From Gammaproteobacteria bacterium (GTDB taxonomy: Bacteria; Pseudomonadota; Gammaproteobacteria; Steroidobacterales; GCA-2729495), in assembly GCA_021773815.1 (NCBI GenBank), contig JAJFJS010000136.1:1-40987 (forward strand): DNA of 40,987 nt. The letters are read 5' to 3'. Made by a program: the position numbers and the translations under genes. How positions within the stretch are numbered: the stretch's first letter is position 1; each line of letters starts with the position of its first letter. Shown piece after piece: positions 1 to 40,987 of the stretch. The notes beneath the pieces were generated by a model, which was given only the letters and a program-made list of their open reading frames with translations, searched no databases and was not told where the DNA came from.

Positions 1-70
1 TTCCGAGACTGTGGCCCGCAGGGACGCGGGCCCCAAGCCCACACGGACGTGTTCACGGCGTGTCTCGGAA
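1..70. repeat. Three-hairpin palindromic element at the left edge
   Basis: The outer arms TTCCGAGAC (1-9) and GTCTCGGAA (62-70) are perfect inverted repeats. They enclose two more hairpins: GGCCCGC/GCGGGCC (13-19/26-32) and ACACG/CGTGT (41-45/48-52). Together they could fold as a cloverleaf-like structure. The minus strand is also open from an ATG at 114 to the window edge (38 codons, including RREHVRVGLGPASL), so this could instead be the 5' end of a gene cut by the window. The nested palindromes favour a dispersed repeat, but the copy number elsewhere in the genome is unknown. Confidence 0.45.
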
Positions 71-168
71 AGGTGCCGCTCCGTCATGTCGGCCCGTTCC
101 CGATCTTTACGCATGATCGATTCCAGCTTTGCTTTAGGTGAAACACCGGTGACTGGATGGGACAGCAG

Positions 169-296
169 TGGTGTCAGACACCAATTATTGGCCACCAATT
201 TTCTGGCGCTAATTTCAGCCCATCGACGCAGATCTGCAGGCAGTTCGCCTGGGTGCGACAGATGCCGCCGGCCCGGTTAATTGGTGTCTGACACCC
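169..296. repeat. REPIN-like inverted repeat pair enclosing a ferredoxin gene fragment
   Basis: TGGTGTCAGACACCAATTA at 169-187 recurs inverted, with 18 of 19 bases matching, at 278-296. Each end also contains its own small palindrome, GGTGTC-N-GACACC. Between them, 219-273 aligns without gaps to 442-496 inside the neighbouring ferredoxin gene. On the minus strand it reads [18 protein letters not shown], which is the two-cysteine cluster-binding stretch. Paired inverted palindromes are the layout of REPINs, which are mobilised by RAYT transposases; no RAYT gene is present here, so that link is inference. Confidence 0.6.
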
Positions 297-297
297 A

Positions 298-675
298 TTA
301 AGAAATCGGCAGCTTGTGGGTCGTGATGACGTACTCGGCGACCGGTTGCCCGCCGATCAGGTGCTCCTGAATGATCCGTTCGAGTACCGGCGGCGTGCAG
401 GCTCGATACCAGGTGCCTTCCGGGTAGACGACGGCGATTGGGCCATCGACGCAGATCTGCAGGCAGTTGGCCTTGGTCCGATAGATGCCGCCGGCGCCGG
501 TCAGGCGCAATTCGACCAGCCGCCTCTTCAGGTAATCCCATGACGCCAGGCCTTCGGCCTTGCCCGAGCACTTGGGTTTCGTCTGGTCGCAGCACAGGAA
601 GATATGCCGGTGAATGACCGGGATACCGAGTCGTTTGATGATGTCATCGAGTGTGTCGGGAGTTGCGTCTGTCAT
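298..675 (-). CDS. Thioredoxin-like [2Fe-2S] ferredoxin
   Basis: This is a 125-aa protein of the (2Fe-2S) ferredoxin-domain family, small soluble proteins with a thioredoxin-like fold that bind one [2Fe-2S] cluster. Candidate ligands are the Cys pair at 28/29 and Cys36 near the N-terminus, and Cys71 and Cys75 in KANCLQIC. The family-typical tail (VYPEGTWY, then [10 protein letters not shown]) is complete. I chose the ATG at 675 because it gives the compact family N-terminus and has a purine-rich GGA upstream; an in-frame ATG at 699 is possible. The gene is divergent from the cation transporter at 762. Its partner and process are unknown; electron transfer or regulation are both possible. A fragment of a second copy lies just downstream at 219-273. 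Confidence 0.85.
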
Positions 676-761
676 CGTCGTGTCCGGTTCCGAACGCATC
701 GTATTAAACGGCCGGCAGCCATGTCCGGTTTTCCGCGTTCCAGTATGATGACCCCGATCAT

Positions 762-1664
762 ATGCAAGAAGCCTCCGAAAAAGCCATTCTCTACGCGCTG
801 CTGGCAAATATCGGCATTGCGTTTGCCAAGAGCTGGGGTGCCTGGTTCACTGGTTCGGGCAGCATGCTGGCCGAGGCGATCCATTCATATGCCGATGCCG
901 GCAACCAGATCCTGCTGTTCGTCGGTCTGGTGCAGGCGCGGCGCCCGCCGGACGAGGAGCACCCGCTCGGCTACGGCAAGATCAGCTACTTCTGGGCCTT
1001 TATCGTGGCGATCATCCTGTTCAGTCTCGGCGGGCTGTTCTCGATCTATGAAGGCATCCACAAGTTGCAGGCGCCCGAACCGCTGGAGCAGGTCTGGGTC
1101 GCGCTGGTAATCCTCGGTGTCGCGTTCGTGCTCGAAGGCGCCAGCCTGCTCGGTGCGCTCCGCCAGATCAGGACGCTGCAGGCCGGTCGGTCATTCCGTG
1201 ACTGGCTGACGGTGACGCGCAATGCCGAGCTCGTTGTCGTGCTCGGCGAAGACGTCGCGGCGGAAATCGGGCTCGCGCTCGCATTTATCTTCGTAGCCCT
1301 GGCCGGCTGGACCGGCGATACGCGTTTCGACGCGTTCGGCTCGATCTGCATCGGGATCGTGCTGATCGTCGTATCGATATTCGTTGCGATACGCATCAAG
1401 TCGCTGATTGTCGGGCGGTCCGCCGAGCCGCGGCTGCGCGCCTTGATCGAAGAAGTTATCGAGGAGGATCCGGCAATCGATTGTTTGCTCAAGACAATTA
1501 CGCTGCAGATCGGGCCGAAGATCATGCTGGCGATCAAGATCAAAATGCGCTCGAACCTGACGATCGATGAGGCCGTGGCGCATATCAACGCGCTCGAGGT
1601 GCGGCTGAAGGACCGGGTGCCGGCGCTCGGCTGGTGCTTCGTCGAGCCGGATGTCCGTGATTAG
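762..1664 (+). CDS. Cation diffusion facilitator, ZnT9/SLC30A9-like
   Basis: This 300-aa inner-membrane protein belongs to the CDF (cation efflux) family, which exchanges Zn2+ or related divalent metals for protons. The N-terminal membrane domain has several hydrophobic helices. Helix 2 carries the H-x3-D metal motif (AIHSYAD, His41 and Asp45), and HPLGYGK (67-73) follows. In helix 5 the usual HxxxD is replaced by EDVAAE (Glu163-Asp164), as in the ZnT9-like branch, so the transported ion cannot be assumed to be zinc. The C-terminal cytosolic domain (from about 215) has the alternating beta-alpha pattern of CDF dimerisation domains. The gene is divergent from the ferredoxin gene, with only 86 bp between the starts, so regulatory sites must be compact. 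Confidence 0.88.
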
Positions 1665-2184
1665 GGTCTGCCTGCCGCCCGCGGACTGCTGATCGGCCGC
1701 CGGACGGCCGGGTGCCGCGCGCAGAATCGCCGGGGGCAAGGCCGGATGCCGTATTGCGGCAAAATCCCGGCAGGTGAAAAACCTTTTTAATCAATAACCT
1801 ATTAGATTCATTTTTGACATAATCCTGTATTATTACGGGTAATGTTCAAACACGCGTGTGGGGGTTGCCGACTCGTATATACTTCGGCCCTCGCGATAAA
1901 CGCTGTGACCGAGCCATCTAAAAACAGCCAAAACAAAGATGGCGAGCGACCGCAGCAAGGGTTAATAGCCCGAATTAAGACGGCCTTGAGGGGCTGTCTT
2001 CCACAATCAGAGTCAATGTCCGGCGTCCTGTTCAGTATGTGCCGAGGTCCCGTGTCGGGGAACCATTGTTCGGTAGGAATTGGTCAGGGCGCCGGACGCC
2101 CAGCCTGCCGGCACGCGGACGATTGAGATTCTGGTGGGATTGATTGCCCCGCTGGTGACCCGGCGGGTCGAGAGGCAAGACGAC
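1665..2184. other. Long intergenic stretch with hairpins, possible ncRNA
   Basis: No convincing gene was found in about 520 bp. Several hairpins are visible on the + strand: GCCATC/GATGGC (1913-1918/1938-1943), a 9-bp stem AAGACGGCC/GGCTGTCTT (1977-1985/1992-2000), and GGGCG/CGCCC near 2090. A TATACT box lies at 1878-1883 and a TTGACA at 1814-1819, but they are not correctly spaced with each other. A 94-codon ORF (1842-2126) is open here; it lacks family motifs and I do not call it. A small RNA is possible but unproven. Confidence 0.3.
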
Positions 2185-2214
2185 AGGCGGACCGGGCGTC
2201 CGCCCGGCCTGCCT
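2185..2214 (-). terminator. Strong hairpin, possible terminator of the small membrane gene
   Basis: CCGGGCG (2192-2198) pairs perfectly with CGCCCGG (2201-2207). The stem extends outward through AGGCGG/CTGCCT with one mismatch and one wobble, about 13 pairs in all. It begins 14 bp beyond the stop codon of the minus-strand small gene. There is no clear T-run after it, so Rho-independent termination is uncertain. Confidence 0.4.
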
Positions 2215-2227
2215 GCCAGATCTTCGC

Positions 2228-2338
2228 TCAGAGGCCGAGCATCGCCGGCAGCGTCGCCAAGGGGATCAACAACGCGATGACGGCGAGCACAACCTCGTCT
2301 CTGCGATCGGTACTGGGTGTATTGTTGCGTCGGAACAT
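2228..2338 (-). CDS. Small single-pass membrane protein (36 aa)
   Basis: This short ORF encodes a charged N-terminus (MFRRNNTPSTDRRDE) followed by one hydrophobic segment (VVLAVIALLIPLATLPAMLG) that reaches the C-terminus, the layout of small inner-membrane proteins. The ATG at 2338 is preceded by GGAG at suitable spacing. Upstream in-frame ATGs at 2365 and 2377 lack a good ribosome site and would give 45 or 49 aa. A strong hairpin follows the stop. It is divergent from the CpxR-like regulator, with three GTAAC boxes in the shared upstream region, which suggests control by that regulator. Function is unknown; small membrane proteins beside two-component systems often modulate the kinase, but that is inference here. 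Confidence 0.45.
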   Translation of the reverse strand: MFRRNNTPSTDRRDEVVLAVIALLIPLATLPAMLGL

Positions 2339-2422
2339 GTGCCCGGCTCCAGGTAAATTGTTCATCAAATAGTTCATGGGCAGAATAATGGGGGCGAACG
2401 GCCGCTGAATCCTTTCAGGCCG

Positions 2423-2447
2423 GTAACAGGCTGTAACATTTTGTAAC
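2423..2447. promoter_or_regulatory. Three phased GTAAC boxes, likely OmpR/CpxR-type operator
   Basis: GTAAC occurs at 2423-2427, 2433-2437 and 2443-2447, with exactly 10 bp from start to start. Direct pentamer repeats with a 10-bp period are how OmpR-family regulators bind (the CpxR box is GTAAA-N5-GTAAA). The boxes lie between the divergent small membrane gene and the regulator at 2559, so they could control both and give autoregulation. The binding protein is inferred from position. Confidence 0.6.
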
Positions 2448-2458
2448 GGCTTTATCGC

Positions 2459-2505
2459 GGTTGAATTCAGAGGTTTACAATTCGTTTTGCAACGAGAATT
2501 CAACC
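2459..2505. repeat. 10-bp perfect inverted repeat upstream of the regulator
   Basis: GGTTGAATTC (2459-2468) is repeated inverted as GAATTCAACC (2496-2505). Between them TTCGTT and AACGAG (2481-2486/2491-2496) almost pair. The dyad sits 54 bp before the regulator's start codon, so it could be an operator or a leader hairpin. Confidence 0.45.
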
Positions 2506-2558
2506 TTCGCCCAAGCGGGGCGTATTAAAAACGACTGGCCCGCGAAAAACTGTGAACC

Positions 2559-3254
2559 ATGCCAAAGATTCTGCTGATCGATGACGATGAAAAACTTGCC
2601 GGGCTGCTCGGTACGTTTTTCGAGCGGTTCGGCCTGGAGCTCATGTCGGCGCTGCGGCCGTCGGACGGCCTTGAGTTGCTGAAGGCCGAGAAACCGGACC
2701 TCGTCATCCTCGATGTCATGTTGCCCGAACAGGACGGGTTCGCGGTCTGCCGGGCGATCCGCAAGACCAGCGCCGTGCCGATTATCATGCTGACGGCGCG
2801 CGGCGAGGTCACCGACCGGATCGTCGGGCTCGAGATCGGCGCCGATGACTACCTGCCCAAGCCCTTTGAGCCGCGTGAACTGGTGGCGCGCATCCAGAAT
2901 GTGCTGCGCCGGGCGGTGTCGGCGGAGCCCGACGGCGACGAGCTGCGATTCAGGGACTTGACGCTGGACAGCGAGCGACGAACCGTCGAACTGGATGGCA
3001 GCCCGCTGGAGCTAACGACGATGGAGTTCGAGCTGCTGGCGCTGTTCGCGCGCAACCCGGGCAAGCCATTGACGCGCGATGAGATCCTGAACGGGTTGCG
3101 CGGTATCGATGCGCAGATCTTCTCGCGCTCCGTCGATATTCTCGTCAGCCGGCTGCGCCAGAAGCTGAACGATACGGCCAAACAACCGCGGTTTATCAAG
3201 ACGGTCTGGGGCCGCGGGTACACGTTCGTCGCCGAGGAGGCGGAAGCCGAATGA
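2559..3254 (+). CDS. OmpR-family response regulator, CpxR/RstA-like
   Basis: This 231-aa DNA-binding response regulator has a receiver domain (1-115) with acidic residues Asp8-Asp10, phospho-acceptor Asp52 in VILDVMLP, Thr79 in MLTA, and Lys101 in LPKPFEP. The C-terminal winged-helix domain (about 130-225) contains SRSVDILVSRLRQKL, the typical recognition helix region, and ends in KTVWGRGYTF. It is the likely partner of the histidine kinase at 3251, whose ATG overlaps this stop codon by 4 bp, indicating translational coupling. Three phased GTAAC boxes upstream suggest autoregulation. CpxR or RstA is the closest type I recognise; the stimulus is not evident. No CpxP/Spy gene is next to it. Confidence 0.92.
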   Translation: MPKILLIDDDEKLAGLLGTFFERFGLELMSALRPSDGLELLKAEKPDLVILDVMLPEQDGFAVCRAIRKTSAVPIIMLTARGEVTDRIVGLEIGADDYLPKPFEPRELVARIQNVLRRAVSAEPDGDELRFRDLTLDSERRTVELDGSPLELTTMEFELLALFARNPGKPLTRDEILNGLRGIDAQIFSRSVDILVSRLRQKLNDTAKQPRFIKTVWGRGYTFVAEEAEAE

Positions 3255-4636
3255 TTCGCAAGGTGTTTCACCGTATCGCGCACTCGCTGTCGGCGCGTCT
3301 GCTCGGGATCTTCCTGCTGACCTCGCTGGTCTATGCGTTTTCGGCGCGTTTCGCCGTGGAACTGGTGCTGGATCGTGACTACCTGCGCGAGGTAGTGGGT
3401 TCTCATGTCGCGCTGCACACGACTTATCTGCTGCAGGATATCGGCCTGCCGCCGAGTATCGATCGCGCCGCGGAGATCGCGGCCAGCAACCCGCTCGATA
3501 TCCGCATCATCGGCCCCTATGTCGACTGGGCATCGGATCCGGCGTTTCCCGATCTTCGCGATGTCGAATTCGCGCAGAGCAGTTATTTCGACTACGTCGA
3601 GCGGGATGTCTTCGAGACGCCCGACGGCCGTGATGTCTTGAGTGCGATGGGGTTTGCCCGGTACCAGGGCCATTCGTACGTTCGTATCGAGCTCGCTGAC
3701 TACGAGATATTGCTCGCGTCGCCGAAAGTGTCCGTGCATCCGGGGTCGGATATGACCCCGCCGGTGCTCATCGGCCTGGTGTCGATCCTGGTGTTGTCGG
3801 CGTGTTTTTTCGCGGTGTCGTGGCTGATCCGGCCGATCAACTGGATCAAGGACGGCGCCCAGCAGATCGGCCAGGGTGACCTGGACTACCGTATACCGGT
3901 GCGACGAACCGACGACCTCGGTAGCCTGACGGTCGAGATCAACCGCATGGCCGACGACGTGCAGGGCATGCTTGAGGCCAAGCGGCAGATGCTGCTGGCG
4001 ATCAGCCACGAGCTGCGTTCGCCGTTGACGCGCACCAAGGTGGCGCTCGAGTTTCTCGATGATGACGCGACGAAACAGAGCATCCTCGATGACGTCGTCG
4101 AGATGGAAAACCTGATCACCGACCTGCTCGAGAGCGAGCGGCTGAATACTCGTCATTCGAAGTTGCAGATCTCGTCGGTCAACGTCGTCCGGCTGATCGA
4201 CGACCTGGTGCGCAATGATTTTCAGGATCAGCGTCCGCGCATCGATGTGCGGATGCCGGCCCAGCCGGTCGCCATGGACATCGACGAGACCCGGATACGG
4301 CTACTGGTCAAAAATCTTCTCGATAACGCGCTGTGCTATACGCCGGTCGATGGTGACCGGATCGTCGTGCAACTCGATACGGCACCGGACTCGGTTGCGA
4401 TCACGGTGGCCGATCACGGCCCGGGCATGTCGCCGGCCGAGGTTGAGCGCGCGACCGAGCCGTTCTACCGCGCAGACCCGGCCCGTTGCAGGGATACCGG
4501 CGGCTTCGGCCTCGGCCTGTACCTGTGTCGCCGGATCGCCGAGGCGCACGGCGGGACATTGCGGCTCGACAGCGAAGCCGGGGTCGGGACCTGCGTTACG
4601 TTGATGCTGCCGCGGAGCGCCGGCGCCGCCGCCTGA
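3251..4636 (+). CDS. Membrane sensor histidine kinase
   Basis: This 461-aa kinase partners the regulator just upstream. A first membrane helix (about 15-38), a periplasmic sensor region of roughly 130 residues and a second helix (about 171-193) precede a HAMP linker (WLIRPINWIKDGA onward). The dimerisation/phosphotransfer region has His253 in ISHELRSPLTR. The ATPase domain shows the N box (KNLLDNALCYTP, Asn355/Asn359), the G1 box DHGPG (388-392), the F box (FYRAD) and the G2 box GGFGLGLYL (417-425). All catalytic motifs are present, so it should be active. The periplasmic domain is rich in acidic and aromatic residues but I recognise no named fold. It overlaps the regulator by 4 bp and is followed after 6 bp by the HAD lipoprotein, so the three probably form one operon. 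Confidence 0.92.
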   Translation: MIRKVFHRIAHSLSARLLGIFLLTSLVYAFSARFAVELVLDRDYLREVVGSHVALHTTYLLQDIGLPPSIDRAAEIAASNPLDIRIIGPYVDWASDPAFPDLRDVEFAQSSYFDYVERDVFETPDGRDVLSAMGFARYQGHSYVRIELADYEILLASPKVSVHPGSDMTPPVLIGLVSILVLSACFFAVSWLIRPINWIKDGAQQIGQGDLDYRIPVRRTDDLGSLTVEINRMADDVQGMLEAKRQMLLAISHELRSPLTRTKVALEFLDDDATKQSILDDVVEMENLITDLLESERLNTRHSKLQISSVNVVRLIDDLVRNDFQDQRPRIDVRMPAQPVAMDIDETRIRLLVKNLLDNALCYTPVDGDRIVVQLDTAPDSVAITVADHGPGMSPAEVERATEPFYRADPARCRDTGGFGLGLYLCRRIAEAHGGTLRLDSEAGVGTCVTLMLPRSAGAAA

Positions 4637-4642
4637 CCGACC

Positions 4643-5653
4643 ATGATGTTGCGTCATCGCATTGCTACGGTGCATGGATTGTTGTGGCCCTGCGTGCTGG
4701 CGGTCTGTCTTGCCGGTTGCGCTGCGCGGTACACGGCACCGGTTGCCGACCCGCTACCGTCGTGGCAGGACGGTGCGGCCAAGGCCCGTATTGTCGACTT
4801 CGTCCGCCGCGTGACGGACCGCGAGGGTGCGGACTTCGTCGCCGAACCCGAGCGGGTGGCGGTCTTCGACCATGACGGCACCCTGATCGTCGAACGCCCG
4901 ACGCTGGTGCAATTCGAGTTCCTGTATCAGCGCATCCGGGACCTGGCGCCGGCCCATCCGGAATGGGCCGGGACGCAGCCTTTCCAGGCGGTGCTCGCAG
5001 ATGACCGCACCGGGTTGGCAGCGATGGACTACCGGCAACGGGGCGCGCTGATCGACGTCGGGCAGGGCAACCAGTTCCAGTCGGATTTTGATGAGGCCGT
5101 CACGCAGTTTCTGGCGACCGCCAGGCATAGCCGTTTCGATGCGCGCTATGTGGACCTGACCTATACGCCGATGATCGAATTGCTACGCTATCTCGAGGCG
5201 CATAACTTTCGTGTGTACATTGTGTCGGGTGGCGGGATCGACTTCATCCGCACAATATCCGAAGGCGTGTATGCGTTGCCGCGTGAGCGGGTCATCGGCT
5301 CGAGCACAAAGTCCGAGCTGCGCGAACGCGATGGTCGCGTGGCCGTATACCGCAAGACGGGTTTTCGCTCGCTGAATGCGGGTCCCTTCAAGCCTCTGAA
5401 TATCTGGCTGCATGTCGGGCGCCGACCGATACTCGCCGTCGGCAACTCCGACGGGGATCTGGACATGCTGCGCTTTACGGCGCTCGGACAAGAACCGTCG
5501 CTCGCCGTGTTGCTGCAACACGATGATGCTGCCCGCGAGTTCGCCTATGCGGATGACGGCGCGCGCGTTCGCGAGGCAGCCGAGCGTTACGGATGGCTTT
5601 TGGTCAGCATGCGGGACGACTTTCGGCGCGTGTTCGGTCCGATCGCCGATTGA
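4643..5653 (+). CDS. HAD-superfamily phosphatase, predicted lipoprotein
   Basis: This 336-aa protein starts with a signal peptide and the lipobox LAGC (23-26), so Cys26 should be lipid-modified and the protein exported. The HAD core is complete: motif I DHDGT (76-80) with nucleophile Asp76, motif II VSGGG (near 196), a conserved lysine region (YRKTGF), and motif IV GNSDGDLDM (about 266-274). This arrangement resembles phosphoserine-phosphatase-like HAD enzymes, so a phosphomonoesterase acting on small molecules in the periplasm is likely; the substrate is unknown. It begins 6 bp after the histidine kinase, suggesting co-expression and perhaps membership of the envelope-stress regulon. The ATG at 4646 is an equally good start. 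Confidence 0.85.
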   Translation: MMLRHRIATVHGLLWPCVLAVCLAGCAARYTAPVADPLPSWQDGAAKARIVDFVRRVTDREGADFVAEPERVAVFDHDGTLIVERPTLVQFEFLYQRIRDLAPAHPEWAGTQPFQAVLADDRTGLAAMDYRQRGALIDVGQGNQFQSDFDEAVTQFLATARHSRFDARYVDLTYTPMIELLRYLEAHNFRVYIVSGGGIDFIRTISEGVYALPRERVIGSSTKSELRERDGRVAVYRKTGFRSLNAGPFKPLNIWLHVGRRPILAVGNSDGDLDMLRFTALGQEPSLAVLLQHDDAAREFAYADDGARVREAAERYGWLLVSMRDDFRRVFGPIAD

Positions 5654-5680
5654 GCCGCGTGTGCGGCACTATTGTTTTTG
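5654..5680 (+). terminator. Short hairpin with T-rich tail after the HAD gene
   Basis: GCCGC (5654-5658) and GCGGC (5663-5667) flank a GTGT loop, starting right at the stop codon of the HAD gene, and ATTGTTTTT follows. It may end the two-component operon. The stem has only 5 bp, and it overlaps the 3' end of the convergent minus-strand gene. Confidence 0.45.
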
Positions 5681-5956
5681 GGTATCGGGCCGGTTGCGGA
5701 AGTAAGCCAGCGACAATCGCAGGGACTCGGCGATCCGGTAGGCATCCCCGGAGCGCAATCGCCAGTCGTTCCATTGCCCGGTGCCGGGGCGGGCGAGGCG
5801 CAGAGCCTGATCGCAGCGCTCCCGGAAGGCCTGTTCCTGGAAGCGATATTCCCGGTCGCTGCGGCCGTGAGACCGGCCCAGGCAGGCTTCGACCTCGGCG
5901 ATCAGGGCCGCAATCTCGGATCGGAACTCTGCAGTGGGCTCGTTGTCTGTCGTCAT
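5669..5956 (-). CDS. Hypothetical protein, 95 aa, charged helical
   Basis: I do not recognise this small protein. It is rich in Arg, Glu and Ala, with an N-terminal helix-like stretch (FRSEIAALIAEVEACLG), a middle rich in Arg/Glu/Gln, and a C-terminal Arg- and aromatic-rich segment. There is no signal peptide or membrane segment. The ATG at 5956 was chosen because the reading frame upstream of it overlaps the ferredoxin gene on the other strand. It is convergent with the HAD gene, 15 bp apart, and divergent from the ferredoxin at 6140. Amino-acid composition looks coding, but this remains a hypothetical gene. Confidence 0.55.
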   Translation of the reverse strand: MTTDNEPTAEFRSEIAALIAEVEACLGRSHGRSDREYRFQEQAFRERCDQALRLARPGTGQWNDWRLRSGDAYRIAESLRLSLAYFRNRPDTQKQ

Positions 5957-6074
5957 CTGACGCCGGTTGTACGGTGGTATGAACGGATCATCGCGGTCTT
6001 TTTGCCGGCCGTCGTTGATCCGGTTCACAATGCCGTCTGGCGGCGTCGGCACTGGGCGTGCGCGTTTCTCACAA

Positions 6075-6103
6075 TTAGAAATCGCGGGCCGCTGTGGTAT
6101 AGT
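6075..6103 (+). promoter_or_regulatory. Sigma70-type promoter of the ferredoxin gene
   Basis: A TTAGAA -35 box (6075-6080) and a TATAGT -10 box (6098-6103) are separated by 17 bp. Transcription would begin about 30 bp before the ferredoxin start codon at 6140. Confidence 0.6.
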
Positions 6104-6139
6104 CCGCGCCGTTTTCCGATCGAGAATTTGGGCATCGAA

Positions 6140-6460
6140 ATGGCGACGATTAAGGTAACGGACAGGGAAGGGGGCAAGCACGTCCTCGAGATAGCTAACG
6201 GCCTGAGCATCATGGAGCCGCTCCGCGAGATCGACAACGGTATCGAGGCGCTGTGCGGCGGCATGTGTTCCTGCGCGACCTGCCATGTCTATGTAGATGC
6301 CGAATGGCGCGACAAGATTCAGGGCGTCACCGATGACGAACTCGATCTGCTCGAAGACACGGAGTGCTTCAAGAGTGAGGGCAGTTCCAGACTGGCCTGC
6401 CAGATCGTCATGTCCGATGAACTCGATGGCCTGGTTCTGACGGTCGCGCCGGAAGAATAA
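6140..6460 (+). CDS. Adrenodoxin/putidaredoxin-type [2Fe-2S] ferredoxin
   Basis: This 106-aa electron carrier has the cluster ligands Cys39-x5-Cys45-x2-Cys48 in a LCGGMCSCATC stretch and the distal Cys87 in RLACQ, the adrenodoxin-type spacing. An extra Cys43 lies between the first two ligands. These proteins pass single electrons, usually from a NAD(P)H-ferredoxin reductase to a cytochrome P450 or another oxygenase; neither partner is in this window. The acidic helix DDELDLLED (65-73) matches the partner-docking helix of the family. The start is fixed by family length and by a well-spaced promoter at 6075-6103. It stands alone as a monocistronic gene. Confidence 0.92.
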   Translation: MATIKVTDREGGKHVLEIANGLSIMEPLREIDNGIEALCGGMCSCATCHVYVDAEWRDKIQGVTDDELDLLEDTECFKSEGSSRLACQIVMSDELDGLVLTVAPEE

Positions 6461-6584
6461 GCGCGGCGACTGCCTCCGGTTTGCCATAAGCGGGACGCTG
6501 CCTGTAAACACCACCCGGTTCACATTTCGGTGAACGCAATCGTGTTCTCGTACGCAACGGGTTGTTGTTTACGGGAGCTTTTCG

Positions 6585-7406
6585 ATGGGCTCAGCCATCT
6601 CACGGGCCGGCGGTCGGCGCGCTATTTTTTTCGTTGTCTGTGCCTGTCTCGTGGCCGGATCGGCATCGGCAGCAGGCGAGTTCGACTGGGATCGTTTTTC
6701 TGTGACGGTCAGCGGCTACAGGCCGTCGGTCGATACGCAGATCCGGCTCGATTCGACGAGTCAAGCAGCCGGCACCGATCTGGACCTGGAGCAGGATCTG
6801 CAGCTCGATGATTCGGAGCTGCTGACTCAGTACTTCGCGAGTCTTCGCATCAGTTCGCAGATCTCACTCGAGGGCAGCTATTTCGAGCTCGGTCGGGCCG
6901 CGCAATCCCGCCTGACCGGCAGCATCCTGTTCGGCAACACGCAGTTCCCCATCAATCTCGATGTGGCCACGGCTTTTGAAGCCGATGTGGCGATGCTGAG
7001 CATGCGCTGGGCGCTGCTGCAATCCGACCGGATGGAACTGGCGGCCTCCGGCGGCGCCTATTGGATGTCGCTGAAAGCCGGCATACAGTCGGACGGGGCG
7101 GGCCTGGATGAACTGGCCGAGGCTGATTCCGCGTTGCCGATGGCCGGCCTGTCGTTCGCGATGAACCTGACCCGTAACCTGCAGCTGACGCTGAACGGCG
7201 ACTATCTGCCCGTCGACTACGATGAATTCGACGGCAGTATCGCCAGCTACCGTGCCGGGCTGCGGTACCGATTGCTGGACAACATGGGCATCGGCATTGG
7301 CTACGACATGCTGGATGTGGACATCGATTCGACAAGCTCGAGTTTTTCCGGTTTCGTAAAATACCGCCAGCAGGGGCCGAAAGCGTTCCTGTCACTGCGT
7401 TTCTGA
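6585..7406 (+). CDS. Outer-membrane beta-barrel protein
   Basis: This 273-aa protein has a clear signal peptide (hydrophobic stretch about 12-27, cleavage after SASA near residue 29). The mature part alternates polar and hydrophobic residues in many short strands (for example SLEGSYFELG, LQLTLNGDYLP, AGLRYRLLDNMGIGIGYDML) and ends in a terminal Phe (FLSLRF), the usual BAM recognition signal. Size and strand pattern suggest an 8- to 12-strand barrel of the OmpW/OmpA-like sort, but I cannot assign a family. Acidic stretches such as DLDLEQDLQLDD could be surface loops. No neighbour explains its role. Confidence 0.75.
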   Translation: MGSAISRAGGRRAIFFVVCACLVAGSASAAGEFDWDRFSVTVSGYRPSVDTQIRLDSTSQAAGTDLDLEQDLQLDDSELLTQYFASLRISSQISLEGSYFELGRAAQSRLTGSILFGNTQFPINLDVATAFEADVAMLSMRWALLQSDRMELAASGGAYWMSLKAGIQSDGAGLDELAEADSALPMAGLSFAMNLTRNLQLTLNGDYLPVDYDEFDGSIASYRAGLRYRLLDNMGIGIGYDMLDVDIDSTSSSFSGFVKYRQQGPKAFLSLRF

Positions 7407-7463
7407 CCGGCCCCCAAGCATGGATTTTTGGTGTCCGCGGGGTGTACACTCGCGCCCTCGCGT

Positions 7464-7539
<76 letters not shown>

Positions 7540-7773
7540 TTTTCCCCGCATCCCTGCCCGCGTCGCCGGCGGCCTGTCCGCCGCCATCGATTCGGGCAAT
7601 GTTTTGCCCGGTCGCGCGGGTTCGGCGTCAGGCCGAAGGCACGACAGGCGGCCCCTGGCCGCGTATCCGCATGTCGGTCAACCCCTTGCCGGTAATGTGA
7701 TGCAGTCCTTATTTTCCCGGTGCGAATCGGTTTATCGTCACGCGATACCGAGTCTTCCCAAAGCGTGTTGCCG

Positions 7774-8142
7774 ATGAAGATTTTTGAATTTTTTCGCCGT
7801 CAAAGAATTACCGGCAAGTCGCCGTTGCCGCCGATTCGTACCGTGCGCCCACCGGGCGAGGCACGCGCCGAGCGCCGTGCGCGGCTGACAAAGGAACTCG
7901 AAGAGACGGGGGCATTCGCGGTGCTGAGCGAGCCCGAGGATCCGTTCATGGACACCGGCTCGCTGGAGATCGAGCGGGACTCCGATGATATGGACGACCC
8001 GTATCAGACGCATTCGTGGGAGATGGATCCCGATGAGGGCCTGCGGCGGGTTGAAGATCTGAAAAATGTGAATCGCAAGAAGCCGAAAGGCAGCCCGGAT
8101 AATCCGTACGATACGATCGTCACGAAGAAGAAGGGCTGGTAG
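7774..8142 (+). CDS. Hypothetical charged cytoplasmic protein, 122 aa
   Basis: I do not recognise a family. The N-terminus (MKIFEFFRRQR) is basic and could bind a membrane or nucleic acid. The middle is strongly acidic and low in hydrophobics (SEPEDPFMDTGSLEIERDSDDMDD). The C-terminus is Lys-rich and ends KKKGW, with a second NPYDT-type turn before it. It has no signal peptide and is probably partly disordered. The ATG at 7774 was preferred over upstream starts because MKIFEFF is a typical N-terminus. It lies downstream of the tRNA and alone on this strand. Confidence 0.6.
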   Translation: MKIFEFFRRQRITGKSPLPPIRTVRPPGEARAERRARLTKELEETGAFAVLSEPEDPFMDTGSLEIERDSDDMDDPYQTHSWEMDPDEGLRRVEDLKNVNRKKPKGSPDNPYDTIVTKKKGW

Positions 8143-8303
8143 CGTAATTCAGGCGCGCCGCGCGGTCGGATCAAGATTGATGATCGCCGTGCCAACAATT
8201 CCGTTCGGCATCGATGACACGGCCATGACCGGCCGCTATGTTGACGCGACAATCGTCGCAACATCCGTTTGCAAGGCAGGCTCGGCCGGGCGCAGCCGCT
8301 CTA

Positions 8304-8535
8304 GGCTAACGTCGTTCGGCAAGCGTCTTCTGAGACGGAGCCCGCCGTCGATATCGAAACAACGCCCCGAGATGTCATCGTTTTGCAGGATAAATTCGAC
8401 CGTGTGCGCGATTTCGTCCGGCTAACGTCGTTCAGCAAGCGTCTTCAGAGACGGAGCCCGCCGTCGATATCGAAACAACGCCCCGAGACGTAATCGTTCT
8501 GCAGGATGAATTCGACGGTGTGCGCGATTTCGTCC
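8304..8535. repeat. 116-bp tandem duplication of the end of the reductase gene
   Basis: Two direct copies with a 116-bp period (8304-8419 and 8420-8535) differ at about seven positions. The right copy contains the last codons and stop of the minus-strand reductase. The left copy is a downstream remnant in which the stop triplet TGA has become AGA. The duplication does not disturb the gene itself. Confidence 0.9.
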
Positions 8536-9206
8536 GGCTCGCCCATCCGGCGTAACGGGATGCCCGAGGTCAGTTTTTCGCGCGCCGATTCCTTCATGCC
8601 CGCAACCATTTCGGTATTGATGAAACCGGGCGCGATCGCGGCGGCCCGGATGCCGTAGCGCGACAGTTCCTTGGCCCAGGTGACGGCCATCGCCTGTACG
8701 CCGGCCTTCGCGGCGGAGTAGTTCGTCTGGCCCATGTTGCCGGCGCGGGAAATGCTGGAGATATTGATGATGCAGCCTTTCTGGCCGGATTCGATCATGC
8801 GTTGTGCGCCTTCGCGGCCGCACAGGAAGACGCCGGTCAGGTTCACATCGATCACCGCGCGCCACTGGTCCAGCGGCATCTTCGACACAAACTCGCCGTC
8901 CTTGTACTTGAGCAGCAGGCCGTCGCGGGTGATCCCGGCATTGTTGACAAGGCCGCTGACCGCGCCGAAGTCCGCGAGAATCCGGTCGAACACGGCCACG
9001 ACGTCTGCTTCATCTGCGACGTTCGCGCCGTAGGCTCGCGCCGTTGCGCCCGCCGCTTCGCAGGCGGCGACCGCGTCGCCGATGCTGTCCGCATCCAGGT
9101 CGACGAGGGCGAGGTTGCCGCCATGGGCGGCGAGTCGTCGCGCCATCGCGGCGCCGAGGCCGCGTGCCGCGCCGGTAATGACGATCGTGCTGTTCTTCAG
9201 GTCCAT
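8445..9206 (-). CDS. SDR-family 3-oxoacyl-ACP reductase-like (FabG-like)
   Basis: This 253-aa classical short-chain dehydrogenase has the NAD(P)-binding TGAARGLG (11-18), Asp36 at the end of beta-2 (suggesting a NAD preference), NNAG (88-91), the catalytic Ser in INISSIS (near 150), and YSAAK with Tyr163 and Lys167. The C-terminal DIDGGLRL is the usual FabG-like end. It reduces a carbonyl or oxidises a hydroxyl group; 3-oxoacyl-ACP/CoA or another small alcohol is likely, but the true substrate cannot be read from sequence. It is not in a fatty-acid operon and is divergent from the alpha/beta-hydrolase at 9430. Its last 116 bp are duplicated just downstream. Confidence 0.88.
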
Positions 9207-9315
9207 GTCCGTCCCCGGTCATTGATCAATGCAGGGCGCGGATTCTATCATGGAGTGGCACACAAGCTTCATCCTCCGGGCGCTCACGGTGCATAATCCG
9301 CCGATCGCAAAAAAA

Positions 9316-9419
9316 ATGGGGTCGGCCCCCAACTCAATCGGCGACGGCTGTAAGGCGCGTAAAAAATTGGGGTCTGACCCCAAAACAGACGCTGACCCCA
9401 AAACAGATGCAAAACAGAA
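9316..9419. repeat. GGGGTC palindromes plus an 18-bp tandem repeat
   Basis: TTGGGGTC-T-GACCCCAA is a perfect palindrome at 9367-9383. A related inverted copy (TGGGGTCGGCCCCCA) begins at 9317. Overlapping the right end, TGACCCCAAAACAGACGC (9375-9392) repeats at 9393-9410 with one change, and then partly again. The motif resembles REP sequences tied to RAYT transposases in gammaproteobacteria (inference). It fills the divergent promoter region between the reductase and the hydrolase. Confidence 0.65.
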
Positions 9420-9429
9420 GAGGGACGAG

Positions 9430-10221
9430 ATGAAGACGATCAAGGGTTATGCGGACGGGCCGTTCGGGCAGTTGCACTATCAGACCTGCGGGGACGGCGT
9501 GCCGGTGATCATGGTGCACCAATCGCCGGATTCGATGGTGCAGTTCGCGCCAGTCATGGCGCCGCTGGCCCGGGCGGGCGTGCATGCGATCGCGGTCGAT
9601 ATTCCGGGCTACGGGATGTCGGACGTGCCGGATCATCCGCCGACCATCGGCGAGTATGCCGCGATGCTGCCGGCCATCCTTGATCATTTCGGCTTTGACC
9701 AGGCCAGCGTGCTCGGTCACCACACCGGTGCGATCATCGTCACCGAGGCCGCGCTGTTGTATCCGGATCGCGTCGACAAGGTCATCCTCAACGGACCCTT
9801 GCCGCTGACCGACGAGGAGCGCGCCTACTTCAAGGGCTCGCTGGCCGCCGAGAAGGAATGGACGCCCCGCTGGGACGGCAGTCACCTGACGGAACAATGG
9901 GAATTTCGCAAGGGCGCGCAAGCGCAGTGGAACGATCTGGCCGCGTTCCATACGCACTTCATCCACGGGCAGCTCGCGGGCCGTACCGTCTGGTATGCCC
10001 ACGATGCCGTCATGAACTATCACCACGAGGATGCGTTGCCGAAGATTACCCATCCGTGCCTGGTGCTGGCCAACACGGGCGATGCAATCTACGCCCAGTC
10101 GCAGCGAGCAATGAAGATACGGCCGGACTTTGCCTATATCGAGCTCGAAGGCGGCACGATCGATATCATCGATGAGCAGCCGGAGGCCTGGGCGAAGGCT
10201 GTGGCCGGGTTCCTTGTGTAG
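9430..10221 (+). CDS. Alpha/beta-hydrolase-fold protein lacking the catalytic residues
   Basis: This 263-aa protein has the alpha/beta-hydrolase fold: VIMVHQSP oxyanion region (27-34), VDIPGYGMSD (57-66), a nucleophile elbow at 96-100, a cap region (about 125-190), and an acid strand LVLANTGD (211-218). The elbow reads GHHTG, so the nucleophile position holds His98 rather than Ser, Asp or Cys. The usual catalytic-His stretch reads GGTIDIIDEQPE (241-252), with no His. Only Asp218 of the triad is in place, so hydrolysis by the standard mechanism is unlikely; a binding role or a different chemistry is possible. The ATG at 9430 follows a good AGAGGGA site. The longer frame from 9229 runs through repeat DNA. 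Confidence 0.8.
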   Translation: MKTIKGYADGPFGQLHYQTCGDGVPVIMVHQSPDSMVQFAPVMAPLARAGVHAIAVDIPGYGMSDVPDHPPTIGEYAAMLPAILDHFGFDQASVLGHHTGAIIVTEAALLYPDRVDKVILNGPLPLTDEERAYFKGSLAAEKEWTPRWDGSHLTEQWEFRKGAQAQWNDLAAFHTHFIHGQLAGRTVWYAHDAVMNYHHEDALPKITHPCLVLANTGDAIYAQSQRAMKIRPDFAYIELEGGTIDIIDEQPEAWAKAVAGFLV

Positions 10222-10351
10222 TATTGGTGCCGGTGTTCCGATCTGATGCAAGGTACCTGATGTTCTATTCTCTTCTCTCGATTCGTCATCTCGATCATGA
10301 GACAGCGTTTGATGCCTGCCGGGCCCACCCGGTTGGCGCGGTAAACCGGTC

Positions 10352-11455
10352 ATGAAGCCGGTTCGCGTTCACCTTGTCGCCGCTGCGCGGCCGAACTTCA
10401 TGAAAGTTGCGCCGCTGTTTCATGCATTGCAAGCCGATCCGATGTTCGATGTTCGCCTGGTGCATACGGGCCAGCATTACGATGCGAACATGTCGGACAG
10501 TTTCTTCGCGGACCTGGGGTTGCCCAAGCCGGATTTTCACCTCGGTATTGGTAGCGGGACGCACGCGGAGCAGACCGGCGGGACCATGATCGAGTACGAG
10601 CGGGTCTGTATCTCCGATAAGCCGGACTGGGTGATCGTTGTCGGTGACGTCAACGCGACGGCCGCCGTCGCGCTGGTCTGCACCAAGCTGCACGTACCCG
10701 TGGTCCACCTTGAGGCTGGACTTCGCAGCGGCGACCGGACGATGCCCGAGGAGATCAACCGCCTCGTGACGGACTCGATCGCCGATTTGCTGTGGACGCC
10801 GTCACCCGATGGCGACGCACACCTGCTTGCCGAAGGTGTTCCGGCCGAGCGCATCGAACGCGTCGGCAATATCATGCTCGACTCGTTCGAGATGATGCGC
10901 GACCGGATCATGCAGTCGCCGGAGCGCGAGACGCTCGGCCTCGCCGATACGCGTTACGGCATCGTGACGCTGCATCGACCGTCAAACGTCGACGACCCGG
11001 CCGTACTGGGCATGCTCGTCGACCAGCTCTGTGCCGCGGCCACGCGCCTGCCGCTTGTCTTCCCGCTGCATCCCCGCACGCGCCAGCGCCTGGAAAAAGC
11101 CGGGCTCATGGATACGCTGGCGGGTGCGCCGGGCATGCATATCACCGAACCCATGGGCTATATCCGGTTCATGAGCCTCGTGACCGGCGCCGTCCTCGCG
11201 ATCACCGATTCGGGTGGTCTGCAGGAAGAGACGACCTACCTGGATATCCCGTGTCTGACGCTCCGGCCCAATACTGAGCGGCCGGTTACAGTGACCGAGG
11301 GGACGAACAAGCTGGTCGTGCCCTCGTCATTGCTCGCCGAGGTAGACCGGGCGCTGGCCGGCGACTGGCCGACGGGCCGCAAGCCGGACCTGTGGGACGG
11401 CCGGACAGCTGGGCGCTGCGTTGCCAGTCTGAAACGGCATATCGCCGCGCGCTGA
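10352..11455 (+). CDS. wecB: UDP-N-acetylglucosamine 2-epimerase (non-hydrolysing)
   Basis: This 367-aa enzyme converts UDP-GlcNAc to UDP-ManNAc in the cytoplasm, a precursor for cell-surface polysaccharides. Family motifs run in order: RPNFMKVAP (13-21, usually RPEAIK), GDVNAT (98-103) with Asp99, HLEAGLRSGDRTMPEEINR (119-137) with catalytic-region Glu121 and Glu133/134, TLHRPSNVD (206-214) with His208, and TDSGGLQEE plus LRPNTERPVT near the C-terminus. Length is typical. It could supply ManNAc to the exopolysaccharide locus that begins 3 kb downstream, though the intervening genes belong to other pathways. No partner UDP-ManNAc dehydrogenase (wecC) is seen. Confidence 0.92.
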   Translation: MKPVRVHLVAAARPNFMKVAPLFHALQADPMFDVRLVHTGQHYDANMSDSFFADLGLPKPDFHLGIGSGTHAEQTGGTMIEYERVCISDKPDWVIVVGDVNATAAVALVCTKLHVPVVHLEAGLRSGDRTMPEEINRLVTDSIADLLWTPSPDGDAHLLAEGVPAERIERVGNIMLDSFEMMRDRIMQSPERETLGLADTRYGIVTLHRPSNVDDPAVLGMLVDQLCAAATRLPLVFPLHPRTRQRLEKAGLMDTLAGAPGMHITEPMGYIRFMSLVTGAVLAITDSGGLQEETTYLDIPCLTLRPNTERPVTVTEGTNKLVVPSSLLAEVDRALAGDWPTGRKPDLWDGRTAGRCVASLKRHIAAR

Positions 11456-11634
11456 CCCGGACGGCACAGCAAGATCCGGGCCGGACTGCCGCATATTCAG
11501 TGCGGTTCGATGTGGCGGCGCATCCCGGGTTTGGTGCCGGCGCCCGGCACTTTGCGAGGCTGGCGGGGGGCTGTATAGTGTGCCGCGACCGGTTCCGGTC
11601 CCGGAAAATACAACGTAATGGAAGGTGTCATCTG

Positions 11635-12843
11635 ATGTCAGGTCCCCTTGAGGGTGTGCGCGTTCTCGAATTGACGAGCGTCGTGCTGGGTCCATGGGCG
11701 TGCCAGATGCTCGCCGACATGGGTGCTGAGGTAATCAAGGTCGAGGCGCCGCGCGGCGACAGCAACCGTACGCTGGGCGCGCATCACAGCAAGGGCATGG
11801 CCGCGCTGTACATGACCTGCAATCGTAACAAGCGCAGCCTGGTCCTGGACCTGAAGCAAGAGTCCGGGCGCGATGCGTTGCTCAAGATCGTCGCCGACGT
11901 TGACGTCGTCGTGCATAACAACCGGCCGCAGGTCATGACGCGGCTGGGTATCGACTACGAACAGCTCAAGAAGGTTAACCCGAAGCTGATTTTCTGCGGC
12001 AGTTACGGCTACGGCAAGGACGGCCCGTACGGCGCCCGCGGTGCGCTGGACGATTCGATTCAGGCGGCCAGCGGCATTGCGATGCTGCAGAAGATGGTTC
12101 TCGGTGAGCCGCGCTACCTGCCGACCGTCGTCGGCGACAAGACGACGGCGATGGCGGTCGTGTTTGCCGTGACGTCGGCGCTGTACCGGCGCGAGAAAAC
12201 CGGCGTCGGCCAGGAGATCGAAGTGCCAATGTTCGAAACCATGGTGTATTACGTCATGGCTGAGCATCTGTGGGGCATGACGTTCGAGCCGCCGCTGGGC
12301 ACCGCGGGCTACACGCGTCTGATGAGCCATCATCGCAAGCCGTACAAAACGAAGGACAGTTACATCGCGATCCTCCCGTATCTCGACAGTCACTGGGAGG
12401 TCTTCTGCAAGTTGTCCGGGCGCACCGATCTGCTCGACGATGATCGCTTCAAGACCCTGTCGGATCGTGTGCGCAATATCGACGATACGTATCAGGAAAC
12501 GGCCAAGACAATGGCGACCCGCACGACGGCCGAGTGGCTCGACATATTCGAAGATACCAGCGTGCCGACAATTGTCGTCAACACCCTCGAGGGACTGACG
12601 ACCGATCCGCATCTGACCGCCGTCAATTTCTGGGAGATTCACGAGCACCCGACCGAAGGCAAGCTGCGCATGCCTCGATTCCCGGTGGGCTTTTCCGAAT
12701 CGCCCGCGAGCATCCGGAGCCTGCCGCCGCACCTGGGTGAAAACAGCGTGGAGATCCTGCGCGAGTTCGGCGTGTCGGAAGACGAGATCCGGACGATGCT
12801 GGAGTCGGGCGCGACGCGCGAAGCGGATATCAAAAGCGCCTGA
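11635..12843 (+). CDS. CaiB/BaiF-type (family III) CoA-transferase
   Basis: This 402-aa enzyme moves CoA between carboxylic acids. The N-terminus (GVRVLELTSVVLGPWACQMLADMGAE) and VIKVEAP...GD (34-42) are the family signature. Asp139 in GPYGARGALDDSIQA aligns with the catalytic Asp of formyl-CoA transferase (Asp169). The C-terminal part (PRFPVGFSES, then PHLGENS) is also typical. The donor and acceptor acids are unknown. I chose the ATG at 11635, after a GGAAGG site, because the upstream frame has no family sequence. The nearby amidohydrolase on the opposite strand may act in the same degradative pathway. Confidence 0.9.
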   Translation: MSGPLEGVRVLELTSVVLGPWACQMLADMGAEVIKVEAPRGDSNRTLGAHHSKGMAALYMTCNRNKRSLVLDLKQESGRDALLKIVADVDVVVHNNRPQVMTRLGIDYEQLKKVNPKLIFCGSYGYGKDGPYGARGALDDSIQAASGIAMLQKMVLGEPRYLPTVVGDKTTAMAVVFAVTSALYRREKTGVGQEIEVPMFETMVYYVMAEHLWGMTFEPPLGTAGYTRLMSHHRKPYKTKDSYIAILPYLDSHWEVFCKLSGRTDLLDDDRFKTLSDRVRNIDDTYQETAKTMATRTTAEWLDIFEDTSVPTIVVNTLEGLTTDPHLTAVNFWEIHEHPTEGKLRMPRFPVGFSESPASIRSLPPHLGENSVEILREFGVSEDEIRTMLESGATREADIKSA

Positions 12844-12930
12844 CCCGTCAGATCCCGGCCGGGCTCCGGCTGAAGTTCATATCCGAATTACCGCCGCCGC
12901 GCGTGGCTGTTCGTGGCTGCCCGGATTCCC

Positions 12931-13011
12931 GGCTTTCCCGGCATCGTTCCCTCGTAAACGGCGCCTAAGAAGGCGCCTGAAGGTTTACGAGGGAACGATG
13001 CCGGGAAAGCC
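12931..13011. repeat. 81-bp palindromic element 1
   Basis: Perfect 29-bp arms (12931-12959 and 12983-13011) flank a loop containing its own hairpin, GGCGCC/GGCGCC (12960-12965/12972-12977), then CTGAAGG running into the right arm. There is no T-run after it, so it does not look like a normal terminator. It has the same plan as element 2 at 13113. Confidence 0.9.
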
Positions 13012-13112
13012 TTGCGACCATGGCCTCATCTTGTCCCGTGGCTGCGCCATTCGGCCTGACGATGGTCGTAGGAGCGTCATCCGTTCAGCCGACTGACGGC
13101 GCCGCAGACCAA

Positions 13113-13192
13113 GGACTCGATCGACGTATAGACTGCGCAAACCTTCAGCCGCGCTTCGCGGCGGTTGCGCAGTCTATACGTCGATCGAGTCC
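13113..13192. repeat. 80-bp palindromic element 2
   Basis: Perfect 28-bp arms (13113-13140 and 13165-13192) have a sequence unrelated to element 1. The loop again holds a GC hairpin, GCCGCG/CGCGGC (13148-13153/13157-13162), next to AAACCTTCAG (13139-13148). That is the exact reverse complement of CTGAAGGTTT (12977-12986) in element 1. So the two share loop design but not arms, and lie in opposite orientation. The rest of the intergenic region between the convergent genes (12844-13251) shows nothing else. Confidence 0.9.
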
Positions 13193-13251
13193 GCCACCGG
13201 GCCATCGGGGCAAAGATAATTGCTACCCCCAATGGGTGCGGCCTGAGGCCT

Positions 13252-14127
13252 TCAGTCTTCCAACCCGTAGATCCGGACCGTATTGTCGCGCAACAGCTTG
13301 CGGCGCACTTCCGGTTTCAGCCCCAGCGCGTCGATATCCTCGATCGTGCGTTTGAACGGCAGCACCGGGTAGTCCGTGCCGAAGATCACCTTGTCCTGAC
13401 CGTATGAATTGATATAGCGCTTGAAGCTCTCGGGCCAGTATTTCGGCCGGTGCGCGTCGCAGCCGATGTAGACGTTCTCGTGCTTCCAGGCCATCGCGAT
13501 CATCTCCTCGACCCACGGGATCCCGACGTGGATGCCGATGAGTTTCAGTCCGGGGAAATCACAGGCCACCGGGTCGAGCGCGATGGGCCGGCCGACGCTT
13601 TCACAGGGAAAGTCCTTCGCATAGATCATCGATTGACCGACCTGCATCTGGATCGGCACGCCCAGCTCCCAGCACTTGGCGTAAAACGGATAGTACTTGC
13701 GATGATCCGGCGCCAGGTTGAACCAGTGCGGATACAGATGGGCACCGACAAAGCCCATATTCGTCACCGCATCTTCGAATGCCTTGACGCCGTTCATGCC
13801 GTCGAAAGGATCGATGCCGGCCAGGCCGCGGAAGCGATCCGGGTATTGCTCGCAGGCGCGCGCGACCACCTCATACGGCATGTGATAACAACCCGGTAGC
13901 CCGGGCCGGCCGCTGTGCGCGGCAATCAGAAAAGCCTTGTCGATACCGGCGTCGTCGAGCGACTCGATCAGTTGTTCCAGGCTCAACGGCCCCATCAGGT
14001 TGCTGTCCGCATTCATCTTGCCGGTGAAAAAATCATCACCCCAGCCTGGTCGGTGGCGCAATGCCTCTTCCGTCCAGATGTTGACCACTGCATCGATCGC
14101 TTTGTAGTCGGCTGTGTCTTTCGTCAT
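13252..14127 (-). CDS. Amidohydrolase-2 family protein (TIM barrel)
   Basis: This 291-aa protein belongs to the amidohydrolase_2/ACMSD-like group of metal-dependent hydrolases and decarboxylases. GIHVGIPW (near 197) and FGTDYPVLPF (near 249) give the expected His and Asp metal ligands, and AHLYPHWF (about 110-117) supplies further His residues. The N-terminal HxH metal motif is missing: where IDxHxHxW is usual, this protein has IDAVVNIW (11-18). Metal binding is therefore altered or incomplete. The substrate is unknown; the ACMSD-like group acts on aromatic or carboxylated ring compounds. It converges on the CoA-transferase, with the two long palindromes between them. Confidence 0.82.
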   Translation of the reverse strand: MTKDTADYKAIDAVVNIWTEEALRHRPGWGDDFFTGKMNADSNLMGPLSLEQLIESLDDAGIDKAFLIAAHSGRPGLPGCYHMPYEVVARACEQYPDRFRGLAGIDPFDGMNGVKAFEDAVTNMGFVGAHLYPHWFNLAPDHRKYYPFYAKCWELGVPIQMQVGQSMIYAKDFPCESVGRPIALDPVACDFPGLKLIGIHVGIPWVEEMIAMAWKHENVYIGCDAHRPKYWPESFKRYINSYGQDKVIFGTDYPVLPFKRTIEDIDALGLKPEVRRKLLRDNTVRIYGLED

Positions 14128-14461
14128 GTCGTAGGAATCCCTGGTTGGTCAGGCCGCGCGTGCGACTGCGGGGCGGAAAGATAGCAGAAATTTTGCGGCC
14201 ATGGATGCGCCCGTGGCGGCCGCCGGTTCGGCAAAAAAAGGAACTGAGTCGCACTTTTTTTGAACTGAGTTCACAGAATGGTCATCCCGATCCGGGCAAT
14301 TTTTGCTTAAGCGGGTGCCGTTTCCGTTCTCGAAGCAGGGGCCGTCCGGACCCCGGTGCCTGTGCAAGCCGCGTCCGTGGCCAATTCCCGGCCCGCCGAC
14401 CGCCGACGATGGCCTGATGTCCGGGGCCTTTCGTTCACTTGAGTTTTACATAATACATACG
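14128..14461. other. Intergenic region with repeated GAACTGAGT motif
   Basis: No gene was seen. GGAACTGAGTC (14240-14250) is followed, after a run of seven Ts, by GAACTGAGTTC (14262-14272), which is itself nearly palindromic. A similar CTGAGTTCC hairpin occurs at 26267. The promoter of the minus-strand amidohydrolase must lie in the left part. The stretch becomes AT-rich towards the MerR gene. Confidence 0.4.
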
Positions 14462-14490
14462 TTGACTTCCGCGGACTTTACCCGTAAATT
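14462..14490 (+). promoter_or_regulatory. Sigma70-type promoter upstream of the MerR-like regulator
   Basis: TTGACT (14462-14467) and TAAATT (14485-14490) are separated by exactly 17 bp. The start codon of the regulator is about 300 bp downstream, so this promoter would produce a long leader. From 14491 to 14796 I see no gene, only AT-rich sequence. Confidence 0.5.
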
Positions 14491-14796
14491 TACTCACGCG
14501 TCATCGGGACCCGTCGGGTTCGAAAGCCATCCAGGCAATCAACCCGGCGGGATTTCCTCTCAGATTTCACGCAAATTCCGATACTCATCTCAGGATGAGT
14601 AAATCAGGCCAAAAAAAGTTATAAAAACAAAAAGATAAGGAGAGGCCAGGAATTTAGAATCGCAGATCTCAACGTAGACTTCTGCTCATTAGTTTGGAGG
14701 TATCGCAGATTGAAGAATTCAAGGAAGGTAGGGAAATTCTTTAAGTCCGCGATCTATTGCGCAAATATATGTCATGTTTACGGGGAGTAATCATCG

Positions 14797-15468
14797 ATGC
14801 GTAGTTATGATCTAACGGAACTAGAGGAGATGTCCGCGTTGTCGCGACGCACCATCTCCGATTACGTGTCCAGGGGCCTGCTGGCCGGGCCGTCACACAG
14901 GGGCCGAGGCGCCCGTTATTCGCAGCGAGACCTCGACGCGTTACGCGTCATCCCGCGGCTGCGAACCATCCTGAAACCGGAATTTCCGAGCCTGACGTCG
15001 GTGCGTGATTTTCTGAGCGAACTGACCGCCTCGGAATTGCGTCATCTCGTGCGCCTGACGAATGAACGCGCCTTTGAAATCGACGTGCGCCGGATTCGCG
15101 TCCAGCACCGGCTCAAGACATTCCTGCCGGCCGTTTCTCCGGAAATGTTGGGTGCCGCGCTCATGAAATTAACGCCGGAACAAATCTGCGGCGTCGATCG
15201 CGGTCAGATTCAGATCGGCGCGCTGCTCGATGTCGAGGGATTGAATGGCGATCTCGGCCTCAACGGGCATGGCGCCAATGGCGCCGGTCGAAACGGTGGA
15301 TCCGCACCCAACGAGTCGGACGACCGTTATGAGCGGTTCGGTAATTCGACGGTGCAGGTCCGGATAGAGCGCCAGGCGCTCGACGGTCAGCGTGAAAAGG
15401 TTTCGTTGTCCGACACCATTCGTGATTTTGCCGAGCAGATCGAGTTGTTGTTGAAAGCTTCTAGCTAA
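14797..15468 (+). CDS. MerR-like transcriptional regulator at the polysaccharide locus
   Basis: This 223-aa protein has an N-terminal MerR-type winged helix (4-55: YDLTELEEMSALSRRTISDYVSRG onward) with the usual R-Y-S-Q-R-D-L-D wing. A helical middle (about 62-145) replaces the usual long MerR coiled coil. Residues 149-176 form an unusual Asn/Gly-rich linker (LNGDLGLNGHGANGAG and on), and a C-terminal domain (about 183-222) ends in an amphipathic helix. No metal-binding Cys cluster is visible (only Cys131). A GGGGAG site precedes the ATG. It lies directly upstream of the PEP-CTERM and polysaccharide genes on the same strand, so it may regulate them; that is inferred from position. Confidence 0.75.
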   Translation: MRSYDLTELEEMSALSRRTISDYVSRGLLAGPSHRGRGARYSQRDLDALRVIPRLRTILKPEFPSLTSVRDFLSELTASELRHLVRLTNERAFEIDVRRIRVQHRLKTFLPAVSPEMLGAALMKLTPEQICGVDRGQIQIGALLDVEGLNGDLGLNGHGANGAGRNGGSAPNESDDRYERFGNSTVQVRIERQALDGQREKVSLSDTIRDFAEQIELLLKASS

Positions 15469-15529
15469 GAGTGATCGGCCGGGCGCGGAGTTATTTCGGG
15501 CCCGGGAAATTTAAGGGGAAGTGCGGGGG

Positions 15530-16141
15530 ATGACCTCGCAGGGAATAAAGAAAATGAAATGGAAAACAGTTACCGCATTTGCGGGAGTCGTCGTTACTGT
15601 GTTTCTGCTTGCCTCGGGCAATGCCTGGGGATTCGGTATTGATCTCCGTCCCGATCGATGGGACAGCGAGGATAACCAGCGATGGAATAGTCAGGCTGAT
15701 CATCGGCGGGCGGATTGGTCGGAATCACGGCGTGCACAACGCCGCAGTCATGCCTGGGATGACGATGATTCAGATACGGATCAAGCGGGACCGTTCGACG
15801 GAGACTTCGCCTGGAGCCGCGGCTGGCTGGCCACGATCCTGGCACGGCCGAATGCGAACTCGAACCTGAATCGACGGGACCGCGGCTGGCCGAACCGTAA
15901 CTCGGGACATGCCTGGTGGCGTGAATTCCTGCTGAACGACTGTATCTCGGACTCGACTCTGGCCGACTGGTTTGCGTTCAAGAAGGAGCTCTGGACCCTG
16001 CTGCTCGGACATCTGCACGATCACCACGATAACCCGCCGCAGATGGTGCCGCTACCCGCGCCGCTGCTGCTGTTTGGCTCAGGGCTGATGGGGCTCGTCG
16101 GGCTGTTGCGACGCAATAAACGCCTCGCGCCCGGACGCTGA
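15530..16141 (+). CDS. Secreted PEP-CTERM-like protein (exosortase substrate)
   Basis: This protein of about 203 aa has an N-terminal signal peptide (TVTAFAGVVVTVFLLASGNAWG). The mature part is rich in Trp, Arg, Asp and Asn. The C-terminus is a sorting tag: MVPLPAPLLLFGSG, then LMGLVGLLRRNKR, that is a P-x-P motif, a membrane helix and a basic tail. This matches the VPLPA...FGSGL form of PEP-CTERM used by XrtA-type exosortases. The His/Asp-rich HLHDHHDN lies just before the tag. Start choice is uncertain: ATG at 15530 has AAGGGGAAG upstream; ATG at 15554 and GTG at 15521 are alternatives. The exosortase is not in the window. Proteins of this kind are exported, cleaved and often glycosylated, and sit beside exopolysaccharide loci. 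Confidence 0.8.
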   Translation: MTSQGIKKMKWKTVTAFAGVVVTVFLLASGNAWGFGIDLRPDRWDSEDNQRWNSQADHRRADWSESRRAQRRSHAWDDDDSDTDQAGPFDGDFAWSRGWLATILARPNANSNLNRRDRGWPNRNSGHAWWREFLLNDCISDSTLADWFAFKKELWTLLLGHLHDHHDNPPQMVPLPAPLLLFGSGLMGLVGLLRRNKRLAPGR

Positions 16142-16193
16142 AACGTAGACGATCTCTCCAAAGATGCTCAGGGGCTTTGCCCCGGGGACGAAA

Positions 16194-16233
16194 ACCGACC
16201 CGCCATGCTAGGATGGCGGGTCGGTTGTTTCGT
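16194..16233 (+). terminator. Rho-independent terminator after the PEP-CTERM gene
   Basis: ACCGACCCGCCA (16194-16205) and TGGCGGGTCGGT (16214-16225) form a perfect 12-bp stem with an 8-nt loop, followed by the T-rich TGTTTCGTTATT. A smaller GGGGC/GCCCC hairpin lies just before it. It separates the PEP-CTERM gene from the polysaccharide run. Confidence 0.85.
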
Positions 16234-16341
16234 TATTGGACCGAATTTTACAGAGGTCCAGCAGTCGCCAAATACCCCAGACTGTCCCTATATCAGGCGT
16301 AATTTGGGTTATTGGTCACACAAATGTTAAACGGGACCGTA

Positions 16342-16347
16342 TATACT
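16342..16347 (+). promoter_or_regulatory. Possible -10 box of the polysaccharide operon
   Basis: TATACT lies 47 bp before the chain-length gene, within an AT-rich stretch. No good -35 is found at 16-18 bp; TTGGTC at 16312-16317 is too far away. An activator-dependent promoter would fit this, but that is inference. Confidence 0.35.
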
Positions 16348-16393
16348 CCGCGGGCCTAAATGATAACTAACTGAATGTAAATAGAAAATAAGC

Positions 16394-18157
16394 ATGACCA
16401 TGGTGGATGACCAGCACTACGCGGATGACGAGGAAGGTGGGCTCGGCGACCTGCTCGCGGCGCTCAAGCGGCGCAGGAACCTCGCGATCCTGACGATGGC
16501 GATCGTTTTCGTCGTCGGCGCGATTATCGTGATCGCATGGCCGAATACGTACCAGTCGACGGCGACGATCCTGCTCGAAGAGCCGGAGATACCGCAGGAA
16601 CTGGTCCAGACGACCGTCACGACGTTTGCCGCCGAGCAGATCCAGTACATCAACCAACGTGTCATGACGCGGACGAACCTCGCCAATATCATCGAGAAGT
16701 TCAACCTGTATTCGGACAAGCGCAAGTATTCGCCGACGCTACTGCTGACGGACGCGGTCCAGGAGAATATCGTTCTGGACCTGTTCAACGTCGAACTCAC
16801 AGACCCGCAGCGTGGCGTGCCGGTGATCAGCACGATCGCGTTCACTCTGGGTTTCGAAGACCCCAACCCCGCCACCGCGCAAAAGGTCGCAAACGAACTC
16901 GTCTCGCTGTACATGGAGGAGAATGTTCGCTCGCGCACCGTTCAGACGGTGGAGACGCGGCAGTTCCTTGGCGAGGAGGTCAAGCGGCTGGAAGATCGCG
17001 TCCGGGTACTGGAGCAAAAGATCGCCCGTTTCAAAGAGGAAAACGAGGGCAGCCTGCCGCAGACATCGCAGGTTAATCTCGCAGCGATGCAGCGTCTGGA
17101 CAACCAGATCCTCGAAATTGATCGTGAACTACGCAGTATCGACGAAACCAGCGTCCTGATCGATGCCCAGCTTGCGCAGATCGAGCCGACCCGGCCGATG
17201 ATCATGGCCGACGGCTCGGCCGTTTTGTCGCCGGAGAATCAACTCAAGTCACTGCAGACCCGCCTCGCGACGCTGCGCGGCCAGTACAGTGAAGATCATC
17301 CCGATGTCGCCCGCACCCGGCGGGAGATCGAAGCGATCCGGGGCGAGACCGGGCTGACGGGCGACTTCACGGAGACGACCACGGCCCTGATCGACACGCG
17401 CACCAAGCTGGCCAAGGCACGTGAGAATTATGGTGATGAGCACCCGGAAGTCATCCGGCTGCAGCGGCTGGCGGACAGTCTGATCGAGAACATCAATGCG
17501 CAACGCAGCGATGCCGATGCGCTGGTCCGGCCCGATAACCCGGCCTATATCCAGTTGACGGCCCAGAAACAGACGCTGCAATCCGACCAGAATTCGTTGC
17601 GAGTCATGAAGTCCGATGTGCAAAAACGACTCGCCGAATACGAGCAGCAGATGCTCAAAGCGCCGAATGTCGAGCAGGAACTTATCGGCATGCAGCGCCA
17701 GTTACAGAGCGCAACGGCGCAGTATTTCGCGATCCGTGACCGGCTGTTCGGCGCCGAGATGGGCGAGGCGCTCGAGTCACAGAGCAAGGGCGAGCGTTTC
17801 GTGCTGGTCGAGCCGCCGAACCTGCCGCTGGAACCGTCGAGTCCGAATCGACCGGCGCTACTCATCCTGTTGCTGGTGCTTTCTCTGGCGCTCGGTATCG
17901 GTCTGGTTCCCCTCAAAGAGTCCCTGGACAGATCGATCTGGGGTGGTCGAATGGTCGAGTTGATCCAGGGGGCGCCGCCGATCGCCGAGATCCCTTTGAT
18001 TCTGACGCAGGCGGAAATGGCGCGTACCCGGCGCATGCGACTGACCGCGTTGGCCGGCGTGCCGGTTGCGATGCTGTTGATTGTGTTGACGGTGCATTTT
18101 GCGCTCAAACCGCTGGATGTTCTCTGGTATGTCACCATGCGCAAGCTTGGGATGTAG
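16394..18157 (+). CDS. Polysaccharide chain-length/co-polymerase protein (Wzz/GumC/EpsF type)
   Basis: This 587-aa inner-membrane protein is a polysaccharide co-polymerase, controlling chain length and linking polymerisation to export. It has a first membrane helix (about 34-52), then a long periplasmic region dominated by coiled coils (about 180-460, with repeats such as RLEDRVRVLEQKIARFKEEN). A Wzz-type proline-rich end (PNLPLEPSSPNRP) leads into the second helix (about 480-500), and a further hydrophobic segment lies near 552-572. There is no fused ATPase; the kinase is the next gene. Chain-length proteins of XrtA/PEP-CTERM loci have this size and layout. An ATG 6 bp further in is an alternative start. 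It is first in the operon. Confidence 0.9.
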   Translation: MTMVDDQHYADDEEGGLGDLLAALKRRRNLAILTMAIVFVVGAIIVIAWPNTYQSTATILLEEPEIPQELVQTTVTTFAAEQIQYINQRVMTRTNLANIIEKFNLYSDKRKYSPTLLLTDAVQENIVLDLFNVELTDPQRGVPVISTIAFTLGFEDPNPATAQKVANELVSLYMEENVRSRTVQTVETRQFLGEEVKRLEDRVRVLEQKIARFKEENEGSLPQTSQVNLAAMQRLDNQILEIDRELRSIDETSVLIDAQLAQIEPTRPMIMADGSAVLSPENQLKSLQTRLATLRGQYSEDHPDVARTRREIEAIRGETGLTGDFTETTTALIDTRTKLAKARENYGDEHPEVIRLQRLADSLIENINAQRSDADALVRPDNPAYIQLTAQKQTLQSDQNSLRVMKSDVQKRLAEYEQQMLKAPNVEQELIGMQRQLQSATAQYFAIRDRLFGAEMGEALESQSKGERFVLVEPPNLPLEPSSPNRPALLILLLVLSLALGIGLVPLKESLDRSIWGGRMVELIQGAPPIAEIPLILTQAEMARTRRMRLTALAGVPVAMLLIVLTVHFALKPLDVLWYVTMRKLGM

Positions 18158-18173
18158 AGGAAGGATCGACACG

Positions 18174-19028
18174 ATGGAAAGAATTCAAAAAGCCCTCGAC
18201 CAGGCTGCGCAAGAGCGGTCCGCCGGCAAGAAAACGGCCGAACCTCGGCCTGAAATGCCGACGACGGTGTTGCCGACCGGCCCCGAAGATACGTTTATGG
18301 CCGCGGCGACCGTGCAGTATTCACGCACGAAGGTTGTCGATGTCTCCCCCGATGTTCTCGAGGCGAACCGGCTGGTTGCGGCGCTGCCGGATCACGAATT
18401 GACCGATGTCTACCGGATATTGAGAACGCGCGTTCTGCAGAGCATGAACAGCAACCGCTGGAACGCGCTGGCGATCACGAGCCCGGCGACCGGTTCGGGC
18501 AAGACAATGACGGCGATCAATCTTGCCGTCAGCCTGGCCAGAGAGATCAACCGCACGGTGTTGCTTGCCGATTTCGATCTGCGCAACCCGAGCATTCATG
18601 AATACTTCGACTACCAGCCGGAGCTCGGTCTGAGCGACTATCTTTTCAACGATGCGCCGCTCGCCGACATGCTATTTTCCCCATCGATCGATCGGCTCGT
18701 CGTACTGCCGGGTCGCGAGAGCGTTCATAATTCCTCGGAAATGCTGCGTTCGCCGAAAATGACCCAGCTCATCGAGGAGTTGAAGGGCCGTTATCCCGAT
18801 CGACTCATTATCTTCGATCTTCCCCCGATACTGGCCGTGGATGACGCGCTGGCATTTGCGCCGTTTACCGATGCCATGCTGATGGTGGCCGAAGACGGCG
18901 GGACGCAGCGCGATGATCTGGAAAAGGCGCTCGAAATCCTCAAGGACACGCCGCTGATCGGCACGGTCTTGAATAAATCGCGGTCCGTTCACCCGGAAAA
19001 ATACGGCAAAAGGGAACACAAGCCATAG
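18174..19028 (+). CDS. CpsD/CapB-type tyrosine autokinase
   Basis: This 284-aa BY-kinase is the cytoplasmic ATPase partner of the chain-length protein. It has the Walker A SPATGSGKT (103-111), Walker A' VLLADFDLRNP (129-139) and Walker B LIIFDLPP (near 220). The start MERIQKALDQA is typical of XrtA-associated kinases, and AGGAAGGA lies before the ATG. The tyrosine cluster normally autophosphorylated at the C-terminus is nearly absent: only one Tyr occurs in the tail (KYGKREHKP). Phosphorylation-dependent control may therefore be reduced or work differently. It follows its membrane partner by 16 bp. Confidence 0.88.
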   Translation: MERIQKALDQAAQERSAGKKTAEPRPEMPTTVLPTGPEDTFMAAATVQYSRTKVVDVSPDVLEANRLVAALPDHELTDVYRILRTRVLQSMNSNRWNALAITSPATGSGKTMTAINLAVSLAREINRTVLLADFDLRNPSIHEYFDYQPELGLSDYLFNDAPLADMLFSPSIDRLVVLPGRESVHNSSEMLRSPKMTQLIEELKGRYPDRLIIFDLPPILAVDDALAFAPFTDAMLMVAEDGGTQRDDLEKALEILKDTPLIGTVLNKSRSVHPEKYGKREHKP

Positions 19029-19088
19029 GGCAAGTCCCCGACGTTCTATCCGGAACGACGTCGTCGCATTCCCACCGCAGGCAAGAAG

Positions 19089-19949
19089 ATGTATGAAGAT
19101 TTTTTTGGCCTGAGAGAAAAGCCTTTTACGATCCTGCCGGATCCTTCATATCTCTATATGTCGGCTGGTCATACGAAGGCGCTGACGCTGCTTCGCTACA
19201 GCATCGTCGGTCGCCAGGGCTTTACCGTGATCACGGGTGAGATCGGCTCGGGCAAGACGACGTTGATCAACCGCCTGCTTGAAGACCTCGATGACGAAGT
19301 GACGGTCGGCCTGCTGAATTTTACCGATCCCGACGCCGGTGAACTCAACGAGTGGATCGCGATGACCTTCGGCCTCGACTACGCCGGCAAGAGCCGGGTG
19401 GAACTCTACGAGGACTTCATCTCGTTCCTGATCGCGCAGTATGCACAGGGTAAATATACGGTCCTGATCGTTGACGAGGCGCAGAACCTGGTCATCAAGG
19501 GGCTGGAAAAGGTCCGGATGCTGTCGAATGTCAATGCGGAAAAGGAGCACCTGCTGCACCTGATCCTGGTCGGTCAACCCGAGTTGCGCGACCTGCTGCG
19601 GGCGCCTGACCTCGAACAGTTCGTGCAGCGGGTTTCGGTGTCGTATCACCTGGACCGCTTGTCGATGCGCGACTCGAAGGCCTATATCCGGCATCGCGTC
19701 AAGGTTGCGGGCGCCACCGACCCGTTGTTCAGCCCGCAGGCGCTGCGATTGCTCGCTGAAGCGAGCCAGGGCGTACCGAGAATTATCAATTCCCTGTGTG
19801 ATCTGGCCCTTGTCTACGGGTATTCGGCAGGCAAGCGGCTTATCGATGCCAGAATCGTCAAGTCGGTGCTGAAGGATCGCCAGCAAATGGGTTTGCAGTC
19901 TCCCGATGTAACGCCGGCTCCACCGCCGGAGCGCGGCGTTTCTATCTAG
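19089..19949 (+). CDS. ExeA/GspA-type AAA ATPase of the exosortase-linked EPS system
   Basis: This 286-aa ATPase has Walker A GEIGSGKTT (50-58), Walker B VLIVDEAQN (125-133) and the start MYEDFFGLREKPF, the signature of the ExeA-like ATPases found in XrtA/PEP-CTERM polysaccharide clusters. The C-terminal helical lid ends in a Pro-rich tail (PAPPPERG). Its job is not established; in related systems it may help in assembly of export machinery. Together with the PEP-CTERM protein, chain-length protein and kinase it strongly suggests an XrtA-type locus. A 228-bp gap to algD follows (19950-20177), with no gene seen in it. Confidence 0.88.
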   Translation: MYEDFFGLREKPFTILPDPSYLYMSAGHTKALTLLRYSIVGRQGFTVITGEIGSGKTTLINRLLEDLDDEVTVGLLNFTDPDAGELNEWIAMTFGLDYAGKSRVELYEDFISFLIAQYAQGKYTVLIVDEAQNLVIKGLEKVRMLSNVNAEKEHLLHLILVGQPELRDLLRAPDLEQFVQRVSVSYHLDRLSMRDSKAYIRHRVKVAGATDPLFSPQALRLLAEASQGVPRIINSLCDLALVYGYSAGKRLIDARIVKSVLKDRQQMGLQSPDVTPAPPPERGVSI

Positions 19950-20177
19950 ACGTAACGGTTTTTCGCAGGACGGCGCATCAAGGTGCCACGACGGTTCGTC
20001 AGGGGTGCCTTCTTCGAGTGCATCGGTTGATCCGCTTCAGGACTGGCGACAAGTCCGGTTACCGGCTGCGGCGGGCAGTGGAAAACCGCGAACCGGATCG
20101 AGGTGCGCCCGCGGCGGTTCTGATACGTTACGCCGGATAAGTGCAAACAACACGACTTGCGATGGATTGAGGGACCG

Positions 20178-21488
20178 ATGGATATCAGTATTTTTGGTTT
20201 GGGTTACGTGGGAGCTGTTTCGGCGGGCTGTCTGGCAAATGAAGGCCATCGCGTCATCGGCGTCGATCCGTTCCGGGCCAAGGTAGATTTGATCAACCAG
20301 GGCCAGACTCCCGTCATCGAAAAGGATATCGGCGAAATCATCGCGCGGACGGTCGACGAAAAGCTGCTGCGGGCGACGCAGGACGTCGAGGATGCGGTTC
20401 AGAACTCCGAGATTTCGCTGATCTGTGTCGGGACCCCGAGCCAGCCGAATGGCAGCCTGGATCTCAGGTACGTCGTCAAGGTTTGCGAAGAGATCGGGGC
20501 GGCGCTGCGCAACAAGGATGGATTTCATGTTGTTGTCGCCAGAAGTACGATGCTGCCCGGTTCGATGCGTAATACGGTGATTCCCGCGCTGGAGCAGGCA
20601 TCCGGCAAGGTCGCCGGGCAGGATTTCGGCGTCTGCAATAACCCGGAATTTCTGCGTGAAGGCACGGCGGTATATGACTACCGCAATCCGCCCAAGACGG
20701 TCATCGGCGAGATTGATGAGCACAGCGGTGATGTGCTGGCCGGGATCTACAAAGAGTTACAGGCGCCGTTGATCCGTACCAGCGTTGAGACGGCCGAGCT
20801 GGTCAAATACACCGACAATGTCTGGCATGCTCTCAAGGTCGGTTTCGCGAACGAGATCGGCAATATTTCCAAATCTCTGGGCCTCGATGGTCATGCGGTG
20901 ATGGATATTTTCTGCCAGGACACCAAGCTGAACCTGTCGCCGTATTATCTCAAGCCCGGCTTCGCGTTCGGGGGCTCCTGTCTGCCCAAGGATGTGCGGG
21001 CGCTGACGTATAAGGCAAAAAGCCTTGACGTAAAAACGCCTATTCTCGATGCGATCATGCCCAGCAATCACCTGCAGGTAGAGCGGGCACTGCAGATGAT
21101 CATGAGTCATCAAAGCAAGAACATCGGCATCCTCGGGTTCAGCTTCAAGGCCGGCACCGACGACCTGCGTGAGAGTCCGATGGTCGAGGTTATTGAGAGG
21201 CTGCTGGGCAAGGGCTATAACATTCGCATCTACGACAACAATGTGCATATCGCCAGCCTCGTCGGTGCCAATCGGGATTACATCCTCCACCAGATTCCGC
21301 ATATTTCCGAGATGATGGTGTCATCGATCGATGAAGTGCTGGCCCATGCGGAGACGATTGTCATCGGCAATGGCGCGGCCGAGTTTTCTTCGGTACCGGA
21401 CAGGATCCGCAATTCCCAGGTTATCGTCGACCTCGTGCGTATCCGTGACCGACCCTCCGATTCCACATACGACGGGATTTGCTGGTGA
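20178..21488 (+). CDS. algD: GDP-mannose 6-dehydrogenase
   Basis: This 436-aa cytoplasmic enzyme oxidises GDP-mannose to GDP-mannuronic acid with NAD. The start (ISIFGLGYVGAV with GxGxxG at 7-12) and length match Pseudomonas AlgD. The catalytic Cys is residue 268 in FAFGGSCLPKDVRAL, the same number as in that enzyme. NAD-, central and GDP-binding domains are complete. The alternative is UDP-glucose dehydrogenase, but the start and GFAFGGSCLPKD region favour GDP-mannose. There is no alg8 or alg44 nearby, so the product is probably used in a different uronic-acid polysaccharide. GAGGGA precedes the ATG; an upstream in-frame start at 20157 is less likely. Confidence 0.88.
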   Translation: MDISIFGLGYVGAVSAGCLANEGHRVIGVDPFRAKVDLINQGQTPVIEKDIGEIIARTVDEKLLRATQDVEDAVQNSEISLICVGTPSQPNGSLDLRYVVKVCEEIGAALRNKDGFHVVVARSTMLPGSMRNTVIPALEQASGKVAGQDFGVCNNPEFLREGTAVYDYRNPPKTVIGEIDEHSGDVLAGIYKELQAPLIRTSVETAELVKYTDNVWHALKVGFANEIGNISKSLGLDGHAVMDIFCQDTKLNLSPYYLKPGFAFGGSCLPKDVRALTYKAKSLDVKTPILDAIMPSNHLQVERALQMIMSHQSKNIGILGFSFKAGTDDLRESPMVEVIERLLGKGYNIRIYDNNVHIASLVGANRDYILHQIPHISEMMVSSIDEVLAHAETIVIGNGAAEFSSVPDRIRNSQVIVDLVRIRDRPSDSTYDGICW

Positions 21489-21605
21489 TCCCGTCGTGCA
21501 CGAGAAGATGATGTCGATATTGTCGGTGTCGGCCTCGCTATCCGGAGCGGGGATTCCCACGATCGTCGGCAGGCTGCTCCGACCCGCTGAACGGCCAGCT
21601 GCGCG

Positions 21606-22850
21606 ATGACACAGAGATTGCTGTCGCTGAACACCTATCACTACCGGCGCGGAGGTTCGGAGGCGGTGTATTTCGATCACGATGCACTGTTTCAGAAGGC
21701 GGGCTGGGAGACGGCAGTCTTCGCGATGCATCATCCACAGAACGAGCCCTCGCCGTGGTCCCGGTATTTTGCCGACGAACTCGAATTCGGCAACGCGTAC
21801 GGCCTGCTCGATAAGCTCGTCATGGCCGGAAAGGTCATCTATTCATGGGAAGCACGGAAAAAGCTGGCGCGGCTGCTGGATGAGTTCACGCCGGATATCG
21901 CGCACGGCCATCTGCTTTACCATCACCTGTCGCCATCCGTCGTATCGCTGCTGCATGACCGGGGCATTCCGACCGTGATGACGGCGCATGATCTCAAGCT
22001 GGCCTGTCCCGCGTATACGATGTTCAATCGAACCGGGGTATGCGAGCGGTGTATCAACGGCAACGTCCTGAACGTCATCAGGTATCGCTGCGTCCGGGAT
22101 TCCCTCGCAACGAGCGGGCTGGTGGCCGTCGAATCGGGTATTCACAAGGCGCTTGGTCTCTGGAGAAAAAACCTGGACCGGATCGTTGCGCCGAGCAAAT
22201 TCTATCGTAACAAGCTGATCGAGTGGGGCTGGCCGGAGAAGCAGGTCACGTATATCCCGAATTATATCGATAGCAGTGCCTATGAGCCGCAATTTGCACC
22301 CGGCGACTATTTCTTCTATTTCGGGCGACTGACGAAACAGAAGGGTGTCGAGACGCTGATTCGGGCCGTGGCGGATTCCGGCCTGCGACTGCTGTTGGCC
22401 GGTACCGGCCCCGATGAGGCATACCTGAAGTCGCTGGTGCCCGCGGGCACGGATCGGATCGAGTTTTTGGGCTATTGCACGGGCGACCGGCTCAAGCAAC
22501 TCATTCGTGAAGCCCGCGCTGTCGTACTTCCATCGACTTGGTATGAGAATGCGCCGATCAGCGTCCTGGAAGCCTATGCGAGCGGCAAGCCCGTGATTGG
22601 CGCGGCTATTGGGGGCATTCCGGAAATGGTTCGGAGTGAAACCGGATTGCTATTCGAAGCAGGAGAGACCGAGAGTTTGCGTGAATGTTTGCTAAACGTT
22701 GCAGCTATGCCGTCCGGGCGGATTCAGGAAATGGGACAGGAGGCACGGGCGTTGGTCAGCGAACAGTTCACGAGTGAACGATACTTCGACCGAATGCGGG
22801 CACTCTACGAGGAACTTCTCCCCTCGGCCGGGAAAGGGGTGGGTGCGTGA
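21606..22850 (+). CDS. GT4-family glycosyltransferase
   Basis: This 414-aa retaining glycosyltransferase of GT-B fold has the N-terminal acceptor domain (start LSLNTYHYRRGGSEAVYF, with the GGSE loop). The C-terminal nucleotide-sugar domain has YFGRLTKQKGVETLIRA, GTGPDEAYLKSL, and the E-x7-E motif in YENAPISVLEAYASGKP. A Cys-rich insertion (CPAYTMFNRTGVCERCINGN, then RYRC) is typical of some EPS GT4 enzymes and may bind a metal. The donor sugar is unknown. The downstream GT4 gene overlaps its stop by 4 bp (GTGA), so the two are coupled. It follows algD by 117 bp. Confidence 0.88.
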   Translation: MTQRLLSLNTYHYRRGGSEAVYFDHDALFQKAGWETAVFAMHHPQNEPSPWSRYFADELEFGNAYGLLDKLVMAGKVIYSWEARKKLARLLDEFTPDIAHGHLLYHHLSPSVVSLLHDRGIPTVMTAHDLKLACPAYTMFNRTGVCERCINGNVLNVIRYRCVRDSLATSGLVAVESGIHKALGLWRKNLDRIVAPSKFYRNKLIEWGWPEKQVTYIPNYIDSSAYEPQFAPGDYFFYFGRLTKQKGVETLIRAVADSGLRLLLAGTGPDEAYLKSLVPAGTDRIEFLGYCTGDRLKQLIREARAVVLPSTWYENAPISVLEAYASGKPVIGAAIGGIPEMVRSETGLLFEAGETESLRECLLNVAAMPSGRIQEMGQEARALVSEQFTSERYFDRMRALYEELLPSAGKGVGA

Positions 22851-23962
22851 AGGTCGTCGTCCTGGGAACGCGGGGCGTGCCGGATGTGCCGGGCGGGGTC
22901 GAGACGCATTGCCAGGCGCTTTATCCGAGACTCGTGGCACTGGGTCACGAGGTTGTCCTCGTGACCCGCAAGCCCTACATCGCGGATCCTGGTGTCGAGA
23001 GGTATAAGGGCATCCGGCTCAAGCACCTTTTCGCCCCGCGACGAAAAAGTCTCGAGGCGATCGTGCATACGTTTCTCGGCGTCTGTTTCGCGTGGCGGGA
23101 ATCGCCTGACATTCTGCACGTACATGCCGTCGGCCCGGCACTTCTCATTCCCTTTGCGCGTCTCCTCGGCCTTCGCGTCGTGATGACCAATCATGGTCCC
23201 GACTATGACCGTCAAAAGTGGGGGAAGCTCGCGTCTTTCATCCTGCGCCTCGGTGAGAAAGTGGGCGGCAGGTTCGCAAACGAAGTGATTGTAATATCGG
23301 AAGTGATAGCAGAAATCGTCCGACGTCGCTGCGGTCGGGACAGTCACCTGATATACAACGGCGTCCAGATACCGGAGATTGCAACGGCGACCGACACGCT
23401 CGACCGCCAGGGTATCAGGCCCGGCGGGTATATCCTTGCGGTTGCCCGATTCGTGCCGGAGAAAGGCCTGCATGACCTTGTCGAGGCATTTGACAAAATG
23501 GAGTCAGATTACCATTTGGTAATCGCCGGTGACTCCGACCATGAAGACGAGTACAGTCTGAAGCTGAAGGCAACCTGTCGAAATAATTCGAAAATCGTAT
23601 TGACAGGCTATATCACCGGGGAGGACCTGCATCAGGTTTATTCCCATGCCGCGGTATTCGTGCTGCCCTCATACCACGAGGGATTGCCGATTTCCCTGCT
23701 GGAGGCTTTGAGCTATGGGCTGGTGCCGTTGGTGTCGGATATCCCGGCCAATGTCGAGGTGGGACTCGACGGCCGGTACTATTTCCGGTGCGGTGATGTC
23801 GAGGATCTGACAGATAAGCTGACAATGCTCCTGGCCTCGGGCGACGGGCCCGGTCGACAGGATGAATTCAGAGCCTTCGTTCGCAAAAAATACAATTGGG
23901 ATGTGATAGCCGGGCAGACCGGTGATGTTTACAAACTTGCAGCGGGCAACCGGGGAGGGTAA
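22847..23962 (+). CDS. GT4-family glycosyltransferase
   Basis: This 371-aa GT-B glycosyltransferase starts at a GTG that overlaps the previous stop. The N-terminus (VVLGTRGVPDVPGGVETHC) has the GGVE acceptor loop typical of rhamnosyl-, mannosyl- and glucosyltransferases of EPS loci. The donor domain has AVARFVPEKGLHDLVEAF and SYHEGLPISLLEALSYGLVP, giving the E-x7-E motif. The cytoplasmic enzyme adds one sugar to the lipid-linked repeat unit; the sugar is unknown. The radical SAM gene starts 17 bp after its stop. Confidence 0.88.
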   Translation: MKVVVLGTRGVPDVPGGVETHCQALYPRLVALGHEVVLVTRKPYIADPGVERYKGIRLKHLFAPRRKSLEAIVHTFLGVCFAWRESPDILHVHAVGPALLIPFARLLGLRVVMTNHGPDYDRQKWGKLASFILRLGEKVGGRFANEVIVISEVIAEIVRRRCGRDSHLIYNGVQIPEIATATDTLDRQGIRPGGYILAVARFVPEKGLHDLVEAFDKMESDYHLVIAGDSDHEDEYSLKLKATCRNNSKIVLTGYITGEDLHQVYSHAAVFVLPSYHEGLPISLLEALSYGLVPLVSDIPANVEVGLDGRYYFRCGDVEDLTDKLTMLLASGDGPGRQDEFRAFVRKKYNWDVIAGQTGDVYKLAAGNRGG

Positions 23963-23979
23963 CCGCTAGGTGAAGATTT

Positions 23980-25143
23980 ATGACGTATGACGTAGTCGAA
24001 AACCCCGGAATGCCGACGGATGTTTCCATTATCACGACGTATCGATGCCAGATGCGCTGCAAGATGTGCAATATCTGGGAGAACCCGACCGACGCCACAA
24101 AGGAGCTGACGCCGAAGGATCTGGAGAAACTGCCTGGCTTCAAATTCGTCAACGTGACAGGCGGCGAACCGTTTGTTCGTCGCGACCTCGAGGATATCGT
24201 CGAGGTCATGTATCGCAAATCCGATCGGATAGTGATATCGACCTCCGGCTACCATCACAAGCGCATATTCAAGATGGCAGAGCGGTTCCCGAATATCGGT
24301 ATTCGTGTCAGCATCGAGGGGCTCTCGCAGAGAAATGATGATCTGAGAGGCAGGGAAGGCGGATTCGACCGCGGGCTGAAGACGGTCCTCGGACTCCGGG
24401 ACATGGGCGTCAAGGATGTCGGATTTGGATGTACCGTTTCCAACAAGAATTCGGAAGACATGCTGTGGTTATACGAGCTTTCGAAGACGATGAACATGGA
24501 GTTTGCAACGGCAACCTTCCATAATTCCTATTACTTCCACCGTGACGACAATGTCGTTGACAACAAGGATGAGGTTATCGATGACTTCCGGGAGTTGATC
24601 GAGCGCCTGTTGAAGGAAAACCACCCGAAGTCCTGGTTCCGCGCGTTCTTCAATCTCGGCCTGATCAACTATATACGCGGCGGTAAGCGCATGCTTCCGT
24701 GCCAGGCAGGCACGGCGAACTTTTTTATTGAGCCTTACGGCGACGTTTTTCCCTGCAATGGCCTCGAGGAGCGCTACTGGAAGGAGAGCATGGGCAATCT
24801 GAGGGACTATGAAACCTTCGATGAACTGTGGTTCAGCGAACAGGCGAAAAAAGTGCGTCAGCTGGTGTCGACCTGCCCGAAGAATTGCTGGATGGTTGGT
24901 ACGGCGGCGCCTGTGATGAAAAAATACATCAAGCATCCGGTTGGCTGGGTGGTGAAGAACAAGCTCAAGAGCATGCTGGGCAAGCCGATCTGTATTGACG
25001 AGATTCCCCACTATGATGTCGGACAGGACTCCAGGCAGGGCGATCTCCGACTAGATGAGAGCAAGGCAGCCGTTCCGAACAGCACCGGGCATGAATATAC
25101 TCTGACACAGGTCGACCTCGCCGACATGCTGGCCGACGAATAG
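23980..25143 (+). CDS. Radical SAM protein with SPASM-like domain
   Basis: This 387-aa protein binds a radical-SAM [4Fe-4S] cluster through Cys23-x3-Cys27-x2-Cys30 (YRCQMRCKMCNIW). GGEP (61-64) is the usual SAM-binding motif, and STSG and VSIEG strands follow. In the C-terminal third, Cys241, Cys259, Cys299 and Cys303 (LPCQAG, FPCNG, CPKNC) form a SPASM-like auxiliary-cluster set. Such proteins modify peptides, sugars or cofactors by radical chemistry. Here it is the last gene of a polysaccharide run, coupled to two glycosyltransferases, so a sugar or lipid intermediate is the most natural substrate; that is inference. The tail after 350 is polar and probably disordered. Confidence 0.85.
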   Translation: MTYDVVENPGMPTDVSIITTYRCQMRCKMCNIWENPTDATKELTPKDLEKLPGFKFVNVTGGEPFVRRDLEDIVEVMYRKSDRIVISTSGYHHKRIFKMAERFPNIGIRVSIEGLSQRNDDLRGREGGFDRGLKTVLGLRDMGVKDVGFGCTVSNKNSEDMLWLYELSKTMNMEFATATFHNSYYFHRDDNVVDNKDEVIDDFRELIERLLKENHPKSWFRAFFNLGLINYIRGGKRMLPCQAGTANFFIEPYGDVFPCNGLEERYWKESMGNLRDYETFDELWFSEQAKKVRQLVSTCPKNCWMVGTAAPVMKKYIKHPVGWVVKNKLKSMLGKPICIDEIPHYDVGQDSRQGDLRLDESKAAVPNSTGHEYTLTQVDLADMLADE

Positions 25144-25176
25144 TTAAAAAGATTGATCTGCCCGGAAGCCGGATTC

Positions 25177-26022
25177 TTACTGGATCTCGAAATCGCTCAG
25201 GAATTGCTCGTTTGGCGTTCCGGACAGGAATCGGATCACTTCATCACAATTTTTCACTTCGTTCTCGAGTCTTGACGAACTGATCTTTCTCATGGTGGGT
25301 GGTTCCATTTCTTCATAAGGCAAGGAGAAGAATGTCAGGATTTTGGCCACGAATTCATGCCTGTCGGCAAACATGTCCTCATAGGATAACTCGAGGAACG
25401 GATGTCTTTTTTCGAGCAGAGACCGAAACTGTCGTCTCGTGGCATGGGTGGTTTCGATATACCGCTGCAGGTTTTTTAATTTAATATATACGGGTTTGTG
25501 ATTTAGCGTACCGGACTTCGTATGCGCGATCTTGTTCTCGGCCATCCGCCGGCGTGAAATAAAGCTCTTCAGGAGATTTCGCCGCGTCATGTGGAGGACC
25601 ATCAGACTTGGATTCTCTCGGGCCCACTCCTGAAGCCCACGGTAGGCATCGAAGGTGTTGTACATCAGCTTAAAGCCGCTGAATGATGCGGGTGCCTTGG
25701 CAATCAACTGGTTCCGATTGTCAATATCGCTCCATGGCCCGGGGTGAGAAGGATTCTCAAGCAAGTCATCCAGATATCCGTCGATTAGTGTGCGTGATAT
25801 GAACTGCAGACCGAGTGCGCGAGAAATCCGGGTATGGTGCAGCTGAAAACTGGTTTTGCAGAAAAAGGACTTGTTGAAGCAGTATCTGCGAAAACCATCC
25901 GGTGATTGGTAGTGCTTAAGGAAGACCTCTCCGTGGCTATTGATCTCGGAGTGGCTGTTGAGCCATATCCTCAGGAATGTCGATCCGCTTCTTTGAGTAG
26001 AGAGTATTACAAAATGTTTCAT
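25177..26022 (-). CDS. Sulfotransferase family protein, type 1
   Basis: This 281-aa protein opens with the PAPS 5'-phosphosulfate loop LSTQRSGSTFLRIWL (7-21). HMTRRNLLKSFISRRRM supplies the 3'-phosphate-binding Arg/Ser. It is probably a cytoplasmic PAPS-dependent sulfotransferase. Because it lies at a polysaccharide locus, a sugar acceptor is likely. It is on the minus strand, converging with the radical SAM gene, and is from a different subfamily from the second sulfotransferase at 27614. It is AT-rich compared with genes to the left. No PAPS-synthesis gene is in the window. Confidence 0.8.
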   Translation of the reverse strand: MKHFVILSTQRSGSTFLRIWLNSHSEINSHGEVFLKHYQSPDGFRRYCFNKSFFCKTSFQLHHTRISRALGLQFISRTLIDGYLDDLLENPSHPGPWSDIDNRNQLIAKAPASFSGFKLMYNTFDAYRGLQEWARENPSLMVLHMTRRNLLKSFISRRRMAENKIAHTKSGTLNHKPVYIKLKNLQRYIETTHATRRQFRSLLEKRHPFLELSYEDMFADRHEFVAKILTFFSLPYEEMEPPTMRKISSSRLENEVKNCDEVIRFLSGTPNEQFLSDFEIQ

Positions 26023-26266
26023 CTTGCTGCAGTGGACGGCGTGGCGAATTCCGGAATGCTAGCATGTTCCGGACACGCTGGACGCAAGAGCGCTTCTCAG
26101 TATGTGGCGATCATCGACACCGCAGTCTGCGGCTCGGTCGGTTGATACTGTGACGGAATGGTCGATTATGTTGTGTAGTCGTCGCTTTCTGTGAGGCAGT
26201 CGGTGATGGGTGCGGGGCGGGGCGGAGATAATTGCTTGCCTGAGTCCATTAGAACGCTTTATTTCG

Positions 26267-26293
26267 CTGAGTTCCGTTCGAGCCGGGACTCAG
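26267..26293. repeat. Hairpin CTGAGTTCC/GGGACTCAG before the flippase
   Basis: CTGAGTTCC (26267-26275) pairs with GGGACTCAG (26285-26293) with one wobble. It sits 20 bp before the flippase start and resembles the GAACTGAGT motif at 14240. It may be a small dispersed repeat or a leader hairpin. Elsewhere in 26023-26312 no gene was seen. Confidence 0.45.
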
Positions 26294-26312
26294 TTTTGGT
26301 GATATCTATTCG

Positions 26313-27614
26313 ATGTTCGGGATAACCAAGTCCAAATTCGCGCGCAATGCTGCCACGCTCATGAGCGGCAATCTCGTTGCGCAAATCATTACGGTAGGTT
26401 CGGCGCCGATCATTACCCGTCTCTTTACGCCGGAAGACTTTGGTCAATTTGCACTTTTTGCCGCGGTTCTCGGAATATGTACCAAGGTCGGCACGCTCTG
26501 CTACGAAAGAGCCATTTTGCTCCCCAAAGATCCTGTCGATGCACACAGCGTTATCAAGCTTTCTTTGATTATTCTCGCCGCGCTGTCATTCTTCGTCGGT
26601 GTTTGCAGTTGGACCTTCGGCGATGAACTGAGTGAACTGCTCGGCAGTCATGACCTTGCTTTCTGGTTGCTTTTTGTCCCCCTGGGGCTGCTATTGGCCG
26701 GCGCGGTCAATATTCTTCGCTATTGGGCATTGCGGGAGACGATGTTCAGGCTGATATCGTCGGTGCGCATCTTCGAGGCAGCGGGAGCGGCAGTTTTCAA
26801 GATCGTTGCCGGCATCCTCCTCGGTAGTTGGGCAGGTGGCCTGATCATCGGCATGCTCCTTGGGAGCGCGGTGGCGTTGATTCTAATGGTTCGCTACCTC
26901 GGCGCCGGGTTACCGCGAGACTGGCGAGTAGGACTTCACGAAAAATTATCGAAAGTTGCGTACGAGTATCGGCAGTTTCCCCAATTCGCCTCGATCAATG
27001 CATTGTTGAATGTCATGTCGAGATATGTGATCGTATTCTTCCTGTCTGCTTTTTTTGGAGCCGCGGTTGTTGGATTCTATAATCTGGCATACCGGATGCT
27101 GGCGCAGCCTATTGATACCCTGTCCAGTTCCATTTCGAGGGTGTACTTTCAAAAATCTGCATCGCAGGTGTCGGATCGGCAGTTTCTCATGCCGGGTCTG
27201 CGGAAAATCACCGCGGTGCTATTCATGCTTGGCCTGTTTCCGTTCGCAGCGCTGTTTGTGTACGGGCAGCCGATTATTGCTTTCGTATTCGGTGCGCAAT
27301 GGGATACCGCCGGCAGGTTTGTGCAAATCATGGCGCCGTGGTTTCTCTGTCTTTTTTGTATAGCGCCATCGGCAATGGTTTTTGAAGTTTGCAGAAGCCA
27401 GCAGGTTAAATTATGGATAAATGTTTTGACGGCCGTAGTGTCCGTTCTCGTGTTGTGGTGGGTGCATTCAATGGGAAAGCCTATCGATCAAGTAATTGGT
27501 GCGTTTGTAATGAGCAATATCGCAATGTCCATCGTGCAACTTATTATCGCCTTCCGGGTCGCGGCGGGGCATGACAGGGAACTGCGAGAGACGACAGCTC
27601 AGGGCCTTCCTTGA
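26313..27614 (+). CDS. Wzx-type polysaccharide flippase
   Basis: This 433-aa integral membrane protein has about 12 hydrophobic helices spread over its length. The opening ATLMSGNLVAQIITVGSAPIITRLFTPEDFGQFAL is typical of the polysaccharide transporter family (MOP superfamily). Wzx moves the finished lipid-linked repeat across the inner membrane. It is the first gene of the second + strand block, and its stop overlaps the next start by one base (TGATG). The ATG at 26313 fits the family start. A Wzx/Wzy route is supported by the Wzy-like gene at 28603. Confidence 0.88.
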   Translation: MFGITKSKFARNAATLMSGNLVAQIITVGSAPIITRLFTPEDFGQFALFAAVLGICTKVGTLCYERAILLPKDPVDAHSVIKLSLIILAALSFFVGVCSWTFGDELSELLGSHDLAFWLLFVPLGLLLAGAVNILRYWALRETMFRLISSVRIFEAAGAAVFKIVAGILLGSWAGGLIIGMLLGSAVALILMVRYLGAGLPRDWRVGLHEKLSKVAYEYRQFPQFASINALLNVMSRYVIVFFLSAFFGAAVVGFYNLAYRMLAQPIDTLSSSISRVYFQKSASQVSDRQFLMPGLRKITAVLFMLGLFPFAALFVYGQPIIAFVFGAQWDTAGRFVQIMAPWFLCLFCIAPSAMVFEVCRSQQVKLWINVLTAVVSVLVLWWVHSMGKPIDQVIGAFVMSNIAMSIVQLIIAFRVAAGHDRELRETTAQGLP

Positions 27615-28588
27615 TGAGCGTTAGACCCATATTTCTCTTTTCCGTGCCGCGATCCGGCTCTACTCTCCTGCAGAGAATGCTGGCCTGTAATTCGAAAATA
27701 TCCACGCATTCAGAATTGTGGTTCCTTCTTCCGCATATTGATGCAATAAAAAATCAGTACGGGAAGTCGATATACAGCATGAATTCTCTGGGCAGGGCAA
27801 CACAGAGCTTGTGCAAGCAGTTGCCTGACGGAGAGGACGGATATTTTCAAGGGCTTCGGCAGTTGTCCGATCATATCTATACGGAGCTGGCCGGTCCGAA
27901 AGCAGTCTATATCCTGGACAAAACGCCGAGATATTACTTTATTATTCCGGAGATCTATCGACTCTATCCGGATGCAAAATTCATTTTCCTCTTTCGGAAT
28001 CCGTTATCCGTCGCCGCATCACTCGTGGAGTCATTTTTTCGCGGGCGTCTCGGTGACTACCGGCATCGTGTCGATATGTTTGAAGGACCTGGCTATCTGG
28101 CACGGGGATATGAGCAGATACGAAGCCATAGTTTTAGCCTGTGTTATGAGAATCTTGTCCATGAACCGGACGTTTGGCTTAAACAGATCTGCGAATATCT
28201 CGAAATCCCGTTCGAACCGTCGATGTCAACCGGGTTCAAGGATGTGCCCGTCGGCGACATGGGAGATCAGTTCGGGTCCAGGCAGTATTCTGGGCTGGCG
28301 ACAGACAGTGTCGAAAAGTGGCGCACGGTATTTTCGACAGGTTACAGGCGCCGCTACCTGAAGAAATATCTGCGCTACCTTGGGAAGGATACTGTCGAGT
28401 GTATGGGTTATGACTACTCGGCGCTCGACAGAGATATTGACAATCTTCCGATACGGTTTGATCTCTCAATAGAGGATCGGGTGCGGGAATTGATTTGCCT
28501 GATGTATTCGGCTTTTGAATTGCCGCTGCTGCGCGAGAAGTTAGCGCAACGGAAGCAGGGTCGAAGAAAGATGTATATGCATCATTGA
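27614..28588 (+). CDS. Sulfotransferase family protein, type 2
   Basis: This 324-aa protein has the PAPS-binding loop FLFSVPRSGSTLLQRML (7-23) and a matching 3'-phosphate region FIFLFRNPLSVAASLVESF. The sequence DKTPRYY before it is common in this sulfotransferase_3-like group. It probably transfers sulfate to a sugar hydroxyl of the polysaccharide, though glycolipids or other acceptors are possible. The ATG at 27614 was chosen because its A is the last base of the flippase stop; a TTG one codon earlier is possible. It lies between the flippase and the polymerase, which strongly ties it to this pathway. Confidence 0.82.
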   Translation: MSVRPIFLFSVPRSGSTLLQRMLACNSKISTHSELWFLLPHIDAIKNQYGKSIYSMNSLGRATQSLCKQLPDGEDGYFQGLRQLSDHIYTELAGPKAVYILDKTPRYYFIIPEIYRLYPDAKFIFLFRNPLSVAASLVESFFRGRLGDYRHRVDMFEGPGYLARGYEQIRSHSFSLCYENLVHEPDVWLKQICEYLEIPFEPSMSTGFKDVPVGDMGDQFGSRQYSGLATDSVEKWRTVFSTGYRRRYLKKYLRYLGKDTVECMGYDYSALDRDIDNLPIRFDLSIEDRVRELICLMYSAFELPLLREKLAQRKQGRRKMYMHH

Positions 28589-28602
28589 CGGGAACAGATC
28601 AT

Positions 28603-29892
28603 ATGGCAAATACCATTTTTTTTCTGTTGATGGCTGCATTCGTGCAGGATCTGGTGTACCCGATTGCGAATACGGGTTTCGTCGGGCTGACGATACAGAA
28701 TGTAGTGCTGTACTGTGCCGCCGTGGTTCTAATCGCGGCGGCCGCATCATCCGGAAGGCTAGGGGCAATCAGGTTTCCGGGCCTGACGTATCTCTTGCTG
28801 ATCTTCCTCGGTGTCGTTGTCAGCCTCGTGTATGTCAGCTATTCCGGGGCAGTCCCCTTCACGTGGCTGGAAAACGCAAGGACGGCCAAGACCCTGATTT
28901 TTGAGCCGATACTGCTGTATTCGGTTTCCTTTCTGTTGATCAGGAACGAGGAACAGGGACTCCGGTATTTATCGATTTTTCTCGTGATACTCGCGCTGGT
29001 AAATGTGTTCTCGCTGGTAATATCCGTTTTCAACATCAATCTGCCGAATATGAATGCGCATTATTTTGACAAGGGCAGGTTCGCGGGGTTTGCCGGGAAT
29101 CCGAATAAAACAGCATATGTATTGTGTATTGCGTTTGCGTATCTGTATTTCTTCATGAAGCAAACCCGGAAGCGCCGGTTGCGCGTATTTTATGTGGCTT
29201 TGCTGGCGAGCATTCCGTTGACCATCCTGTTAACAGGTTCGCGCGGCGGGCTGCTCGGCCTGATCATCGTCGCCGTTCTGTTGGCGAGACTGTGGGGTGA
29301 CTACAAGTCTCTCGTCATATTGCCGGCAGTGGTTGTTCCTATCGTGATAGTGCTGCTGGTGGCGATGGAAAACGACTATATGCTTCACGCCTTGGATAGG
29401 TTCATGCTGTTTGGCGCAGCGGATGCTACAACGGTTTCATCGTCCCGTACAGATATCTGGCTGGCCCTGCTGGATGTCTGGTCATCGAGTTTCACTTCGA
29501 TCGTCATCGGCATCGGTTATGGCGTCAGCCAGTTCGTAGGGTTTGGTGCGCGGGCGCACAATATGTATCTTCAGATGCTTGTCGAGTTTGGAGTAGTCGG
29601 GCTGTTAATCTGGCTTGCCGGAATCTGGGGGGCGCGCCGGTTTCTCATTAGATATCGTGCCGCTGGGGTTCGGAGAGGCTTATTGCGGAGAACAACACTG
29701 GCATGCCTATATGTCCTGATGGTCGCTTGGGTCTTCACCAGCCTGATCAACGTTCTCGGGATCATTGCGCTTATTTTCGGGCTGGTAACAGCAGCGCTGA
29801 TCCAAAAACCGGCTACCAGGCGAGCGACGCGACGAGCAGTCGGCCAGTCTCCGAATGAGCAGCTCTTGCGAGCGGATTCGACGAGCCGGTGA
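28603..29892 (+). CDS. O-antigen ligase/Wzy-like polymerase
   Basis: This 429-aa membrane protein of the Wzy_C (O-antigen ligase) superfamily has about 10-12 helices. The signature periplasmic loop has LTGSRGGLLGLII and, near the C-terminus, ARAHNMYLQMLVEFGVVGLLIWL with the conserved H-N-x-Y. In an EPS locus with Wzx it is most likely the polymerase that joins lipid-linked repeats in the periplasm. The ATG at 28603 begins a membrane helix; a TTG at 28585 would add six residues. The tail after 415 is basic and Arg-rich. A 204-bp gap with no gene follows. Confidence 0.85.
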   Translation: MANTIFFLLMAAFVQDLVYPIANTGFVGLTIQNVVLYCAAVVLIAAAASSGRLGAIRFPGLTYLLLIFLGVVVSLVYVSYSGAVPFTWLENARTAKTLIFEPILLYSVSFLLIRNEEQGLRYLSIFLVILALVNVFSLVISVFNINLPNMNAHYFDKGRFAGFAGNPNKTAYVLCIAFAYLYFFMKQTRKRRLRVFYVALLASIPLTILLTGSRGGLLGLIIVAVLLARLWGDYKSLVILPAVVVPIVIVLLVAMENDYMLHALDRFMLFGAADATTVSSSRTDIWLALLDVWSSSFTSIVIGIGYGVSQFVGFGARAHNMYLQMLVEFGVVGLLIWLAGIWGARRFLIRYRAAGVRRGLLRRTTLACLYVLMVAWVFTSLINVLGIIALIFGLVTAALIQKPATRRATRRAVGQSPNEQLLRADSTSR

Positions 29893-30096
29893 CCGGGGCC
29901 GCGGGAAATAAAGACGATATATCCGTAACCGGGAATGGCCGTATACGGAAGATGCCGGATTTAAAAAACTCGGGCCAGGAGTCTAGCTTTGACTATGGTG
30001 AGAAGTGAGCGGAGATTCACGCATTACGAAGAATGATTTGCGACTGCCGTATCCGGCTATAGGCGCGATTCTCGGTTGGGGTAACCTGTACGCGCC

Positions 30097-31098
30097 ATGA
30101 AGATAGTGTTTGTCTACGAAAAATTTTTCTCCCCGTTTGATGAGGGAGTGAAAGTATTTTGCCGGCAGTTGGTCGATTATATTTCTGCGGAACATGCCGT
30201 TACGCTGGTTCGAGACTACGCGAGACGCGAGAATCTGCCGGATAAATTGCTGATGGTCATTCGTGTCATTGTCATCGGATTACGTGTGCGTCCGGCGTGG
30301 ATCATTTACGTTCCTTACGCATCGCTGACCTTTTCGACCTATATCAGAATAGCAATTCTCCGGGCGATATTTGGTGAGAAACTCATTGTGCTGGGAACGC
30401 AGAAAAGAACCTTACGCGCATGGCAGATGAAGATCGTGCGTCGTCTGCGAATAGATCGGCTGCATGTCTTGTCGCTCGCGATGGGGGAAGCGCTCGAGGA
30501 TCTGGGTATCGATGCGATTCAGGTTAATGCTGGACTGGATAATGAGCGATTTCGGCCCGTAGCGGACAAGCGTGCGCTGAGAGAAAAATATGGAGTTCCG
30601 CAAGACCGGACGGTATTGCTTCATGTCGGGCATATTCGAGAGTCCAGGAATGTGCGATGGCTTCTGGACGTTCAGAGAAAGATGCCCGAATTGGTCGTAA
30701 TTACGGTCGGAAGCACCTCTACCGACCGGGACGATGCGATGCGTCAGGAGCTTTCCGACGGCGGATTAATCCTTTTTACGGATTATGTGGCGGAAATTCA
30801 GGAGCTCTATCAACTTTCTGATGTGTATTGCTTTCCGGTCTTGAAATCCGATGCTGCCATGGAACTTCCGTTGTCGGTACTCGAAGCAATGGCGACGAAC
30901 CTACCGATCCTGACGACGCGTTTTGGACGATTGCCCGAGCAGTTTGAAGAGGACAACGGGTACCATTACATAGCGAGTTCGGAGGATATCGTTCGGCAAC
31001 TCAGGGATGGGTTTGGTTCGGGTACCGAGTGCGGGAATCGGGACAAGATTCAGAGATATACGTGGCGGGCCGTGGTCGAAAATCTGATTATCGGATAG
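30097..31098 (+). CDS. GT4-like glycosyltransferase
   Basis: This 333-aa GT-B protein has a short N-terminal domain (IVFVYEKFFSPFDEGVKVF) and a donor domain with LLHVGHIRESRNVRWLLDV and an E-x7-E motif in ELPLSVLEAMATNLPILTTRFG. The N-domain is shorter than in most GT4 enzymes and has a hydrophobic middle (about 50-90) that may dip into the membrane. The donor is unknown. It is spaced 3 bp from the kinase-like gene that follows, so the two are coupled. Confidence 0.8.
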   Translation: MKIVFVYEKFFSPFDEGVKVFCRQLVDYISAEHAVTLVRDYARRENLPDKLLMVIRVIVIGLRVRPAWIIYVPYASLTFSTYIRIAILRAIFGEKLIVLGTQKRTLRAWQMKIVRRLRIDRLHVLSLAMGEALEDLGIDAIQVNAGLDNERFRPVADKRALREKYGVPQDRTVLLHVGHIRESRNVRWLLDVQRKMPELVVITVGSTSTDRDDAMRQELSDGGLILFTDYVAEIQELYQLSDVYCFPVLKSDAAMELPLSVLEAMATNLPILTTRFGRLPEQFEEDNGYHYIASSEDIVRQLRDGFGSGTECGNRDKIQRYTWRAVVENLIIG

Positions 31099-31101
31099 CT
31101 T

Positions 31102-31800
31102 ATGAAGATTATTTATCTGTCCGGGATAGACGGGTGTGGCAAAACGACCCAGGCCCACATGCTCGTGCGCTGGCTGGAAAACCACGGGGTATCAGCGGAG
31201 TACCAGTGGTTGCGGTGGGAGCCATCGTTAAATGGGTTGATCGCACGATTCAGGCGACTCACCGGGCGATCGAAACCGGCCGGTTTGATTGCCGAAGGGT
31301 CGGGCCACGGCGCCGGCGAGCAGCAGCGCCACGACCGCTGGTCGGCCGTGAAGCGCCGGCTGATGTCTTCATCGCTGTTCAGAAAGATCTGGCTGTTTTA
31401 CTCGACTCGTGACTACTTTCGTTGTTACAAGCGTGCAAATCGCACGTGGAGCAGCGAGTATGTCGTGATGGACCGCTATATCTTTGATTACATAATCGAT
31501 CAGTCAATCAATTTTTCGATGTCGCCCGAGGCATTCATGGAAGAGATCGAGTCGACGGCATTAATGAATATGTGCGCACCTACCTACGAGATCTATATCG
31601 ATCTGCCGGCGGAAATTGGCTATCAGAGGAAAATGGACGGAACGCCCCTAGAGTATCTCAGAAGCAGGCAAGAACTCTATAAAGGAGTGCCCGAGCGAGA
31701 CAATATTCTCCATGTAGAAGGAACTAAATCCGTGGAAATGATTCATAGAGGAATTGTTGATTGGCTTTCAGAAAGGATGGGCATCGCAAATGAGCGATAA
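31102..31800 (+). CDS. Thymidylate-kinase-like P-loop protein
   Basis: This 232-aa P-loop protein has Walker A GIDGCGKTT (8-16), DRYIFDYIID (a DRY-type motif) and a lid-like segment RKMDGTPLEYLRSRQELY near the end. Its size is typical of dTMP kinases, but a normal tmk gene should not sit in a polysaccharide locus, and the insertion 55-80 (RRLTGRSKPAGLIAEG onward) is unusual. It could phosphorylate a sugar or lipid intermediate, or make a special nucleotide precursor; both are inference. The next ATG lies inside its last codons (11-bp overlap), so it is tightly coupled to the alkaline-phosphatase-superfamily gene. Confidence 0.8.
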   Translation: MKIIYLSGIDGCGKTTQAHMLVRWLENHGVSAEYQWLRWEPSLNGLIARFRRLTGRSKPAGLIAEGSGHGAGEQQRHDRWSAVKRRLMSSSLFRKIWLFYSTRDYFRCYKRANRTWSSEYVVMDRYIFDYIIDQSINFSMSPEAFMEEIESTALMNMCAPTYEIYIDLPAEIGYQRKMDGTPLEYLRSRQELYKGVPERDNILHVEGTKSVEMIHRGIVDWLSERMGIANER

Positions 31801-33310
31801 CAGCCAACGATCAGGGAAGGTTATTTTGCTTGGTTTCGACGGTATGGATTTCGACCTGACGAGCACTCTGATCGAGCAGGGGAAACTTCCGAACCTTGAG
31901 AAGTTAAGCAGGAAGGGAGTATTTGCACCGCTATTGTCGGTATTTCCGGCAGACTCCATACCATCCTGGATTACGACCTTCACGGGCAAGGATCCGTCAG
32001 ACCATGGCATTCTCGATCACGTCAACTATCTTTTGGGTGATCAGGATGAGGCGAAGATCGACACATCGGTTTTTCATCAGAAAACGTTCTGGGATGAGAT
32101 TGGCAGCAAGTCCGGTTCCAGGGTTTGCATCATCAATCCCTTTATGGCGTATCCGGCATGGCCGGTGAATGGTGTCATGGTCAGCGGTCCTGCCTTTATC
32201 GCGGGTGATATTCAGGTTTCCGACGAGACTTCGATCGGTGATCTCAAGATCCCGGATAGTATCGGCGGACTGGAAGACCTGCCGGGTAAGGCCACGATGC
32301 GTCCGTTCCTTGATAAAGCAATGCAGGATACGAGGGACGAGGCGGCCTTCGGCCTGGGAATGCTTGAGAAAAATCAGCCTGATCTTTTCTTCCAGACCTT
32401 TCTCGCCTCGGATCGGGTGCAGCACTTTCTCTGGCGCTACTGCGATGCGGAGGATCCTACCTATCCGGGTCAATCCGACGTTGATCAGGGGATTGAAGAA
32501 TATTTCTCGGTTGCTGACAAAGTGATCGGCGATTTCATGGAGAGGCTGGATGAGAACGACATACTTCTGGTGATGAGCGATCATGGCCACGGAATGCGGT
32601 GCACGCACTGTTTTAATTTTAACGAGTACTTTCGGCGTCAGGGGTACCTGAAAAGTACATCGGGAGGACGGCGCATCAGCAGTAAGGTGGTGATCGAGAA
32701 GCTGAAGAACCGGGTTCTCCGCTTCATGAACGATCATGATCTGGAGGACTATATCAGTAAGATCGCAAAATTGGTGCCTAATGCGCAAGCCTTGAAAAAA
32801 GGCACACATATTGCGAATTATTCTGACAGTCAGGCCTATGCGCCGGATTTTGCCGGTACCAATCCGTTTGGAGGTGTCTGTATCAATCGGGATAAGGTCG
32901 ATGACTATGAGGCGTTCAGGACGCAGTTGATCGATGAACTGGAGCGGGTGACCTACCAGGGGCAGCCCGTATTCAGATGGATAAAGCCGCGTGAATCGAT
33001 GTACTGCGGGCAGCATATCGATAGCTATCCGGATCTCCTCTACGAGATGATCCCGAGCCTTGGCACCGGGTTCTCAATGCATACCGACCTGTTCACCATT
33101 AATCCAACGCACAAGAAGATAAGTGGAGGGCATAAGAAATACGGGATTTTCTTTGGCGCCGGCCCAGGCCAGTGGGATGTGGTAACGAGCGATTGCAAGA
33201 TTACCAATATGTACAAGACGCTGCTGACGCTATTCGGGGTGGATGACGACAACTCACGAACTGTGAGTTTCTTCCACCGAAAATCTCCGGCCGAATCGCC
33301 CACGAACTGA
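31790..33310 (+). CDS. Alkaline-phosphatase-superfamily phosphodiesterase/phosphatase
   Basis: This 506-aa protein of the type I phosphodiesterase/nucleotide pyrophosphatase group starts VILLGFDGMDFDL, giving metal ligand Asp17. The nucleophile region PADSIPSWITTFTGKDPSDHGI puts Ser56 at the nucleophile position (Thr in most relatives). MSDHGHGM holds the other metal ligands. It has no signal peptide, so it acts in the cytoplasm or on the inner face of the membrane, unlike many relatives. It overlaps the kinase-like gene by 11 bp, suggesting the two act on the same phosphorylated intermediate. Substrate unknown. Confidence 0.85.
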   Translation: MSDNSQRSGKVILLGFDGMDFDLTSTLIEQGKLPNLEKLSRKGVFAPLLSVFPADSIPSWITTFTGKDPSDHGILDHVNYLLGDQDEAKIDTSVFHQKTFWDEIGSKSGSRVCIINPFMAYPAWPVNGVMVSGPAFIAGDIQVSDETSIGDLKIPDSIGGLEDLPGKATMRPFLDKAMQDTRDEAAFGLGMLEKNQPDLFFQTFLASDRVQHFLWRYCDAEDPTYPGQSDVDQGIEEYFSVADKVIGDFMERLDENDILLVMSDHGHGMRCTHCFNFNEYFRRQGYLKSTSGGRRISSKVVIEKLKNRVLRFMNDHDLEDYISKIAKLVPNAQALKKGTHIANYSDSQAYAPDFAGTNPFGGVCINRDKVDDYEAFRTQLIDELERVTYQGQPVFRWIKPRESMYCGQHIDSYPDLLYEMIPSLGTGFSMHTDLFTINPTHKKISGGHKKYGIFFGAGPGQWDVVTSDCKITNMYKTLLTLFGVDDDNSRTVSFFHRKSPAESPTN

Positions 33311-33331
33311 GGTCACGTAAGAATGAGAGCT

Positions 33332-33355
33332 GCCAGACCACTGGAAGCGTCTGGC
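33332..33355. terminator. Hairpin between convergent genes
   Basis: GCCAGAC (33332-33338) pairs with GTCTGGC (33349-33355) across a 10-nt loop in the short gap between the phosphatase and the minus-strand glycosyltransferase. It could terminate both transcripts. T-runs are weak. Confidence 0.45.
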
Positions 33356-33385
33356 GATATTTCGTTACGCCACATTTTGTAAGTA

Positions 33386-34558
33386 TTAGTTGACAGCATC
33401 TTCGTAATCGTCAGCCATCTTGTCGGCCGAGAACCTGGACTCTACTATTTGCCTGGAAGCAGCGCCCATGGCCAATCGCGTATCCGGTTCCGTGAGATTG
33501 CGCAGCTTACTCGTGAGGCCGTCAATATCTCCCGGCGCATAGATATAACCGTTGACGCCTTCCTCTATCATTTCTCGCGCACCGCCTATGTCGGATAGTA
33601 CGACGGGCAGGCCCATGGCCATTGCCTCGAGCGCTGCATTAGAGAATGTTTCAACTGCAATCGAAGTCAATACGAATATGTCCATGGCCCGCAGCGCCGG
33701 TCGGACGTCATCTGTCATTCCTGTAAAGATAACCCGGGCCCCGATGTCCAGATTTTCCGCAAGCTCTGCTGTTTCGTTCATGGTCGGGCCCTCGCCCACG
33801 AACAGAATCCTGATATCGAGGCCGGAGTCCATGAGCGTTTTGCCTGCATGCAGCAGGTCGCCGTGTGCCTTTTCTGCTCTGAACTGAGCTACCATTCCCA
33901 GAACGATTGATTTTTCGGCGATATCGAGGCGTGCTCTGGCTTCCGTTCGTTGGTCGCAGTTTCTCGCTGTGGAGAATCGTGACAGGTCTACCCCGTTGTG
34001 AATGACTCGATAGTGCGTCTCATTGAGCAGGTAACGTTTTTTCCAGTCTCTCATCTGACCTTCGCTGCCGAAGATAAATCGATCGAGGCGGCGAATGATA
34101 GGCAGATAAATTGTCATCTTCAGCCGTTCATACCGATTTCTGAATAGGGATACATTAGAAGAACCCACCAGCAAAATGCCTTTTCGGAAATTTCTTGTGG
34201 CCAGAAAAGCGTATAGCATCGGATAAAGATTGACTGACCAGACAGTTCGTATTTCTTGTTCGACGATATAGCGCTCCAACCTTTTTATGAGCAACAAATC
34301 GAGTTTTCCCGTTCTGTCCAGATCAAGAGTCTGGATGTTTGGAGCCAAGGTATTCCTTAGGTCGTAATTCAGGTTCAGGAAGGCCAGATGGATGTTCCAT
34401 CCTCGATTTGCCAGAATATTTGCCGCTGCTATGGTCTTACGTTCAGAGCCGCCAACGCCAAGACTGTCGAGCAGAAATAGCCATCCGCCGCACTTTTTTT
34501 CGAGAGTGTTTTCTGGCCGTGTTTCTTTGGCGGCACTGGTTCTCGGCTCGGGAGGCAT
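33386..34558 (-). CDS. GT4-family glycosyltransferase
   Basis: This 390-aa GT-B enzyme has DSLGVGGSERKTIAAANIL in the N-terminal domain. Its donor domain has GMVAQFRAEKAHGDLLHAG, FVGEGPTMNETAELA and the E-x7-E motif in VETFSNAALEAMAMGLPVV. The ATG at 34558 was chosen because it lies 22 bp after the upstream stop; the longer frame would overlap the glycosidase gene. It is the last gene of a minus-strand block with the glycosidase and methyltransferase. Donor unknown. Confidence 0.85.
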   Translation of the reverse strand: MPPEPRTSAAKETRPENTLEKKCGGWLFLLDSLGVGGSERKTIAAANILANRGWNIHLAFLNLNYDLRNTLAPNIQTLDLDRTGKLDLLLIKRLERYIVEQEIRTVWSVNLYPMLYAFLATRNFRKGILLVGSSNVSLFRNRYERLKMTIYLPIIRRLDRFIFGSEGQMRDWKKRYLLNETHYRVIHNGVDLSRFSTARNCDQRTEARARLDIAEKSIVLGMVAQFRAEKAHGDLLHAGKTLMDSGLDIRILFVGEGPTMNETAELAENLDIGARVIFTGMTDDVRPALRAMDIFVLTSIAVETFSNAALEAMAMGLPVVLSDIGGAREMIEEGVNGYIYAPGDIDGLTSKLRNLTEPDTRLAMGAASRQIVESRFSADKMADDYEDAVN

Positions 34559-34580
34559 AAGTAAAAGATCTTCGTTGTGC

Positions 34581-36704
34581 CTAGGGGCGGTGTTCGAATG
34601 TGATGCCGGTAAGTGACATCGGAGGAAGGAGAACCTGAATCCTGCCCGGAAGCGCTTCGTCGAGGCGCGTCTTGGTGACCCGCACGTTATCCGGTTGATC
34701 GACTTCGATATTTGTTGCAAAAGGCGAGGTGCCGGTGAGTGACTCGATCGACGACACGCTGTATTCGGAAGAGTCGAGAATATCTATGGTCAGTGTAACC
34801 TCTCTGTCCATATGCTTATTGATGGCCAACGCATGAATTTCCCCGGTGGCGCCGTCTCTCGTGGTTATAGCGGTAACGGATCGGACGGGGCCTAGCCCCA
34901 AACCGACCTTTTGTACGGAAATATCTCCGAAGTATACCGTTCCGCTAAGGTTCCCGTGGCCCGAGACTCGTCGGGCGGTGATCCGAAAATTCCGATTATC
35001 GGCCCCGGTATAATAGTCTGCTGATACCGTCGACCATCCGTTCGTCGTTCCTGAGACATCAATGGCATTCGACTGGTAGTAATCGTGCTGCCAGCCACGT
35101 GCGCTGCCAACGGCGATTCCGACCTTCCCCCCGGCGATATCGACTGCACGAATCTTGACCGATACTCGGTAGTGTGTATCGGGTTCGGCTGCGATCGTTG
35201 CGTATGCGTGTCTGTAATTGGGGTCTGACTTGCCGTCAAAATGAATCGTGACAACACCGTTGTCCAGGGATTGCCGGAATCCGCGGGTCAGGGACGGTTT
35301 GAGCTTCCATCGGTGGCCGCCCTTTCGTTCTGCTGCAGTGGTCGAGGCTTTGTGCAGGTTTGGGTTCTCAGGCCGGGAGAGTCGGGGGGGTATATCCAGT
35401 CCTCCGGAAAACTCGAATCTGTCGGCCGCGATCCGGTGGTCCACGATCTCGTTACCGATATGTCGGTTGACTAACTCGTACATGAGCTGATCGGATTGCT
35501 TCGATATCGCCGTCGTTTCATCCTGTTCTGTCCAGACCATTCCCCAATGAGAATTCGCAAAAAGCCAGTAATTACTCATTGCCACGCCGTACTCTGGCCG
35601 CAGCATGATTCTGAGCATGTCTACGTTATGGATGGCATTGAATAGCGTAAATCTATAGGGAATGGGATCATTATGGCCATAGTTTCCATTGAATTCCGAG
35701 ACGATCAAAGGCGGCGTATCTGTCGTGCCATGGATAGATAAGATATGGCGGGTCGTAGCCAGAATCTCATCGAGCCTGGCATCGACCGACAGGGCCGCCA
35801 GCGCCACAGTATTGCCATTTACAGAGTTTCGCGCCGATCCGGGAAGTACTGGTAAATAGATATGGAGAATTCCGAAATCTATCTGGCCGTTGGATCCGGA
35901 GACAATGTCATGGTTCCATTTGTCCGCCGGGTTTCCGGAACTGCGCAGTTGCGCCCCCAGCATTATGGATCCATCCACGGAGGTCATGGCAGCCTTGGTT
36001 TGAAGGTAGCTGCGGATGTACTCCTGTCCCGAAATGTTTGTGTTGTAGGTCTCGTTGCCATACTCGAACCATCGGACAGTCCATGGCCGGGCATGACCGT
36101 CTGTGCGTCTGATCGCCGCCCAGTCGGTTTTTCCACCGGGACTCCCGGAATCTTCTGGTGCATTCAGGTATTCGACGAGGTCGGCTGCGTCCTGTTTCGC
36201 GTCGATGCCATACGGCAACGTTATTATCGGCTCGGCATCGAGCAAGGAGCAGATATGTAGAAATTCGGGAAGGCCAAATTTCTGATTCTTACGTTTTCTT
36301 GCAGGCCCGACAGCAGATTTCCATGAAAACATTTCCGCCTGCTTGCCGCCTGGCCAGCGAAGCGAGCGAATTCCAGCGGATCGAGCGGCCTCGATCAGGC
36401 GACTGTCCGGTTGTGCTGTACGTGCATCCCAGAGCCCGGCACCATCGACTCCATAACGTCCCCGCGGATCCTTATACTGATATGCCTTGATATTGTTACC
36501 AAAAAAATAAAGCGGTACCGAGCCTAGTCGGTTGCCAGAATCTATCTGAAGCCTTGCTTTTTCAGCCGCGTTCGTTGGCGATGACACGACGAAATATAGG
36601 ATTGGCAAAAATACCATTGCCAATCGGGTAAGCAGAACCGCTCGACCTTGATAGATGTTTTTAAAAGGATTGGGCGATGTCCGTCCGCTTATCTTCCGAT
36701 TCAT
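34581..36704 (-). CDS. Secreted GH51-like glycoside hydrolase with carbohydrate-binding insert
   Basis: This 707-aa protein has a signal peptide (LTRLAMVFLPILYFVVSSP, cut near TNA-AEK). The clan-A barrel shows RWPGG (116-120), a WFEYGNE acid/base motif (Glu218) and IVSEFNG with nucleophile Glu337, as in GH51 alpha-L-arabinofuranosidases. Residues of about 470-620 form a beta-rich module (DTHYRVSVKIRAVDIAGG onward) resembling a carbohydrate-binding domain; the C-terminal beta-sandwich follows. The predicted role is to trim or remodel a polysaccharide in the periplasm or outside the cell. True specificity is unknown. The ATG at 36704 gives a conventional signal peptide; 36743 is an alternative. 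Confidence 0.8.
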   Translation of the reverse strand: MNRKISGRTSPNPFKNIYQGRAVLLTRLAMVFLPILYFVVSSPTNAAEKARLQIDSGNRLGSVPLYFFGNNIKAYQYKDPRGRYGVDGAGLWDARTAQPDSRLIEAARSAGIRSLRWPGGKQAEMFSWKSAVGPARKRKNQKFGLPEFLHICSLLDAEPIITLPYGIDAKQDAADLVEYLNAPEDSGSPGGKTDWAAIRRTDGHARPWTVRWFEYGNETYNTNISGQEYIRSYLQTKAAMTSVDGSIMLGAQLRSSGNPADKWNHDIVSGSNGQIDFGILHIYLPVLPGSARNSVNGNTVALAALSVDARLDEILATTRHILSIHGTTDTPPLIVSEFNGNYGHNDPIPYRFTLFNAIHNVDMLRIMLRPEYGVAMSNYWLFANSHWGMVWTEQDETTAISKQSDQLMYELVNRHIGNEIVDHRIAADRFEFSGGLDIPPRLSRPENPNLHKASTTAAERKGGHRWKLKPSLTRGFRQSLDNGVVTIHFDGKSDPNYRHAYATIAAEPDTHYRVSVKIRAVDIAGGKVGIAVGSARGWQHDYYQSNAIDVSGTTNGWSTVSADYYTGADNRNFRITARRVSGHGNLSGTVYFGDISVQKVGLGLGPVRSVTAITTRDGATGEIHALAINKHMDREVTLTIDILDSSEYSVSSIESLTGTSPFATNIEVDQPDNVRVTKTRLDEALPGRIQVLLPPMSLTGITFEHRP

Positions 36705-36843
36705 TTTTTGTATGTTACCGGATTGACACGAAAATTCTAACACTTGATCGCTTCTTCTTCATGCGCGTACCTCGTCACGGGATAAGTCGCATGGCAAAAA
36801 ATTGGTCTTAATGTTTTGAACCATTTTTACAAATACCGAAATA

Positions 36844-37800
36844 CTAAAAGTCGCAGACCGAAGCCTGGATATATGCACCACTGATTAGCAAGTCTTCGTC
36901 GCAAATATCTCTAAATCGTTTAGCGAGCTCCAGCCTGGCAATCCCAGTATTGTTGATTACAGTCTGATCACAGATAATCTGAAATCCGCATTTACTCATA
37001 ATGCCGATATGCGTGGAATGTGGCACTCTATTTAAAATATACGCCTTTCTGCCCATCAATATTTTCCACGCGATATCAGATTTCCCCCAGTGGCCGTTCC
37101 ATTTTTCGGTATAGCCGTGGGATTTAAAATCGATTTGATGTGACATTAGCCCATCGGTTTTTAGCCATTCTCTCATTTTCTGATACGCAAACTGAACATT
37201 ATCGACATGTTCCATTACTGCTTGCGAGAAGATTAGATCAACCGAATTTCTTCGAATCAAGTCGGAGTTATACCAGGGAGCGATATAATAGATATTTATT
37301 GATTTTTGTTCCGGCGTATTTATGTTTTTCAGTGCAAATTTTATCGCCGCCAATCGTTGCGGGCTTAGTAGGCTGTCTATTCTTTCATCTGGAAGCAATT
37401 GAGTCGGGAATTCATATGAGGATAGGCTTGGCTTAATAACTGAGTATTCATTTTCGCTAGGTATGGGTTGTCTGTTTCTAAATAAAGAAACCAGTTCGTC
37501 CAAGATCTCAAGATTACGTGCATTATCCGAAAAGTTGATAATATCGAATGCATAATAATTATTCGCGCCGGTCAACATTGCCGCTATGCCAATTCCTAGC
37601 GAGTCTCCGGGGCCTAATTCAGCGATGGTGGGAAAGTGGCTTCTCCCTGTATGTTCGTTAAGCTTAACCAGGTGTCTGAGCCAGGCGGAGTAGCAGTATC
37701 TGGCGGATACGGAGCCTCCTGTTCCCCGTAATTTGGATATAATTTTGTCCATGCCGGGAACATATGTTAATAAGCTTCGTACGAGATGCCTTATGCGCAT
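36844..37800 (-). CDS. SAM-dependent methyltransferase
   Basis: This 318-aa protein has motif I AELGPGDSLGIGIA (60-73), followed by AFDIINF (84-90) and the later SQAVMEHV (near 195), the class I methyltransferase fold. GGAGG lies at ideal distance before the ATG at 37800. It probably methylates a sugar hydroxyl or carboxyl of the polysaccharide, given its place; this is inference. It is markedly AT-rich compared with the left part of the window and leads the minus-strand block with the glycosidase and GT4. Confidence 0.8.
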   Translation of the reverse strand: MRIRHLVRSLLTYVPGMDKIISKLRGTGGSVSARYCYSAWLRHLVKLNEHTGRSHFPTIAELGPGDSLGIGIAAMLTGANNYYAFDIINFSDNARNLEILDELVSLFRNRQPIPSENEYSVIKPSLSSYEFPTQLLPDERIDSLLSPQRLAAIKFALKNINTPEQKSINIYYIAPWYNSDLIRRNSVDLIFSQAVMEHVDNVQFAYQKMREWLKTDGLMSHQIDFKSHGYTEKWNGHWGKSDIAWKILMGRKAYILNRVPHSTHIGIMSKCGFQIICDQTVINNTGIARLELAKRFRDICDEDLLISGAYIQASVCDF

Positions 37801-38284
37801 ATTGCCTCCGTGTAAAGACTTGTTTCTTGGAACAAGTAACCTTAGCCCTTGAGCTGCATCGATTATGGGCAGCAAAAGCAGCATTATGGCGGGCTCGAAT
37901 TCTTCCGTCTACAAAATCCGCGATTGCTCGGTCTTCGCTGGGTTTTGCTCCAATACCATTGTCGGTTGACAAAAAGCTGTGTCTTGCGAATGTAATAGTG
38001 GGGCACGATAAAACCGATTTGGTCGCTGTAGACACACTGATGAGTTTGACTTAATGGTAATGACGAAGCTAATCCTGTTGAAGATGATGTCCGGATAAAA
38101 AATTTTGGTACCTGACGGAAAAGTGTAGAAGTTTGATAGGGAGCCAGAAATTTAGTTTGTTTTTGAGGTTCATGGGATCTGTTTTTCCGGCTAAGCTATT
38201 CAATGAGTTATTTTCAGTGACACTTTAGACGTAGCATTGGTCTATTTGGTTGCTCGATCGAATAGGTTTAGAAAAAGTTTCGGC
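37801..38284. other. AT-rich intergenic region
   Basis: No convincing gene was seen in about 480 bp between the methyltransferase start and the acyltransferase fragment. Open frames on either strand here lack recognisable motifs. The minus-strand promoter for the methyltransferase block must lie near the left end. The base composition is the most AT-rich of the window. Confidence 0.4.
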
Positions 38285-38413
38285 ATGAATGCGTCTCGCT
38301 ATCGTCCCTATATTGATGGATTGCGTGCAATCGCAGTACTCGGTGTCTTGTTTAATCACGTTGGAATAATGACTTTTAGTGGCCGGTATCTTGGTGTCCA
38401 TGTATTTATTTGA
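38285..38413 (+). pseudogene. 5' fragment of an acyltransferase gene
   Basis: An ATG at 38285 opens a 42-codon frame that ends at TGA (38411-38413). It matches the N-terminus of the intact acyltransferase at 38982 in about 31 of 42 residues (shared RYRP, IDGLRAIAVLGV, HVG, TFSG, GV), including the conserved His. The match stops at the TGA. Everything after the first membrane helix is missing, so this is a truncated second copy. Confidence 0.85.
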
Positions 38414-38981
38414 CCGCAGATAATTGCTACTAAGCTTAGAGTGCATTCGCTCCCATCGTCGGCTCGAGTTCCTTTAACAGGCGCAGAATCTGGTTTGCAA
38501 TTGTCGGGATGCAAATGGCCATTTTATAGTTATGTAAAGTTGTTGACCGTGGTCTATTTGCAGCTCCTAAACCTGGCTATGCCGGAAAATATTTACCATT
38601 GACTAAGAATACCGCCGGCGAATAGGCTGAATTAACATCGAGAATCTGGTGGTATACGTTTGCCAAATCAGGGAGCGAAGAAAGCCGCCAATGCGCGCAA
38701 CACAATCCTGCTAGAATTCTTCGCGCACCGTGATGGCCCGGAGCTGATAGTGGTCAGGAAACTTGAACGATCCGCAATAGTTTGCGACCCAAACGGGATA
38801 CGCTCTGCGCCAGTATGGCGGAGTTCGATGTGCCCGCTGCGCTCCATTCTGGCTCTCAGACGCGCGGTTTCACTGTCTCATACGTGGTTCGGCGATGCGA
38901 TTGGTTCGGCAAAGCGGGGGGGCGTACTTTGGCTTTGCTTGTTCGTTCGAAAATCATAACAATTGTCGGATTAATCACGTT
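38414..38981. other. Gene-free region between the acyltransferase fragment and the intact gene
   Basis: In 568 bp there is no supported gene. Short frames here have no family motifs. No insertion-sequence ends were recognised. It may be decayed coding DNA left when the upstream acyltransferase copy was disrupted. Confidence 0.4.
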
Positions 38982-40904
38982 ATGACGGCTCCCCGGTATC
39001 GGCCGGATATCGATGGACTTCGGGCAATCGCGGTGCTCGGGGTCGTTTTTTTTCATGTTGGAGCTAAGACCTTCAGCGGCGGATACATCGGAGTCGATGT
39101 GTTTTTCGTCATTAGCGGATTTCTGATTACCCGATTGATAAATGACGGGATCGTTCGCGGAGATTTTTCCTTCTCAAATTTCTATTTGCGACGTGCCCGT
39201 CGATTATTTCCTGCTCTGTTCTTTACGCTGGTCGCAACTTTATCAGTCGCCTCAGTCATCTTCCTTCCCCAGGATCTTGAGCGTTTCGGCGGCGCATTGC
39301 TCCACAGCATATTGTCGGTATCCAATTTCTATTTTTGGGGTGAGTCTGGTTACTTCGATACGGATGCACACCTAAAGCCACTTTTGCATACCTGGTCGCT
39401 AAGTGTCGAAGAGCAGTTCTACTTTGTATGGCCGACGATGTTGTCAATGTTGGTCTTACGTGGCGGGAAAAAAATAACCCAAGCATTCATTGTAATAAGC
39501 GGCGGGATAAGTCTTTACCTCTCAGTGCTATGGGTAGACATTGATCCGTCTGGTGCTTTTTATCTTCTGCCCTTCCGGGTGTTTGAATTTGCATTCGGTG
39601 CGATCATGGTATGGCTGGTGAACTTTCAGCCCCGGAATCAGCTGTATCTTGAGCCAATTTTGGTTATCGGACTCGTACTTGTTTTGTTCCCCATGGTGTC
39701 CTACACATCGGACACCGTTTTTCCAGGATTGAATGCCGTAGTCCCATGCTTTGGCACCGCGCTTTTGATCTACTCTGGTATGGCAAAATACGCTGGCCGA
39801 CTTCTCAGCAATCGACCGACTGTTGCGATCGGGATGATTTCCTATTCTCTATATCTGATTCATTGGCCTATTATTGTTTTCTTTGAGTACTATTTTCACC
39901 GTAACAAATTTGGGTTTGTGGGCATCTCTGCGATTGTCACTGCGGCGATTTTATGTGCGACTGTCATGTATTTTTTTGTCGAGAAGCCGTTTCGCAGGCC
40001 CGGCCGGAATGCCAAGAGTTTTTCGGCTCCCGCATTCGGCCTTGGGTGTGCCTTAAGCGCGCTCCTGCTCACATTGCCGGCGGCTTATCTCTGGGCAAAA
40101 AACGGCTGGGTGGAGCGCTTTCCGGATGAAGTCATTAGAGCTGTTGGGAACCCGAGAGACAAGCGAGATGAAACCTGGAAGTTGATTAACGCCGATGACT
40201 CCGTCGCACATCGATCTTTCACTTCGAATTCATCTAGAAAAATTCTTGTGGTTGGAGACTCCCACTCAAAAGATGTTTTTAATGCGCTCTATTTAAATTC
40301 CGAATTGATTCCGCATGCAGAAACTCGCCAGATGCAGCTTAATGACAGTTGTTTGTATCTTTTTTCAGACCGGCAACCGTCGGATGACATTCGCGGTCAG
40401 GAGGCAATGAAATGCAAAAAACAGGTAAAAGAATTCCTGACCAGTTCGTTGTACAAAGATGCAGATGTAGTTGTCCTTTCATCCCGATGGTCAGACGATA
40501 CTTTAGGGCGGATTCCTGATTTCGTCGGACAGATTAGATCGGATACAACTAGTGAGATCGTGCTACTGGGTCGAACGGCGGAGTTTGATAATGTTCCGGA
40601 CCTGATAGTGCGTAACGGTACATTAGAAAATATAGATAAATTGGTTGCTTCCCGCCGAAACAAGAAGTTGGATGCGCTCAATCAACGGCTTTTGGAATTG
40701 GCGAAGGAATTAGATATTCCTTATCTTGATAAGGTCTCCTTTGTTTGCTCGGAAGATCGCTTGGCATGCGATGCTCTGGATGAAGATGGGAATGTCTTAT
40801 TTTACGACTACGGGCATTGGACGCTTGAAGGCGCGAAGCTCTTCGGCAAAAACATGATTGGGTCGGCAGAGATTAAGCCGATTATCGGAACGAGTACGCG
40901 CTAG
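38982..40904 (+). CDS. Acyltransferase-3 (OafA/YrhL-like) with SGNH domain
   Basis: This 640-aa inner-membrane protein adds acyl (often acetyl) groups to extracytoplasmic sugars. The N-terminal acyltransferase-3 domain starts YRPDIDGLRAIAVLGVVFFHVG with the conserved His25, has about ten helices, and contains LLHTWSLSVEEQFY. The C-terminal periplasmic SGNH domain (about 380-640) has block I VVGDSHS (near 425) and the final block DYGHWT (Asp and His near 608-611), consistent with an active Ser-His-Asp site. The ATG at 38982 gives the usual family N-terminus, while the longer frame from 38895 does not. It sits at the EPS locus and probably O-acylates the polymer. Confidence 0.9.
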   Translation: MTAPRYRPDIDGLRAIAVLGVVFFHVGAKTFSGGYIGVDVFFVISGFLITRLINDGIVRGDFSFSNFYLRRARRLFPALFFTLVATLSVASVIFLPQDLERFGGALLHSILSVSNFYFWGESGYFDTDAHLKPLLHTWSLSVEEQFYFVWPTMLSMLVLRGGKKITQAFIVISGGISLYLSVLWVDIDPSGAFYLLPFRVFEFAFGAIMVWLVNFQPRNQLYLEPILVIGLVLVLFPMVSYTSDTVFPGLNAVVPCFGTALLIYSGMAKYAGRLLSNRPTVAIGMISYSLYLIHWPIIVFFEYYFHRNKFGFVGISAIVTAAILCATVMYFFVEKPFRRPGRNAKSFSAPAFGLGCALSALLLTLPAAYLWAKNGWVERFPDEVIRAVGNPRDKRDETWKLINADDSVAHRSFTSNSSRKILVVGDSHSKDVFNALYLNSELIPHAETRQMQLNDSCLYLFSDRQPSDDIRGQEAMKCKKQVKEFLTSSLYKDADVVVLSSRWSDDTLGRIPDFVGQIRSDTTSEIVLLGRTAEFDNVPDLIVRNGTLENIDKLVASRRNKKLDALNQRLLELAKELDIPYLDKVSFVCSEDRLACDALDEDGNVLFYDYGHWTLEGAKLFGKNMIGSAEIKPIIGTSTR

Positions 40905-40987
40905 GGCCGCCGGTCAGGTGGCGATATGACGATGAGCGGCATTATGTCTAAGTATGGTCTGGAAAACATATCGGGATGTTAGTCTTG

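Follow-up and report, generated by a model that had tools for sequence, protein, structure and literature searches.

Paired long palindromes with a conserved core and co-varying arms form a dispersed repeat family in a gammaproteobacterial genus

How do two neighbouring palindromes come to share one loop when their arms are unrelated, and what keeps those arms paired? The question is raised by an intergenic region in a stretch of gammaproteobacterial DNA of 40,987 nucleotides, analysed as a whole (the window). The original prediction described two adjacent palindromes of 81 and 80 bp with perfect arms of 29 and 28 bp, each holding a GC hairpin beside the same CTGAAGGTTT, which is inverted in one of them; their coordinates and pairing are confirmed.

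The palindrome pair between two convergent genes

The intergene is convergent and is arranged as follows:
11392..12843, + strand: left neighbour, CoA-transferase family III gene, directed toward the palindrome unit
12931..12959, + strand: hairpin 1, 5' arm, 29 bp
12960..12977, + strand: hairpin 1, inner GC stem-loop GGCGCC-TAAGAA-GGCGCC
12978..12982, + strand: hairpin 1, TGAAG left unpaired on one side, the family's bulge
12983..13011, + strand: hairpin 1, 3' arm, 29 bp, complementing the 5' arm perfectly
13012..13112, no strand: 101-bp spacer separating the two oppositely oriented hairpins
13113..13140, - strand: hairpin 2 (- strand reading), 3' arm, 28 bp
13141..13164, - strand: hairpin 2, core with GC stem-loop GCCGCG-AAG-CGCGGC and TGAAGG, in the opposite orientation to hairpin 1
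13165..13192, - strand: hairpin 2 (- strand reading), 5' arm, 28 bp
13252..14127, - strand: right neighbour, amidohydrolase (Amidohydro_2) gene, directed toward the palindrome unit

The arms of element 1 (12931-13011, 81 bp, 29-bp arms) and element 2 (13113-13192, 80 bp, 28-bp arms) are 100% complementary, with 23 and 24 nt between them, respectively. The common core consists of AAAC, a GC hairpin, an unpaired TGAAG and GTTT (AACC in hairpin 2), and the 10-mer CTGAAGGTTT occupies positions 12977-12986 (+) in hairpin 1 and 13139-13148 (-) in hairpin 2. Among the matches listed for the 41-kb window at spacings of up to 400 bp, these are the two longest perfect inverted repeats. Folded as RNA on both strands (90-93 nt), the two elements reach -68 to -75 kcal/mol, with z-scores of the four foldings between -10.6 and -13.4, and 0 of 200 shuffles are as good. 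Neither hairpin resembles an intrinsic terminator, no T run lying behind it on the + or - strand; the eight bases after the two hairpins on these strands are TTGCGACC, GGGAATCC, GCCACCGG and TTGGTCTG. Between positions 12400 and 13700, Rfam returns five matches up to E 1 (four microRNA families and VA RNA), all well under their gathering scores, and these are read as chance matches of a long hairpin.

The distance between matching gene parts is 415 bp in the window genome, 45 bp in G168 and 14 bp in G194, two genus mates, and gaps of that size imply that the window unit is absent from both counterpart sites. One side only of the counterpart was found in G171, the third genus mate.

A repeat family within one genus

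All genomes compared are drafts, including the 3.87-Mb genome that contains the window (G000). There, CTGAAGGTTT occurs 29 times, against 2 occurrences of the reversed control; paired hairpins account for 13 of the 29 sites, hairpins whose arms do not match for 3 and hairpins truncated by contig ends for another 3, and the remaining 10 lie elsewhere. Two loop sizes are present in G000, a short one of 20-24 nt (the window pair and three hairpins on contig C109) and a long one of 51-52 nt, with the same GCCGC/GCGGC stem and bulge and a variable tip. A covariance model built from 16 hairpins recovers 20 full-length and 2 partial elements in G000, many of them matched on both strands, and, applied to 40 genomes of the taxonomic family, finds the repeat in two of the three genus mates (G168 and G171). 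Altogether, 67 elements were parsed (20 in G000, 40 in G168 and 7 in G171), and the idea of a pair with no other copies falls away. Elements retrieved after parsing are left out of the parse, arm, mispair, gene-context, position, covariation, transition:transversion and shared-site counts, except for L221 in the last.

A second model, built from 40 short-loop elements and run with stricter filters that lose weak matches, hits three genomes in a sample of 396 from the order, all three of this genus. With laxer scoring it gives 32 matches in G000, 102 in G168, 22 in G171 and 2 in G194, counting both strands and partial matches. The weak matches in G194 and in other genera are not copies of the family; they are GT(A/G)GGAGCGGCTTCAGCCGCGAT repeats, which we take to be REP-like. 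These repeats and their variants are seen at L103, L105-L107, L111, L112 and L115 in other genera and at L104, L110 and L116 in G194, and they share a GCGGCTGAAG/GCGCCTGAAG string with the core of the hairpin family, through shared ancestry or coincidence. A strict core pattern, which misses the long-loop type, matches the window's genome alone among 296 genomes of the order, and among 84,980 species genomes it finds seven stretches in other phyla or orders; these are attributed to chance because none has paired arms when inspected by eye. Viral contigs gave 0 matches with two patterns, and plasmids and phages gave no match to the one family unit searched. The hairpin family is thus real, specific and more than chance, and is a novel variant of miniature palindromic repeats. 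Further palindromes, around GACAGTT(C/T)ACTTATCTC, occur in G000 (L008, 107-165; L023, 1196-1288) and are probably another transposon-end repeat.

The usual unit, about 240-290 bp long, consists of TTTCCCTGG, a hairpin, a spacer, an inverted hairpin and CCAGGGAAA; spelled out, TTTCCCTGGNC is followed by the first hairpin, a spacer starting near TTGGACATATCG, the inverted second hairpin and GNCCAGGGAAA. Both ends were recognised in 14 distinct units, of which eight measure 240-286 bp, five 102-104 bp (with one hairpin) and one 138 bp. The terminal inverted motif TTTCCCTGG..CCAGGGAAA is present at both ends of the units scanned for target duplication (16 rows, 14 distinct units), and these show no flanking direct repeat longer than 3 bp. 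The palindromes are about 80-112 bp long, with arms of about 31 bp, and enclose a strongly conserved core of AAAC, a GC stem, a one-sided TGAAG or TTTAAG bulge and GTTT. The outer foot, which is TTTCCCTGG-like or, in some G000 copies, GCGCTGA-like, lies 5' of the core in 53 of the 67 elements, 3' in 3, on both sides in 3 and could not be placed in 8; the core is turned outward in 3 elements, against 53 in the usual orientation. The window pair has no clear TTTCCCTGG end and therefore represents a diverged subtype. At the end of contig C133 in G000 (L066, about 2253-2290), the TTTCCCT unit end is joined to the spacer start with the hairpin between them missing, an apparent hairpin loss. In G168, a two-hairpin unit (L124, C26:22800-25000, about 1008-1302) is enclosed by an additional perfect inverted repeat of 27 bp made of host DNA, an arrangement suggestive of reverse copying of the flank or of entry of the unit into a palindrome.

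Genes could be classed on both sides at 30 of 51 loci, 17 of them convergent, 7 tandem and 6 divergent, and the neighbouring gene ends that face units are 3' ends in 55 cases and 5' ends in 26 (P 0.002); these counts come from a crude gene caller and include loci shared between species more than once. On a circular chromosome, convergent pairs are as numerous as divergent pairs, so that 17:6 (P 0.035) amounts to a mild bias.

Several known systems resemble the family in part. The attC sites have conserved outer R boxes (RYYYAAC/GTTRRRY) and a variable inner part; judged by eye against these familiar motifs, the hairpin family is the opposite, with a fixed inner AAAC/GTTT and a variable outer part. 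Terminal inverted repeats are present, as in MITEs, but the window pair lacks a clear copy of them, and neither a target-site duplication nor an arm sequence common to the copies is found. The layout of inverted palindrome pairs, intergenic and in many copies, is that of REPs and REPINs. According to the available text on the REPINs, or REP doublets, of Pseudomonas (PMC3116915), these too are inverted palindrome pairs with a spacer, extragenic, dispersed and predicted to fold, and their spacer hairpin shows compensatory changes; however, their conserved part is the REP ends, whereas in the hairpin family the centre is fixed and the outer arms vary. REPs are also shorter (20-60 bp) than the palindromes described here, the arms of which measure 28-31 bp. 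The portion available on GTAG/CGTC REPs and the TIR repeats of tyrosine transposases (PMC3733652) describes dispersed palindromes as well, often dimeric and lying between unidirectional and convergent genes, and reports that long TIRs, in some cases self-complementary in part or in full, flank some RAYT genes. Unlike the hairpin family, these repeats are 20-40 bp long, defined by sequence and found at the transposase gene (PMC3733652).

A linked transposase was to be looked for, and none of the Y1 family (PF01797), the one enzyme family searched, lies beside the element. The draft genomes contain three Y1 genes in G000, two in G168 and none in G171 or G194, and in the 3.3-kb stretches around these five genes the hairpin family adjoins none; other inverted repeats are present at two of them (L172 and L173) and absent from three (L174-L176). 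At L172 in G168, two inverted repeats with a GGTGTCAGACACCAATTA motif (496-590 and 1404-1457) lie upstream of the Y1 transposase gene, and the window itself holds a GGTGTCAGACACCAATTA inverted repeat (170-187 / 278-295), which is probably a transposase-linked repeat of another family. No recurrent GTAG/CGTC foot tag is seen by eye in the 14-base flanks of the 67 parsed elements. Given the missing tag and the lack of an adjoining Y1 gene in the examined stretches, the family is not classed as REP. The expectation that the elements would look like neither terminators nor ordinary REPs therefore stands as regards the T run and the tag, but not as regards the layout, which is REPIN-like and that of an ordinary-looking miniature repeat. 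In TnpA-REP, as far as the available text goes, the folded strand is read via a foot motif, joined in E. coli by a bulge in the stem (PMC8266576); by analogy, the one-sided bulge suggests a similar logic with another foot and with free arms. Among the literature matches listed, titles and abstract openings reveal no bacterial dispersed repeat with a fixed core and free co-varying arms, and the word "compensatory" is absent from the available text of a survey of stem-loop families in bacteria (PMC2267715).

Covariation of the arms among copies and at shared sites

The parsed set includes 61 full-length elements, 56 with at least 25 of 31 pairs and five with unmatched arms. The 56 paired elements have 47 distinct 5' arms, and 18 of them pair perfectly (31/31). 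Many copies in G168 have identical arms. Pairing is sometimes lost, as in L219, which scores 16 over 31 pairs, and three unmatched-arm hairpins of G000 lie near contig ends and may be misassemblies. In an alignment of 40 elements, 95.5% of cells are paired, and changes on both sides affect 292 cells, where shuffles give 77. Covariation scores 0.561, compared with 0.135 +/- 0.010 when shuffled (0/500) and 0.06-0.12 (maximum 0.115) with slid partners; a 16-element alignment agrees. Arms thus differ and co-vary between copies, rather than being identical as in a simple MITE. A minimum spanning tree of the arms, from which three edges of more than 20 changes are omitted, contains 120 changes that are paired, 77 confined to one side and 11 that are double but unpaired. 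The earlier picture of free arms around a conserved loop holds in so far as the arms differ. However, the innermost arm bases are also conserved, so that the arms are free mainly in their middle and outer part: counted from the loop, AAAC at 0-3, TC at 6-7, CC at 9-10 and A at 12 are near fixed, and positions 14-22 and 27-28, among the most variable, are still paired in 50-56 of 56 elements.

Comparison of related species allows changes to be followed in place. Nine of the 12 G171 element loci examined match the flanks of G168 element loci at 83-92% identity, which indicates that most units of the two species were inherited in place. Four same-site hairpins from three of the nine shared loci could be compared (other copies being collapsed, unmatched or cut), over 96 arm pairs, with three hairpins limited to 27 pairs by an insertion, 23 by a contig end and 15 by a deletion. 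They show five paired, four one-sided and one double unpaired change, where 0.22-0.46 paired changes are expected if the arms change independently (P 4e-6 to 1e-4). In the left hairpin of L131/L154, the single shared-site case of its kind, the loop is inverted in place and the arms are unchanged but for one base. Elements of G000 lie beside the same genes as elements of G168 at four places, with very different arms that are paired in all except C51; these may reflect descent or repeated insertion.

Hairpins are also deleted at short direct repeats, as judged by eye, and the single hairpins at L159 and L160 resemble deletions across such repeats. Two single hairpins that pair perfectly and are bordered by outer motifs left and right (L142 and L217) and a half-matched stem (L212) were considered as finished and half-finished arm conversion, respectively; deletion explains all three, since AAAATACC and further short direct repeats are common to both hairpin types. 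The G171 counterpart of L125 was considered as an empty site and rejected as a decayed unit, because its spacer is apparently kept and its hairpins are lost (by eye). No clean empty site was found among the loci examined, and L156, used as a query, led to no clear orthologous site. In G168, the right arm end of a single hairpin (L208, C24:22100-24300, about 1055-1160) mirrors, as judged by eye, the left host flank (GACCCG / CGGGTC), which its G171 counterpart at that site (L220) does not; a snap-back copy is a possible origin of the L208 arm end.

How the arms may be kept paired

The best-supported explanation, unproven but in our judgement somewhat probable, is that the family is a REPIN/MITE-like repeat with a recognised core, the arms of which are kept complementary by template switching within the hairpin. 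The layout would be REPIN/BIME-like, with two long inverted hairpins around a spacer and a TTTCCCTGG-like outer end in most parsed copies. The folded single strand would be recognised via the core and bulge, independently of arm sequence, and its past or present mover may be an enzyme that reads structure, of the HUH type or another. Arm copying, the main reason for the preserved pairing on this view, would take place when replication or repair lets the hairpin form: the polymerase would switch template and copy one arm from the other (quasipalindrome correction). A new arm mutation would then either disappear or end up in both arms, and the loop would at times be inverted; selection for recognition would maintain the core. 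The repeat is presumably old in the genus. Between the two closest species most of it has probably descended in place, and G168, where many copies share identical arms, is likely to have seen a more recent multiplication.

Wobble-mediated compensation would yield paired changes that are mostly transitions, and a wobble pair cannot mediate transversions, so that paired transversions count against stepwise compensation. For tree edges of at most 6, 12 and 20 changes, the ratios of transitions to transversions among the paired changes are 14:13, 26:23 and 40:78, and those among one-sided changes are 27:16, 31:23 and 39:30; gene flanks give 1057:612. The contrast points to arm copying, although taken alone it falls short of significance (P 0.46 with one-sided changes as reference for edges up to 6, P 0.18 with flanks as reference for edges up to 12). 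The 48 distinct mispairs, read on the core strand, comprise 19 A.C, 6 G.T and 23 transversion types; the excess of A.C over G.T (19:6, P 0.015, with copies not independent) could reflect tolerance of G.U wobble on the opposite strand or strand-biased mutation.

These patterns bear first on the view that selection alone keeps the arms paired, second mutations compensating for first ones because the fold is functional, either as single-stranded DNA in transposition or as RNA that protects 3' ends or attenuates transcription in both directions between convergent genes. We regard this view as unlikely, although it is the most credible of the alternatives. The strongly conserved core, the intergenic units that more often face gene 3' ends (17 convergent among 30 loci; 55:26) and the lean of mispairs to A.C, which is G.U on the opposite strand, are all as it would have them, though the gene-context support comes from the crude gene caller. 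However, about half of the paired changes on short edges, and 78 of 118 on edges of up to 20, are transversions, for which the wobble route is impossible; G.U on the core strand is rare (6 of 1440 cells), 23 of the 48 distinct mispairs are of transversion types, and inversion of the loop in place is not predicted.

Template switching, as set out in the available parts of two studies (PMC8794818, PMC8604942), predicts paired changes, perfect stems and inversion of the loop or spacer; the paired transversions and the in-place loop flip fit this prediction, as do same-site paired changes between close relatives, the inversion being one shared-site case. The hairpins of those studies are described for RNA genes and yeast coding DNA and not, in the text available, for dispersed bacterial repeats with a fixed core (PMC8794818, PMC8604942). 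The nearest precedent found is in the mitochondrial palindromes of nematomorphs, long perfect inverted repeats with arms that evolve in concert as those of the hairpin family do, and for which template switching has been proposed as one possible mechanism; as far as the available account goes, they lie in coding regions and apparently do not form a repeat family with a common core (PMC6649704). Against template switching, paired changes could also arrive by conversion from other copies, no enzyme could be linked to the element (Y1 being the family searched) and transposition was not observed. The original suggestion that a copying process keeps the arms paired is therefore borne out to the extent that paired changes and loop inversion fit it, but the data do not distinguish it from selection acting on the fold or conversion from one copy to another.

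A related possibility, quite unlikely in our estimate, is that the family is a mobile element defined by its fold, in which a protein reads the bulged core and long stem and the arms are self-correcting and drifting. Arm sequence would be free because copying in the course of the life cycle rewrites one arm from the other, whenever the hairpin forms in single-strand transposition or replication, and inversion of the loop could change the orientation of the core.

Spread of ready-made paired arms among dispersed copies by conversion or recombination, with the arms at a site changing as a block taken from another unit, is a little less credible again. It is consistent with the identical arms of many G168 units, with the existence of unmatched-arm hairpins (5 of 61 full-length elements) and with shared-site paired variants that recur in the same genome, such as GTATCC of L157 in L218 (by eye). 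However, conversion moves paired variants without creating any, and 47 distinct arms are found in 56 elements. For individual events, conversion still competes with arm copying. Least of all do we favour an attC-like core at which folded-strand recombination between inverted cores would turn the spacer round and produce hairpins whose arms have been swapped, a very improbable reading: C4, C85 and C51 of G000 do carry arm halves of both types arranged as inversion predicts, but all lie near draft contig ends, C27 and C51 flank one place and yet form no simple single unit (which suggests misassembly), and the unmatched hairpins of G168 and G171 are explicable, by eye, by deletion at short direct repeats.

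Correction of quasipalindromes by template switching is known from reporter genes and from scattered events. The present family offers a natural set of dozens of fixed-core hairpins in sister species, some at shared sites, in which paired changes, mismatches, loop flips and deletions can be counted, and which would let the rate of arm copying in wild bacteria be measured. It also calls for caution, as stem covariation of this kind need not imply a functional RNA. The family would show that a mobile repeat can keep its structure without keeping its sequence.
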